IMG/VR virus record: IMGVR_UViG_3300042314_001732
Coordinates: 1-48,260 of that record
Strand: one strand, 5' to 3'
Length of the DNA: 48,260 bases
DNA from: a virus
The notes under the pieces were generated by a model. That model had not been told where the DNA came from and ran no database searches. It saw only the letters and a program-made list of their open reading frames with translations. The translations under genes and the position numbers were made by a program. This document shows positions 1-48,260 of this stretch, piece after piece (the stretch's first letter is position 1; every line of letters starts with the position of its first letter).

Positions 1-127
1 CTCGGGCCATTCCCAGCGCGGGGCGCCGGCCCATGATCCGGTGCGCGCGAAGTGGTCTCGGGCGGCGTCTCGGATGCTCCGGCTCTCTTCGTGGGCCCAC
101 AAGAGCAGGTCGATCAGGAGCGTCGCT
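1..127. repeat. Terminal direct repeat, left copy (circular junction)
   Basis: These 127 bases are identical to 48134-48260. A repeat of exactly 127 bp at both contig ends, lying inside a coding region that stays open across the join, is the usual mark of a circular or circularly permuted molecule closed by a 127-base assembly overlap. It is probably not a true terminal repeat. Unit length after removing one copy is 48,133 bp. Confidence 0.95.
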
Positions 128-1515
128 TGGTGCCGGGACAGGGCGCGGCGGGTGACGGCGGCGCGGACGCGGTCGCGGGTCTCTTTGCAGGGCAGGAACC
201 GCACAGGGCCGCGCTTCCCGTCGCAGAGCTTGTCTAAGCGGCCCCATTGGGGTCCGGTCGCCACGGGCGGGGCGGACTGGCTCAGCGCGCCCAAGGCGGC
301 GAGCAGGTAAGGTCGGCGGGTGGTGTCGTCGTGTAGTGAGGGCAGAGCCACCTCGAGCGCGGCGCGGATCCAGTCGTCCACGGGCATCGTCTTGATGGCG
401 TTCTTGCCTGCCTTCTCGGCGCGCTCGCCGGGCAGGGCGCGCTCGACGGTGTCGGCTACGCCGTCGGTCTCGACGACGTCGCCCAAGGCATCGGCGTGAT
501 CGAGGCCCCACTTGCTCATCAGGGCCAGCGGGTCGAAGATGACGCCCTCGCGCTTTCCCTGTTTCGGGTCGGATCGCAGGACTCGGCCGACCTCTTGCAC
601 GAAACGCACCTTGGCGCCGACGTTTCGGCGCAGGGCGAGGCCACGCAACCAGGGGAAGTCGGCACCCTCGGACAACATGGAGACGTGGACCAAGACGGAC
701 AGGGCGCCGTCGCGGAGCTGATCGATCAGGGCTTGCTGCTCGCCTGCGCTGATCCGGCTGTGGATCGCGGCGGCGGGCCAGCCCTCGCCAGTGAGGCGCA
801 CGGCGAAGGCTTCGGCGTCTTCGATCGACGTGGCGTTGGCGAGCGTCGCGCCGGGCAGGCCGTGGCTTCGGAAGAGCGCGATCAGCGCGTCGTCCACGTC
901 GGGGCAGGCGTCATGGGGCCACTCAATGACGCGCCACGGCACGATCACGCCTTCGGCGACACCCCTTCGCCAATCGTAGCGGTAGACCACCTCATCCCAC
1001 AAGGTCATGCGCTCGCCGCGCTGGGAGCGGTAGGGGGTGGCGGTGACGGCGACCCGATGTCGGGCGTTGATGCGCTCGATCCCGGCCTTGACCCCTTCGC
1101 CTTCGCTCCCGTGGGCCTCGTCAACCAGTAGGAGGTCGCAGGTTAGGCCCTTCTCGGCGAAGGCGTCGATCAGGGTGTCAAGGGAGGCGTAGCAGGCGAC
1201 GGTCGCGCGGCCGATCCGCTTCTTGACGCCGTACCATTGGCCGGTGCCGGGCACGAAGAGGCCGATGGTTGCGGCCAACTGGCGCACAAGGTTCTGCCGC
1301 GGGGTCAAGATCACGACGCGCAGGCCCTTGAGGCAGGCGGCGCGGGCCGTCTCGGCGAGCAGGACGGACTTACCGGCACCCATGAAGGCGTGGATCACAG
1401 GCCGTTGGCGCTTGGCGAGGGCTTGGCGGATCGCCTGGAGGGCTTCGGCTTGCCACGCGCGCAGCGGCATCGGCGCCGTCGTCGGGATGGGGATCGGGGC
1501 GAGGGATGCGGTCAT
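1..1515 (-). CDS. SF2 DEAD/DEAH-type helicase, N-terminal 505 codons (gene continues at 48133)
   Basis: Read on the minus strand from ATG at 1515, this encodes an ATP-dependent nucleic-acid helicase of superfamily 2, type III restriction/RAD3-like class. Visible motifs are Walker A MGAGKS (about residues 45-50), DEAH (132-135), TATP motif III (158-161), and a C-terminal RecA-like lobe with LSEGADFP and the motif VI sequence QEVGRVLRSD. The frame is open to base 1 and, joined to 48133-48053, gives a 531-aa protein. The start overlaps the stop of the upstream HNH-like gene by ATGA, so the two are translationally coupled. Family knowledge suggests a role in replication-origin opening or recombination; the exact role is inferred. 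Absence of a fused nuclease argues against a restriction enzyme. Confidence 0.93.
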   Translation of the reverse strand, partial: MTASLAPIPIPTTAPMPLRAWQAEALQAIRQALAKRQRPVIHAFMGAGKSVLLAETARAACLKGLRVVILTPRQNLVRQLAATIGLFVPGTGQWYGVKKRIGRATVACYASLDTLIDAFAEKGLTCDLLLVDEAHGSEGEGVKAGIERINARHRVAVTATPYRSQRGERMTLWDEVVYRYDWRRGVAEGVIVPWRVIEWPHDACPDVDDALIALFRSHGLPGATLANATSIEDAEAFAVRLTGEGWPAAAIHSRISAGEQQALIDQLRDGALSVLVHVSMLSEGADFPWLRGLALRRNVGAKVRFVQEVGRVLRSDPKQGKREGVIFDPLALMSKWGLDHADALGDVVETDGVADTVERALPGERAEKAGKNAIKTMPVDDWIRAALEVALPSLHDDTTRRPYLLAALGALSQSAPPVATGPQWGRLDKLCDGKRGPVRFLPCKETRDRVRAAVTRRALSRHQATLLIDLLLWAHEESRSIRDAARDHFARTGSWAGAPRWEWPE

Positions 1516-2216
1516 GAGGCGACCTTCCGCGCCTTGGTGGCCGCCTTGTGGCAGGGCTTGCACAGCGCCTGATAGGTGCCGCAGTCGATCCAGAAGCCGA
1601 GGACGGTGAGCGGGCCGATGGGGTGGAGGATCAGGTGCTCGCGCAGGCCGTTGCTGGCGCCTTGACGCCAGCGGTAGCCCCACCAATCAGCCTCAGCGAC
1701 GGGGCCGCCGAGCAGGTCAAAGAGGTCGCGGACCATCTCGGCGTGCTGCGGATCGACGTGGTCCACGTCGTAATCGCCGAGGCGAAGGTTGATCGGGGTG
1801 GCGCAGCCGGGCGCCTGACAGGTCTTCGGCGAGCCCAGGACGTGCCGGTAGATGTCGGCGCGCTTGGATGACCAGAGGTCGCGCAGGGTGCCGCCGATCG
1901 CGGCTGCGGGGGTGCGGTCGTTGAAGCGCGGGGAGCGGATCGCGCCGCCGATGCGCGCCTGTCGGGCCAGCGGATCGACGAAGCCGCGGCCATCTTGCGG
2001 CGCGTCGTTCGGCGCCCAGGTGAAGTATTCGCAGGTCATCCCGCTGAGGATGGCGAGCGGGTGGGTGTTTTGGTACGCGAGAAGGTCCGGGTCGGCGCAC
2101 CGCTTGCCGGCCGCATGGTCGGCGGCCCTGTCGCTGTACGGAAGCGCGGCGTCGAGGATGGCCTTGGCGCGCGCATGACTGATCACAGCCCGGTCGGGCT
2201 GGGCGCTTGTCTTCAT
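1512..2216 (-). CDS. HNH-like zinc-binding protein (putative nuclease)
   Basis: A 234-aa protein. The second half has an HNH/zinc-finger layout: a CxxxxC pair (C133, C138), the sequence DVDHVDP (150-156) and CKPCHK near the C-terminus (C219, C222, H223). This matches the Cys-pair, DH and Cys-pair order of HNH nucleases, although the third catalytic position is not clear. The N-terminal 120 residues are not recognised. The start is supported by AAGGGG about 8 bases upstream. The gene is first in the minus operon that continues into the helicase and is driven by the promoter at 2365-2393. It could be a DNA-processing nuclease or a DNA-binding protein derived from one. Confidence 0.7.
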   Translation of the reverse strand: MKTSAQPDRAVISHARAKAILDAALPYSDRAADHAAGKRCADPDLLAYQNTHPLAILSGMTCEYFTWAPNDAPQDGRGFVDPLARQARIGGAIRSPRFNDRTPAAAIGGTLRDLWSSKRADIYRHVLGSPKTCQAPGCATPINLRLGDYDVDHVDPQHAEMVRDLFDLLGGPVAEADWWGYRWRQGASNGLREHLILHPIGPLTVLGFWIDCGTYQALCKPCHKAATKARKVAS

Positions 2217-2364
2217 TGTGGTTCCCCTTGTGAGGCGCCCGACCCGCCCGTGACCGTCCCGCCTGTCGCGACCGCTGGCCGGCGGTCGAAGCCCTCAAGG
2301 GGGCGGCGGGACGGACGGCACCGCAAAGGGCGGGCCGTTGGGGGCGAGGGGTAGCGCCATTCAC

Positions 2365-2393
2365 AGGCTACCGCGGCGCGGGCGCGGGCGCAA
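2365..2393 (-). promoter_or_regulatory. Promoter, minus strand (TTGCGC-17-TAGCCT)
   Basis: On the minus strand, TTGCGC (2393-2388), a 17-bp spacer and TAGCCT (2370-2365) lie about 150 bp upstream of the HNH-like gene and helicase. It shares its design with the genome-wide promoter set and is back to back with the plus-strand promoter at 2408. Confidence 0.7.
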
Positions 2394-2407
2394 GTTCGGC
2401 GCGCCGC

Positions 2408-2436
2408 TTGACCTGGGGCCGTCGAAGGGGTAGCCT
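2408..2436 (+). promoter_or_regulatory. Promoter, plus strand (TTGACC-17-TAGCCT)
   Basis: TTGACC (2408-2413), a 17-bp spacer and TAGCCT (2431-2436) lie 58 bp upstream of the primase-polymerase start. Together with the minus-strand promoter at 2365-2393 it makes the 2217-2494 gap a divergent regulatory region; no gene is seen in that gap. Confidence 0.75.
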
Positions 2437-2494
2437 CCCGAAGCGCCGCCGGGGCTGGCTACCCCTCAACAGGCGGCGCTACAAGGGGAACAAC

Positions 2495-3523
2495 ATGATC
2501 AAGGACTTGTGGGAGGCGGCGGGGCCGTCTCCCGAGGCCGATCCGCGCCCTGGCACCGGGACGTGGGACGTCTGCGCCGGATGGGTGGATGGGCGCTATA
2601 TGCGCCCACGGCGGCTCTACGGATGGCAACTCGTTGAACGGCTGACCAAGCCGCTGATCGTCGAAGAGAAGGCGCGGGCCCCGGTGTGGATGGCGGGCCG
2701 ATTGGTGCCGGATGCCGAGGGGCGGCTGCGGCGGTGCAAGGCGGGCGTTGAAAGCCTGTCGATGCTCGTACTCGACTGCGATGACGGCGCGCCGCTCGAC
2801 ACTTTGAGGCTGCTCGGCGACTGCGAAGGCCCGACCGGCTACAGCGTCCTTCGGATCGGGCACACGTCGTATTCGCACAGCGCCGAGCGCACGAAGGCCC
2901 GGATCGTCTTCCCGTTGTCGGTGCCGGTGGCTGGCGAGCGGTGGGAGGTCGTGTGGGCGGCGGCGGCGCGGTGGGCTGCTACCTTCGGCGTGGTCACCGA
3001 CAAGGCCACCAAAGACCCGTCGCGGATCTGGTTTACGGCGGCGTGTCCGGCCGATCGGGCGCACCTCTTCGAGTCTTGGGTCGCGGGCGGTGGGCAGGCG
3101 GCGCCGGGATGCGAGCCGGTGGGCGACGTCGCCCTGCTCGATCCGGCGTGGTTGGTGCGGACCTACCCGGAGCCTCCGAGGGAGCGCATCAACCGGCCGG
3201 TGACCTTGGCGCGGTTCGGGGCGGACTGTGCCCCGGAGGCCGAGCGGCGCGCCGGGTGGGTCCACAAGGTCTTGGAGCATCGGGTGTCGAAGCTCGCCAC
3301 GATGCCGAAGGGCGCGGGGCAGTCGATGTCCTGCTATGGCAACGGGCGGAAGGTCGGGCAGGCCGAGGCTTCGGGATGGATCACGTCGCCGGGTGATTGG
3401 CTTGACGCCTTTGTGGCAGCCGGCCGGGCCGCCGGGCTTGACGAGGGGCGGGCGCGGGCCAGCGTTCAGCGCGGCTATGTGAAGGGTTTGACCGAGGCGT
3501 GGGAGGAGGTGCTCGATGGGTAG
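2495..3523 (+). CDS. Primase-polymerase-like replication protein (AEP superfamily)
   Basis: 342 aa. It probably primes phage DNA synthesis. The N-terminal two thirds resemble the archaeo-eukaryotic primase fold of phage and plasmid prim-pols: an acidic LDCDD (93-97), then HTSYSHSAERTKARIVFPL (123-141), matching the 'sHxH...R.v.PL' signature, then DPSRIWF (174-180). The C-terminal 100 residues look like a PriCT-type helical domain (MPKGAGQS, then GL near the end). The ATG at 2495 was chosen over an upstream ATG because AAGGGG precedes it and because the motif alignment begins there. It overlaps the VapE-like gene by 8 bp, and the pair recalls primase/VapE modules of phages and mobile islands. 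Acidic motif assignment is by eye. Confidence 0.75.
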   Translation: MIKDLWEAAGPSPEADPRPGTGTWDVCAGWVDGRYMRPRRLYGWQLVERLTKPLIVEEKARAPVWMAGRLVPDAEGRLRRCKAGVESLSMLVLDCDDGAPLDTLRLLGDCEGPTGYSVLRIGHTSYSHSAERTKARIVFPLSVPVAGERWEVVWAAAARWAATFGVVTDKATKDPSRIWFTAACPADRAHLFESWVAGGGQAAPGCEPVGDVALLDPAWLVRTYPEPPRERINRPVTLARFGADCAPEAERRAGWVHKVLEHRVSKLATMPKGAGQSMSCYGNGRKVGQAEASGWITSPGDWLDAFVAAGRAAGLDEGRARASVQRGYVKGLTEAWEEVLDG

Positions 3524-4826
3524 CAGTACGAAGGGGCCGCAGAGCGGCAAGACGGCGCAGGACGCGCCGAACATCAAGACACCACCGCCACCGCGGAGCC
3601 CGACGGCGCAGGAGCGGGAGCGGCTGATCCACACGATCCGGTCGCGCATGGTGCATCCGGCCGAGGCGATGCAAGCCGATGAGCACGGCGTGATGCGATG
3701 GGTGAAGGCGCCGATCCGGTGCCTTGAGAACATCGAGGTTGCGCTGGGGACGGATCCGGTCTTTGCCAAGAAGATCGACTATGACGCCTTCGCCGGTCGG
3801 CTGACCTATGACGGGGCCGAGGTGACGGACGCGGTGGTGACTGAGATCACGATCGGGATCGGGCGGACCTTCGACTTGCGGGTGCCGTCGGCCCAGGTCG
3901 CCGAGGTGATGGCCTATCTCGCCGAGCGGCGGTGGGCGCGCAACCCGTTGCAGGACTACCTCGCGGGCCTCGTCTGGGATGGCGTGCCGCGGCTGGACAC
4001 CCTGCTCCAGCGGGCGCTCGGGGTGCCGGACTCGCCGCTCTACCGGGCGATCAGCCGGGCGTGGGCGATCTCAGCGGCGGCGCGGGCGCTCAAGCCGGGC
4101 TGTAAGGTCGATACCGTGCTGATCCTCGCCGGGAAGCAGGGCGCAGGCAAGTCGACGTGGTGCCGGACGCTCTTTGGCGCGCCGTTCTTCTGTGACACGA
4201 GGTTCAAGCTCGGCGACAAGGACGCGCTGCAAGGGCTTCGCGGCGTCTGGTGCTATGAGCTGGCCGAGCTGGCGAGCACGCGGGCAAAGGACGCCGAAGA
4301 GGTCAAGGCGTTCTTGTCGGCCCAAGAAGACAGGTTCCGGCCCCCCTATGGCCGGTCGATGATCACGCTCAAGCGGTCCACGGTCTTCGTCGGCACCACG
4401 AACCAACCGACCTTCTTGGCGGATCCGACGGGTGCGCGCCGGTTCTGGCCGGTGTCGGTCGGCAAGATCGATCTCGTGTGGACGGCGGCGAACCGGGATC
4501 AGGTGTGGGCCGAAGCGGCGGCGGCGGTCGCGGCCGGAGAGGCGTGGTGGTTGGATACAGCGCAGGAGCAGGCGATCGAGGATGCGCGGGGTGTGTATGA
4601 GCACGACGACCCCTGGCATGGGCCGATTGAGTCGATGTGTTCCGATGTAGTCAAGCGGCAGGAGGGGATCACGGCCCGCGACGTCCTTGTGCATACTCTC
4701 GGGAAGGACTTACCGGACTGTTCCCGCGGCGACGAGATGAGAGTGGCCGGAATACTCGGGGCTTTGGGGTGGTCGAAGCGCCGCGGACAGACCGCAGGAC
4801 GCCGCGAGATCAGGTGGTATCCATGA
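3516..4826 (+). CDS. Virulence-associated E (VapE)-like SF3-type ATPase/helicase
   Basis: 436 aa. It has the VapE-family P-loop: Walker A GKQGAGKS (206-213), YELAEL (248-252) in the Walker B region, and GTTNQ (293-297) followed by DPTGARRFWPV (303-313), the most typical VapE signature. Before the P-loop lies the usual NPLQDYL...WDGVPRLDTLL segment. Family members act as replicative helicase/ATPase partners of a primase. The first 35 residues are Pro/Lys-rich and probably disordered. GAGGAGGTG precedes the start. The gene is coupled to the primase-polymerase and is followed directly by the iteron region, which fits a job in origin unwinding. Confidence 0.92.
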   Translation: MGSSTKGPQSGKTAQDAPNIKTPPPPRSPTAQERERLIHTIRSRMVHPAEAMQADEHGVMRWVKAPIRCLENIEVALGTDPVFAKKIDYDAFAGRLTYDGAEVTDAVVTEITIGIGRTFDLRVPSAQVAEVMAYLAERRWARNPLQDYLAGLVWDGVPRLDTLLQRALGVPDSPLYRAISRAWAISAAARALKPGCKVDTVLILAGKQGAGKSTWCRTLFGAPFFCDTRFKLGDKDALQGLRGVWCYELAELASTRAKDAEEVKAFLSAQEDRFRPPYGRSMITLKRSTVFVGTTNQPTFLADPTGARRFWPVSVGKIDLVWTAANRDQVWAEAAAAVAAGEAWWLDTAQEQAIEDARGVYEHDDPWHGPIESMCSDVVKRQEGITARDVLVHTLGKDLPDCSRGDEMRVAGILGALGWSKRRGQTAGRREIRWYP

Positions 4827-4829
4827 CAT

Positions 4830-5350
4830 AAACCGCCCCCGGCTATGCGTAGCCGTGACAGGGCTGGACAGGCCAGATCGACGCTGTTGGATACACCCCG
4901 GACTGCCCAAAGTGGCGCCGGGGTGTAGCTTTTGGCGATTGTCCGCTTTGAGGGGTCGTGCCATACCTTGTTCAGTGGTGGCAAAAGGTGTGCCACTATG
5001 GATGCCGTGAGGGGCGCTATTCTCGTCTGTCGCGCCATAGCTGTGCCAGACCTGCCGTTGAAGCTGTGGCAGCGAAAGGAGCCATTGGTGCCATGTTCTC
5101 ACCCTTGTGCCATACCTGTTCAGTATAAAAGTAGAGAAAAGGCTGTAGAGGGAGTGTATAGAGGCTGCATACCGGCAGCGCAGCGTGTAGGAATTTTGGC
5201 GAAAAGGTATGGCAGCTGTGGCACGGCCCCAAAGGGTAGCGCAAACGCTGATTTTCGCTGCCATACCTGTGGCACGAGCTATGGCACGGCGCCAAAAGGT
5301 GTGGCACCGGCATGGACTGAGGCCCCCAACGGCAGGGTTGAGTCCTCCCC
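4830..5350. other. Candidate replication origin with iterons; no gene seen
   Basis: This 520-bp gap is distinctly more AT-rich than the rest. Copies of a motif close to AAAAGGTATGGCAC occur on the plus strand at 4983-4996, 5202-5215 and 5294-5307, and inverted (GTGCCATACCT-like) at 4958-4968, 5042-5053, 5107-5117 and 5257-5268. The inverted copies at 4958 and 5107 extend to TTCAG. The copies at 5205-5216 and 5257-5268 form an inverted repeat. Short A-rich runs lie near 5123-5142. Reading frames here lack coding character. Position just after the primase/VapE pair supports an origin with initiator-binding iterons. Confidence 0.6.
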
Positions 5351-5352
5351 GC

Positions 5353-5381
5353 TTGCGCCTCGTCTTCGCTCGTGCTATTGT
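5353..5381 (+). promoter_or_regulatory. Promoter, plus strand (TTGCGC-17-TATTGT)
   Basis: TTGCGC (5353-5358), 17 bp, TATTGT (5376-5381) with an extended -10 TGC. It lies at the right edge of the iteron field and about 120 bp upstream of the first gene of the long plus-strand operon, so it probably starts packaging-gene transcription. Confidence 0.65.
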
Positions 5382-5503
5382 CCCTGTCGAGGCCACCGCC
5401 CACCCGACAAGCCGCCCGCTGTGGGCAACCTCGGCGAGCGGAGCCGCGACGGACAACCGCCGGTCGCGGCGGGGGCGGTGACCTCACCCCCTTGGAGGCG
5501 TGC

Positions 5504-5923
5504 ATGGCTGTCCTGCTGATCGCATCGCTGGACACACAGCGGAAGGCCGCAGCCCTGGCGGCGGCGCTGCTACAGGACGGCGGGCGCATCACCCTCGGCG
5601 ACTTCGTGGCCACCCTCGCGGCGACCTATGCCGATCGGCTGCGCCTTCAAGTGCAGGTCGATCCGCTGACCTGTGACCGCATGGAGCGCCGAGGGCGCAA
5701 GTCGTCGCTGCTCGACACGGTGACCCAGCCGGCGATGTGGATCCGGTTGCGTCCGCGCACCTCGGCGGCATGGTCGGCTCTTTGCGCCGCCACCGGCCTC
5801 ACGGGGTCGGGCCTATACGCCGCTGCGGTGTCCTCGCTGTGGGACGAAGTCTGCGGGCCCGACGCCGAGCGGTGGGAACGCACCCGCCGCGCCGAGGCCG
5901 CGGGCTGCGCTGCGGCGGCTTGA
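5504..5923 (+). CDS. Hypothetical protein, 139 aa
   Basis: Not recognised. The start at 5504 is set by GGAGG at 5494-5498; an upstream in-frame extension has no ribosome site and loses coding character. The protein is alanine-rich and helical, with a Trp-containing stretch (TSAAWSALCAATGLTGSG) and a charged C-terminal helix ending in polyalanine. It is the first gene after the origin and promoter. The small size and position before the terminase genes would fit a DNA-binding or regulatory protein, but no fold can be assigned. Confidence 0.7.
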   Translation: MAVLLIASLDTQRKAAALAAALLQDGGRITLGDFVATLAATYADRLRLQVQVDPLTCDRMERRGRKSSLLDTVTQPAMWIRLRPRTSAAWSALCAATGLTGSGLYAAAVSSLWDEVCGPDAERWERTRRAEAAGCAAAA

Positions 5924-5925
5924 GC

Positions 5926-6450
5926 ATGGGCGGAACACTGAGGTTCGCGCATCTTCCGAAGGATCGCGACATGGCGATGGCCTTGATGCGCTGGATCATT
6001 GAGGCCGACCCAGAGGCCGGGCTGGCCGACCTCATCGTGGTCGCCTTGTCTCACTGGATGCTCAAGGAGCGCGGCACGCCGATCCGATTCCGCAACACCA
6101 TTGGTCGCGGCCCTCGCAACATTGATCCGCTGGCCGCGCTGGACCACTTCTGGATCGAAGTGCCCGACGATGAACACACGTCGGGCCTGATCAGCGAGGC
6201 CCTGAGCTGCAGGCCCCACTTCGCGAGCTGCAGCAGATGGTGGACGCTCGGCTGCGTCTGGCAAGAGGCCATCCCGAACCTTCATTGGCGGATCGACACA
6301 CCGATTGACGATGAAGACATCGGCCCGCGGTGGCCCAACCCCGAGACCTTGACGCTTGCGGCTGGCGAGTCACCGCCCGACCACGGCATCTGGCGGCGCA
6401 TGGGCTACGGCCCGCCCAACGGCCCGTCACGGTGGGAGCGCCTCGACTGA
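5926..6450 (+). CDS. Hypothetical protein, 174 aa
   Basis: Not recognised. It starts 2 bp after the previous stop and overlaps the next start (TGATG), so it is translated as part of the chain. It is rich in Trp, Asp and Pro in the C-terminal half (for example WWTLGCVW and GIWRRMGYGPPNGP). No signal peptide or membrane segment is seen. The weak ribosome site suggests translational coupling. Confidence 0.65.
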   Translation: MGGTLRFAHLPKDRDMAMALMRWIIEADPEAGLADLIVVALSHWMLKERGTPIRFRNTIGRGPRNIDPLAALDHFWIEVPDDEHTSGLISEALSCRPHFASCSRWWTLGCVWQEAIPNLHWRIDTPIDDEDIGPRWPNPETLTLAAGESPPDHGIWRRMGYGPPNGPSRWERLD

Positions 6451-6788
6451 TGCCCCTGCCCTCCACGCTACCGACCGCCCCGACCGAGGGCCCACCACTC
6501 CCCGCGTGGCTGCTCACGGCCCCGCCCGTGGCCGTCGCCGCATGGTCGCTGGCGCAGGGGCTACAGCCCGGCGAGCATCGGTCACAGGCCGACGTCCTGA
6601 CTGAGATCCCCAGCGCGGGCGGTGGCGTGCGCGGTGGGCTACGGCCTGAGGTATCATCCACGCTCAAGGCTGCGGGCCTGGACTGCAAGGTCTACCATCA
6701 CGAGGACGGGACCGCCGAGGTGCGTTGGGTCCGGCCTCCCTGGCGCGCCCCGGCGCCCTGCCCCCGGTGCCGGAGGGGGCCAGGGTAG
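6450..6788 (+). CDS. Hypothetical protein with C-terminal Cys pair, 112 aa
   Basis: Starts at the A of the preceding TGA. The N-terminal half is Pro-rich; residues 30-90 look like a small winged-helix-like segment (ADVLTEIPSAGGG, then STLKAAGLDCKVYHHEDGTAEVRWV). It ends in PCPRC, which may bind a metal. The TAG stop merges with the (GACCC)n/poly-C tract that follows. It may be a DNA-binding protein near the packaging genes, but the evidence is thin. Confidence 0.6.
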   Translation: MPLPSTLPTAPTEGPPLPAWLLTAPPVAVAAWSLAQGLQPGEHRSQADVLTEIPSAGGGVRGGLRPEVSSTLKAAGLDCKVYHHEDGTAEVRWVRPPWRAPAPCPRCRRGPG

Positions 6789-6824
6789 ACCCGACCCGAC
6801 CCGACCCGACCCCCCCCCCCCCCC
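6788..6824. repeat. (GACCC)4 tandem repeat followed by a 15-C homopolymer
   Basis: Four 5-bp units GACCC from 6788, then GA and 15 consecutive C residues (6810-6824). A 5-bp unit and a homopolymer both change reading frame when copy number varies. The tract sits between a small gene and the small terminase, whose start is unclear. The length of a C15 run is also prone to sequencing error. Confidence 0.9.
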
Positions 6825-6905
6825 TCATGTGCCAAAGCCGAGCACCCCCCGGGTGCCCTTTCCCTGTCCACCTCCGCACCCCTCGAAAAAAACCAGGATC
6901 GAGCC

Positions 6906-7364
6906 CTGACCCTTTCCCGCCACGCCCAGCTCCAAGAGGTCGCCGACGAGGCCCGATCGTCGGGCGACTTCGGGCCAGCCGTCGCTGCGCTCAAGGCGGC
7001 CCAGGCGCTACAGGTTGAGGCCGACCTTGCCGCCGAAGCGGACACCTGGGCCCGCCGTCCGAAGTCGGCGCAACTCCGGCGCATGGTGGGCTTGGCGATC
7101 GCCAAGGGCTCGTTCATCGCCGCCGAGCGCCTACTGAAAGAGCTTGACGCCGCCGAGCAGTCCGAACGCGGTGCGGCCCTTGCCAGCGAGCGCGAGGCCG
7201 ACGAAGCCACCCCCGACGCGCACCTCATCGCCGGCATCGTCGATCCGATCGCCGCCCTGCCCCGCGCCCTCGCCGTCGAGGCCCTACGCCAACTTGCGGC
7301 CCGCCTCCACCTCCCCGTGACCTACGCCGACGGCACCGCGATCGAACCCCTGGGCGGCGAATGA
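6906..7364 (+). CDS. Putative terminase small subunit (start unusual)
   Basis: Directly upstream of the large terminase and overlapping it by ATGA. The readable protein begins about ALTLSRHAQLQEVADEARSSG, a helical DNA-binding style segment like those of small terminases, then a charged linker and a C-terminal domain. Strong third-position GC runs from about 6903 to the stop, yet no in-frame ATG, GTG or TTG lies between the preceding stop (6786-6788) and an internal ATG at 7083. A CTG at 6906 is preceded by AGGA with 7-base spacing and is the best start I can see (152 aa). Alternatives are the internal ATG (93 aa), a frameshift from ATG 6827, or an error in the poly-C or poly-A runs. The function rests mainly on position. 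Confidence 0.6.
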   Translation: MTLSRHAQLQEVADEARSSGDFGPAVAALKAAQALQVEADLAAEADTWARRPKSAQLRRMVGLAIAKGSFIAAERLLKELDAAEQSERGAALASEREADEATPDAHLIAGIVDPIAALPRALAVEALRQLAARLHLPVTYADGTAIEPLGGE

Positions 7365-8911
7365 CCACCGCACCGCCAGACGCGCCACAAGGCCCCACAG
7401 CCGCGCCCGCCGCCGCTCCGACTCCACACACGCGGGAAACCCTGCTCGCGGCCCTGGAGGCTGCCAGCGCAGCCACAGAGCGCATGGCCGCCAAGGTCCG
7501 TCGCGACCCCGGCGGTTACATCCGTTGGCTGCCTCGACAGGATCGGTTCTTGCGCGACCCGAGCCGCCGCAAGCTGATCCGAGCGGGCAACCAACACAGC
7601 GGCAAAACCACCGTGGCGCTGTATGAGGTGATCTGCCGGTGCCTCGGCCAGCACCCGCACTTCGCAGTCAAGCCCCCACCGATCCGCTGTTGGGTCGTGT
7701 GCGCCCGCCTTGAGCAGTCCATCCCGATCCAACAGAAGTTCGTGGACCTGCTACCCGAGGGCGTTCTCGCGAACCTCGACCGCTTCGATCCGGGCGGCGG
7801 CTTCCGCAACGAATCGCGCGAAGCGGTGTTCAAGAACGGGTCGCGCGTCAAGTTTATGACCACGGGTCAAGACCGGATCGCCTTCGCTGGCGCCACTCTC
7901 GACCTTGTGCTCTTCGATGAGCCGCCGCCCGAGGGCGTGTACCACGAAGCCAACAAACGAGTCATGCGCCGCGCCGGTTGCATCTTGGGGTCGCTGACCC
8001 CGATCAACGGTGGGCCGATGGACTGGCTGCAAGCCCTCACCGAGAAGTCGCCCCCGGTCATCCAGGACATCTGGGAACCCCTGCGCGCCGAGTCGTTCAT
8101 CCCGGTCGGCGCCCGCGAACCGCTCATGCTCGACGATGGCACTCCGCTTGACGCTGCTTTCGTCAAGCGTCTGGAGGACGAAGGCGACCCCTACGAAAAC
8201 CCAATCGTGGTGCATGGCGAATGGAACCCGCGCGCCACAGGTCAAGTCTTCGATCGGTTCAGCCCGATGGAGCACGTCGCCGGCCAGTTCGCTCAGCAGC
8301 CCGGCGAAGACTGGCGCGTCTGTGTTGGCGTCGATCACGGTGAGCTGGTGGGCAAAGAGTGCGCCGTCCTCGCCTTCGTCCGCACCGATCCGGCCGGCGA
8401 TCACGTCTTCGTCGCGGGCGAGTACATCGGCGGCACAGACCAGACGATCGACGCCGACGCCGAGGGCATCCTGGCGATGCTCGGCCGGTGGGGCCTTGAC
8501 TGGTCACACGTCGATGCCGCATGGGGCGACAAGACGACGACCGACAACGTGTACCGCAGCAAGGGCAACAGCGACCTCATCGCCGCGATCCGCAAGGTCT
8601 TGGAACGCAAGAAGCGCGGCGCCTCGCGCGTCGTCACCAAACGCAACGAATTCCAGCAGGTCAAGCGCGGCGAAGGTCGCGGGCAAGGCAGCGTCAACCT
8701 CGGCTACAAGTACGTCCACCAGCGCATCCTCCACCGCGGGCAGTTCGGCGTGCATGAGTCGTGCCGAACGCTGATCAAGGCGCTACAAGAGTTCGACGGC
8801 CACCCCAAGCACCCCGGCAAAGACGTGATCGACGCGCTACGCTATGCCCTCAACGACAGCATCTTCGAGGGACGCCGCTTGGTCTACGTCCCTCGCCTTG
8901 GAGTCTCCTGA
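7361..8911 (+). CDS. terL: Terminase large subunit
   Basis: 516 aa. Packaging motor ATPase and nuclease. A Walker A variant GNQHSGKTT (76-84) is preceded by KLIRA; Walker B is DLVLFDEPPPE (181-191, catalytic E187). The C-terminal RNase H-like nuclease shows GVDHGE (D325), HVDAAWGDKTT (D385, D390) and the terminal KDVIDALRYAL. The first 45 residues are Pro/Ala-rich and probably disordered. It overlaps the small terminase by ATGA and the lipoprotein gene by TGATG. Length and motif order fit TerL of siphophages. Confidence 0.95.
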   Translation: MTTAPPDAPQGPTAAPAAAPTPHTRETLLAALEAASAATERMAAKVRRDPGGYIRWLPRQDRFLRDPSRRKLIRAGNQHSGKTTVALYEVICRCLGQHPHFAVKPPPIRCWVVCARLEQSIPIQQKFVDLLPEGVLANLDRFDPGGGFRNESREAVFKNGSRVKFMTTGQDRIAFAGATLDLVLFDEPPPEGVYHEANKRVMRRAGCILGSLTPINGGPMDWLQALTEKSPPVIQDIWEPLRAESFIPVGAREPLMLDDGTPLDAAFVKRLEDEGDPYENPIVVHGEWNPRATGQVFDRFSPMEHVAGQFAQQPGEDWRVCVGVDHGELVGKECAVLAFVRTDPAGDHVFVAGEYIGGTDQTIDADAEGILAMLGRWGLDWSHVDAAWGDKTTTDNVYRSKGNSDLIAAIRKVLERKKRGASRVVTKRNEFQQVKRGEGRGQGSVNLGYKYVHQRILHRGQFGVHESCRTLIKALQEFDGHPKHPGKDVIDALRYALNDSIFEGRRLVYVPRLGVS

Positions 8912-9201
8912 TGCACCGCACCACCGCCCCCATCGGCCCCCTCGCCGCCCTCCTGCTCGCCACCGCCTGCGCCCAGCCCGACGACAGCGCCGCCACGCCC
9001 GAGCCCGCCGGCCAGACCATCACGATCCAGACCGTGACCGCCGATGAGTTCGCCGCGGGCGTGCCCGCCGATGGGATCATCGTCAGCGTCCACGCCTGCC
9101 AGCCCGGCCCACGGTGCGAGCCCGCCGAGTGGTACATCAGCGACGGCCTACTCTACCCGGTCGCGCCCCACCCCGACTTCCGCGTGATCTGGCTCCGGTA
9201 G
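8911..9201 (+). CDS. Small predicted lipoprotein
   Basis: 96 aa. The N-terminus has a short basic stretch, a hydrophobic core (LAALLLATA) and Cys20, a lipobox-like ATA-C site, followed by an acidic, disordered stretch typical after lipidation. The mature part is about 76 aa and has CxxxxxC spacing (HACQPGPRCEP) that could form a disulfide. It is coupled to terL by TGATG and lies before the portal, an odd place for a secreted protein. Phage lipoproteins expressed in infected cells often block superinfection; that role here is inference. A virion role is less likely. Confidence 0.75.
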   Translation: MHRTTAPIGPLAALLLATACAQPDDSAATPEPAGQTITIQTVTADEFAAGVPADGIIVSVHACQPGPRCEPAEWYISDGLLYPVAPHPDFRVIWLR

Positions 9202-9218
9202 CAGTACGCCCCGCCCCG

Positions 9219-9227
9219 TGCTATCCT
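9219..9227 (+). promoter_or_regulatory. Possible extended -10 promoter before portal
   Basis: TGC-TATCCT resembles the extended -10 elements at 5373 and 24411 and is followed by a similar GCGAGGT segment before the start codon. The -35 position (TAGCAG at 9199) is poor, so this is only a candidate. Confidence 0.35.
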
Positions 9228-9246
9228 GTCACGCGAGGTCACCACT

Positions 9247-11091
9247 TTGGACGCCATCACCAACGCAGCCGTCGCCGCCGACTCCGCTCAGCGGTCGATC
9301 CCGCTCCCCGCGGGCGATGTCGAGTACCAGCGCGTCAAGAGCACCCGCGCCCGCCGGTCAATGCTGGAGGGGACGTGGTCGCGCCTGCTCGCCGAGCGCA
9401 CCGACGCCGTCTTGGGCACCGCGCGCGCGTCGATGCAGGCCGACCCAAGCCTGTCGATCAACCCATTCAAGTCGATCTGTCGGGCCCTGTCGGTCCTGTA
9501 CGACAGCGCCCCGATCGTTCAGCACGCCGTCGCCAGCGCCGATGACCTCCGCAACATGACCTCCGCCCTTGCCGAGAGCGGCCTGTGGCCCATGATGCAG
9601 CGCGTCCAACAGTACACGTTGGGCCTGCGCGAGATGTTCGTCCACTCCGCGATCGACCCCGAGACCGGCCGCCTCCGGGTGCGTTCGGTCTACCCCGATC
9701 TGGTCTTGGCTCGCGCGGCCGAGGGTAGCCCGGATCAGCCGGCCCGCGTCGAAGAGCTACGCCTGCGGTCGGCGTCCTACCTCGCCGAGCGCGGCATCAC
9801 GGGCGGGCAGCGCGTCGGGGATCAGGTCTGGACCGTCGATGTCTACGACGTGTCCGCCAAGATCCCCTACCACAGCGTCCACCTCTACGCCTCCACCCCG
9901 ACGCCCGGCAGTTGGGGTCTCGGTCAAGAGATCACCCAAGCCGTCTACGGTCGCACCCTGTCGGGCGCTGACTACCCCTGGCGCGCCACCCCGACCGCCC
10001 GCCAGATCAAGGCCGCCCCCGAAGGCACCACGCCCGAAGGCTCGCCGGTCCTGCCTTATGTGCTCTACCACGCAGCCCCGAACGGCGATCGTCTCTTCGA
10101 CCCCTTCGATTGGCAAGAGATCGTCGATGGAACGCTGACCTGCGGCGTCCTTCACGGCTTCCTGATGCACACGTTCGCCGATGCGTCTTGGCCGCAGAAG
10201 TACCTGATCGGCGGCGTTCCTGCTGGCGCCGCCGTCACGATGGCCGACCAAGAGGGCCAGCGCCGGTCCTACATTCCGGCCGACCCAACGTCGGTCCTGA
10301 TCGTGGACGTCCTACCCGGCTTCACCGGCCAACCGAGCGCCGGCCAGTTCCAGCCCGGCGGCGACATCGTCGCGCAGGAGCAGGTTCTCGGCAACATGAT
10401 CAGCGCGCTCATGGAGTCCGCAGGCATCAGCCCCAGCGACGTCCAACGCCTGTCGGGCAACGCCCGCAGCGGCGCCGCCATCGCCCTCACCAACGAAGGC
10501 AAGCGCGAACTTCAACGCCGCTACCAAGCGATCTTCGAGGCCGCGGATCAGCGCCTGATCCGCCTTGTGGCGATCCTGCTCAACCGCTACAGCGACGGCC
10601 TCGAACTCGCCGCCGACCAAGCCGGCCAGCCCATCCCGCAGCGGTATCGCTTCCCGGAAGGCGGCTACACGCTGACCTATCCCAAGGTTCCGCGCAGCCC
10701 CGACGAACTCAAGGCCCACCGCGAGCACGTCATGGCGATGCTGGCCGCGGGCTTCATGTCGCAGGCTGAAGCCTTCTCCGCCCTCAACGACGTGCCCCTC
10801 GACGTCGCGACCCGCCGCCTCGCCGAGATCGCCGCCGAGGTCAACCCAGCGCCCACCATGCCGGCCGCGCCCAACGCCCCCACCAACGCCCCCGCGCCCA
10901 CCACGAACCGAGACGCCATGCGCGACGCGATCGAGGACGCCATCGACGAACTCGACGACGGCGCCACCCCCGCGCAGGTCCGCGCGATCCTCGCCGACGC
11001 CGTGGGCATGACCGAAGACGACGCCCCCAGCAACGACGACGAAGACACCGCTGATCCGACCACCGCCCCGCCGGACGCCTTCGATGGCTGA
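9247..11091 (+). CDS. Portal protein
   Basis: 614 aa. Assigned as portal from its place between terminase and scaffold/capsid, its size, and a central region typical of portals: SALMESAGISPSD followed by SGNARSGAAIAL, then long helices with LVAILLNRYSDG. The C-terminal 90 residues are Ala/Pro-rich and acidic, as often seen. The start is a TTG at 9247, chosen because GAGGT lies 6 bases upstream and no ATG fits. It overlaps the next gene by 8 bp. Confidence 0.85.
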   Translation: MDAITNAAVAADSAQRSIPLPAGDVEYQRVKSTRARRSMLEGTWSRLLAERTDAVLGTARASMQADPSLSINPFKSICRALSVLYDSAPIVQHAVASADDLRNMTSALAESGLWPMMQRVQQYTLGLREMFVHSAIDPETGRLRVRSVYPDLVLARAAEGSPDQPARVEELRLRSASYLAERGITGGQRVGDQVWTVDVYDVSAKIPYHSVHLYASTPTPGSWGLGQEITQAVYGRTLSGADYPWRATPTARQIKAAPEGTTPEGSPVLPYVLYHAAPNGDRLFDPFDWQEIVDGTLTCGVLHGFLMHTFADASWPQKYLIGGVPAGAAVTMADQEGQRRSYIPADPTSVLIVDVLPGFTGQPSAGQFQPGGDIVAQEQVLGNMISALMESAGISPSDVQRLSGNARSGAAIALTNEGKRELQRRYQAIFEAADQRLIRLVAILLNRYSDGLELAADQAGQPIPQRYRFPEGGYTLTYPKVPRSPDELKAHREHVMAMLAAGFMSQAEAFSALNDVPLDVATRRLAEIAAEVNPAPTMPAAPNAPTNAPAPTTNRDAMRDAIEDAIDELDDGATPAQVRAILADAVGMTEDDAPSNDDEDTADPTTAPPDAFDG

Positions 11092-11416
11092 GCGCACCGT
11101 CACGCCGCCCGCCCGTGTCGCCGAGGCCGCCCGCCGCGGGCTTGAGCTGCGCGAGGCTCAGACACCCAGCAACCGGGGCGGCACCCGGATCGGCCTGACC
11201 CGTGCGAACCAACTTGCGCGCCGCGACCCGGTTAGCCTGTCCACGTTGCAGCGCATGGCCTCATTCTTCGCCCGCCACGAAGTCGATAAGCAGGGCGAAG
11301 GCTGGGGCGTTGACAGTCCGGGCTATCAGGCGTGGCTACTCTGGGGCGGCGACCCCGGCCGCACCTGGGCCGCCCGCCAGATCGCCCGCCTGACCCGCAA
11401 GCCTAACGCATCCTGA
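11084..11416 (+). CDS. Conserved phage protein of the RGLELR/ARHEVDK type
   Basis: 110 aa. The sequence follows a pattern I recognise from many phages: PARVAEAARRGLELR, then a GGT and RANQLARRDPVS segment, ARHEVDKQGEGW, and LLWGGDPGRTWA near the end. It often sits close to the portal, protease or capsid genes, or is fused to other structural proteins; its function is unknown to me. No separate head protease is visible in this genome, and this protein does not show protease motifs. Its 5' end overlaps the portal gene. Confidence 0.75.
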   Translation: MAERTVTPPARVAEAARRGLELREAQTPSNRGGTRIGLTRANQLARRDPVSLSTLQRMASFFARHEVDKQGEGWGVDSPGYQAWLLWGGDPGRTWAARQIARLTRKPNAS

Positions 11417-11424
11417 TCCACCCC

Positions 11425-11442
11425 CATCGGAGAGCCCCGATG
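11425..11442 (+). promoter_or_regulatory. Start-codon hairpin (copy 1)
   Basis: CATCGG-AGAGCC-CCGATG forms a 6-bp stem whose 3' arm contains the ATG of the scaffold gene; part of the GGAG ribosome site lies in the 5' arm. An identical 18-mer recurs at 13224-13241 and 16350-16367, each time ending on a start codon. Confidence 0.7.
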
Positions 11443-12090
11443 TCCGACACCGATATGGTCCCCCGCAGCCGACTCAACGAAGAGATCGCCAAGCGCAAAG
11501 AGATCGAGGCGGATCACACCGCGCTCAAGGCCACCCTCGCCACGACCGAAGCCAAGGCCGCCGAGGCCGACACCCTGCGCGCTACGCTTGCCAAGGTGAC
11601 CGCCGATCACGACACCTTCCGGGCTGGCGTTGAGGCCGGCATCACGGACGCCGAGGGCCTTGATCTGGCCCGCTACTTCTACGACAAGGTGCAGCCCGAC
11701 GAAGCCGGCGAGCGCCCGACGTTCGGTGACTACATGGGCAAACTCAAGGCCGACCCGACGGCGCGCCCCAAGGCCCTCGGCGCGTACTTCGCCGACGCCG
11801 CCCAGCCCGCCGCGCCCGCCGCCCAGGCCACCCCTGGCGCCCCCACCGCCCCCACGGCCGCGCCCGCCGCCAAGGCCGCCCCGCCGGCCGCCGCGCCCCC
11901 TCCGCGCAGCGCAGCGCCCCTCCCCGGCGCCAACTCCGGGGCGACCCCGCAGGCCACCCCCGCGCCGACGCACGCCGGATGGACCGCCGCCACGGTCGCG
12001 AACCTGACCCCGGCCGAGTACGCCGTCCACCGCGCTGACATCCTCAAGTCGGCGTCGCCCGCCCTCGCCGGGATCTTCGGCTCGCGGTAG
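11440..12090 (+). CDS. Capsid scaffolding protein
   Basis: 216 aa, directly before the major capsid gene. Residues 10-75 form a charged coiled coil (EEIAKRKEIEADHTALKATL and on), residues 105-170 are an Ala/Pro-rich disordered linker, and the C-terminus (TPAEYAVHRADILKSASP) looks like a capsid-binding helix. This architecture and position are those of siphophage scaffolds. Translation starts inside the hairpin at 11425-11442. Confidence 0.8.
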   Translation: MSDTDMVPRSRLNEEIAKRKEIEADHTALKATLATTEAKAAEADTLRATLAKVTADHDTFRAGVEAGITDAEGLDLARYFYDKVQPDEAGERPTFGDYMGKLKADPTARPKALGAYFADAAQPAAPAAQATPGAPTAPTAAPAAKAAPPAAAPPPRSAAPLPGANSGATPQATPAPTHAGWTAATVANLTPAEYAVHRADILKSASPALAGIFGSR

Positions 12091-12101
12091 CGGCAACGGG
12101 G

Positions 12102-12130
12102 TTGCGCCCCGGCCCGCCGTGCGCTACCCT
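12102..12130 (+). promoter_or_regulatory. Promoter for major capsid gene (TTGCGC-17-TACCCT)
   Basis: TTGCGC (12102-12107), 17 bp, TACCCT (12125-12130), about 90 bp upstream of the capsid start, with GGAG before the ATG. It matches the genome-wide promoter design. The -35 also lies in a small CGGGG/CCCCG hairpin (12097-12111 region) that could end upstream transcripts. The rest of the 130-bp gap holds a small AGGTG/CACCT hairpin. Confidence 0.65.
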
Positions 12131-12220
12131 ACCCATACCAACGGCTCACGGTCGCTCCGTGTAACAAATGCGTAGGCCGGCAGGTGAAAGCACCTTCCAC
12201 CCCTCGCTTTTGGAGCCAAC

Positions 12221-13138
12221 ATGGCCAACGAAGTCCTCGCCGCTTCCAGCGACTTTCTGGTCGCCTCCGTCCTTGAGATGGAGATCCTCACCAAGCTCAA
12301 CAGCCTGATCAACCTGCGCGGCTCGCCCGCCCTGGTTGACTTCTCCCCGATGGCCTCGCGCGGCTCCCTGGTCCTGGCGATCCCCCTCGCCGGTTGGGAC
12401 AGCCTCGTGATGACCGCCCCCGGTGAGGCGACCGGCGTGTCCAACACCGCGCTCGACAGCGATCAGATCACGCTGACCATCGCCCGTCAGGCGATCCAGC
12501 TCCAGATCAGCGATGAGCTTCTGGTGGCCAGCCTGAACGGTGCGATCACCCTTGACCGCCTGTCGGCCTCCGCGGTGTCCGCCTACATCAACCGCCACAA
12601 CGACCTGACCGTCGGCCTCTTCGGCGGCGTCACCGCCTCGACCGGCACCTCCGGCGCGGACCTGACCCTCGACGACGTGATCGACGCGACGCAGACCCTG
12701 CTCCGTGCCAACAACGTCGATGCGCTCTACTGTATGTTGCACGGGCAGCAGATGGGCGACTTGCAGAACTCGCTCCGCGGCGAGGGCGGCGCGCTGTCCT
12801 TCTCCGCCCCGACCGCCGATATGATCGCGGCCAAGGGCAAGGGCTACGCCGGCAGCTACCTCGGCGTTGACTTCTGGACCAACAACCGCATCGCGACCGC
12901 CAACGCTGGCGCCGACCGTGCGGGCTGCATGTGGTCGCGCGGCGCCTTCGGCTACGCCGAGGCCACGCACCCCCTGTCCGCCCTCCGCGGCAGCGTCAAC
13001 CCGCAGATCGTCTCGCCCGTCGTCGTCGAGTTCGAGCGCACCGGCACCAGCGGCCTGAACACCGTCATCGCCAGCGCCTTCCTCGGCGTGGCGATGATCG
13101 AGGACGCCCGCGCCGTCAAGATCGTGACCGACGCCTGA
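12221..13138 (+). CDS. Major capsid protein
   Basis: 305 aa, a size typical of HK97-fold major capsid proteins lacking a long delta domain. It follows the scaffold, has its own promoter-like sequence and a strong GGAG site, and is followed by a strong hairpin, all consistent with the most highly expressed structural gene. Features visible by eye: an N-terminal helical arm, a hydrophobic LVLAIPLAGWDSL strand, ALYCMLHGQQMGDL in the central domain, and YLGVDFWTNNRI near the P-loop side. No cleavage site or protease is evident. Confidence 0.88.
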   Translation: MANEVLAASSDFLVASVLEMEILTKLNSLINLRGSPALVDFSPMASRGSLVLAIPLAGWDSLVMTAPGEATGVSNTALDSDQITLTIARQAIQLQISDELLVASLNGAITLDRLSASAVSAYINRHNDLTVGLFGGVTASTGTSGADLTLDDVIDATQTLLRANNVDALYCMLHGQQMGDLQNSLRGEGGALSFSAPTADMIAAKGKGYAGSYLGVDFWTNNRIATANAGADRAGCMWSRGAFGYAEATHPLSALRGSVNPQIVSPVVVEFERTGTSGLNTVIASAFLGVAMIEDARAVKIVTDA

Positions 13139-13149
13139 TAGGTGCCCCG

Positions 13150-13179
13150 CCCGGTGGTTAGGTTCGCCTGACCACCGGG
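13150..13179 (+). terminator. Strong stem-loop after the major capsid gene
   Basis: CCCGGTGGT (13150-13158) pairs with ACCACCGGG (13171-13179); after one mismatch the stem continues AGG/CCT and closes on a TTCG tetraloop. No U-run follows, so it may be a partial terminator or an mRNA 3' stabiliser that raises capsid expression over downstream genes. Confidence 0.6.
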
Positions 13180-13223
13180 ACGGCCGCGGGTCCGACCCAA
13201 CCCGCCCCCCTTCGTTCCCCCTC

Positions 13224-13241
13224 CATCGGAGAGCCCCGATG
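13224..13241 (+). promoter_or_regulatory. Start-codon hairpin (copy 2)
   Basis: Identical 18-mer to 11425-11442 (CATCGG-AGAGCC-CCGATG); its last three bases are the ATG of the 222-aa gene. Repetition at three structural genes suggests shared translational control. Confidence 0.7.
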
Positions 13242-13907
13242 CCCCTGCCCAGCCACAGCCGCCGCGCCGCCGAAGCCCCCATCATGGGCGAGTCGGTCGG
13301 CTCCCTCACCACGTCAGAGCGGATCCGCCTGGACCCCTCGCCGGCCTTCCTGCTGTCCTGCTCGCCCGAGAGCTACGAACTCAGCGAGATCAGCGGCGAG
13401 CCGGTGTACCTGCCCACGATCCAGCGTCACGACGTGTCCCCCGGCAGCAACGGCGTGGACAAGGGCGGCGGCACCGCTCACCTCGCTTCCAACTTGCAGA
13501 CGCGCGGGCAGATCCTGATCCAGCCCCACCAATGCCCCGCCGAGATGACCCCCGACGGCCGCCCCGGCTACCTGCGCCGGTACGACGGCACGCAGGGCGC
13601 GATCCACCTTGAGGCTTGGGTCCAGGTCGTCAAGGCCCCCGGCAACAAGCACGCCACGCAACTCACCAAGCCCAACGAGCAGTCCTTCCGAAAGTGGCGC
13701 CTGTGGCTAATGGAGACCGGCGTGGTGCCGTTCCCGTCCGAGGATTGGATCGAGCGGTACGAAGACCGCCTCGGCGAGCGCGCCCAGCGCCGGGCCACCC
13801 AAGCCGCGGCCCCCGAAGTCAAGGCCGAGCGCGCCGCCGAAGCCGAAGCCAACCTGAGGCGCGCCCGCAAGGCCCGCGCCAACGTCGCCGAGGTGGCCAA
13901 TGGGTGA
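13239..13907 (+). CDS. Structural-region protein, 222 aa, unknown
   Basis: Not assigned to a family with certainty. Residues 30-170 contain repeated hydrophobic and aromatic strands; a helix-rich charged tail (ERAQRRATQAAAPEVKAERA) follows. The middle has a GYLRRYDG motif and the segment FRKWRLWLMETGVVPFP, a layout I associate with an unnamed protein after the major capsid in related phages. It overlaps the next gene by 8 bp. It may be a minor head or connector component. Confidence 0.65.
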   Translation: MPLPSHSRRAAEAPIMGESVGSLTTSERIRLDPSPAFLLSCSPESYELSEISGEPVYLPTIQRHDVSPGSNGVDKGGGTAHLASNLQTRGQILIQPHQCPAEMTPDGRPGYLRRYDGTQGAIHLEAWVQVVKAPGNKHATQLTKPNEQSFRKWRLWLMETGVVPFPSEDWIERYEDRLGERAQRRATQAAAPEVKAERAAEAEANLRRARKARANVAEVANG

Positions 13908-14082
13908 GAGCACCAACGCTCGCAAGGCGATGGACGAGGTAGCCGGCCGCCTGATCTCCGAGGGCGTCCGCCCTGAGCGCGCTACCGAAATGGCGCGCGA
14001 GTCGGCGATCCGCATCGACATCCGTGATCAGGGCGGCAAGCCCCCTCCGCGCCGGCCGGACGCCGGTTCCTCGCGGCGATAG
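13900..14082 (+). CDS. Small basic protein, 60 aa, unknown
   Basis: A helical segment (ARKAMDEVAGRLISEGVRPERATEMARESAIR) is followed by a basic Pro/Arg-rich tail. It is coupled to the upstream gene, with GAGGTGG as ribosome site. It always reads as its partner in the chain; the function is unknown. A perfect GCCGGC hairpin (14090-14106) follows the stop. Confidence 0.65.
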   Translation: MGESTNARKAMDEVAGRLISEGVRPERATEMARESAIRIDIRDQGGKPPPRRPDAGSSRR

Positions 14083-14118
14083 CGCCGTCGCCGGCATAGC
14101 GCCGGCTGGGAGTACATC

Positions 14119-14556
14119 ATGGCCTCTGGCCCCCTCCGTCACATTCGCGCCGCTGGCGACGCCTTCCGCAAGGTGACCCTCTGGATCTCCGGCGATGAGG
14201 CTGACGTCTCGACGTCCCCGACCCTCACCAGCGGCAGCGGCGCCCCGTCCGCCTCCGCACCCAACGGCTCGATCTACCTGCGGACCAACGGCGGCGCGGC
14301 CAGCACCCTCTACGCCCGGATCTCCGGCGCCTGGGCTCCTCCCATGCCGGCCACCTTCCTGTCGGCCGAGGTCACCGGCAACGGCAGCGCGCAGAGCACC
14401 GCCCACGGCCTCGCCACCATCCCCACGCTGGTCTTCGCGATCCCGTCCAACATGACCGCGGGCGCCTTCGTGGTGGCCTACGGTACGCACACGACCACCG
14501 ACGCCGTGGTCACCGTGACGAACGGCGAGAAGTACCGGATCGTCGCTTTCAAGTAG
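14119..14556 (+). CDS. Putative capsid decoration or head fibre protein
   Basis: 145 aa, Ser/Thr/Gly-rich and low in charge. Residues 45-75 have the beta-strand linker pattern GAPSASAPNGSIYLRTNGG followed by STLYARISGAW, which I know from head and tail fibre-like proteins, and the C-terminal part (VTGNGSAQSTAHGL, FVVAYGTHTTTD) looks like a beta-sandwich. Position after the capsid gene favours a head decoration role. GGGAG precedes the start. Confidence 0.6.
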   Translation: MASGPLRHIRAAGDAFRKVTLWISGDEADVSTSPTLTSGSGAPSASAPNGSIYLRTNGGAASTLYARISGAWAPPMPATFLSAEVTGNGSAQSTAHGLATIPTLVFAIPSNMTAGAFVVAYGTHTTTDAVVTVTNGEKYRIVAFK

Positions 14557-14578
14557 CCGATCCAACGGAGGGGGCAGC

Positions 14579-15319
14579 ATGAGCAGCACAGCCTATCAGG
14601 TCCGATTCGCCGGCCCGACCCTGATTGAGAAGGGCCGGGATACGGTCATCACCTGTCCGGTGTACCTGTCTGGCGCGCTTGTTGCCCCCTCCGTCGTCGT
14701 CGTGTCGATCTGGACCGCCGCCTCTGCCCCTGTGGTCGTGGCTGCCTCGGGCAGCGTGGTGGGCTCAATCGCCACCTACACAGTCGCAGCCGCGACCACC
14801 TCGGGCCTGTCCTACGGCGCCGACTGGCGGATCGAGTGGACGCTAACCCTATCGGGCGTGGCCGAGGTCATTCAGACCGACGCCGCCCTGGTCCGCAACG
14901 CGATCCGCAACCCGGTCACGGACCTCGATCTCTACGCCCGTGAACCCGCCCTGAACCCCTCGGGCTCGGCACCGATCCACAGCCTGTCCAACTTCCAGAC
15001 GTTCCTCGACGATGCTTGGAAGACCCTGCTGAATCGCCTGCTCAGCGATGGGCAGTACCCTTGGAAGATGCCCAGCGCCGCCGTTGTGCGTGAGGCGATG
15101 CTGGCGCTGACCCTACATCGGGTATACCAGTCGTTCACCACCGGCCTCAACGAGGCGTATGGCAAGACCGCCGAAGGCTACAAGCGGGACTACCACGAAG
15201 CCTACCGGACGATCCGCTACACTGAGGTCATCGACCCCGACCAACCCAGTGCGACGTCGCAGAAGGTCGCGGCGATGCCTGTCTTCTTCCTGGGTCAACC
15301 CAAGTCGAGGGCCTTCTGA
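14579..15319 (+). CDS. Head-tail connector-region protein, 246 aa
   Basis: The N-terminal 95 residues read as an Ig-like beta domain (strands rich in V, S, T); the C-terminal half is helical (FQTFLDDAWKTLLNRLLSDGQYPWKM, then LTLHRVYQSFTTGLNE and YKRDYHEAYRTIRY) as in gp6-like head-completion proteins. The order capsid, this gene, tail terminator, major tail protein supports a connector. GGAGG ribosome site; overlaps the next start by TGATG. Confidence 0.6.
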   Translation: MSSTAYQVRFAGPTLIEKGRDTVITCPVYLSGALVAPSVVVVSIWTAASAPVVVAASGSVVGSIATYTVAAATTSGLSYGADWRIEWTLTLSGVAEVIQTDAALVRNAIRNPVTDLDLYAREPALNPSGSAPIHSLSNFQTFLDDAWKTLLNRLLSDGQYPWKMPSAAVVREAMLALTLHRVYQSFTTGLNEAYGKTAEGYKRDYHEAYRTIRYTEVIDPDQPSATSQKVAAMPVFFLGQPKSRAF

Positions 15320-15777
15320 TGTCGCTGTCAACGTCCGCCCTCATTGCGCGCATCGGCGACCACCTCACCGCCACCCTGCCCACGTCGCCCGACGCCGAGC
15401 GGTGGACCCGCTCGCGGTTCCTTCCCGCCCAGTTGGGGCAGGACACCGAGGCGAAGATGGCCCGCGCTTGGTCCGTCTGGTCTCCGTCTTCGCAGCGGCT
15501 GACCGCGACCGAGCGGCAGCGCGCCACCGAAGGAACGCACGTCGAAAGCATCGTCGAAGTGGGCTTTAGCCGCCCCCTTCGCGCCGATGCGACCGCCGCC
15601 GACTTTGCTACTGCGCTCGCCGAGGAAGACGTGCTAAGGTTGGCCGTGTACGGCATCGCGCGCACCAACCTGCCCCGCTTCGCCATCACGGGCTCAAGCC
15701 GCAGCATCAGCGGCGACGGCCGCACCCTGATCACTATCCTCACCTGGGCCGCGGCCCACACTCTCCCCTTACAGTAG
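15319..15777 (+). CDS. Putative tail terminator / neck protein
   Basis: 152 aa. It sits immediately before the major tail protein, where siphophages keep the tail-terminator gene. The alternating hydrophobic pattern (IVEVGFSRPL, VLRLAVYGIAR, RTLITILTWAAAHTL) fits an alpha/beta fold like gpU-type terminators, and the size fits. The assignment is by context. Confidence 0.55.
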   Translation: MSLSTSALIARIGDHLTATLPTSPDAERWTRSRFLPAQLGQDTEAKMARAWSVWSPSSQRLTATERQRATEGTHVESIVEVGFSRPLRADATAADFATALAEEDVLRLAVYGIARTNLPRFAITGSSRSISGDGRTLITILTWAAAHTLPLQ

Positions 15778-15789
15778 CAGGAGCCCAAC

Positions 15790-16293
15790 ATGGCCGCGTC
15801 CGCCGTTATCAAGCACTTGACCGATGGAACGATCACCCTCAAAGACGGCACCGGCTCGCCCGTGTCCCTGGTCGTCCCGTTCAGCGTCGGCGACCTGTCG
15901 ATCTCCGGCATGGAGACCGACACCCTCGGCCGGGCCGTCAATGCCTACGAGACCCGCGGCGTCCTGAACAGCCTCCGCCGCGGTGCCCGCGTCTACCCCA
16001 CCGTCAGCTTCTCGGCGCAGTTGGCCGACGTGACCGACGCCACCGAAAAGACCCTGCTCGACATGGTGCTCAAGCGCGCAAGCTACGCCGGCAACACCTC
16101 GACGACCGCCGCGACCGGCGATGTCTACACGCTCGACGTCGTATTCACCGTCGAGGGCACCAACGTCGGCGACGCCGCCGACCACGTCATCACCCTTGAG
16201 GACGTCCACTTCACCGCCGACGTCGCCGAGGGCGAGCCCAACACTGTCACGCTCAGCGGCACCATCTACGGCACCGTTGTCCTGACCACCTGA
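15790..16293 (+). CDS. Major tail protein
   Basis: 167 aa. A beta-rich protein with alternating strands (ITLKDGTGSPVSLVV, YPTVSFSAQLADV, YTLDVVFTVEG, VHFTADVAEGEPNTVTLSG, TIYGTVVLTT) typical of tail tube monomers. It lies between the neck genes and the tail chaperones, with its own AGGAG site 7 bases upstream of ATG. Confidence 0.8.
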   Translation: MAASAVIKHLTDGTITLKDGTGSPVSLVVPFSVGDLSISGMETDTLGRAVNAYETRGVLNSLRRGARVYPTVSFSAQLADVTDATEKTLLDMVLKRASYAGNTSTTAATGDVYTLDVVFTVEGTNVGDAADHVITLEDVHFTADVAEGEPNTVTLSGTIYGTVVLTT

Positions 16294-16349
16294 TCCGCCA
16301 TCCCGTGCCGCCCCCACCGGCGGCACGGGCGCACCGTCAAGCCACCCCC

Positions 16350-16367
16350 CATCGGAGAGCCCCGATG
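16350..16367 (+). promoter_or_regulatory. Start-codon hairpin (copy 3)
   Basis: Third exact copy of the 18-mer at 11425 and 13224; the final ATG is the start of the tail chaperone gene. Confidence 0.7.
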
Positions 16368-16727
16368 TCCACCGATCCAGTCGCCGCCGAGGCGCCCGCA
16401 AGCATCACCCTTGCGGGCGGCACCTACCGCACCCACGCCCCCAAGTCCGCCGCTCGCGCCGCCTCCGCGTTCGCTGGCGACTTGGATCGGCACGTCTTGG
16501 CTGCGGCCATCATCGGCCTCTGCGCCGACTGCCACGGCATCCCGTGGCAAGGCAAGGCGGGCATCTTTGGGGAGAGGGTGTTCGATCACCTGCAAGCTAA
16601 AGGGGTCACCTTTCAGGAGATCAACGAGATTGGGGCATCGTTGATGGGGCTGGCTACGTCGGTCATCTTGCTTGAGCGCGAGGTGGCCGCCGCCGAGGAT
16701 TTTACCGCAGCCCCGCAGGCCGGTTAG
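16365..16727 (+). CDS. Tail assembly chaperone, short (G-type) product
   Basis: 120 aa ending at TAG 16725-16727. It lies between the major tail protein and the tape measure region, where G/GT chaperones are encoded. Helical core HVLAAAIIGLCADCHG and ATSVILLEREVAAAEDF. The start is the ATG inside the third hairpin copy. The overlapping -1 frame continues as the T-type extension. Confidence 0.8.
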   Translation: MSTDPVAAEAPASITLAGGTYRTHAPKSAARAASAFAGDLDRHVLAAAIIGLCADCHGIPWQGKAGIFGERVFDHLQAKGVTFQEINEIGASLMGLATSVILLEREVAAAEDFTAAPQAG

Positions 16728-16897
16728 ACTTCCAGACGTTGGAGATCTGCCGGTTGTGGGGCCAGCCTCCGGGTTGGTTCGCAAGCCAACCCCGCGACGT
16801 TCAGATCGACCTGATGGCTTGGTGGCGCGTGCATTGCGACCCAGACAAGGGCCGCAAGGCGCCACCCCAACCGCAGGCCGCAAAGCGAGTGCGCTGA
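16365..16897 (+). CDS. Tail assembly chaperone, -1 frameshift (GT-type) product
   Basis: A -1 shift near GAT-TTT-ACC (16698-16706) would bypass the TAG and fuse the short chaperone to a further segment reading YRSPAGRLDF then TLEICRLWGQPPGWFASQ, and ending with CDPDKGRKAPP up to TGA 16895-16897. The extension has good codon character, no start codon of its own, and the Trp-rich form of T-domains. Its TGA overlaps the next ATG. The exact slip codon is uncertain because the site is not a perfect X-XXY-YYZ heptamer. Confidence 0.72.
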
Positions 16898-17454
16898 TGG
16901 GCGGCATCCGAGCAAGGCAAGGCAACGTAACTGTCGAACTTGACTCGGTGTTGTCCGACAAGATCGACGAGATGTTGCGCGAGATGGCGCCCACCGTGAC
17001 CGCCGAGATGGATCGGCTACTCAAGGACGCCCGAGCCTACGTTCAGGCGAGCTACCCGCGCGCCAATGACTCCCGCTTCCCGACCGCTACCGGCAACAGC
17101 TTCGACTCGTTCCTGTATCTCAGGACGATCGAGCAGAAAGACGGCGGCCTTGTGATCCAAGCGAGCGTTGAGAACGACGCCAGTAACTACGGCAAGATCA
17201 GCCGCCTCCGCGGGCGTCGCGCAGACCTCCAGGCCCGCCTTGAGGCTGGCGAAGAACTCAACGAGGCCGAACTCCGAGAGCTACGGGTGATCCAGGCTTT
17301 GGAGGCGCTCAAGGGCCGCAAGGCGCTGATCCCCTACGTCGTGTTCGTTCACCGCGGCAAGCATTGGCAGGTGTTGCGGAAGATGCGAAAAGACAGTGAG
17401 CGGGCTATCATAGCCTCAGCCGCGGCCGAGCTTCGCCGCATCGCCGGGGGTTGA
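16897..17454 (+). CDS. Tail-region protein before tape measure, 185 aa
   Basis: Starts at an ATG overlapping the chaperone extension stop. Helical and charged, with a central RTIEQKDGGLVIQASVEND segment and a C-terminus KHWQVLRKMRKDSERAI. It may be a tail completion protein; the gene order (chaperones, this gene, tape measure) is the only strong hint. The long in-frame extension upstream of 16897 is rejected as it overlaps the chaperone extension in another frame. Confidence 0.6.
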   Translation: MGGIRARQGNVTVELDSVLSDKIDEMLREMAPTVTAEMDRLLKDARAYVQASYPRANDSRFPTATGNSFDSFLYLRTIEQKDGGLVIQASVENDASNYGKISRLRGRRADLQARLEAGEELNEAELRELRVIQALEALKGRKALIPYVVFVHRGKHWQVLRKMRKDSERAIIASAAAELRRIAGG

Positions 17455-19374
17455 ATGGCCGCAGACGTAGCAACACTGACCCTCCGCGCCGACATCAGCG
17501 AGCTACAGCGCAAGCTCCGATCGATCCCGGATGACGCCGACGGCCAAGCCAAGAAGATGGCCGTCAGCCTTGAGCGCGCCTTCAAGCGCGCCGAGAAGGC
17601 ATCGACCGACGCAGCCCGGGGCTCGGCCAAGGTCCAGGCGCAGGCGGTCAAGGACGCCGCCCGCGCCGCTGAGCAGGCCACCAAGCAGATGGGCGAGGGC
17701 CTCAAGGGCTTCGGTGAGTTGATCGGCCTGCCCGTCGATAAGATCGAGAAGTTGGGCCAAGCCTTCGGGGTCGCGGGCGGTACGTTCGGCGCGGTCGCTG
17801 GCGGCGCCGCCCTTGCCACGCTTGCGGTAGCCGGCACCGCCGCCGCAGTCCTTGGGTTGGTCACCGCCGCGATCGACCTGGAGAAGGAGCTTGGCCCACT
17901 GCGGGACAAGGGGCTACTCCCGCCGCTTGACCCGACCTTTGCGGCGAACCTGACCGAAGCCGAGCAGGCGATGGCTGGCGCTGAGATCGCCGCCAAGAAC
18001 GCCGCAGTCCAGATCGGCGCCAGTCTCTCCCCTGCGGTAGAGTACGGCGCTGTCGTCGTCGCAGAGATCGCCGACGCAGCGACGTTGGCCGGCGAGACCT
18101 TCGCCGCCTTCGGCTCCGCGCTCAAGAGCGGCGTGATCATCTACCTCCAGACGATCGCCGATTGGGGTCTCGCCATTCCAACGATCTACGCCAACATGGC
18201 TAAGGTTGTCGGCGGCGCCCTGTCTGCGCTGGGGATGGGCGACGTGGGCGGCAAGCTCACCGGCCTCGCCGACGGGTTCCTTGAATTCAAGAACAGCATC
18301 GGCACCGGCGTTGTCGAAAACTTCACGACCGGCTTGGAGCTTATGGGGCGCGCCGCTGACGTGGATGGCGCCGCCCTCCGCAACTTGGGCGAGGCTGCGC
18401 TGGCCTCCGGCGACAAGCAGGCCGCGGGCGCAAAGCGCGCCGCCGACGCAAACAAGGAGGCAATCGCCGCCGACAAAGAGCGCGCCGCCGCCCTTGAGAA
18501 GATCCGCAGCATCAGCGAGGCCGCCACGTCCGCCAGCGTATCGGCCGAGCGGCAACTTGGCATGGCCGCGTCAAGGCAGATCAAAGAACTCAACGCGATC
18601 ATGGTGCTGTATGCTGATCAGCCTGACCTGATCAAGGAGGCGTCGGCGGCCGAAGACGCCGTGCGAACGCAGTTGGTCGAAGACCTCGCCGAGTTGCAGC
18701 GCACGCAGGAGGCAGAGGCCCAGGCCAACCGGACGGCGTTCCTCAAGCGCGAGACCGACGAACGCATGAGGACCGAGCAGGCGATCCACGACAAGCGCAT
18801 GAACAACGCGCGCAACTTCCACGACGCATCGATCGCGTTCACCTCGGGCGTGTCGGACCTGATGAACGTTGTCGCCAAGGAAACGTCCAAGCGAGATCGG
18901 GAACTGGCGATGCGACAGTTCAAGGTCGCGAAGGCCGCAGGCATCGCCGAGGCCACCATCAACGGAGCGGTCGCGATCACCCGCGCCCTGGCGGGCCTCG
19001 GCCCAATCCTGGGCCCCATCGCCGCTACCGGCATCGCCGCCACCACCGCGGCGCAAGTCGCGACCATCGCGGCCCAAAAGCCCGCCTTCGACCGAGGCGG
19101 CATGATTCAGGGTGGGACCGCGATGGCCGACCAAGTCCCGATCAACGCGCTCCCCGGCGAGGCTGTCCTAAGCCGTCAAGCCGTTCGCGCCGTTGGGGGG
19201 CAGTCCGGCGTTGATGCGATCAACCGCGGCAACGCACCGGGGCAGAACGTCGTCATGGTCCCCGTTTACAAGCACTTCGGCCGATTCGTGCAAGACGAGT
19301 TGCAGCGGTCCTCCGTCCTCCAAGGTGCTATGATGGCCGGGCGCCAAGTCGGCGCCTTGGGGTACAGCCGATGA
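17455..19374 (+). CDS. Tail tape measure protein
   Basis: 639 aa. N-terminal coiled coil (ELQRKLRSIPDDADGQAKKM and on), a hydrophobic Gly/Ala segment about residues 108-145 as in tape measures that enter the membrane, a long helical middle, and the typical C-terminus FDRGGMIQGGTAMADQVP followed by LPGEAVLSRQAV. At about 1.5 angstrom per residue the tail would be near 95 nm (family rule, not measured). It starts right after the preceding TGA and overlaps the next gene by ATGA. Confidence 0.93.
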   Translation: MAADVATLTLRADISELQRKLRSIPDDADGQAKKMAVSLERAFKRAEKASTDAARGSAKVQAQAVKDAARAAEQATKQMGEGLKGFGELIGLPVDKIEKLGQAFGVAGGTFGAVAGGAALATLAVAGTAAAVLGLVTAAIDLEKELGPLRDKGLLPPLDPTFAANLTEAEQAMAGAEIAAKNAAVQIGASLSPAVEYGAVVVAEIADAATLAGETFAAFGSALKSGVIIYLQTIADWGLAIPTIYANMAKVVGGALSALGMGDVGGKLTGLADGFLEFKNSIGTGVVENFTTGLELMGRAADVDGAALRNLGEAALASGDKQAAGAKRAADANKEAIAADKERAAALEKIRSISEAATSASVSAERQLGMAASRQIKELNAIMVLYADQPDLIKEASAAEDAVRTQLVEDLAELQRTQEAEAQANRTAFLKRETDERMRTEQAIHDKRMNNARNFHDASIAFTSGVSDLMNVVAKETSKRDRELAMRQFKVAKAAGIAEATINGAVAITRALAGLGPILGPIAATGIAATTAAQVATIAAQKPAFDRGGMIQGGTAMADQVPINALPGEAVLSRQAVRAVGGQSGVDAINRGNAPGQNVVMVPVYKHFGRFVQDELQRSSVLQGAMMAGRQVGALGYSR

Positions 19375-22300
19375 CGACCACCCGCTCTCAGCACCCGGCC
19401 CTTGTGGTCATGGACCCCCGCCTCGACGCGGTGACTGACCTGTGGGACGCCCACAGCACGATCACCGAGGCGTCGCCCCGCGCGGGTATGCCTGTGCCTA
19501 CCAGCACCTACGCGGGCAGCCTGCGGGGCGCTGGCGTGCCCACAGAGGCCACGACGATCCGAGTGCAGACCGCCGGCCTCCCCGGTGGCGAGCAGGGCGC
19601 AGCGACCTTCGTGGCGAGCCCGGACGGCACCTCCAACTGGAGCGGCTGGGAAGGCCCCGGCGCGATCAGCCAATGGGAGGCCCTGAGCTACAGCACCTCC
19701 GCTGCCAACTACCGGATCACCCCGCACGTCGCCGTCTCGCCCGCCGGCTCCCTGGTCGCCTCGGCCCGCGTAGGGTCGGGCAGCGGCATCACCTTGGAGA
19801 CCTACACCCGCACCGCCGGATCGACGACGTGGGGCTCCGCTGTCACGGTCAACGCCCGCGGCCAGACGCCCTATGCCCCGTGTGTTCTCGCGGTCGGTGC
19901 GAGGCTCATGCTCTTCGCCGCCGTCGAAGACACCGTCAGCGGGCTCGCTTACATCTGGTCTTGGTCCAGCGCCGACGACGGCGCGACGTGGTCGATCGCC
20001 TCTGCCCCGGCCGCCCGTGACTTCGCCACCGTCTTGGGTGTGACCGGCTCATCGATCCGGCGCATCCGGGCCGCCTACGCCAACGGCCAGATCATCCTGT
20101 TCCTGCACACGTTGTCAGGCACCACCAACACGACCTATCAGTACGCGAGCAGCGACCTCGGCGCGTCCTTCCAGCGCGTCGCCACCTTGGCGGGCGAGGG
20201 CTTCGGCGACGTGGTCGCTGTAGACGGGCAGTTCCTGCACATCTCTGGCGTCTTCGGTGCGGTGTCCGCCAGCAGCTACTCAACCCGGATCCGCCGCTAC
20301 GGCTCGGCGTACCAGGGCCCGCAGTCCGCAGTCGTCACAAGCGCCCTGAGCGGCACGACCGCGCTGGGCTCCGGCTACCTGACCGACGCCGGATCCGCGA
20401 CCGTCAGCCTACACAACGGCTTCGCCCTGGTCCGCGACGATACCGGCGTGGTCTACGCTTTCGGTGTCCACTACACCGCCGACCCCGACGCCAAGACGCA
20501 CCGCGGGCAGGTGATGTTCTCGGAAGACGTCGGGCAGACCTGGGCCCCCTGGGGCGTGGACACTTACAGCGCGTCCGACGCCGGCGGCTACGACTACAGC
20601 GCCCGGTGGTGGGGCCCCAACACAGCAGCCTCGACCGCCACCGCCGAAGCGGTCTCCCCGACGGCGATCTCGGCGGTCTACTGGCGCGGCCGGGTCGCCG
20701 TCGCCCACAACTGGCGCGCCCCAACCTCGACCCTCGGTAACTCGCTCGGGATCGCGTACCTGGGCGGAATGTCGCGCACCGTGACCCTCCCCCCCACCGT
20801 CCGCGCCGGCCGGTACGCTGATCAGGCCAGCTATGACCAACAGTGGCTCCCCTTCGAACTTCCAGGGAACCTGCCCCAATCGATGACCTTCACGCAGGCC
20901 CTCTCTGGCGCCGCCTCGCTGGCCTCTCCCGGCCGGCTGAACATCACGAGCAGCGGCATCGGTGGCGTCGCCTACGTCACGATGGACGACCCCTACGCGT
21001 CCTCGTCCTCCGTCCGGGCAACCGAGGGTGACACCCTGATCGCCGAGTGCGCCTTCCGGGCGATGACCGGCGTGGACACGTCCACCGACCGGATCGCCTT
21101 CAAGTGCCGAGTCGACAACGGGGTCTATGGCTACCAGATCAGCGTGCGACAGAACACCGTCGCCATCGTGGTCTACGACGACATCACGGGCCTCGTGATC
21201 GCGACAACGAGTCTGATCGACGAAGACATCAAGACGATCCGCGTCGGCATGGATGGGGCCAGCGCGTCCGCCGCGATCTTCTGGCGCTATTGGAAGGACG
21301 ACGACACCCGCGGCTGGACTCACTTGGGCACCGTGACCGGGCTCACCAGCGACGGCGGAACGGTCGGCAACCACCGGATCCAATGGGGCCAGTTCAGCGG
21401 CGCGTTCGCCACCACGATCGGCTCCCGGTGGTACTTCGCCGCGGCCAGCTTCGGCGCCCGCGCCGGCTACGCCAACGTAGGGTCGTCCTTCCATTGGGAC
21501 GACTACAGCGCCGGCACCATGCCCACCCAGCTCACCGGCCGCCAGATCGCGCCCGCCCCGCTCGCTGTCTTCGCCCGCGCCGGCCTGTCGATCAGCGCGC
21601 TCCGAGGCCCGTTCTTCACCGGCCAGACGTGGACCGTCTCGCCCGACGCCGCCTATGCAGCCCGCCGCGTCTTGCCCCAGATCGCCCGGTCCCCCCGCAT
21701 CGGCTGGCGTTCGACCGCCGACAACACCGAACTCAAGCTGGCGTTCCAGTTGCAAGCCACCGGCGCCGACAGCGCCCCGGTTGCCCCGGTCATGGCTGTC
21801 ATCCTCCGCGGGATCAACTGGCGCACGGGCGCGATTGAGGCCCGTGTCGGCGGGACGTGGACCGAGGTTGCCGCAATCGACGCCGCCCTGAATGGCGCCA
21901 CCTACGCCTTCACCCGCACGGGCGATACCATCATGGCCAGCGGCTACAGCGCCGCCGACCCCTACCTCGCGACCGGCGAACTCCGAGGGTGGACCGCGCA
22001 GTACGACACCGCCCGCCGCCGGATCCGCCACAACACCGAAGGCAAACTCAGCGGCACCACCTACGCTGGCCCGCTCGCTCGCATCCTTGTGGAGGGCGCC
22101 GACACCGGCACCCCAACGACCGGCAACCTTCGACTGTGGGCGCCCGACGTCGCCGTCCTGTTCCCGTTCACCCAAAACGCCGATGGCTGGCGCATCGTCA
22201 TCGACGCGCAGAACACAGCCGATGACTTCTACACGATCGGCCAACTCCTGATCGGCCCGCTACACCTGCTCGCCCAGCCCTACAGTTGGGGCCGGACGCA

Positions 22301-22718
22301 GACCACCGAGCGCGGGTCCGTGATCCAGATCCAGCCCGACCGCACCACCTACCTCTCCCGCCCGGCCCCCGCGCGCCGCGTGATCCAGATGACTTGGGCG
22401 GACGGCGTGGACGAAACGGCGATGTGGGCCTCCAGCCCCGTCCCGGACTACCCGGACTATGACAGCGGCGACGCATCCAACGCCAACGCAGCGACCCTGC
22501 AAAGCCTCTCGGGCCTGCTCAACGAGGCCGACGGCCGCATGGTCGCCTTGCTCCCCAAGGTGACAATGCCGCTCAGCACGACGCAGACGATCTGGCGCAA
22601 GGCCGGGATCATCGTCGGCACCGCCAGCGCCGAAGACCAGATCGACACCATCCAAGGCGACGAACTCACCGATGAGGTGGTCAGGTCCGGCAACCTCGTG
22701 ATCACCGAGGAGGTCTGA
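19371..22718 (+). CDS. Large tail protein with sialidase-type Asp-boxes
   Basis: 1115 aa, the largest protein of the phage. The N-terminal 400 residues contain at least three Asp-box motifs (S/T-x-D-x-G-x-T-W/F): SADDGATW (200-207), SSDLGASF (260-267) and SEDVGQTW (384-391), spaced as in a six-bladed BNR/sialidase beta-propeller. The rest is beta-rich with lectin-like stretches. It follows the tape measure, the usual place of the distal tail or receptor-binding protein. Asp-boxes are structural, so glycan cleavage cannot be claimed; a carbohydrate-binding propeller is equally possible. Confidence 0.8.
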   Translation: MTTTRSQHPALVVMDPRLDAVTDLWDAHSTITEASPRAGMPVPTSTYAGSLRGAGVPTEATTIRVQTAGLPGGEQGAATFVASPDGTSNWSGWEGPGAISQWEALSYSTSAANYRITPHVAVSPAGSLVASARVGSGSGITLETYTRTAGSTTWGSAVTVNARGQTPYAPCVLAVGARLMLFAAVEDTVSGLAYIWSWSSADDGATWSIASAPAARDFATVLGVTGSSIRRIRAAYANGQIILFLHTLSGTTNTTYQYASSDLGASFQRVATLAGEGFGDVVAVDGQFLHISGVFGAVSASSYSTRIRRYGSAYQGPQSAVVTSALSGTTALGSGYLTDAGSATVSLHNGFALVRDDTGVVYAFGVHYTADPDAKTHRGQVMFSEDVGQTWAPWGVDTYSASDAGGYDYSARWWGPNTAASTATAEAVSPTAISAVYWRGRVAVAHNWRAPTSTLGNSLGIAYLGGMSRTVTLPPTVRAGRYADQASYDQQWLPFELPGNLPQSMTFTQALSGAASLASPGRLNITSSGIGGVAYVTMDDPYASSSSVRATEGDTLIAECAFRAMTGVDTSTDRIAFKCRVDNGVYGYQISVRQNTVAIVVYDDITGLVIATTSLIDEDIKTIRVGMDGASASAAIFWRYWKDDDTRGWTHLGTVTGLTSDGGTVGNHRIQWGQFSGAFATTIGSRWYFAAASFGARAGYANVGSSFHWDDYSAGTMPTQLTGRQIAPAPLAVFARAGLSISALRGPFFTGQTWTVSPDAAYAARRVLPQIARSPRIGWRSTADNTELKLAFQLQATGADSAPVAPVMAVILRGINWRTGAIEARVGGTWTEVAAIDAALNGATYAFTRTGDTIMASGYSAADPYLATGELRGWTAQYDTARRRIRHNTEGKLSGTTYAGPLARILVEGADTGTPTTGNLRLWAPDVAVLFPFTQNADGWRIVIDAQNTADDFYTIGQLLIGPLHLLAQPYSWGRTQTTERGSVIQIQPDRTTYLSRPAPARRVIQMTWADGVDETAMWASSPVPDYPDYDSGDASNANAATLQSLSGLLNEADGRMVALLPKVTMPLSTTQTIWRKAGIIVGTASAEDQIDTIQGDELTDEVVRSGNLVITEEV

Positions 22719-24364
22719 TGCCCGGCCCCCAACGCTCCGATGCGGACATCGTTTGGCTGCTCACGATCGAACTGACCGGCCTCACCTTCCGCCTGTCCAC
22801 CCAGCCGATCACCATCCTTGACGCCACCACGTCCGCCCCGATCCCCTACGACGGCGGCCTGTCACAAGTGGACTACGCCGAGCAGATCGACATTCTGCGC
22901 GCCGAGCCCGCGTCTCAGCAGGTCGCAGTCGAGGGCTACCTTGACATCCCGACCGCGACCCTCCGCGCGCGAGGCTACGACCTCCGCGAAGCCCGCGCCA
23001 CGTTGGGCTACGTCCTTGCCCCCTACCTCCCGAGCGGCGCGCAGCACAGCCTGACCACGGCCGACGTGATCACCGTCGCCGCGGGCATCATGGCCCAACC
23101 CGTGACCGATGACCCTGAACGGCCAGACGGTTGGTTCGCCGCATCGTTTGAGGCTGTACCTTGGGGCAGCGGCGCCAAGTTGCTGGACTCCCGCGCCCTG
23201 ATCACCAAGACCGACTTTCCCGACGCCCACGAAGACGCGATCAACGCCGTGATGCCGCTGGTCATCGGCCAGCCCGGCGCAACCGGCACCACGCCGACCT
23301 ACGCCACCCCGGCCTATGTGATCGACCAGTTCGGCGCCTTCGCCACGAAGCTCCTGATCGCCGGCTACGACGCCCGCATCTTCACGTCGGGAGGCTCGCC
23401 CCAAAGCGTCGAGATCCACGACGGCACCGCTGGCGCCTTCGTGTACGACGTCGAGCAGGGTATCACCGCATCGGGCCTGTTCTACTTCTTCGTCGATCTC
23501 GGCGTCGATCTCACGGACCCCATCGACCGCATCGACGCCCGATACAGCGTCTATTGGGACGAGGCGTCCGGCGTGTCTGCGGTCACCCGTGGCCGCTCGC
23601 GGGCCGGCGCTGGCGAGGCTCTGGTCTACCTGTTGGCCCGCGCCGGCATGGCTGTTGACGTCGTCGCAAGCGCCCCAGCGTTGGACCGCCTGCGCGCGAT
23701 CAGCTTCAACGGCTACCTCAACGACCCCGACGTCTCCGCGTGGGATTACGTCAGCACGCAGGTTCTGCCCTACCTGCCCCTCACCGTCCGCCAAGGCCCC
23801 GACGGCCTGATCTTCGGCTACCTCGATCACGACGTCGGCCCCGCGGGTTGTGTCGCCCAGATCGACGCCTCGGCCGAGGGTTGGGTCCGCCTCTCCGCGA
23901 TCACCCAAGACGAGGCCCGCCCGCCACTCAGCCTCACCATCACGGGCGGAATCAACGCCGTGTCCGGCCTATCGTCGTCGGTCGCGCAGTTCGACCCGCA
24001 AGCCGTCGCAGGCGCCGCCGACACACGGATCCCGATCAACATCGGGGCACGGGTCGCGGCCGGCTTGAACCGACTCAACGTGACCGAGCCGATCCGACAG
24101 AAGATCAACCTCCCGTGGTGCGACGACCAACGCAGCCTGTACGCGATCGGCCTGATGTGGATGGCTTTCCGCGCCTCGCCCCCATCGACAGCCACCTACT
24201 CAGCACCCCCGCCCTGGGCTCACCTCGCGCCCGGTGACGCCGTCGCTGTGACTGACCCCACCCGAGGGTGGGCCGATCGGGTGTGTTGGGTGAAGTCGCG
24301 CAAGTGGGATGCAGGCCGCTGGCTCTTCGAACTATGGACCACCGACCGCCCCGCCTGGGCATAG
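22718..24364 (+). CDS. Tail tip / baseplate protein, 548 aa
   Basis: Coupled to the Asp-box protein by TGATG. The N-terminus (IVWLLTIELTGLTFRLSTQPI) resembles the start of tail proteins that join the tube to the tip, and the middle contains a hub-like pattern (VSAWDYVSTQVLPYLPLTVR, GLIFGYLDHDVGP). C-terminal WAHLAPGDAVAV and DRVCWVKSRKWDAGRWLFEL resemble the end of baseplate hub domains. It is assigned by position and general look; no enzyme motif is visible. Confidence 0.65.
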   Translation: MPGPQRSDADIVWLLTIELTGLTFRLSTQPITILDATTSAPIPYDGGLSQVDYAEQIDILRAEPASQQVAVEGYLDIPTATLRARGYDLREARATLGYVLAPYLPSGAQHSLTTADVITVAAGIMAQPVTDDPERPDGWFAASFEAVPWGSGAKLLDSRALITKTDFPDAHEDAINAVMPLVIGQPGATGTTPTYATPAYVIDQFGAFATKLLIAGYDARIFTSGGSPQSVEIHDGTAGAFVYDVEQGITASGLFYFFVDLGVDLTDPIDRIDARYSVYWDEASGVSAVTRGRSRAGAGEALVYLLARAGMAVDVVASAPALDRLRAISFNGYLNDPDVSAWDYVSTQVLPYLPLTVRQGPDGLIFGYLDHDVGPAGCVAQIDASAEGWVRLSAITQDEARPPLSLTITGGINAVSGLSSSVAQFDPQAVAGAADTRIPINIGARVAAGLNRLNVTEPIRQKINLPWCDDQRSLYAIGLMWMAFRASPPSTATYSAPPPWAHLAPGDAVAVTDPTRGWADRVCWVKSRKWDAGRWLFELWTTDRPAWA

Positions 24365-24410
24365 CCGCGCCACCCAAGGCACCCCAAAGCGTGCCGCCCG
24401 CCGTGCCCCG

Positions 24411-24419
24411 TGCTATGCT
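24411..24419 (+). promoter_or_regulatory. Possible extended -10 promoter
   Basis: TGC-TATGCT in the gap after the tail tip gene, with flanking bases similar to the site at 9219 (CCCCGTGCTAT upstream, GCGAGGT downstream). No good -35. Candidate only. Confidence 0.35.
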
Positions 24420-24436
24420 CGGTGTGCGAGGTGTCT

Positions 24437-24763
24437 ATGGCCGCGATCATCACCAAAGCCGGCAGCCCCGGCCCCATCACCGACCGGATCGCCCTTGGCG
24501 CCACGGCGGGCAACGTTACCAGGATCACGTTCCCGCGTTGGGCGCGCGAGATCACGATCCGAGTCTTCGCCTCCGACAACACCACCGCATCGGCCGGCTT
24601 CGTCTCGTCAAGCGGCACCGACGGCGCAGCCTACGACGCCGACGCCGTGCGGATCGAGAGCGGCATCCCCTACATGCTGAACCCCACGCCGGGCGCCCCC
24701 GCGGTTGTGCTCTACGTTGCGGGCGCATCCAACGACGTCGCCCACGTCAGCGTGGGCGCCTAA
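24437..24763 (+). CDS. Small tail/virion protein, 108 aa
   Basis: ATG at 24437 is set by GAGGT 4 bases upstream; a longer frame from 24410 lacks a ribosome site. Low-charge, Ser/Thr/Ala-rich beta protein (ITIRVFASDNTTASAGFV, AVVLYVAGAS). Likely a fibre or accessory virion protein from position; no family is recognised. Confidence 0.6.
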   Translation: MAAIITKAGSPGPITDRIALGATAGNVTRITFPRWAREITIRVFASDNTTASAGFVSSSGTDGAAYDADAVRIESGIPYMLNPTPGAPAVVLYVAGASNDVAHVSVGA

Positions 24764-25867
24764 GTGGGCCGCATCCGAACGCGGATCGTGACGAGGGGCG
24801 GCGGCGCAGTCGCTGACCTCACCGCCCCAACGCCCCCGGCCCCGCAGTCGCTGGCTTCGTCCGCCACGACCGCGTCGCTGACGTGGACCCATGCAGGCGC
24901 CCCCGGCGGCACCACCTACGCCCTCACCGTCGTCGATGAGGCCGGGGCCAGCGTCTCGCCGTCGTCGGGCAGCGGCCTCGGCCCCTACGTCATCCCCGTC
25001 GCGTCGGGCAAGTCCTACAGCGCCCGACTCCGCGCGACCGGCGCAGACGCCCAGACGGCGCAGAGCAGCGCGCTTGTGCAGGTGACGCCGGACCTTGCGA
25101 CTGACTTCCCCTTGGAGGGCGCCGCCGGCTGGCGCACGGTCTACGAGGCCGACTTAAAGGCGCAGGGCAGCCAAGGCCCCCTCGCCGCAGGCGCCGGAAC
25201 CATCACCGTGGACGGCGCGTCCATCGCTTACCTTGGCAACTCCGCGAGCGGGACGTTCGGTGTCAACAACACCGCCACCCTGAGCGCGGCAGACGGCCTG
25301 CTGCTCGCGACGACATCGACGGCCAACCAACTCCCGCAGCTTTCCATCACCATCCCACTGGGCGAAGCGTGGGGCCCCGACGTGTCCATGCGGGTCCGCG
25401 CCAAGATCCGCGGCCTGTGCGGCGACACGACCGATAGCGTCTTCTTCTACGTCTCGGCGCCGGACATCGCCCCGGAGTACGACTCGGCGAGCACCGCAAA
25501 GACCGGCGGCCTCCGCATCCTGGGCCAGACCACGACGGTCTACACCCGGCGCGGCGGCGCGGCATCGGCGGGCAGCACCAAGCCCGCGGGTTGGGCCAAC
25601 TACTCGACGCCGCTCTTTGTCGAGTACATCTTGGCGCCCTACGCAAACGACGTGATCGTCTTTATTGACGACGCCTCGTATGCGTCGGGTAGCTCCGACC
25701 TTGTGGGCCGGACGCAGAGCCGCGACGCAAACCCGACCGTCACGCTGCCAATCTGGCAAGATGGGTCGTACACCTCGATCAAGCTGCTGATCGCCGTCGC
25801 CAACGGCGGAAGCGGCGTCGGCCTCCCCAAGATCGCCATCGAGGCGGTGCAGGTGCAACTCCGATGA
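24764..25867 (+). CDS. Tail fibre-like protein with FnIII-type domain
   Basis: 367 aa from a GTG directly after the preceding TAA. Residues 18-108 fit a fibronectin type III domain (PPAPQSLASSATTASLTW, TTYALTVVDEAG, YSARLRATGADAQTAQSS). Residues 120-367 look like a jelly-roll carbohydrate-binding or concanavalin-like domain with aromatic strands. It may help in receptor contact. It overlaps the next ATG (ATGA). Confidence 0.65.
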   Translation: MGRIRTRIVTRGGGAVADLTAPTPPAPQSLASSATTASLTWTHAGAPGGTTYALTVVDEAGASVSPSSGSGLGPYVIPVASGKSYSARLRATGADAQTAQSSALVQVTPDLATDFPLEGAAGWRTVYEADLKAQGSQGPLAAGAGTITVDGASIAYLGNSASGTFGVNNTATLSAADGLLLATTSTANQLPQLSITIPLGEAWGPDVSMRVRAKIRGLCGDTTDSVFFYVSAPDIAPEYDSASTAKTGGLRILGQTTTVYTRRGGAASAGSTKPAGWANYSTPLFVEYILAPYANDVIVFIDDASYASGSSDLVGRTQSRDANPTVTLPIWQDGSYTSIKLLIAVANGGSGVGLPKIAIEAVQVQLR

Positions 25868-26094
25868 TCCAGATCCAGAGCACTTTTCGGGCCAGCGCCG
25901 ACCTCCCCGACGGGACCACCGTTGGGGCCACGGGCATCGTCGTGATCCTCCCCGATCCCGAGGCGTCGGCCCTCATCGCCGCGACGACCGACAGCGCCAC
26001 CACCCCGAGCGCCGCCGACAGCCGCGCCATCGCCCGGCCGATCGGGCTGGCGCTGCAAGCCGCCGTCGCCGACGGCTCTTTGGTGCTCCCGTGA
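25864..26094 (+). CDS. Hypothetical protein, 76 aa
   Basis: Coupled by ATGA to the fibre gene and by GTGA to the next. Acidic, beta-prone N-terminus (IQIQSTFRASADLPDGTT), then Ala/Ser-rich helix. Its place after the fibre gene suggests a minor virion or chaperone role; unknown. Confidence 0.6.
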   Translation: MIQIQSTFRASADLPDGTTVGATGIVVILPDPEASALIAATTDSATTPSAADSRAIARPIGLALQAAVADGSLVLP

Positions 26095-26402
26095 GCCTCG
26101 CCCTCGCCGACTGTGGACCCTGCGCCGGGACCGGGGCCCTCGTGCGCGATCACCTCCCGCCGACCCTCAGCCCCGACGCCCGCGCCCTCATCCTCACCCG
26201 TCTGGAGCACGGCGCGACCACCTACGGCGCGCCCCTGCGGATCGGCTGGGGGCCCGCCGCGATCGAGCGGTTGCAAGAGTTGTGCGACGCCGTGGCCTAC
26301 GCCGTGGCAGACCCCACCTGTCCGCCCGAAGACCTCGCCGCGATCGTGTCGCTTGCCAACCGGGCGACCCGCCACGCGATCACCGCCGGGATCGCGCTGT
26401 GA
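26091..26402 (+). CDS. Hypothetical protein, 103 aa, GTG start
   Basis: GTG at 26091 overlaps the previous TGA. It begins SLALADCGPCAGTGAL, with a Cys pair, and is then helical (LSPDARALILTRLEHGATTYG and IERLQELCDAVAYAVAD). The segment LEHGATTYGAPL recalls phage proteins with dNTP-pyrophosphohydrolase-like helices, but no catalytic residues are visible. Unknown. Confidence 0.6.
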   Translation: MSLALADCGPCAGTGALVRDHLPPTLSPDARALILTRLEHGATTYGAPLRIGWGPAAIERLQELCDAVAYAVADPTCPPEDLAAIVSLANRATRHAITAGIAL

Positions 26403-26512
26403 TCCTCGCCCGCACACTCCCCGGCCGCGCGGCACCCTACCGTCTGCGCGACCGCGACCTCATCGAGTTCGCCGTCCGCTGGGCCCGGCGCAACCGCACA
26501 CCGGAGGCATGA
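26399..26512 (+). CDS. Very small protein, 37 aa, GTG start
   Basis: GTG 26399 overlaps the preceding TGA, the same GTGA arrangement as its upstream neighbour. Basic, with RLRDRDLIEFAVRWARRN as a likely amphipathic helix. Its last codons contain the GGAGG used by the endolysin gene, so it may also serve as a coupling leader. Confidence 0.5.
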   Translation: MILARTLPGRAAPYRLRDRDLIEFAVRWARRNRTPEA

Positions 26513-26514
26513 CC

Positions 26515-26964
26515 ATGCCAGCCCCCTACGCATGGAGCCGCGCATCCCGCGCCGAGCTGGACACCTGCGATCCGCTGCTCGTCCTGCTGTTCGACCGGGC
26601 CATCCGGCGCGCCGACCTCAAGCGCGACCTCCGCGTGGTCTACGGCCACCGGAGCAACGCCACACAGGCCGGGCTCTACGCGCAGGGCCGCACCACCCCC
26701 GGCCCCATCGTCACCTGGGCCAAGCCGGGCACCTCGCGCCACAACACCCTCCCCAGCAAAGCGGTGGACGTGGTGCCGCTTTTCGGCGGGCAGGTGAGCT
26801 ACCAATGGCCTGACTACCACGCGATCGCCCCCACCGTGAAAGCAGAGTGGGCCGCCATGCAAGCCGAGGGGCTGGTCCCCGCTGGCGTCGAACTTACTTG
26901 GGGCGGCGACTGGGCCAAAAGGCCGGACGGCGCGCACTGGCAGATCGACAGCGTGGTAGACTGA
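26515..26964 (+). CDS. Endolysin, M15-family L,D-/D,D-peptidase
   Basis: 149 aa. A zinc peptidase of the VanY/M15 type that cuts peptide cross-links of the cell wall. Metal and catalytic residues: SRHNTLPSKAVD (H76, D85), then TWGGDW (128-133) and DGAHWQ with H141. Size and single-domain layout resemble T5-type endolysins. There is no signal peptide, so release probably needs a holin. Two in-frame ATGs exist; the second (26515) has GGAGG at 7-base spacing and was chosen. Confidence 0.9.
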   Translation: MPAPYAWSRASRAELDTCDPLLVLLFDRAIRRADLKRDLRVVYGHRSNATQAGLYAQGRTTPGPIVTWAKPGTSRHNTLPSKAVDVVPLFGGQVSYQWPDYHAIAPTVKAEWAAMQAEGLVPAGVELTWGGDWAKRPDGAHWQIDSVVD

Positions 26965-26967
26965 CCC

Positions 26968-27276
26968 ATGCCCTTCGCCCTCTACCTCGCCCAAGCCGCG
27001 GCCCCCGCCATCGCCGCCGACGTCCCGCCCGACCTGCTCGCCGCGGGCGCCACCAGCCTGCTCGGCGGCGGCGGCCTCGTTGGCGCCCTCGGCCTGCTCG
27101 CCCGCTGGGTGGTCGGGTCCGTTGAGACGCGCCTCACCAGCTACGAAGCCCGGATCGTCGCGCTGGAGGGCATCGTGGGCGACCTGCGCGCCGACATGCG
27201 CGTGGCAGCGGAGCGGGACCGGCACCTCCGCGAAGTCTTGGGCACCCTTCAGACCACGCTGGAGCGCAGCCGATGA
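26968..27276 (+). CDS. Putative holin: membrane segments plus coiled coil
   Basis: 102 aa, 3 bp after the endolysin stop. A hydrophobic N-terminus (residues 3-17), a clear membrane span LLGGGGLVGALGLLARWVVG (about 31-50), and a charged coiled coil (ETRLTSYEARIVALEGIVGD and on) to the end. One or two spans plus a cytoplasmic coil next to an endolysin suggest a holin; an inner-membrane spanin-like role is the alternative. Confidence 0.65.
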   Translation: MPFALYLAQAAAPAIAADVPPDLLAAGATSLLGGGGLVGALGLLARWVVGSVETRLTSYEARIVALEGIVGDLRADMRVAAERDRHLREVLGTLQTTLERSR

Positions 27277-27851
27277 CGCGCCACAAGCCGCCCGGCGCCG
27301 TCCGCCTCCGCGTGGTGCCGTCCGACCTGTCCGTGGCGATGGCGCGGTGCCGCGCGCACCACCGCCACCTGCCCCGCGTCATCGGCGGGCTGTGCGCGTT
27401 CGAAGTCCTCCGCATGGACCGACCGCACCCGCAGGCCGCGCTCTTTGGCGAGCGGCTCGGCGAGCCCTGCGCCTGGGCCATCGTGGGCCGGGCCGTCGCG
27501 CGCGTGCTCGACGCCGACGGCTGGCGCGAGCTGACCCGCAGCATCTGCCCCGAGGGTGCCCCGCCTGGATGCGCGTCGGCCCTGCTCGGCGCCGTCGCCC
27601 GGTGGTCGCGGGTGTCCGGCGACCCCGTGGTGACGTACACCCTCGCGCACGAAACCGGCGTCTCCCTCCGCGCCGCCGGATGGATCGCCGTCGGCACCAC
27701 GAGGGGCGGCCAATGGGACGTGCCCAGCCGCGCCCGCGCCATCCGGCCCGACATCATCGCCGCGCCCAAGGTCCGATGGGTGCCGCCGCACGTCCTCCCC
27801 CTCGCCATCGCCCGCGGCTGGACCCCGACCGCCGCAGAGGTAGCCGCATGA
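27273..27851 (+). CDS. XF1762-family protein (GNAT-like)
   Basis: 192 aa. It shows the pattern of XF1762-family proteins found in many phages: VVPSDLSVAMARCRAHHRH near the start, CAWAIVGRAVAR, then a strand-turn-helix with TRSICPEGAPPGCASALLGA, VVTYTLAHETGVSLRAAGW and VPSRARAIRP. The family looks like N-acetyltransferases but its substrate is unknown. A sequence QAALF between the first two blocks resembles a clamp-binding pentapeptide, which may be chance. Coupled by ATGA on both sides. Confidence 0.8.
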   Translation: MTRHKPPGAVRLRVVPSDLSVAMARCRAHHRHLPRVIGGLCAFEVLRMDRPHPQAALFGERLGEPCAWAIVGRAVARVLDADGWRELTRSICPEGAPPGCASALLGAVARWSRVSGDPVVTYTLAHETGVSLRAAGWIAVGTTRGGQWDVPSRARAIRPDIIAAPKVRWVPPHVLPLAIARGWTPTAAEVAA

Positions 27852-28090
27852 GCCCGCCCCTCGCCTACGCCATCGCGACCGACGCGCCCCCCGGCCTTCA
27901 CCTCGCGCCCAGCGACGACGCGCACCGGGCCGACCCGCGCGGCAGCCCCCTCAGCAGCCCCCAGCGCGCCGCCGCGCTCGCCCTGATCGCCGTCGCGCTC
28001 GCCATCCTCGGCCCCGCCGACGACACCCCCGCGCCCGCGGAGCCGCCCGACACCCGGCCGTCGCTCCCCGGCCGCCTGACCGGAGCCTGA
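27848..28090 (+). CDS. Small membrane protein, 80 aa
   Basis: ATG overlaps the preceding TGA. A single hydrophobic span (about residues 40-55, AALALIAVALAILG) is flanked by polar regions, with a Pro-rich C-terminus. Position next to endolysin and holin suggests a lysis accessory such as a second holin or spanin-like protein; no lipobox is seen. Confidence 0.6.
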   Translation: MSPPLAYAIATDAPPGLHLAPSDDAHRADPRGSPLSSPQRAAALALIAVALAILGPADDTPAPAEPPDTRPSLPGRLTGA

Positions 28091-28092
28091 CC

Positions 28093-28452
28093 ATGTGCCG
28101 TCCTGACTCGTGTTGGTCCCCGCCCGTCTGCATCAACCCCCTCGCCCTCCCCGCCGTCCGCCGCTTCGACCTCGTCTGGTCGCGCTCCATCCCCGGCCAC
28201 CCGACCGGTTGGGGCGAGTCCACCGGCACCGGGGAGCACGTCAGCAGCGCCGAGTGGGCCAGCATCACCGGGGCCGCCCTCACCTCCGAGGCCGCCATGC
28301 TGGGCGCCCTCAACGCCAGCGCGGCAGCCCCCGCATGGGCGCGTGCCGAGGCGAAGGCGCTCGCTCACGGTGGGCAGCCCGCGGTGGACGCGCTTGTGGC
28401 GCTCATGCGCGCCCGGTGCATCCGATGGAACGGGAAGCCGCTCGACTGGTAG
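28093..28452 (+). CDS. Hypothetical protein, 119 aa, last gene of plus arm
   Basis: CGGAG precedes the ATG. Three Cys residues in the first 13 residues (MCRPDSCWSPPVC) may bind a metal or form disulfides; the rest is Ala-rich and helical (AWARAEAKALAHGG). The stop is 2 bp from the stop of the convergent minus-strand gene, so transcripts from both arms must collide or overlap here. Unknown. Confidence 0.6.
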   Translation: MCRPDSCWSPPVCINPLALPAVRRFDLVWSRSIPGHPTGWGESTGTGEHVSSAEWASITGAALTSEAAMLGALNASAAAPAWARAEAKALAHGGQPAVDALVALMRARCIRWNGKPLDW

Positions 28453-28454
28453 AG

Positions 28455-28685
28455 CTACCGGCTGGCCCGGCCCCAAAGCACCCCGCCGCGCCACGCCAGC
28501 CACACGGCCGCGCTGGCGACGCCCCGGCCGGTCACCAGCATCGAAAGCAGAAGCGCCGAGACAGCAGCGTGAAGCCGCCAGTCTGCGGCGCTTTCGGCTG
28601 TCTCGGCGTTGTCGGCCCGGAGCGCGGAGGTCCGCACGTCAAGGCCGAGGATCGTGGTCAGCCGCTCGCGCTCCGCATCGTGCAT
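28455..28685 (-). CDS. Small membrane protein, 76 aa
   Basis: Starts at ATG 28685 with GGGGG 6 bases upstream; a GTG at 28697 is possible. The first 38 residues are charged and helical (ERERLTTILGLDVRTSALRA), followed by hydrophobic AAVSALLLSMLVTG and a second possible span. Last gene of the minus arm. Topology would suit a holin- or spanin-like factor, but the strand differs from the lysis genes. Confidence 0.55.
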   Translation of the reverse strand: MHDAERERLTTILGLDVRTSALRADNAETAESAADWRLHAAVSALLLSMLVTGRGVASAAVWLAWRGGVLWGRASR

Positions 28686-28791
28686 CGGCACCCCCACGGC
28701 GCCGCCGGGCTCCGGTGGAGCGCGTAGGGGCGGAGCCTGTGGGGCATCCTACCCCGGAGAGGTACGGGGCGGGTTTCGGGCGGTGTCAGCC

Positions 28792-29019
28792 TCACGCCCC
28801 GACCGGCCCCGGCGGCAGCGGTGCCCAATGGGTCGGCGGCAGATCCCGGCTGCGCTCATGCCCCGACACGTCAAGCCGTCGCCAATAGGGCCACAGACGC
28901 GCAAACGGCGAATGGCGCGAGGCCCAGACGGCGCAGGTCATCGTGCCCGGCTTTGACGGCGGCCAGACCAAGACGGCGGTCCCGTCCTTCGGCGCTGTTT
29001 CAATCGGTTGCCAGTCCAT
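28792..29019 (-). CDS. DUF551-like small protein
   Basis: 75 aa. Begins MDWQPIETAPKDGTAVLVW and ends THWAPLPPGPVGA, the two hallmarks of the short DUF551-type proteins common in phages of Proteobacteria. Function unknown. GAGGGGG lies upstream of the ATG; a longer frame to 29088 has no such site. Confidence 0.75.
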   Translation of the reverse strand: MDWQPIETAPKDGTAVLVWPPSKPGTMTCAVWASRHSPFARLWPYWRRLDVSGHERSRDLPPTHWAPLPPGPVGA

Positions 29020-29089
29020 CACGTCACCCCCTCGCGCCCCTCGGCGCCGCCTCAACCCGCGCCCAGCCACCATGGCCGGGCGCCTCACC

Positions 29090-29320
29090 TCACGCCCACC
29101 GCCGCGCCGCCGCGGCCCAGCCCTCGGCCGCTGCCTCGCGCCGCATCAACCGGGTGCGACACCGCACCGCCTCGCCAGGGGCCATCACGGCAGTCGAGCG
29201 CCACCGCTCACCCCAGCCGCCGGCCGCCATCCACGCCTCCAGCGCGAGCAGGTGCGCGCGCATCCGGGCCGCCGCCGACGTGCGCCGCACCGTGCGGGCG
29301 ACCCGCAGGCGGCGCCTCAT
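29090..29320 (-). CDS. Hypothetical basic protein, 76 aa
   Basis: Overlaps the upstream gene by ATGA. Very rich in Arg, Ala and Trp with helical character (RRTSAAARMRAHLLALEAWM). Could bind nucleic acid. No family is recognised; support comes from the coupling and the codon pattern. Confidence 0.5.
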   Translation of the reverse strand: MRRRLRVARTVRRTSAAARMRAHLLALEAWMAAGGWGERWRSTAVMAPGEAVRCRTRLMRREAAAEGWAAAARRWA

Positions 29321-29532
29321 CGGTCGCCCCCGCCGCGCTGCTCGATGTAGAAGGCCAACGCATCGACCTCCTCGGCGAGGCCCAGCACCTTCCGGCTCCG
29401 CAGCGTCTTAGCCCGCAGCCTCAACGCTCTGGCGATGGCCGCGCGCTCCCGCTCGGCGCCGCGCTGCTCGGCGGCTGCGATGACGGCGGCGGCCTGCTCG
29501 GCGGCAGCGGCAAGCGGGCGGGTCGGGGTCAT
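29317..29532 (-). CDS. Helical protein with AEQRGAERERAAI segment, 71 aa
   Basis: A continuous charged helix (AEQAAAVIAAAEQRGAERERAAI) carries a 44-bp DNA block repeated in the gene at 30751-31218. It is coupled to both neighbours by ATGA. Coiled-coil type small phage protein; unknown role. Confidence 0.55.
   Translation of the reverse strand: MTPTRPLAAAAEQAAAVIAAAEQRGAERERAAIARALRLRAKTLRSRKVLGLAEEVDALAFYIEQRGGGDR
29438..29481. repeat. 44-bp direct repeat, copy 1 (copy 2 at 30911-30954)
   Basis: Identical 44 bases occur in two minus-strand genes and in both encode the peptide AAEQRGAERERAAI. A shared in-frame block at this length points to duplication or recombination between the small genes. 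Confidence 0.85.
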
Positions 29533-29672
29533 CGGGTCTCCGGGTGCCGCTCAGCGCGGCAGTCGAGGTGTCGCCGCTCAGCCGCGCCCCACGCCACTAC
29601 GGCGAGGAGCAGGCCGACGACGGCGGCGCAGGCGGCGATCGGCCAGGGGCCGATGGATCGGGTCGGGGTCAT
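29529..29672 (-). CDS. 47-aa single-span membrane protein
   Basis: MTPTRSIGPWPIAACAAVVG followed by LLLAVVAWGAAERRHLDC: a single span with a polar C-terminal tail. The start and stop fit the chain (stop overlaps the next ATG), and GGAGCCGACC lies before the ATG region shared with other minus genes. Too short for routine gene finders. Possible lysis or membrane-stress role; inference. Confidence 0.55.
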   Translation of the reverse strand: MTPTRSIGPWPIAACAAVVGLLLAVVAWGAAERRHLDCRAERHPETR

Positions 29673-29749
29673 GGTCGGCTCCGTGGGCGGTGGTGCGCCC
29701 GGATGGGCGGCGGTGCCGGGGCCTTGCGGCGGCCCCGTGGCCGGGAGGG

Positions 29750-30022
29750 TCAGGCGGCAGCGCGGACGCCGGCCTTGCGCTCGGCGTAGTAGGTGGCGAC
29801 GGCCGCGTGGAAGGCGTCGCGCAGGTCGCGGTCGGCCGAGTCGCCGTAGAAGGCGGCCTGTGAGGCGGTGAGCAGGATGCTGGCGTTGTCATGCACCTCG
29901 GCGGCGCAGGACTTGTGGCTGTCGCGGCGCATGATGGCAGCGATGGACGCCAGCTTGGCCTTGTGCGCGGCGCCGGTACGGGTCTCAAGGGGAGCGGGAA
30001 CGGTGCAGAAGGTGGCGGTCAT
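29750..30022 (-). CDS. Hypothetical protein, 90 aa
   Basis: ATG at 30022 preceded by GGAGCCACC. Directly downstream of the promoter at 30081-30109, hence the first gene of this sub-operon. Middle segment HKAKLASIAAIMRRDSHKSC, then DNASILLTASQAAFYGDSADRDLRDAF. Similar in size and context to other promoter-proximal minus genes; function unknown. Confidence 0.65.
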   Translation of the reverse strand: MTATFCTVPAPLETRTGAAHKAKLASIAAIMRRDSHKSCAAEVHDNASILLTASQAAFYGDSADRDLRDAFHAAVATYYAERKAGVRAAA

Positions 30023-30080
30023 GGTGGCTCCGGTGGGCTGGGCCCGGTAGCGGTCGGCTTCATCGCCGCCCCGCCCACAC

Positions 30081-30109
30081 ACTCTATCGACCCTGGTTCA
30101 TGCGGTCAA
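30081..30109 (-). promoter_or_regulatory. Minus-strand promoter (TTGACC-17-TAGAGT) with upstream element
   Basis: TTGACC (30109-30104), 17 bp, TAGAGT (30086-30081). Just upstream on the minus strand is ATTGTTTGCGAAAGCTA, the upstream element shared with the promoters at 33720, 37987 and 39985. A 22-codon frame starting at 30152 runs through it but is judged chance. Confidence 0.85.
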
Positions 30110-30163
30110 TAGCTTTCGCAAACAATCCCCGAAGATTGTCGAAGATGCCCATCACCACGACGA

Positions 30164-30754
30164 TCACGACCCGAGCAGCGCCCGCACGTCTTCGGCTGAC
30201 CACTCCCCGCGGCCTGTTGGGGTGCGCCTGGGGGCCAGCTCCGGCGCGCACAGGTCGCCGAGCTTCGCCGCGATCGCCCGGTCGCTGACGTCGATCGACC
30301 GATAGAACCGGGCCGCCTTCCACGGATCGACCCCGTCGCCGACCTTCGCGAGCGGCGGCGCAGAGGCCGGGCGTGTGGCGTCGATGGCCGCGGCGCGCCG
30401 GGTCGGCACGGTGCGCGCCACCTCGATCCGCTCGCGCACCACTGGCGAGGGTCGCACTTCCTTCGGCGCGTCAACCTCATCGGGCACCCGCCGGAACACA
30501 GCGGCGGCCCGACTGGCGGCGCGAGCGCTGACCTTGCCCACCGCGGACAGGAGCAACACGCGGGTCGCGCAGGCCCGTTGGGTGCGGCACCCGAGCAGGC
30601 GCACCACCTCGGCAGCGGCAGCGATCTCGGCGGGCGTCGGGGCTGGCGAGGGGGCGGGCCGGATGCCGCCGGCGAAGTCGATCAGCGCGGCGTCTTCGGC
30701 GGCGGACCACGGCGCGGATCGGCGGCGCGAAGGGTCGGCAACGGGGGCAGTCAC
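30164..30754 (-). CDS. Putative SANT/Myb-like DNA-binding protein
   Basis: 196 aa from a GTG overlapping the previous TGA. Residues 12-70 look like a Myb/SANT-type domain: PWSAAEDAALIDFAGG, then LLGCRTQRACATR, with the spaced Trp and Arg of such domains; a second similar end motif is EWSAEDVRALLG at the C-terminus. The middle is Pro/Arg-rich and probably disordered. It could be a transcription or packaging regulator of the phage. Confidence 0.55.
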   Translation of the reverse strand: MTAPVADPSRRRSAPWSAAEDAALIDFAGGIRPAPSPAPTPAEIAAAAEVVRLLGCRTQRACATRVLLLSAVGKVSARAASRAAAVFRRVPDEVDAPKEVRPSPVVRERIEVARTVPTRRAAAIDATRPASAPPLAKVGDGVDPWKAARFYRSIDVSDRAIAAKLGDLCAPELAPRRTPTGRGEWSAEDVRALLGS

Positions 30755-31218
30755 TGGACACCCCCTGGCCCGAGCAGGTGCGCGCCACGCTCGATCGACT
30801 CGCACTCCATCCGGACGAACCGCTCGACCGCCGGGTTCGGCCCGGTCCCGACGTGCTGCCCCCCGCGCCGATCGGCAGCATCGCGGTGCTGGCACAGGTA
30901 CGCCACGATCGCCGCGCGCTCCCGCTCGGCGCCGCGCTGCTCGGCGGCTGCGATTTCAGCCGGGCGAGAGGCTATCAGGGCACGCCGCTCGGCCAGCAAG
31001 ACTTGCAGTTCGGCCCGCTCCCGTTCGGCGCGCGTTGGCTTCGGCTTCGGCTTTGGGGTGCCCGCCTCAAAGACAGGGCAATCGCCGTCATAGTCCGCCT
31101 TGATGATGCGGTTGATCGGCAGATCGTCATGGTCATCATCCGGGCGGTAGCAGGCGGCCCGCCCTACCTGACCCCAGCGGCAGCCCCGACACACGAGCGG
31201 GCTTGGATCGTCGCTCAT
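30751..31218 (-). CDS. Cys-rich N-terminus plus coiled-coil protein, 155 aa
   Basis: N-terminus has CRGCRWGQVG and two later Cys (zinc-ribbon-like), then a Lys/Pro linker, a charged coiled coil (TRAERERAELQVLLAERRAL) and the repeated peptide AAEQRGAERERAAI. Overlaps ThyX stop (ATGA) and the next start (GTGA). Unknown. Confidence 0.6.
   Translation of the reverse strand: MSDDPSPLVCRGCRWGQVGRAACYRPDDDHDDLPINRIIKADYDGDCPVFEAGTPKPKPKPTRAERERAELQVLLAERRALIASRPAEIAAAEQRGAERERAAIVAYLCQHRDAADRRGGQHVGTGPNPAVERFVRMECESIERGAHLLGPGGVQ
30911..30954. repeat. 44-bp direct repeat, copy 2
   Basis: Exact copy of 29438-29481, same strand and same reading frame. Confidence 0.85.
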
Positions 31219-32078
31219 CGCGCACCCCCGCCGATCTTGAGCATCGCCCGCGCGGCCGGGCCTTGAATGTCGCTGACAGGCAGATCGGCCAAAGCCTCGC
31301 GCAGCGCCCGCACTTCCGGGCCGCTCAACGTGACAGCGTCAAGCCGGTGATCCGTGAAGGCTGACCACGTCGCGGGCACCCATTGGGCCACGATGCCCGC
31401 GATCACCTCGGCGTAGACCCGGATCTCGAGCTGGGCGTGGCTGTCCAGGCGCAGGGTCAAGAAGTGCAGAAGGTTGTGGAGGTCGATCTTCCAGACCCAT
31501 TCGGTGTATTGGTTCACCGGCCCGACCATGCGCGCGATCTCGGGTGCGACGGCGGGGCAGGTGTCGTCTCCGGTGGTCAGCGTCCCGACCCAAGCGACCG
31601 CGTCGCTGCTCAGATCGTGGATCGTCTCGGCGACCTCGGCGCCAAGCTCGGGCGCCAAGGGCTCGCCCCGCCCCTGTTTGTTGAGGGTCGGCGGGCCGCA
31701 GATCGTGGAGGGTTCGGGGACATAGACGTCGGTGGGGAGGCTGGTGTAGCGGGCCGACTGCTCGTTGATGCTGCTCATGCGATGGCGCATCCACTGGCGG
31801 GCGACAAAGATCGGCGCCTTGACGTGCAGCTTCAGGACGGCCATCTCGCTGGGCGACGTGTGCCGATGCTCTGTGAGGTAGCGGATCAGGCGGGCGTCCT
31901 GCTCGGCGGTGCGCTCGGCTTCGTGGCGGCCGTAGCTCACGCGGGCAGCCGCAGCGATCGAGGCGTCGTTGCCCATGTAGTCAACGACCCGGACGAAGCC
32001 GTGAACGTGGACCGAGTGGGCGACGCCGAGCATGGCGTCGAGGGCGGGCGAATGGGGGCGGATCATGGTCGGGGTCAT
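31215..32078 (-). CDS. thyX: Flavin-dependent thymidylate synthase ThyX
   Basis: 287 aa. Makes dTMP from dUMP using FAD and methylenetetrahydrofolate. The ThyX signature RHR-x7-S is present as RHRMSSINEQS (98-108), followed by ARYTSLP; other conserved parts are RYLTEHRHTSPSE (66-78) and QYTEWVWKIDLHNLLHFL. Start ATG 32078 overlaps the upstream stop. Works with the phage RNR and MazG-like protein in dNTP supply. Confidence 0.95.
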   Translation of the reverse strand: MTPTMIRPHSPALDAMLGVAHSVHVHGFVRVVDYMGNDASIAAAARVSYGRHEAERTAEQDARLIRYLTEHRHTSPSEMAVLKLHVKAPIFVARQWMRHRMSSINEQSARYTSLPTDVYVPEPSTICGPPTLNKQGRGEPLAPELGAEVAETIHDLSSDAVAWVGTLTTGDDTCPAVAPEIARMVGPVNQYTEWVWKIDLHNLLHFLTLRLDSHAQLEIRVYAEVIAGIVAQWVPATWSAFTDHRLDAVTLSGPEVRALREALADLPVSDIQGPAARAMLKIGGGAR

Positions 32079-32323
32079 GCGGTGTCTCCGGGGCGGACGG
32101 TCTTCATGACCACGCCGTTGTGTTCGAGGGTGACGATGTCGTCGGTGTGGGACAGCGCGTGCTTGTCCCGCTCCATCATGCGGCGGCACTCCGAGGCGAA
32201 GCGCGAGTCCGCCAACGCCTCGGCGCCGGGGCCGCTCAGGGTCAGAACGTCGTCGAAGATCAAGGCGGGCGGGTCATAGAAGTCGCGGAACCTACAGCGG
32301 ACGATCCAGACGTCGGGGGTCAT
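32075..32323 (-). CDS. Hypothetical protein, 82 aa
   Basis: Coupled to ThyX by ATGA and to its upstream gene by ATGA. Alternating hydrophobic strands (VWIVRCRF, ALIFDDVLTL, DDIVTLEHNGVVM) suggest a small beta protein. Unknown. Confidence 0.6.
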   Translation of the reverse strand: MTPDVWIVRCRFRDFYDPPALIFDDVLTLSGPGAEALADSRFASECRRMMERDKHALSHTDDIVTLEHNGVVMKTVRPGDTA

Positions 32324-32613
32324 CGGACGGCTCCAAAGAGGTCAAGCTGGCCCGGCAGGGCGACAGCGGGTTGTGGGGTGGGGTCTTCGTCTTCGTCTTC
32401 GTCCGGCTCCGGCTCTGCGGTCGGCGCTGGGGCGGACAGGCGCCACGGGTCAGCGGCCGGCAGCCACGCCTCGGCTGCGGCGAGGGCCTCGGCCTCGGTG
32501 GCCCAGCGGCCGGGCAGCATCGCCCACCCGTCCGGGTCGGAGCGGTGCGCCGAGGCCCGCCACAGCCCGCCGCCGGGCGCCGAGACGACGATCGTCCAGG
32601 CGCCGCGGGTCAC
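32320..32613 (-). CDS. Protein with C-terminal clamp-binding motif QLDLF, 97 aa
   Basis: A WTIVVSAPGGGLWRASAHRS N-terminus, a helix with EAEALAAAEAWLPA, an acidic repeat (DEDEDEDPT, 71-79) and then GQLDLFG (Q89-F93), the canonical bacterial beta-clamp-binding pentapeptide QLxLF close to the end. The flexible acidic linker plus terminal motif suits tethering to a sliding clamp. The phage encodes its own clamp. The partner is inferred. Confidence 0.65.
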   Translation of the reverse strand: MTRGAWTIVVSAPGGGLWRASAHRSDPDGWAMLPGRWATEAEALAAAEAWLPAADPWRLSAPAPTAEPEPDEDEDEDPTPQPAVALPGQLDLFGAVR

Positions 32614-33251
32614 TCGGCGATCCGGCGGACATACAGCATGTAGCTGGGCAGGGCGACCACGTCGTCGCGATCGTCGAGCAGGACGGTCATCTCGGCCCGG
32701 TAGCCCGCGGGCAGAATGACGGTGGCGGTCGCGCCCTGGGCCCAGGCGGGCACGTCGAGCGCGGTCATCACGCCGCGCTCATAGTCGGTCGGCGGGACGT
32801 GCCCGATCGTGATCCGCTCGCCGACGCTGTAGTTGACCTTCGCCTCGCCGCGATACCAGAGGCCGGTGGTGATCGCCCGCTGGTAGGCAGCGAGGCCGCG
32901 GCGCTGCTCGGCGGTGAGGCCGTCACCCGGCTCGGCTTCGATCCGCTCGGCGAGGCTGGCGGCGCTGTCAATGAGGCCGGCGGCGTCGTTCTCGGCGTCG
33001 GCGTCGTTGAGCTGGCTGCACAGCAGGCTCGCCAAGCGGTCGCCCTCATCGGTCGCCGGGAAGACGATGTAGCCGTAGCGGTCGGAGGTGTGCCAGACAA
33101 CCGCCGGGGCGCGGTCGCCCAGGACGGCGGTTGCGGTGGCGCCGTTGATCGGGGTCATGTCGCGGTCGGCGATGACAAGCTGGCCGGTGCCTGCGTTGTC
33201 CAGGCAGACGGTGAAGCGGTCAAGGGACAGGGGGTTCGGTGCGGTGGTCAT
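32610..33251 (-). CDS. Hypothetical protein, 213 aa
   Basis: Mostly beta in the first 70 residues (FTVCLDNAGTGQLVIADRDM), helical in the middle (LASLLCSQLNDADAENDAAG), beta again at the end. GAGGAG lies before the start. Not recognised; abundant acidic residues. Confidence 0.6.
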   Translation of the reverse strand: MTTAPNPLSLDRFTVCLDNAGTGQLVIADRDMTPINGATATAVLGDRAPAVVWHTSDRYGYIVFPATDEGDRLASLLCSQLNDADAENDAAGLIDSAASLAERIEAEPGDGLTAEQRRGLAAYQRAITTGLWYRGEAKVNYSVGERITIGHVPPTDYERGVMTALDVPAWAQGATATVILPAGYRAEMTVLLDDRDDVVALPSYMLYVRRIAE

Positions 33252-33253
33252 GT

Positions 33254-33427
33254 CTACTCCTCGCCTTCGTCGGCGCTGTCTTCGGTGGTGTCGCTGCCTT
33301 CGTCTTCGTAGCTCGCGGGCGTTCCGTACTCATCGCAGAGCGGCCGGCGGGCTCGGGCCCTGCTCTGGCGCGCGGTCCACCACGCGGGCGGGCCGTCGTA
33401 GCCGTTGGTGTCATCGTCCCAGGGCAT
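33254..33427 (-). CDS. Acidic 57-aa protein
   Basis: Begins MPWDDDTNGYDGPPAWW and ends in an acidic run (YEDEGSDTTEDSADEGEE). GGAGACACG precedes the ATG, and its last codons provide GAGGAG for the next gene. Such strongly acidic small proteins can be inhibitors or DNA mimics, but nothing proves that here. Confidence 0.6.
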   Translation of the reverse strand: MPWDDDTNGYDGPPAWWTARQSRARARRPLCDEYGTPASYEDEGSDTTEDSADEGEE

Positions 33428-33475
33428 CGTGTCTCCGTGCCGCTCGGGGCGGCGGTAGGTGTGTCAGTAGCCGGG

Positions 33476-33667
33476 CTACGCGAGGCAGCGGAACATCTCG
33501 TTCTCGGGCAGGTAGGGGCCGGCATCGGCGCCCGCGCAGCGCACGAAGCGCACCAGACCAGCAGCCTCAGCGGCGAACAGGTCGGTCTCCAGGCCGGCGG
33601 CGCGGGCCTGGGCGCGGCTGAACACATCGAAGGCAAAGCGGGCGATAAGGCGATCGTGGCTGGTCAT
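33476..33667 (-). CDS. Hypothetical protein, 63 aa
   Basis: Starts MTSHDRLIARFAFDVFSRAQ with GGAGCAGACC upstream; first gene after the promoter at 33720-33748. Helical, single domain, ends NEMFRCLA. Unknown. Confidence 0.6.
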   Translation of the reverse strand: MTSHDRLIARFAFDVFSRAQARAAGLETDLFAAEAAGLVRFVRCAGADAGPYLPENEMFRCLA

Positions 33668-33719
33668 GGTCTGCTCCGGTCGGGCTGGGCGCTCCGTGCG
33701 CTGCGCTCCCGACACACTC

Positions 33720-33748
33720 AGCCTATCGGCTCCTGCTCACCCGGTCAA
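33720..33748 (-). promoter_or_regulatory. Minus-strand promoter (TTGACC-17-TAGGCT)
   Basis: TTGACC (33748-33743), 17 bp, TAGGCT (33725-33720). Upstream on the minus strand lies GATTGTTTGCATCGGCTA and a CTTTCTTCGG tract shared with the other copies. Confidence 0.85.
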
Positions 33749-33793
33749 TAGCCGATGCAAACAATCACCGAAGAAAGGTGAGAAGCCCGACCG

Positions 33794-34504
33794 TTACGCC
33801 GTCTTCGCCGCAGCCCACAGCGCGATCCCCAGGGCCTCGCCGAGATCGACGGGCAGGTCGGCGCCGTCGCTGTCAGCGGGCAGGCCGTGGGCAGCGAGCA
33901 GGTCCGCGGGCCAGCCGCCGGCGAGCTGGGCACCCATCGCCCGCGGGCAGGGCTTCACGTCGCCGTGCGCCGCTTTCTTGCGCCGCTGGGATGCGAGTGG
34001 GGCGGCGACGGCGCGCCATTCGGATGGGGCAGGGCGGCCGACGTGGGCGGCGACGTCGATGATGGGGCCGGCGATCAGGCCAGCGAGCCACGCCACCCCG
34101 AGGCCAGCGGCGGCGAAGCGCCCGGAATACTGGCGCTCGACTGCGGCATGGATCGGCATGGTAGGCAGGGCGACACCCGCCGCTTCGGTGGCCTCGCGGG
34201 CCAGCGCGTCGCCGATGGCGTGGAGGCTGAGGGCAGCGCGCATCGGCGAGGGCCACCACGTCGGGGCGTAGACTGTGCCGCTCCTGCGGGTGCGCTCGGC
34301 CCACGTCACAGCGGCGATCAGGGCGGGCGGGCCGGACATGCCGCAGCGCAGGATCACGGCGGCCCCAACGGCTCCGGGGTCGATCCCGATGACGATCCGG
34401 GGCGTCGACCCGAAGGCCAGCGGGAGGGGCGCTTGGGGCTCGGGGGGCGGCTTGCGGGGCTTTGGGGCGCGCTTGGGGCGCGGGGCTTTGGCGGGCGTGG
34501 TCAT
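33794..34504 (-). CDS. RuvC-like Holliday junction resolvase
   Basis: 236 aa. Crossover junction nuclease of the RNase H fold: GIDPG (D42) preceded by IVI, AAVERQ (E123), and the terminal SDGADLPVDLGEALGIALWA with acidic D220/E223, the usual order of RuvC acids. The first 30 residues are Lys/Pro-rich. It likely resolves branched DNA before packaging. It overlaps the methyltransferase gene by ATGA. Confidence 0.8.
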   Translation of the reverse strand: MTTPAKAPRPKRAPKPRKPPPEPQAPLPLAFGSTPRIVIGIDPGAVGAAVILRCGMSGPPALIAAVTWAERTRRSGTVYAPTWWPSPMRAALSLHAIGDALAREATEAAGVALPTMPIHAAVERQYSGRFAAAGLGVAWLAGLIAGPIIDVAAHVGRPAPSEWRAVAAPLASQRRKKAAHGDVKPCPRAMGAQLAGGWPADLLAAHGLPADSDGADLPVDLGEALGIALWAAAKTA

Positions 34505-36399
34505 CCAAACAACCCCTGCTGAACGCTCGGCACCCAAGCGGGCGCCCGGTTCAAGGTCAGCCATTCGGCTTGCTGTTTGCTGAAAGTGCGCTTCTGCCCC
34601 ACCCTTTCGCCGTCGATGCGGACGGCGTGCCAGCCCTCGGCGACAAGCTCCGGGATGGGCTCGGCCTCGCTGATGCACACCGTCGCCCCAGCCGCAGCCC
34701 ACCGCCGGGCCAGCGCGACCACGTCGGCGCGGGGCAGGTCCGAGGCGTAGCCGGTGGTTTTTCTGCCCGGAATGATGAGATGTGTGTTAGTATCGAGACG
34801 CACCCTCAACCGGAGTAAACAATGCCGTTCCAAGTCCCGTGCCAGATCTGCGGCACCACCCTCTCCCGCCCGTGGAACCCGACGTGCGGAAAGCGCGCAA
34901 CTTGCCCAGGCGTCTGCCTCAGCGAACTGCGCCGCCGCACCGGGCTGCGCTTGGCAGCGGAGGGCAAACTGCCTGAGATCACCGCCGAGATCCAAGCCAA
35001 GGCGGCCATCGGGCGCACCGGGAAGGGCAAGGGCTGGCTCCAGAACGGGTATCGGCAGGTGATGCACAATGGACGGCGCATCATGGAGCACCGCCTTGTC
35101 ATGGAGCTTCACCTTGGCCGCGAACTGACTCCAGACGAGGTCGTCCACCACATCAATCACGACCCGCTCGACAACCGTATCGAGAACCTCCACTTGTACC
35201 CCAGCCGCGCGGAGCACTTCAAAGACGGCCACCCTGAGATGACCGACCGGCTCCCGAAGGTGATTGAGGCCAACTGCGCTGAGTGCGGCGTCACCTTCCT
35301 CACGCCCGCAAGCGTCAAGCGGCAGCCGCTCTGCCGCACACATCGGCGGTATCATCGGCGCTACGTCTGAATACGGGGGATCGATGAACACCACCGTGCC
35401 GGGCGGCAAAGCGGGGCCGGGGTCCACCGCCCGCGCGTCCACCTCCACCGCCGCGGGCAGGTCGCCCACCACGCCGTCGAGGCCCTCGGCCGTGCGCTCC
35501 GGCGCCGAGCAGAAGGCCGACCCGCCGAACGTGGCCCCGCCGTCGCCCGTGTTGATCCACCGCTGCTCGGCCTCCGACCATGCCGTGTGGATCAGCCGGT
35601 TGGAGGCGACGATCTGGCACCACCGCGCCACCTCGCGCGGGTCCACGTCGCGGGCATCGGGCGTGATGGCGGCGGGGAGGGTGGGCAGCACCGACAGGGC
35701 GGGGCCGAGCACGTCGGGGTGGCCCGCTTGCCGCAGCACACTGACGGTGACGCCGTCTTGTTTGAAGGGCCGCTCCCATCCACCGAAGCCGGCTTCGGGG
35801 CCTTTGCCGTTCACTCCGACCCCGTGAAGGTGCGCCCACCGCGCCACCTCGCGCGGGTCCACGTCGCGGGCGTCGGGGCACACCGTGGCGGGCACGTCGA
35901 GCCCAGCCTTGGCGGTCGCGGTCGCGGTCGCGGTCGCGGTCGCGGTCGTGTCCTGCCTCCGGTCGCCGGGCAACACCGGCCCGCCCGATGGCCAGTCGCC
36001 TTGGCGGTAGTGCCAGCCCCAGATCGCCAGCCACCGCGCCACCTCACCCGCCTCCGCGCCCCCGTCCGGCAACCGCGGCGGCCCCTCCGCGCGCAGCCGC
36101 TCCCACAGCGCCCGCGGGTCTTCAGCGGCCCACGACCGGATGATGGCGGCGGCCTCGCGGGCCAGCCCGGCGTCGCGGTAGGCTTCGAGCAGGAGCCGCA
36201 CGCCGGGGTCGGGCTCGCACCACAGATAGGCGGCGGCGCGCTGGCCGGGGATGAGGCCGAGGACGCGCAGGATGACGTTGGCGTAGCCCGTTTTCGCGCC
36301 AAGCCGGGACACCGGGGGCTTGGCTCCGTCGCGGTGGAGGCGAAGGGACAGGGCGGCGGTGCCGGCGCAGAGTTCGACCATGAGGGGGATGGGGTTCAC
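34501..36399 (-). CDS. D12-class (Dam-like) adenine methyltransferase, interrupted
   Basis: Frame of 632 codons from a GTG (36399; ATG at 36381 also possible), with GGAGGGGG upstream. Motif I is VELCAGTAALSLRL (8-21); DPPY motif IV is at residues 340-343 (35382-35371). The expected next part, TTGYASDLPRADVVALARRW, begins only at residue 548 (34758). The roughly 203 residues between are the antisense of the HNH gene at 34822-35370, yet the frame stays open. C-terminus is QQGLFG, a possible clamp-binding end. Two modules PDARDVDPREVARW come from a 36-bp duplication, and (Thr-Ala)n from a hexamer repeat. Whether the enzyme is functional, or needs removal of the insert, is unknown. Confidence 0.8.
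   Translation of the reverse strand: MNPIPLMVELCAGTAALSLRLHRDGAKPPVSRLGAKTGYANVILRVLGLIPGQRAAAYLWCEPDPGVRLLLEAYRDAGLAREAAAIIRSWAAEDPRALWERLRAEGPPRLPDGGAEAGEVARWLAIWGWHYRQGDWPSGGPVLPGDRRQDTTATATATATATAKAGLDVPATVCPDARDVDPREVARWAHLHGVGVNGKGPEAGFGGWERPFKQDGVTVSVLRQAGHPDVLGPALSVLPTLPAAITPDARDVDPREVARWCQIVASNRLIHTAWSEAEQRWINTGDGGATFGGSAFCSAPERTAEGLDGVVGDLPAAVEVDARAVDPGPALPPGTVVFIDPPYSDVAPMIPPMCAAERLPLDACGREEGDAALSAVGLNHLREPVGHLRVAVFEVLRAAGVQVEVLDTVVERVVIDVVDDLVWSQFAAKVKLHDKAVLHDAPSIVHHLPIPVLEPALALPGAPDGRLGLDLGGDLRQFALRCQAQPGAAAQFAEADAWASCALSARRVPRAGEGGAADLARDLERHCLLRLRVRLDTNTHLIIPGRKTTGYASDLPRADVVALARRWAAAGATVCISEAEPIPELVAEGWHAVRIDGERVGQKRTFSKQQAEWLTLNRAPAWVPSVQQGLFG
34822..35370 (+). CDS. HNH homing-type endonuclease inserted in methyltransferase
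   Basis: 182 aa on the opposite strand to the host gene. It has two Cys-pair segments (CQICGTTL near the start, CAECGVTF near the end) around an HNH_3-like core: NGYRQVMHNGRRIMEHRLVM, then LTPDEVVHHINHDPLDNRI and ENLHLYP. The His-His and Asn-His pairs give the nuclease active site. CGGAG precedes the ATG, and a T-rich, less GC-rich stretch (34755-34800) precedes it. The TGA (35368-35370) abuts the DPPY codons of the methyltransferase, which marks the right insertion edge. Confidence 0.9.
   Translation: MPFQVPCQICGTTLSRPWNPTCGKRATCPGVCLSELRRRTGLRLAAEGKLPEITAEIQAKAAIGRTGKGKGWLQNGYRQVMHNGRRIMEHRLVMELHLGRELTPDEVVHHINHDPLDNRIENLHLYPSRAEHFKDGHPEMTDRLPKVIEANCAECGVTFLTPASVKRQPLCRTHRRYHRRYV
35620..35655. 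repeat. 36-bp direct repeat within methyltransferase, copy 1
   Basis: Same 36 bases at 35836-35871; both encode the PDARDVDPREVARW module core. Suggests module duplication in the target-recognition region. Confidence 0.85.
35836..35871. repeat. 36-bp direct repeat within methyltransferase, copy 2
   Basis: Exact copy of 35620-35655, followed after one mismatch by further similarity. Confidence 0.85.
35912..35947. repeat. Hexamer tandem repeat (GCGGTC)6 in methyltransferase
   Basis: Six exact GCGGTC units, encoding an alternating Thr-Ala run. The unit is a multiple of three, so slippage would alter length without breaking the frame. Confidence 0.9.
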
Positions 36400-36767
36400 G
36401 CCCCCTCCAGATGCGCGTCAATCACCGCCCGCGCCACGGCCGACAGCGTCCACCCCTGGGCGGCGACCGCCGCCAAGATGCCCTCAGCCACGTCGATCCA
36501 AGCCGGGCCGTTCAGCGTCACGACCGCCGGCAGACCTTCGCGCGCCATGCCCCGGACGGCCAGCGGCATCGGCGCGCGCGGGTGCCGGGGGCGCGGGCAG
36601 GAGAGGCCGCCTGAGGGGCTACGCGGCCACAGGGCGAGCAGGGCGCCGCCTCGGCTACATCCATCGGCCTCGGCGCGGGCAGCCAGCCACGCGGCACGCT
36701 CGGCGCCCAGGTGGATGGTGGACTGCTGGGCGCGGGGGAGGCTGCGGGTTCGGGTGCGGGTGGTCAT
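36396..36767 (-). CDS. Hypothetical protein, 123 aa
   Basis: ATG overlaps the upstream stop (ATGA) and the stop overlaps the methyltransferase GTG (GTGA). Basic N-terminus, then HLGAERAAWLAARAEADGCS, Pro/Arg-rich centre, and a helix-turn-helix-like end (WTLSAVARAVIDAHLEG). Possibly DNA binding; not recognised. Confidence 0.6.
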   Translation of the reverse strand: MTTRTRTRSLPRAQQSTIHLGAERAAWLAARAEADGCSRGGALLALWPRSPSGGLSCPRPRHPRAPMPLAVRGMAREGLPAVVTLNGPAWIDVAEGILAAVAAQGWTLSAVARAVIDAHLEGA

Positions 36768-37072
36768 GGGGCGTCCGGTAGGGGCATCAAGCGCGACAGG
36801 TCGGCATACAGGGCGGCCTCGCGCTCGGGGTCGGTTTGACCCTCCGTGATCGCGGCGCTCAAGACCTCGTGCACCAAGTCGTGATCGTCTTGCCACAGCA
36901 CGGGATCGGGCCTGTCCAGACCCATCGTGCGGCGGCGGGCTGCTACGCCTTCGGTCGTCGCGCCGATCAGCGCGGCGCAGACGTCATCGGGTGCCCGGCC
37001 GATCAGGGCGGCGGCCGGGTGCGTGGCGATGCGGGCGTAGGGCTTGACGGTCTTGGGCGTGGCGTCGGTCAT
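36764..37072 (-). CDS. Hypothetical protein, 102 aa
   Basis: Follows the promoter at 37094-37122 closely. Helical, acidic C-terminal half (TEGQTDPEREAALYADLSRL). Unknown. Confidence 0.6.
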   Translation of the reverse strand: MTDATPKTVKPYARIATHPAAALIGRAPDDVCAALIGATTEGVAARRRTMGLDRPDPVLWQDDHDLVHEVLSAAITEGQTDPEREAALYADLSRLMPLPDAP

Positions 37073-37093
37073 AGGGGGCTTCCTCGGGCTGTC

Positions 37094-37122
37094 AGCCTAC
37101 CCTATTGACCGTGCCGGCGCAA
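37094..37122 (-). promoter_or_regulatory. Minus-strand promoter (TTGCGC-17-TAGGCT)
   Basis: TTGCGC (37122-37117), 17 bp, TAGGCT (37099-37094), about 22 bp before the 102-aa gene. Shares GCTATTG before the -35 but lacks the longer upstream element of the other copies. Confidence 0.7.
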
Positions 37123-37145
37123 TAGCTGGCGCGAAGGGGCGCAGG

Positions 37146-37379
37146 TCAGCGGGCGGCATCCTCGGCGTCCAGCGCCTCCATCCAGAGTCGCACGGCGGTC
37201 TTCAGCGACTCGCCGGGATGGCACACGATGTCGATCCCGTTGAGGTCGTAGAGCATGATCTGATCGGAGTCATCGGCGGCGCGCTGTATGGGGATGACGA
37301 TCTCGTCAAGGCAGTAACTGTCCCACTGGGGCTGCTTAGCGATGCGGGTGCGGGTGCGGGGTTTTGGCTTCGTGGTCAT
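37146..37379 (-). CDS. Hypothetical protein, 77 aa
   Basis: GGAGCCGACC before the ATG, as in several minus genes. Basic first 15 residues, then acidic beta segments (IMLYDLNGIDIVCHPG) and a helix. Unknown. Confidence 0.6.
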   Translation of the reverse strand: MTTKPKPRTRTRIAKQPQWDSYCLDEIVIPIQRAADDSDQIMLYDLNGIDIVCHPGESLKTAVRLWMEALDAEDAAR

Positions 37380-37411
37380 GGTCGGCTCCGTTGATGTCTG
37401 GGGCGAAGGGT

Positions 37412-37437
37412 GCGCGCCGGAGGCCCGGTCGGCGCGC
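37412..37437. repeat. GC-rich hairpin, repeated at 39497-39520
   Basis: GCGCGCCG (37412-37419) pairs with CGGCGCGC (37430-37437). The 23-mer core 37414-37436 is identical to 39498-39520, and both lie in the leader of a gene starting with the same GGAGCCGACC-ATG. Either an attenuator-like leader structure or a processed terminator. Confidence 0.7.
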
Positions 37438-37464
37438 AGGGGGAGGGCTACGGGCGCCCGGTGG

Positions 37465-37527
37465 CTATTGCCAGCCGCCGTTGCACAAGTCGCGAAGGGC
37501 GCGCAGCAGGTCGTTGACGTCGATCAT
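37465..37527 (-). CDS. Possible 20-aa peptide
   Basis: MIDVNDLLRALRDLCNGGWQ with CAGGAGCCCCC at ideal spacing before the ATG. An amphipathic helix with one Cys. Good ribosome site and codon pattern make it more than chance, but a peptide this short needs proteomics or conservation to accept. The rest of the 37380-37596 gap holds the hairpin repeat and no other gene. Confidence 0.4.
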   Translation of the reverse strand: MIDVNDLLRALRDLCNGGWQ

Positions 37528-37596
37528 GGGGGCTCCTGGGGGCGCGCCGATCCCGGTCAGTGCGCGTGGTGGATGAGGCGCCGGGACGCCAGGGGG

Positions 37597-37941
37597 TCAG
37601 GCGAAGACGGTGCAGGCTTTGGTGTAGAGCCCGCTCAGCCCGCGGGCGGCATGTCGAGCGGCATCACGGAACTCCACATCGCAGACCTCAGCGGCCTTGC
37701 GGCGCTCGCGCTCATAGGTCTCGTCTTCGGCGTTGGCCAAAGCGCAGAGGGCGCACCGGATCGCCGCAGCAGTGTCCGGGGTGATCGCGATCGTGCTCGA
37801 CTTAGGGTCATAAGCGGACACCAAAACCTTGAGGTCGGCGTCGTCTTCGTCGATGGAAGGCATATCGCACTCGGCGTAAAAGTCCCAGTACGCGCGGACG
37901 GTTGACTCTGCGTAGCCGCCGATCTTGAGCTTCTTGGTCAT
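37597..37941 (-). CDS. Hypothetical protein, 114 aa
   Basis: ATG 37941 lies within a leader identical to that of the gene at 39938; GGGAG lies upstream. First gene after the promoter at 37987. Acidic, with IAITPDTAAAIRCALCALAN in the middle and a helical charged C-terminus. Unknown. Confidence 0.65.
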   Translation of the reverse strand: MTKKLKIGGYAESTVRAYWDFYAECDMPSIDEDDADLKVLVSAYDPKSSTIAITPDTAAAIRCALCALANAEDETYERERRKAAEVCDVEFRDAARHAARGLSGLYTKACTVFA

Positions 37942-37975
37942 GGTCGGTGTCTCCCGGAGGGCTTGGTTCGGCGCC
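37936..37975. repeat. 40-bp leader repeat, copy 1 (copy 2 at 39933-39972)
   Basis: Identical 40 bases cover the start codon, ribosome site and most of the untranslated leader of two genes, right downstream of two near-identical promoters. The two transcription units arose by duplication or are held alike by a common regulator. Confidence 0.85.
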
Positions 37976-37986
37976 CACACACACAG

Positions 37987-38015
37987 ACTCTATCGGCTCG
38001 CTCGTGTGAGGTCAA
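37987..38015 (-). promoter_or_regulatory. Minus-strand promoter (TTGACC-17-TAGAGT)
   Basis: TTGACC (38015-38010), 17 bp, TAGAGT (37992-37987). Upstream on the minus strand is GGTATTGTTTGCGACGGCTA, identical to the copy at 39985-40013. Confidence 0.9.
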
Positions 38016-38043
38016 TAGCCGTCGCAAACAATACCGACAGAAA

Positions 38044-38076
38044 GTCGAGAGCGCCGACGGGGTGCGCGCTCTCGAC
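38044..38076 (-). terminator. Hairpin terminator after RecT-like gene
   Basis: GTCGAGAGCGC (38044-38054) pairs with GCGCTCTCGAC (38066-38076); on the minus strand it is followed by TTTCTG. It lies 14 bp past the stop of the RecT-like gene and before the next promoter. Confidence 0.75.
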
Positions 38077-38089
38077 TCATGCGCTGGGG

Positions 38090-39214
38090 TCAGGCGTTGT
38101 GGGCGGCGGCTTCGTCGGCGCGGGCAAGGGCGGCGGCGCGCTGAATCAGACGGCCCCACACCGGGGGCGAGCGCAGGGCGCCGTTGTGGTGCGGCTTCCC
38201 GGCGGCGCGCAGGGCTTCGATCGCCACGTCGATCGCCTGCTCGGCGTGGTCGCGGCTGCACTCGGCGTCGGCGGCGAGGTCGCCCGCCACGTCATCGGCG
38301 ATCGTCGGGCCGGGCTCGGCGTCGGGATCGGTAGCGGCGCAGGCGTCGAGGCGGACCTCGATCGGGCCGTCGGGTGCAGGCTCCGGGGTGGGCTCGGGCT
38401 CGGCGTCGTCGTCGGCCTGCGTCGGCGGGGCGGGCATGGGCTGGGGCGGGGCCTCGGCGATCTGGCGCGGGGTGATGGCCTCGATCGCGAGGGGGCGCGC
38501 CGGGGCGGGATGGGCGGCGCAGGCGGCGAGGATCGCGGGGATCAAGGACGCTTGCGGGATGGCTCCGCGGGTGATGGCGATGGCGACGGCTTTGGTCAGC
38601 GCCATTCCGATCGCGTCGGTGTCCCACGCGCTCTTGGCGCCTGCCTTGCTCTTGCGCTCGGCGAGGTCCGCGCGGGCGATCCACAAGGACCGGCGGGCGC
38701 CGGTGTGCAGGTCGTCGACGTGCAGCACTACGCCGCGGAGGTCGCCCCAGGCGGAGGGCCGGGCGTCGGGGTCGAGGGTGAGGCTGGACACGTCGCCGGA
38801 GTCGTCGAGGGTGAGCTGGTCGGCCTTGCCCACGGTGACGGTGCGGACGTCGCAACCGGCGGCGCGGGCCATCGCCAGACGGCCGCGCGGCGAGGGGCGG
38901 CCGGTCGGGGCGAGGCCGCCCTTGGCCTTGAACAGGTACGCGGTGGCGGACGGATCGCCGATCCCGCCGGGGATCAGGCCGTCGCGGGCGATCGAGTAGA
39001 GCGCCTGGGCGATCTGCTCGGATGGGGCGCCGGTCCAATCGGTCAGATCGGGGCGGGTGCCGGTCTGCGCGGCGACGGCGAGCCCGGTGACGGCGGCTGA
39101 GAAGGCGAGCGCGTAGCCGGCGATCGGGGCGGGGGCGTCGGTGCTGCGGCCGGGGTGACCGCAGGCGCGGAGGGCGGCGATGCCGGCGAGGGCAGAGATT
39201 TGGGGGAGGTCCAT
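38090..39214 (-). CDS. RecT-like single-strand annealing protein
   Basis: 374 aa. Resembles RecT-family recombinases: a GLAPTGRPSPRGRLAM segment, DDSGDVSSLTLDPDARPS, then GVVLHVDDLHTGARRSLWI, KSKAGAKSAWDTDAIGMALT and KAVAIAI, the order typical of RecT cores. The C-terminal 110 residues are acidic and Pro-rich, then helical. It lies in the same arm as the YqaJ exonuclease, the usual RecT partner. Start at ATG 39214 has only a weak ribosome site; longer frames upstream lack coding character. Confidence 0.7.
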   Translation of the reverse strand: MDLPQISALAGIAALRACGHPGRSTDAPAPIAGYALAFSAAVTGLAVAAQTGTRPDLTDWTGAPSEQIAQALYSIARDGLIPGGIGDPSATAYLFKAKGGLAPTGRPSPRGRLAMARAAGCDVRTVTVGKADQLTLDDSGDVSSLTLDPDARPSAWGDLRGVVLHVDDLHTGARRSLWIARADLAERKSKAGAKSAWDTDAIGMALTKAVAIAITRGAIPQASLIPAILAACAAHPAPARPLAIEAITPRQIAEAPPQPMPAPPTQADDDAEPEPTPEPAPDGPIEVRLDACAATDPDAEPGPTIADDVAGDLAADAECSRDHAEQAIDVAIEALRAAGKPHHNGALRSPPVWGRLIQRAAALARADEAAAHNA

Positions 39215-39248
39215 CGTGATGATCCGGTGTGTTTGGTTTGGTGAGGGG

Positions 39249-39470
39249 TCAGCGACGGGAGACGAAGTCTTCTGTGGGATCGCGGTCGGCCGTCTGCTCG
39301 ATCCAGTCGGCCAACTGCCGAAGCTGCGCGGCGATGATCCGGGCCGGCTTGCGGTGGCAGTCGATGTCCGTGGCGATGGCTCGCGCCTGAATGGTGCGGT
39401 ATCGGCGGATCGTGCGGAACTGGTCAAGCGCCTCGGCGCGCGCCTCGGCGGTGGCCGGCTCGGTGGTCAT
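39249..39470 (-). CDS. Hypothetical helical protein, 73 aa
   Basis: GGAGCCGACC before ATG. Charged helix with EALDQFRTIRRYRTIQAR and ARIIAAQLRQLADWIEQTAD. Located between the zinc-ribbon gene and RecT; could be a recombination accessory. Unknown. Confidence 0.6.
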   Translation of the reverse strand: MTTEPATAEARAEALDQFRTIRRYRTIQARAIATDIDCHRKPARIIAAQLRQLADWIEQTADRDPTEDFVSRR

Positions 39471-39496
39471 GGTCGGCTCCGTTGGGGCGAAGGGGT

Positions 39497-39520
39497 CGCG
39501 CCGGAGGCCCGGTCGGCGCG
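39497..39520. repeat. GC-rich hairpin, copy 2
   Basis: CGCGCCG (39497-39503) pairs with CGGCGCG (39514-39520); core identical to 37414-37436. The leader after it continues to resemble the copy at 37380-37411. Confidence 0.7.
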
Positions 39521-39554
39521 GGGGATGGATGGGGCGCCGGGCTGCCCCGGCGGG

Positions 39555-39938
39555 TCAGGCGGCGGCTTCAGTGCGCCAGGACTCAATCTGATCGTGCGTT
39601 GCCACATTGGTCAGCACGGCTTCGCGGCCGGTAGCGCGCAGCTTCCAGACGCCACCCATTAGCGCGTAGGTCTCGAACGCCCCGAAGGCGCCACAGGTCT
39701 CCGTCACTTGGCACAAGATCACCGCGCCGGTATCCGGGTGCCGATCGAAGCGGACCATGAGGCCCCCGCCGATGCTCACAGATTCGCCCACAATCGCCTT
39801 GCGCGGCGCGCAAGCGGGGCAGCCGGTCGCGCGGCGAACCGAGCCATCCCAGTAGATCGCGGCGCCGACGTTGAATGAGTTTCCGCACAGGCAGCGGCCG
39901 GGGTAACGGGCAGAAATCTTGGCGGCGTTGATGGTCAT
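39555..39938 (-). CDS. Zinc-ribbon protein, 127 aa
   Basis: Residues 8-45 carry YPGRCLCGNSFNVGAAIYWD and TGCPAC, a CxC...CxxC layout for zinc like those found in some phage SSB- or RecA-linked domains. The rest is beta-rich (MVRFDRHPDTGAVILCQV). First gene after the promoter at 39985 with a 40-bp leader shared with the gene at 37941. Confidence 0.6.
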   Translation of the reverse strand: MTINAAKISARYPGRCLCGNSFNVGAAIYWDGSVRRATGCPACAPRKAIVGESVSIGGGLMVRFDRHPDTGAVILCQVTETCGAFGAFETYALMGGVWKLRATGREAVLTNVATHDQIESWRTEAAA

Positions 39939-39972
39939 GGTCGGTGTCTCCCGGAGGGCTTGGTTCGGCGCC
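39933..39972. repeat. 40-bp leader repeat, copy 2
   Basis: Exact copy of 37936-37975, same orientation, covering the start codon and leader of the zinc-ribbon gene. Confidence 0.85.
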
Positions 39973-39984
39973 CCCCACACCAGC

Positions 39985-40013
39985 AGTCTATCCAGGCGCC
40001 TCAACCCGGTCAA
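39985..40013 (-). promoter_or_regulatory. Minus-strand promoter (TTGACC-17-TAGACT)
   Basis: TTGACC (40013-40008), 17 bp, TAGACT (39990-39985), with upstream GGTATTGTTTGCGACGGCTA identical to the promoter at 37987-38015. Confidence 0.9.
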
Positions 40014-40041
40014 TAGCCGTCGCAAACAATACCGCAAGAAA

Positions 40042-40074
40042 GTCGAGAGCGCCGATCCTGTGCGGGCTCTCGAC
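40042..40074 (-). terminator. Hairpin terminator after the exonuclease gene
   Basis: GTCGAGAGC (40042-40050) pairs with GCTCTCGAC (40066-40074), followed on the minus strand by TTTCTTG. Lies 12 bp past the YqaJ-type gene stop; near-copy of the hairpin at 38044. Confidence 0.75.
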
Positions 40075-40085
40075 TTCGCGGCGGG

Positions 40086-41324
40086 CTACCAGTCGGCGGG
40101 AAGGTCGCCGCTGGACAGGGCGGCGAGCATGTCCGCGGGCAGATCAGCAGCGGGCGCAGCGGCCCGGTCGGCGCGATCCTCGCGGGCCTCGGCGACGGTG
40201 ACGCCGGGGACGTGGATCGGCTGGGGCGCGGCGGTCACGTCGTCGAGCAGGGCAGGACCGCAGGCGGTGGCGAGCCAGCCCGGCGTCACCCGGAGGCCGC
40301 GGGAGATCGTGATCCGGCCGGGGCGGCCCTCGCGCTCGGCCTTCTTGGGGGCCAGGGGGTTGGCGCTTGGGTCGGGGATGATCAGGCGGTCGGCACCGGC
40401 AGCGCGGGCGGCGTCGAGCAGGATGGCCTTGGCGGCGTCCTGATCGGCCTGTAGCGCCTTGATGCGCGCGCCAAGGTCGGTGTAGCGGGCAGCAGTCGCG
40501 GCGAGCCCTGGGGCCTCGTGTTGCCCCTCATGGGCCCAGTGGCGGACGATGACGGCGGCGTCGTCGGCGCAGGTGATGGGGTGATCCTCGCCGTCGATGA
40601 CGAAGCGGCGGCGCCACTCGGCGACGGCAGAGACAACCGCGGCGAAAGCGGCGTCGGTGGCGTCATCCCAGAGCAGGCGGACCCGGCGATGTTCGTGGGG
40701 CGACGGCCAGACCCAGACGTCACACCACGTCACCGGGGCACCGCAGGCGCGCATGACGCCGAGTTGAGTGAGCACCTGGAGGGCGTAGCCGCGGGGCACG
40801 GCGGGGCCGTCGGGGTCGGCGAGGGTGGCGGCGAGGGAGTAGCCGTCCGGGGCGTCGAGTTGGGGGGCGTAGTCATTGAGGGCCCAGGCGCCGCGGGGGA
40901 TCTTGCACTCGACAGCGCCGACGACCGCGCGATCCTCGACGATCAGGGCGTCCGGCGACACGGACAGCCACGGGTGGGCCGGGTGTGTCCACCGCATGAT
41001 GCAGCCCTCCATGTAGTCATTCCCGCGCCCGATCTCGTTGATCAGCGCGTACTCACGCAGGGCGACGGACTCCAAGCGGCTGCCCACGTTGAGGGGGTTC
41101 ATCGGGTCGTCGCTATCCGGCTCGCGCTCGGCGATGCCGCGCATGATCAGCGCAGTCTCGGCGGGCGACCGGAAGCCGCAGCCGAAGATGCTCCCGATGT
41201 CCGACGCGCCGATGCTGGGGTGTCCATCGGCGGCGCGGGCGGTGCGGTCGGCGAGCCATTCGTCGCGGTTGGAGTAGGTGACGACGTGTGGCGAGGCGAA
41301 GGGGTTGAAGGGGTCGGTGGTCAT
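40086..41324 (-). CDS. YqaJ-type (lambda Exo-like) recombination exonuclease
   Basis: 412 aa. Nuclease of the YqaJ/PD-(D/E)XK family that resects double-strand ends for annealing. Motifs: HPSIGASDIGSIFG (start of the fold), GSRLESVALREYALI, WLSVSPDALI with catalytic Asp, and VECKIP as the E-x-K motif, followed by helices with GYALQVLTQLGV. The C-terminal 110 residues are Ala-rich. Start 41324 overlaps the upstream gene stop; GGAG precedes it. Confidence 0.88.
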   Translation of the reverse strand: MTTDPFNPFASPHVVTYSNRDEWLADRTARAADGHPSIGASDIGSIFGCGFRSPAETALIMRGIAEREPDSDDPMNPLNVGSRLESVALREYALINEIGRGNDYMEGCIMRWTHPAHPWLSVSPDALIVEDRAVVGAVECKIPRGAWALNDYAPQLDAPDGYSLAATLADPDGPAVPRGYALQVLTQLGVMRACGAPVTWCDVWVWPSPHEHRRVRLLWDDATDAAFAAVVSAVAEWRRRFVIDGEDHPITCADDAAVIVRHWAHEGQHEAPGLAATAARYTDLGARIKALQADQDAAKAILLDAARAAGADRLIIPDPSANPLAPKKAEREGRPGRITISRGLRVTPGWLATACGPALLDDVTAAPQPIHVPGVTVAEAREDRADRAAAPAADLPADMLAALSSGDLPADW

Positions 41325-41734
41325 TGGGTCGGCTCCTTTGGGGTGGTCAGTCGAAGGATCTCGGCGCGGACGCGGTGGGCAAGCGGTGTCCAGCCCTGCG
41401 CGTCGATCAGGCCACGGGTCCGCGCTGACAGCATGGCGGCATGGTCGCCGTCCCGCATCAGCACACACATCAGCGCGGCCCGACCGCTCGGGGTCTGCGC
41501 GGCGCCGCTGATCACGGCGCAGGCCGTGGACGTCGTGTGCGCCTTGTCTGCGGCGCGGTTGGCAGCATCGGCGCGAGCGGCGACCGCGGCGGCGTGCTCG
41601 GCGGCGGCGTGCCGCTCGACGTGGAGGGCAGCGGCCTTGCCCTGTAGGGTGGGCAGTTCCTTTGCGGCGGCTTTGGCATCGGCGTGTGCGGCGCTCCACA
41701 GGTCATCCCAATCGATCGGGGTGGAGTCGGTCAT
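41321..41734 (-). CDS. Helical protein, 137 aa, coupled to the exonuclease
   Basis: GGAGACAGC before ATG. Long Ala-rich helix (AAHADAKAAAKELPTLQGKA, then HAAAEHAAAVAARADAANRA) followed by RRLT-type C-terminus. Coupled to YqaJ by ATGA; likely works with it. Unknown. Confidence 0.6.
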   Translation of the reverse strand: MTDSTPIDWDDLWSAAHADAKAAAKELPTLQGKAAALHVERHAAAEHAAAVAARADAANRAADKAHTTSTACAVISGAAQTPSGRAALMCVLMRDGDHAAMLSARTRGLIDAQGWTPLAHRVRAEILRLTTPKEPTQ

Positions 41735-41757
41735 GCTGTCTCCTGTCAGGTGAAAGG

Positions 41758-41785
41758 CCCGCCCCTGAGTGACCGTGGGGGCGGG
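41758..41785 (-). promoter_or_regulatory. Leader hairpin before 137-aa gene
   Basis: CCCGCCCC (41758-41765) pairs with GGGGCGGG (41778-41785), followed on the minus strand by CCTTTCACC just before the ribosome site. May be an attenuator or the terminator of the upstream unit. The remaining gap 41735-41919 contains no gene. Confidence 0.5.
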
Positions 41786-41919
41786 ATGCACGGGGCTTGA
41801 CGCGGCCAGCGTCGGCGCGGGGGACACAGACCGAGCAGCAGGGGCCCGGCGCCGATTGGAGCCCTGCGGCTCGTTGAGAAAGGGGCCGCCGATTGAGGGC
41901 CGGCGGCGGGCCCGTGGGG

Positions 41920-42189
41920 TCAGCCTTCCGGATCGATCTCAACGACAGCGATCAGCCACTGCTCATGGTGCTCATCGGCCCGCATGATCAGCCCGTCGGC
42001 GCTCATCGTCTCGGTGTAGGTGGTGCGCTGGCGGAGGATGGGGGCCTCGGCGAAAGGCAGCGCCCACTCGGTCATCATGTCGCCAGTGAAGCTCCACGTT
42101 GCCCACACTTTCAGGTTCGGGTGGGCGGCGCGGATCGCGACAGCGACGTCGCGCGAGGTTGGGATGCAGACCGTTGTGGCGGTGCTCAT
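41920..42189 (-). CDS. Hypothetical protein, 89 aa
   Basis: First gene after the promoter at 42246. N-terminus ATTVCIPTSRDVAVAIRAAH, then WATWSFTGDMMTEWALPF and EHHEQWLIAVVEI; alpha/beta. Weak ribosome site in a leader related to those at 37936 and 39933. Unknown. Confidence 0.65.
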   Translation of the reverse strand: MSTATTVCIPTSRDVAVAIRAAHPNLKVWATWSFTGDMMTEWALPFAEAPILRQRTTYTETMSADGLIMRADEHHEQWLIAVVEIDPEG

Positions 42190-42245
42190 GGTCGGTGTCC
42201 TCGTGTCGGTTGGCGGCTTCGGCGCCGCGTCCTTCCGACACCAGG

Positions 42246-42274
42246 AGCTTATGCCGGCCTGTCTACCCGGTCAA
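42246..42274 (-). promoter_or_regulatory. Minus-strand promoter (TTGACC-17-TAAGCT)
   Basis: TTGACC (42274-42269), 17 bp, TAAGCT (42251-42246). The upstream element is altered (CTTTCTTTGCCGCGGCTA) but keeps the T-rich block and GGCTA. Confidence 0.85.
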
Positions 42275-42302
42275 TAGCCGCGGCAAAGAAAGGTGAAAGA
42301 AA

Positions 42303-42335
42303 GTCGAGAGAGGCGACGTGGTGCGGTCTTTCGAC
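42303..42335. terminator. Hairpin between divergent promoters
   Basis: GTCGAGAG (42303-42310) pairs with CTTTCGAC (42328-42335, one G-U). T-rich runs flank both sides (TTTCTTTC on the minus strand, TTTCG on the plus). Related to the hairpins at 38044 and 40042, but here no gene ends next to it, so it may be part of the promoter unit rather than a terminator. Confidence 0.55.
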
Positions 42336-42362
42336 TTTCGTGGCGCTTGTTTGGTGCCGCTA

Positions 42363-42391
42363 TTGACTGCGGGGCGGCGGTGCGGTAGAAG
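42363..42391 (+). promoter_or_regulatory. Plus-strand promoter (TTGACT-17-TAGAAG)
   Basis: TTGACT (42363-42368), 17 bp, TAGAAG (42386-42391), 35 bp before the MazG-like gene. Starts the dNTP/clamp operon, divergent from the promoter at 42246. Confidence 0.75.
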
Positions 42392-42425
42392 GGAGGGCGC
42401 GCCGCGATTGGCGCAGGAGGTGTCC

Positions 42426-42752
42426 TTGACCTTGTATGAATATCAACAGAAAGCCGGTAAGTTCGCAGCCTATGGGGCCAATCCGTGCCATCGGGGCGTG
42501 GCCCTTTACCCCTTCCTTGCTCTCGCCGAAGAGGCGGGCGAGGTGTGCGGCAAGATCGCCAAGGCGACCCGTAAAGCGGAGCCGATGGACCGGACGGCCG
42601 TTGCCCTGGAGTTGGGTGACGTGCTGTGGCAGGTCGCGGCCTGCGCTCACGAGATCGGGTTCGACCTTGACCAGATCGCGACGATGAACCTCGCGAAGCT
42701 CGGCGATCGGGCGCAGCGGGGCATGATTGTCGGCGAGGGGGACGACCGATGA
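42426..42752 (+). CDS. MazG-like NTP pyrophosphohydrolase
   Basis: 108 aa. All-alpha NTP pyrophosphatase: EEAGEV (the EExxE magnesium site) followed by GKIAKATRK, then ELGDVLWQVAACAHEIG (ExxD site), the standard MazG pattern. It may adjust dNTP pools or host (p)ppGpp. TTG start at 42426 with AGGAGG 5 bases upstream; a second TTG at 42432 is possible. Coupled to the clamp gene by ATGA. Confidence 0.85.
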   Translation: MTLYEYQQKAGKFAAYGANPCHRGVALYPFLALAEEAGEVCGKIAKATRKAEPMDRTAVALELGDVLWQVAACAHEIGFDLDQIATMNLAKLGDRAQRGMIVGEGDDR

Positions 42753-43930
42753 CGCTCGCACTTTCAGCCCCAATCAGCCTGCTCGGCCCCATCTTGCAGC
42801 GGGCGGCGGGCGTCGCCGACAAGGCCGCAAAGAACCCGATCCTGGGCTGCGTGCTGCTCAGCGCCGACCATGACGGCGTCCTCACCGTGTCAGCCAAAGG
42901 CGGGTCGCTGACCCTGATCCAGCGTGTGTCGCTCGGGACCGCGGGGGCGGACGGCGTGACCGACACCGGGGGCGTCGCGGTCGATGCGGCCCGGCTGGCG
43001 ACCGTGATCGGCGGCCTGCCGGGCGACTCTGTGCTTTTGCGCGTGACGGGCAAGACGGGCAAGGGCGTGCTCGAGGTCAAGGCCGGCGGCTCGCGCTACA
43101 GCCTCTCGGCATCCGATTCCGCGGACTATCCGCCCCTGTCGGGCGAAATGCCGGAGATGGCGCGGGCGGTGCCGGACGCCGTGACGGTGATCAAGGGCGG
43201 CGATCTGGCCCGGATGCTCAAGGAGACGGTGTTCTCGGTGTGCAGCGACGAGAACCGCTATGGCCTGAACGGCCTGCTGATCGAGGCCGTCGAGGTCAAG
43301 GCTGGCGAGCCGTCGCGGATCCGGGTGGTGTCCACCGACGGGTCGCGGTTGAGCTGGTCGGAGGGTGTCGCTTCGGCCCCGGTGACGCTGGCGAAGCGCA
43401 AGAGCCTGATCAGCCGGCCGTTCGCGGCGAAGTTGTCAAGCCTGATCAGCGGCACCGAGCAGGAGTGGACGCTGACGATCGGGCAGCGGTGGATCACGGC
43501 GCGCTGCGGCGACGTCGAGTTGGGCGGCGTCCTCGTCGAGGGGGAGTTCCCGGACTACCGGCAGATCATGCCGGCCCGGCCGAAGCGGATCGCGACGGTC
43601 AACGGCCCGGCGCTGTCTTCGGCGCTCAAGCGGGCGTCGTTGATGGCGTCGGACAAGAACAGCTCGGTGCGGATCGCGTTCAGCGACGGAGGCTTGGTCG
43701 TGTCGGCGCAGGACGTCAAGGCCGGCAGCGTCACCGAGCAAGTGGCGTGCGAGTTTGAGGGGTCGCCGCTGTCCACCGGCTTCAACGCCCGGTATCTCCT
43801 GGAGGTTCTCGGCGCGACGCGGGCTGAGACCGTGCGACTGGAGATGGGCGAGGCGCTCGATCCGGTGATCGTCCGGGTCGACGGGCGGCCCGAGGCCGTC
43901 TTCGTGGTCATGCCAATGCGCCTGGACTGA
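42749..43930 (+). CDS. dnaN: DNA polymerase III beta subunit (sliding clamp)
   Basis: 393 aa, full length for a bacterial clamp monomer. Visible hallmarks: KNPILGCVLLSA near the start, SRYSLSASDSADYPPLSGEM between domains 1 and 2, RYGLNGLLIE, TDGSRLSW, GEFPDYRQIMP between domains 2 and 3, and the terminal PMRLD. A ring clamp tethers polymerases to DNA. No polymerase gene is seen in the genome, so it probably serves host Pol III or phage repair proteins with clamp-binding ends. Confidence 0.95.
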   Translation: MTLALSAPISLLGPILQRAAGVADKAAKNPILGCVLLSADHDGVLTVSAKGGSLTLIQRVSLGTAGADGVTDTGGVAVDAARLATVIGGLPGDSVLLRVTGKTGKGVLEVKAGGSRYSLSASDSADYPPLSGEMPEMARAVPDAVTVIKGGDLARMLKETVFSVCSDENRYGLNGLLIEAVEVKAGEPSRIRVVSTDGSRLSWSEGVASAPVTLAKRKSLISRPFAAKLSSLISGTEQEWTLTIGQRWITARCGDVELGGVLVEGEFPDYRQIMPARPKRIATVNGPALSSALKRASLMASDKNSSVRIAFSDGGLVVSAQDVKAGSVTEQVACEFEGSPLSTGFNARYLLEVLGATRAETVRLEMGEALDPVIVRVDGRPEAVFVVMPMRLD

Positions 43931-44007
43931 GTCGGCCGGCGCGGAGGGCTGGACTGGCCCCCGGTCTGTGGTAGGCTGGGGGTCTGCGCTTGATTTTGGA
44001 GGTCGTG

Positions 44008-46113
44008 ATGGGTGGTGTGAGGTTCGACATTGGCGACGCCGTGGCGGTGCCGCCGACGTGGGCAGAGGATCGCGAGAGGCGCGAGATGGACGTTGAGGGG
44101 TGGCTGGCCGATCTGGCCGACGATGACGCGCTGGCGGGCCTGTCGCCGGGCGCGCGGCTGGCGTCGGAGATCGTGCGGCTGCGGACGTACGCCAAGATCC
44201 GGCCGGACGGGCAGCGCGAGACGTGGCGGCAGACGGTGATCCGGTGGGGTAGCTACATGCTCCATCGGTTGAGCGCGCAGGCCGACGATGAGGGGGCCGA
44301 GGCTGAGCTTCGGCAGGCGGTGCGGGCCGTGTTTCGGCGCGAGGTCATGCCGTCGATGCGGGCGCTTTGGTCGGCCGGCGATGTCTTGGACCAGAACGAT
44401 ATCGCGCTGTACAACTGCGCCTTTGCCCCGGCGGACTCAGTCGCGGTCTTCTGGGAAAGCCTCTACATCCTCATGCACGGGACGGGCTTTGGGTTCAGCG
44501 TCGAGGATCGCTTCGTGTCGAAGCTCCCGATCCCTGTGGCTCCGTCCGGCGTGATGCCTGTTTCCCACGTTGTCGAGGACTCCACCGAGGGGTGGGCCAA
44601 CGCGGTTCAGGTCGGCGTCGGGGCGTGGTTTGAGGGCCAGGGTGTGTCCTTTGACTTCTCGCGGGTCCGGCCCGCGGGCGCGTCGCTCAAGACCAAAGGG
44701 GGCGAGGCCAGCGGCCCGGAGCCCTTGCGGCGCTACCTTGAAGGACTTCGGACGGCGATCCATCGGGCTGGGCGCGAGGGTCGGCGCTTGCGGCCGATCG
44801 AGGTGCATGACCTGCTGTGCCTCGCGGCGCGGGCTGTTCAGGTCGGGGGCGTCCGGCGGTCGGCGATGATCAGCTTCTCGGACGTCAGCGATCCGGCCCT
44901 GCGTTGGGCGAAGCACTACCCGGCGGCGCAGGGCTTGGGTGTCAGCATCCCGGCCGAGCGTGGGCAGGCCAATAACAGTTGGGTATGGCCGGAAGGGCTT
45001 AGCCGTGCGGACTTTGACGCCGAGTGGTGTGTGCTCCAGTCGTCGGGCGCGGGTGAGCGGGGCATCTTCTCGCCGGCCCGGATGGCGTACCGGGGCGTTG
45101 AGCTGCGCGCGAACCCCTGCGTCGAGATCGGCTTGGCTTGGCAGGATGCGGCCGACCCGAGAGGCGCGGACGGCGGCGGGCAGTTCTGCAACCTGTCGAA
45201 CGTGATCCTGCGCCCTTGGGATGACCTCGAAAGCGCCCGCGCGAAGGTCGCCCTGGCGGCCTTCATCGGCACGCTCCAGGCGTCGTGTACGCGGTTCCGG
45301 GGCCTACGCGCGGGCTGGGGCGAGGTGACGCGCCGGGATGCGCTGCTCGGCGTGGGCTTGTCGGGGCAGGCGGATTGTCCCCAAGTCGTGTCTTCGATCG
45401 CCAAGTTGCAGGACATGAACCGGCTCGCGATCGACGCCAATGACTATTGGGCCGGTGTTCTCGGCATCAACCCGGCGGCCGGGGTCACCTGCGGCAAGCC
45501 GGACGGGAACAGCTCGGTGTTCTTGGGCTGCTCCAGCGGCATCCATGCCCACCATGCGCGGCGCTACCTGCGGCGGATCACGGTGTCGGCGAAGTCTCCG
45601 ATCTGCGCGGTCTTGCGGGCCGCTGGGGTGCCGTGCATCCCCGAATGGGCGAGCGATGCGGCGGCCTTGGCGGCGGGCACGATGCAGCCCGAAGACGTGG
45701 GCGGGTGGCTCTTTGAGCTGCCCATGCGGGTCGCGGACTCGGCTTTGGTCCGGGGCGATGAGACGGCCCTGGGCCTGCTCGATCGGCTTGACGTCGTCAA
45801 TGCCGGTTGGCTCGCCGAGAAGGGGCATAACCAGAGCGTTACCGTCAACGTGCGGGCCGATGAGTGGGACGGTGTGCGGGAGCGCGTGTGGGAGCGCGGG
45901 GTTGAAGGGCGGCTTGGTGGCGTGTCGTTCCTGCCGGACAGCGGGATCGTGTACTACGGCACGCCGCTGACGGACTTGACCGAGGCCGAGTATGCCGCGC
46001 GGGTCGCTGCTCTGCCCGATGTCGACTGGTCGGCGCTGGCGATGTACGAGACGGGCGTGTCGGAGGGGTCGCGGACCTTCGCCTGCGCTGGCGGGTCGTG
46101 CGAGATCGTGTAG
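44008..46113 (+). CDS. nrdJ: Adenosylcobalamin-dependent (class II) ribonucleotide reductase
   Basis: 701 aa, single chain, no small subunit nearby. Matches monomeric class II triphosphate reductases: LYNCAF (C137, redox Cys), HGTGFGFSVE, NPCVE (369-373, thiyl-radical Cys371 and Glu373), QFCNLSNV (C394, second redox Cys), CSSGIHAHHARRYLRR, and a C-terminal CAGGSCE pair for re-reduction. Converts NTPs to dNTPs with B12. ATG 44008 has GGAGGT; a TTG at 43990 lacks one. TGGACT-16-TAGGCT (43952-43979 region) may be an extra weak promoter. Confidence 0.93.
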   Translation: MGGVRFDIGDAVAVPPTWAEDRERREMDVEGWLADLADDDALAGLSPGARLASEIVRLRTYAKIRPDGQRETWRQTVIRWGSYMLHRLSAQADDEGAEAELRQAVRAVFRREVMPSMRALWSAGDVLDQNDIALYNCAFAPADSVAVFWESLYILMHGTGFGFSVEDRFVSKLPIPVAPSGVMPVSHVVEDSTEGWANAVQVGVGAWFEGQGVSFDFSRVRPAGASLKTKGGEASGPEPLRRYLEGLRTAIHRAGREGRRLRPIEVHDLLCLAARAVQVGGVRRSAMISFSDVSDPALRWAKHYPAAQGLGVSIPAERGQANNSWVWPEGLSRADFDAEWCVLQSSGAGERGIFSPARMAYRGVELRANPCVEIGLAWQDAADPRGADGGGQFCNLSNVILRPWDDLESARAKVALAAFIGTLQASCTRFRGLRAGWGEVTRRDALLGVGLSGQADCPQVVSSIAKLQDMNRLAIDANDYWAGVLGINPAAGVTCGKPDGNSSVFLGCSSGIHAHHARRYLRRITVSAKSPICAVLRAAGVPCIPEWASDAAALAAGTMQPEDVGGWLFELPMRVADSALVRGDETALGLLDRLDVVNAGWLAEKGHNQSVTVNVRADEWDGVRERVWERGVEGRLGGVSFLPDSGIVYYGTPLTDLTEAEYAARVAALPDVDWSALAMYETGVSEGSRTFACAGGSCEIV

Positions 46114-46151
46114 ACTGAGGCAGCGCACCCGCCACGCGCGGGAGGCGTATC

Positions 46152-46189
46152 GGGGCCGTCGGGGATGACTCGGCGGCCCCTGCTCTTTT
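46152..46189 (+). terminator. Intrinsic terminator of RNR operon
   Basis: GGGGCCG (46152-46158) pairs with CGGCCCC (46174-46180), followed by TGCTCTTTT. Good stem and U-run about 40 bp past the RNR stop. Confidence 0.8.
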
Positions 46190-46256
46190 GGGGTGGCGCG
46201 GTCGGCGGCGGCGTGGTATGACCCTGGCGCCGGGTTGCTCCGGCATGACTACCTCG

Positions 46257-46301
46257 GCCCCCTCGTGCGCGCAGCTTGCCGGCGTCAGCGCATGAGGGGG
46301 C
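46257..46301. other. Long inverted repeat in convergent gap
   Basis: GCCCCCTC (46257-46264) and GAGGGGGC (46294-46301) with a 29-base loop that is itself GC-rich. The 46114-46392 gap has three hairpins and no credible gene. Confidence 0.5.
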
Positions 46302-46331
46302 TTCGTCGTGTCCGGCCGCGGGCAAGCGAAG

Positions 46332-46358
46332 GCCCCGCGCGGCGTGGACCGGCGGGGC
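46332..46358. terminator. Hairpin terminator downstream of ssb
   Basis: GCCCCGC (46332-46338) pairs with GCGGGGC (46352-46358), T-rich on the plus side (CTTTGG). Ends convergent transcripts between RNR and SSB. Confidence 0.6.
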
Positions 46359-46392
46359 TTTGGTGGTCGGGGTGGTGGGCTACGGGGTCGGC

Positions 46393-46875
46393 TCAGAAGG
46401 GCAGATCGTCGTCGGGGTAGCCGCCGCCCTGGGGCTCCTGGCGGCCCGTGGTGCCGCGCGAGGCGTTGCCCCCGGCGCTGGCCCGGCCGGACGTGCCGCC
46501 GCGATCCTGGGCGTCCTGGCGGGCTGTGGTGGTGGTGCCGTCGGCGTCCCTGGTGCCGAGCAGGCGAATCTCGTTGGCGACGACTTCGGTGGACCAACGC
46601 TTGTTGCCGTCTTTGTCGGTGTACTCGCGGGTCTGGAGCCGGCCTTCGACATAGAGCATCTTGCCCTTCTTGCCCCACTTCTCCATGATCTCGGCGGTCT
46701 TGCCGAAGGCGACGACGCTGTGCCATTCGGTGTGGTCTTCCCAGGTGCCGTCCTGGGCTTTGCGGCGGTCGGTGGTGGCGAGGCGCAGGTTGGCGATGGT
46801 GGTGCCGCCGCCGGTGTTGCGGATCTCGGCGTCGCGGCCGAGGTTGCCGATGAGGATGCACTTGTTGACGGTCAT
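46393..46875 (-). CDS. ssb: Single-stranded DNA-binding protein
   Basis: 160 aa. Bacterial-type OB-fold: N-terminus NKCILIGNLGRDAEIR, IANLRLATTDRR, TEWHSVVAFGKTAEIMEKW, KMLYVEGRLQTREYTDKDG, then a Gly/Thr-rich linker and the acidic tip PDDDLPF that recruits partners such as exonucleases and helicases. Coats single strands in replication and recombination. ATG overlaps the upstream stop. Confidence 0.96.
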   Translation of the reverse strand: MTVNKCILIGNLGRDAEIRNTGGGTTIANLRLATTDRRKAQDGTWEDHTEWHSVVAFGKTAEIMEKWGKKGKMLYVEGRLQTREYTDKDGNKRWSTEVVANEIRLLGTRDADGTTTTARQDAQDRGGTSGRASAGGNASRGTTGRQEPQGGGYPDDDLPF

Positions 46876-47099
46876 TGGGGCTCCATGATGGTGTCGGCGG
46901 GCATAAGGGCCCAGGTGGTGATCGTGCTTTCAAGCAGGTGTCGGTCGATCCGTCCTGTCGGCTGGCCGAAGCGATCGACGGGGCGGGTCATGTAGCCCAG
47001 CCCGAAGTACGTCTCGCACCTCATCACGAGGACAAAGCTGTCGTCGCGCGGGTCTTGGCGGATCTGGTCGACTTCGACCGGGGTGGCTGTGGCGCTCAT
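46872..47099 (-). CDS. Hypothetical protein, 75 aa
   Basis: Coupled to SSB by ATGA and to the upstream gene by ATGA. FVLVMRCETYFGLGYMTRPV in the centre, beta-rich. Unknown; co-translation suggests a replication-linked role. Confidence 0.6.
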   Translation of the reverse strand: MSATATPVEVDQIRQDPRDDSFVLVMRCETYFGLGYMTRPVDRFGQPTGRIDRHLLESTITTWALMPADTIMEPQ

Positions 47100-47314
47100 G
47101 CGGGCTCCGTGGCGGGCGGAAGGATGCCGGGGCCGTACGTCTCGACGAGCAGGGCGACGATCTCGGCAGCTTTGGCTGCGGGGATTGGGATCAGGTCGGG
47201 GCAGTAGGGGTGACCTCGGAAGGCGGCGGGGTCGATGTAGATGACGCGGCAGACGCCATCGCGGGCGCCAATGCCGCAGTTGGGGGCGAGTTCGATGGTT
47301 CGGGGTGCGGTCAT
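47096..47314 (-). CDS. Hypothetical protein, 72 aa
   Basis: Start at 47314 rather than further upstream, because it overlaps the preceding stop. Two Cys early (NCGIGARDGVCRVIYID), then a helix AKAAEIVALLVETYG. Unknown. Confidence 0.6.
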   Translation of the reverse strand: MTAPRTIELAPNCGIGARDGVCRVIYIDPAAFRGHPYCPDLIPIPAAKAAEIVALLVETYGPGILPPATEPA

Positions 47315-47661
47315 GCGGGCTCCGCAGTGTCGGGCTTCACGCCGATGCCGTGGTGGGCGCGATAGGCGGCCTGCTCGAGGTCGCACAGGTCGCTGAGCAC
47401 GTTGACGATCTCAGCGTTGAGGGGCGCGGGCCACCGCTTGCCCTTCCAACCGAAGCGGGTCGGGCCGCGGAAGGCGGCGATCCAGTCGGAGCCGGGCGCC
47501 GGGGAGTCGATGTCGGTGAGGTGCTCGTGTCCGTCGGGGTTCACGTCGAGCAGCGCGTCGAGGTAGGGGTACAGCGCGGCGCGGACTTGGGCGCCGGTCG
47601 CGGCCTCGATCGCGGCGGCCTCGGCGTGGTCGGTATCGTCGAGGTAGGGGGAAGCGGTCAT
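47311..47661 (-). CDS. Hypothetical protein, 116 aa
   Basis: CGGAGCCCGAC before ATG; first gene after the promoter at 47686. Acidic helical first half, then WIAAFRGPTRFGWKGKRWPA and LNAEIVNVLSDLCDLEQAAY. Unknown. Confidence 0.65.
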   Translation of the reverse strand: MTASPYLDDTDHAEAAAIEAATGAQVRAALYPYLDALLDVNPDGHEHLTDIDSPAPGSDWIAAFRGPTRFGWKGKRWPAPLNAEIVNVLSDLCDLEQAAYRAHHGIGVKPDTAEPA

Positions 47662-47685
47662 GTCGGGCTCCGGGTTGGTGGCCTG

Positions 47686-47714
47686 AGCTTAGTCCGGGGT
47701 AGGCGGCGCGTCAA
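47686..47714 (-). promoter_or_regulatory. Minus-strand promoter (TTGACG-17-TAAGCT)
   Basis: TTGACG (47714-47709), 17 bp, TAAGCT (47691-47686), 25 bp before the 116-aa gene of the ssb operon. GCCTATTG precedes the -35 as in the other copies. Confidence 0.8.
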
Positions 47715-47729
47715 TAGGCGGGGCGAAGA

Positions 47730-48056
47730 TTATGCAACGGTGGGCTGGCCGAAGGGATCGCGGCCCATGTGCTCGGCGAAAAGGGCGCGGACGCGCTGCT
47801 CGTCGTAGGGGTGAGGCCAGCCGCCCTCGACGTGCTGGGCGTAGATCCGGGCGGCGGCGAGCAGGCCGGGGCAGGTCGCCTCGGCGGTGCGGACGATGAG
47901 GTCGGCGGCCTCGGTCTCGCCGTCCGCCACGGCGTCGCTGACGGACTCCCAGCGCAAGAGCAGGCCGAGCACGGCGCCGTCGGCATCGCCGCAGGTGGAC
48001 CATGCGGCGCCGAGGTGTTCCATGATGTCGGTGAGGGTGAGGTCGGTGGCGGTCAT
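47730..48056 (-). CDS. Hypothetical protein, 108 aa, after the helicase
   Basis: ATG 48056 overlaps the helicase stop. Acidic helical start (TATDLTLTDIMEHLGAAWS), a central TAEATCPGLLAAARIYAQHV and a C-terminus DEQRVRALFAEHMGRDPFGQ. Last gene of the helicase operon. Unknown. Confidence 0.65.
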   Translation of the reverse strand: MTATDLTLTDIMEHLGAAWSTCGDADGAVLGLLLRWESVSDAVADGETEAADLIVRTAEATCPGLLAAARIYAQHVEGGWPHPYDEQRVRALFAEHMGRDPFGQPTVA

Positions 48057-48260
48057 TCGGCATCCTTGGGGCTGCGGGCGCGCAGCTCGGCGGCGGTGAG
48101 GGGGTCGATCGCGGGCGGGTAGGGTGGGTGGGGCTCGGGCCATTCCCAGCGCGGGGCGCCGGCCCATGATCCGGTGCGCGCGAAGTGGTCTCGGGCGGCG
48201 TCTCGGATGCTCCGGCTCTCTTCGTGGGCCCACAAGAGCAGGTCGATCAGGAGCGTCGCT
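48053..48260 (-). CDS. SF2 helicase, C-terminal end (continues from base 1)
   Basis: Same frame as 1-1515 read across the circular join; bases 48134-48260 are the duplicated part and 48133-48053 supply the last 26 residues and TGA. The tail (EPHPPYPPAIDPLTAAELRA) is Pro-rich and ends the 531-aa protein. The stop overlaps the next ATG (ATGA). Confidence 0.9.
   Translation of the reverse strand, partial: ATLLIDLLLWAHEESRSIRDAARDHFARTGSWAGAPRWEWPEPHPPYPPAIDPLTAAELRARSPKDAE
48134..48260. repeat. Terminal direct repeat, right copy
   Basis: Exact copy of 1-127; see the left copy. Counted once in the true genome. Confidence 0.95.

Follow-up and report, generated by a model that had tools for sequence, protein, structure and literature searches.

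Homing genes usually escape the cost of conserved catalytic sites by occupying introns, inteins or intergenic positions. HNH endonuclease genes have also been described as intron-less insertions in critical regions of phage genes, namely mobE in the nrdA gene of Aeh1 and mobA in T4 gene 60; such insertions split the host gene, and for Aeh1 the polypeptides encoded by the separated portions of nrdA have been shown to assemble (PMC2988022). A survey of phage nucleases reports numerous genes that are interrupted by such endonuclease genes (PMC10448857), and antisense endonuclease genes are known from nuclear group I introns of Didymium, to judge from a title cited in PMC8395846. Our search of the open-access literature turned up no intron-less antisense insertion across which the host frame stays open.

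Here we analyze a locus of this kind in a 48,260-base IMG/VR virus record (IMGVR_UViG_3300042314_001732; the whole stretch is referred to as the window), which encodes phage proteins including a terminase, a tape measure protein, a helicase/primase, a RecE-like exonuclease, a thymidylate synthase and a ribonucleotide reductase. It resembles mobE/nrdA of Aeh1 and mobA/gene 60 of T4 in that an HNH gene lies, outside any intron or intein, in a critical region of an enzyme gene that has uninterrupted relatives. Unlike Aeh1 nrdA, the HNH gene here is antisense, the host frame contains no stop and we found no restart signal. The mobE gene of Aeh1 reportedly lies on the same strand as its host gene nrdA. 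The locus shares with the free-standing HNH (mob) endonucleases of the T-even phages the combination of an HNH core with putative DNA-binding segments, a patchy distribution and an apparent spread among related phages, whereas the mob genes of T4 are mostly intergenic and the HNH gene here is within a gene, its homing being putative. As in Didymium, the nuclease gene is opposite in strand to the gene that it interrupts, but there is no intron here.

Results

Anatomy of the interrupted gene

The features of the locus are collected in Table 1. The initial annotation had placed an HNH gene antisense directly after the DPPY codons of an adenine methyltransferase, and the family match of the nuclease, the D12/Dam fold of the host and the coordinates all agree with this. 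The sequence also bears out its more detailed observations: the TGA of the HNH gene (35368-35370) lies directly next to the Tyr codon of DPPY (35371-35373), and the methyltransferase resumes with TTGYASDLPR at 34758. The insert is 204 codons long and thus divisible by 3; its minus frame would encode a peptide that includes the stretch SDVAPMIPPMCAAER.

Table 1. Coordinates of the methyltransferase locus and its insert in the window.
Feature	Position	Strand	Evidence
Minus ORF, 632 codons, open throughout	34501-36399	-	
Methyltransferase N-terminal part as far as DPPY, with the motif I region and a variable target-recognition region	35371-36399	-	Homologues L003-L030; uninterrupted homologue with a D12/Dam fold
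DPPY catalytic motif IV codons	35371-35382	-	Sequence and alignment
Methyltransferase C-terminal part, TTGYASDLPR... to stop	34501-34758	-	tblastn against uninterrupted homologues; family invariants kept
Complete insert, 612 nt where empty alleles have 6 nt, net +606	34759-35370		Alignment with empty alleles, L005 and L009 among them
Gene for a 182-aa endonuclease of the HNH_3 family in which both the N- and the C-terminal segment are Cys-rich (zinc-ribbon-like)	34822-35370	+	Pfam PF13392, PHROG, dN/dS
HNH_3 core, HHINHDPLDNRIENL	35089-35208	+	Pfam match, residues 90-129
63-nt HNH leader; Shine-Dalgarno GGAG at 34812-34815; minus frame is 21 open codons	34759-34821	+	Sequence
22-nt tract adjoining the insert, candidate co-conversion tract	35371-35392	-	Comparison with L005 and L032

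The host gene is Dam-like by fold

A model of the uninterrupted homologue L018 has a mean pLDDT of 69, with much of the core above 90, and when it was compared with the PDB using Foldseek the best matches were E. coli Dam, McbE1, DpnM and T4 Dam (E-values from 7e-5). Because the predicted fold matches these Dam-type structures, we take the host gene to be a Dam-like adenine methyltransferase by fold, without membership of the curated Pfam family: the gathering threshold of PF02086 (MethyltransfD12) is not reached (best E-value 0.087), and 6 of 21 members match at E-values up to 1. The protein shares with Dam, DpnM and T4 Dam the fold, as seen in the uninterrupted homologue, and a DPPY motif near the C-terminus, and differs from them in falling below MethyltransfD12 significance and in having a modular, highly variable middle. 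No relative of the 632-aa protein was found in annotated phage records.

Both halves of the interrupted gene are well preserved. Thirteen uninterrupted proteins share 91 invariant positions; one of these is changed in the window and none in the second insert-bearing allele described below (L032). For both interrupted alleles pN/pS lies within or below the range of the uninterrupted alleles, and neither half shows relaxed selection.

The middle region of the methyltransferase (35600-35900 of the window, minus strand; loci L003-L030) is a set of shuffled modules linked by recurring 'DARxVDPREVARW' joints, of which the window has two copies and L003, L004 and L032 have more; pieces such as 'GDRRQDTTATATA' or 'NRLIN...NTGDGG' appear in varying order. 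This may be a target-recognition region that evolves through module exchange. At 35905-35955 on the minus strand, a short in-frame hexanucleotide repeat, (GACCGC)n, encodes a Thr-Ala run in the methyltransferase, with similar runs in L010 and L027. The gene directly downstream (33794-34516, minus strand) carries a RuvC-like 'IGIDPGAVGAAVI' motif and has no Pfam or PHROG match.

The insert encodes an HNH_3 endonuclease

The HNH protein matches Pfam PF13392 (HNH_3) with an E-value of 2.1e-11, and its HHxxN...DNRxxNL core scores 43.7 bits, above the curated cut-off of 24.8. Nearly all of its 17 PHROG matches are annotated as HNH endonucleases; relatives in annotated phage records align mainly over the core, and no sequence relative was found among solved structures. 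The gene has its own translation start, with GGAG 6 nt before the ATG, and no sigma-70-type promoter match was found in its 63-nt leader. A search with the leader motif AGATGTGTGTTAGTATC returned, beyond the second copy, just two unrelated matches, which is about chance level for a collection of this size, and we therefore reject the motif as a common regulatory element.

Distant relatives of the HNH gene in viral contigs sit away from DPPY sites, with the exception of L033 (2121-3785). There the HNH gene, at 39% identity, comes after a separate, small methyltransferase-like gene that has the same orientation. On either side of this pair is a copy of a gene encoding 'HHVIGLGWGLSGMGL'; the two copies are diverged, and the first is truncated. 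In the phage records H10-H18 (Bipolar, Pollywog and further mycobacteriophages) a match to the HNH protein, at 34-38% identity, overlaps DNA methylase or methyltransferase annotations, which hints at a possible same-strand association of HNH and methylase.

Empty alleles define the insertion site

The initial annotation had looked to alignment for uninterrupted alleles, and we found 76 that span the site (72 viral and 4 genome loci). These are distinct contigs: 28 viral contigs from a search with the minus ORF, 44 more from an alignment query and four genome contigs. Only the window and L032 bear the insert. In nearly all of the empty alleles the site reads DPPYxxTTGYA, and since two residues separate DPPY from TTGYA the insert amounts to 612 nt that replace 6. 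A natural 200-aa domain at this position in relatives lacking the HNH gene would have offered a different account of the open frame; none of the 76 has one. The uninterrupted L122 and L123 have a 6-aa insertion in the loop after DPPY. Several uninterrupted alleles have variants of motif IV, namely DPSY (L003, L005), DGPY (L004, L151, L162) and DPNY (L168, L170); these could be inactive, or target-site variants that the HNH enzyme spares.

Around the insert, the window is approximately 97-98% identical to L005, its nearest allele, over 128 nt upstream and about 115 nt downstream, with the exception of a 22-nt tract directly upstream of the junction. In this tract there are about 10 differences from L005, the nearest empty allele, and 21 of 24 positions match L032. 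The uninterrupted L003 and L004 differ by a diverged block of about 60 nt (-10 to +52 relative to where the DPPY codons end) between near-identical flanks, which suggests local conversion at the insertion site. Because these two alleles show similar mosaicism without an insert, the 22-nt tract is consistent with co-conversion but not decisive for it. The site around the DPPY codons could be a hot spot for cutting and repair. A search with the junction pattern gave one extra match, L109, with neither an HNH gene nor a methyltransferase nearby.

A second copy points to horizontal movement

A search with the HNH protein identified L032 (contig 3300007735_000975), in which an antisense HNH gene occupies the identical site in an insert of equal length, and the minus ORF is again open across it (622 aa). 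The two HNH proteins are 85% identical over their full length, and yet the methyltransferase allele of L032 is far from that of the window: dS between them is 0.42 in the insert, 0.73 in the first 120 codons of the methyltransferase and 1.5 in its C-terminal part. The ribonucleotide reductase gene common to both phages is also more diverged than the insert (0.67 vs 0.30 for synonymous sites of one class). As the insert is less diverged than both its flanks and the ribonucleotide reductase gene, horizontal movement of the insert between phages is the best explanation, in keeping with the homing-like spread implied in the initial annotation. The L005-like flanks suggest that the insertion in the window is recent. 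The gene thus has the following features of a free-standing homing endonuclease: a location outside introns and inteins, its own translation start, the existence of empty alleles, and a patchy, apparently horizontally moved insert.

Codon usage can account for the open antisense frame

Codons of the minus frame coincide with those of the HNH frame (antisense phase 0), and for this reason only TTA, CTA and TCA codons in the HNH gene would close it. These codons are rare in the phage of the window; with its codon usage, the probability that the minus frame stays open over the HNH part is 0.45, and shuffling gives 0.29 for the 63-nt leader. The remaining two minus phases of the HNH gene contain 4 and 9 stops. 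For a random antisense insertion, the joint chance of an open frame, the right phase and a length divisible by 3 is 0.45 x 0.29 x 1/9, or approximately 1.5%, a figure that was computed post hoc and counts the two known copies as one event. The open frame of about 203 codons that the initial annotation noted is real (204 codons, within the 632-aa ORF), but it is not as unusual as was thought: it is about what base composition gives, and codon usage explains it.

Comparison of the window with L032 gives a dN/dS of 0.21 for the HNH frame and an omega of 0.97 for the antisense frame. Selection acts on the HNH frame; the antisense frame, on these substitution rates, looks neutral, which together with the codon usage does not support the idea that selection keeps it open. 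In a four-class overlap test (dNN/dNS) the antisense omega is 0.65 (CI 0.37-1.19), compared with 0.58 for the non-overlapped C-terminal part of the methyltransferase. When codons were resampled with the HNH amino acids kept, the changed codons fixed and the codon usage of the phage, there were 43 antisense changes against 43.5 expected, with no significant shortage of antisense stops; the antisense changes were slightly more conservative than expected (BLOSUM z of 2.0; controls -2.3 to 0.8). There are few double-synonymous sites in the insert comparison. A naive simulation had indicated antisense constraint (43 changes vs 56 expected); we rejected this result, as its null model ignored clustering and codon usage.

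Discussion

The anatomy of the locus, the empty alleles, the second insert at the same site, the lower divergence of the insert and the selection on the HNH frame are all observed, and in light of them we consider it likely that this is a free-standing HNH homing-type endonuclease gene that sits antisense, without an intron or intein, in the codons after DPPY of a phage Dam-like methyltransferase. Cutting of the empty allele, homing and loss of methyltransferase activity are steps that we infer. The endonuclease would nick or cut insert-less methyltransferase alleles at or near the conserved site, and during co-infection repair from an insert-bearing phage would copy the HNH gene in, leaving the methyltransferase gene interrupted by the copied-in insert. 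If expressed, the product would be 632 aa long and would carry, right after DPPY, an antisense-encoded loop of 204 aa that is probably unfolded; this protein is most likely impaired or inactive. In an AlphaFold model of it, parts of the methyltransferase core are confident and the pLDDT of the insert is mostly 24-41, which is weak evidence as only two sequences cover the insert. The methyltransferase is probably crippled or recently broken, and we estimate a disrupted or impaired enzyme to be a likelier outcome than functional read-through. Counting against the homing explanation, only two contigs bear the insert and both are known from sequence alone. The mosaicism seen in L003 and L004 and the joint chance of about 1.5% for a frame-keeping, open insertion also count against it. 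A further point is that neither half of the methyltransferase has decayed, and the gene could still work; with an apparently recent insertion in the window and an undatable one in L032, this does not distinguish a working enzyme from one that broke recently.

The intact family invariants and the lack of relaxed selection in either half are also what would be expected if the methyltransferase were made as one working 632-aa read-through protein, with the insert tolerated as a long loop and frame-keeping insertions persisting. The frame is open in both insert-bearing phages over a length divisible by 3, the loop after DPPY tolerates the 6 additional residues of L122 and L123, the 632-aa model still has good confidence in the core strands and in the C-terminal part, and the conservative antisense changes (z of about 2) and few double-synonymous sites are weak hints of antisense constraint. 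We nevertheless regard this reading as unlikely: the antisense omega is close to 1, and in the overlap test its interval includes neutrality as well as the value for the non-overlapped C-terminal part; the counts of antisense changes and stops are as expected from HNH evolution alone; and 204 residues of very low pLDDT would be situated beside the active site. The fuller proposition, that the 612 bp are read both ways, giving an HNH endonuclease in the forward direction and, in the reverse direction, a 204-aa loop that a functional 632-aa methyltransferase tolerates, is in our judgement quite unlikely.

It is highly improbable that the insertion yields two assembling polypeptides in the manner of the split nrdA of phage Aeh1, for which homing endonuclease insertions in critical gene regions provide a precedent (PMC2988022) and with which the conservation of both methyltransferase halves would be compatible. 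On the minus strand of both copies the frame continues past DPPY without a stop, and before TTGYA (near 34758-34821 in the window) no start codon is preceded by a plausible Shine-Dalgarno sequence, such that a second cistron would lack a start signal of its own. Least probable of all, to the point of being barely tenable, is a self-splicing intron or intein with its nuclease on the opposite strand: antisense-strand homing endonuclease genes do have the precedent of the Didymium introns, but the insert has no match to Rfam intron families at the gathering or a relaxed threshold and HNH coding sequence takes up 549 of its 612 nt, leaving 63 nt, too little for a minus-strand group I or II intron (the former raised in the initial annotation), while on the minus strand it ends in ...PGRK before TTGYA, with Lys in place of the Asn that an intein would have before a Cys, Ser or Thr +1 residue.

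We therefore return to the free-standing, antisense homing-type gene as the preferred explanation. What the locus presents is a bare, backward homing-type gene in the active-site codon run of an enzyme, in two phages. If the 612 bp were in fact read both ways, a homing gene would be able to occupy active-site codons without an intron or intein by keeping the antisense strand open. The locus is thus a compact test of whether such a gene breaks a dispensable host gene or is tolerated through read-through of its antisense strand.
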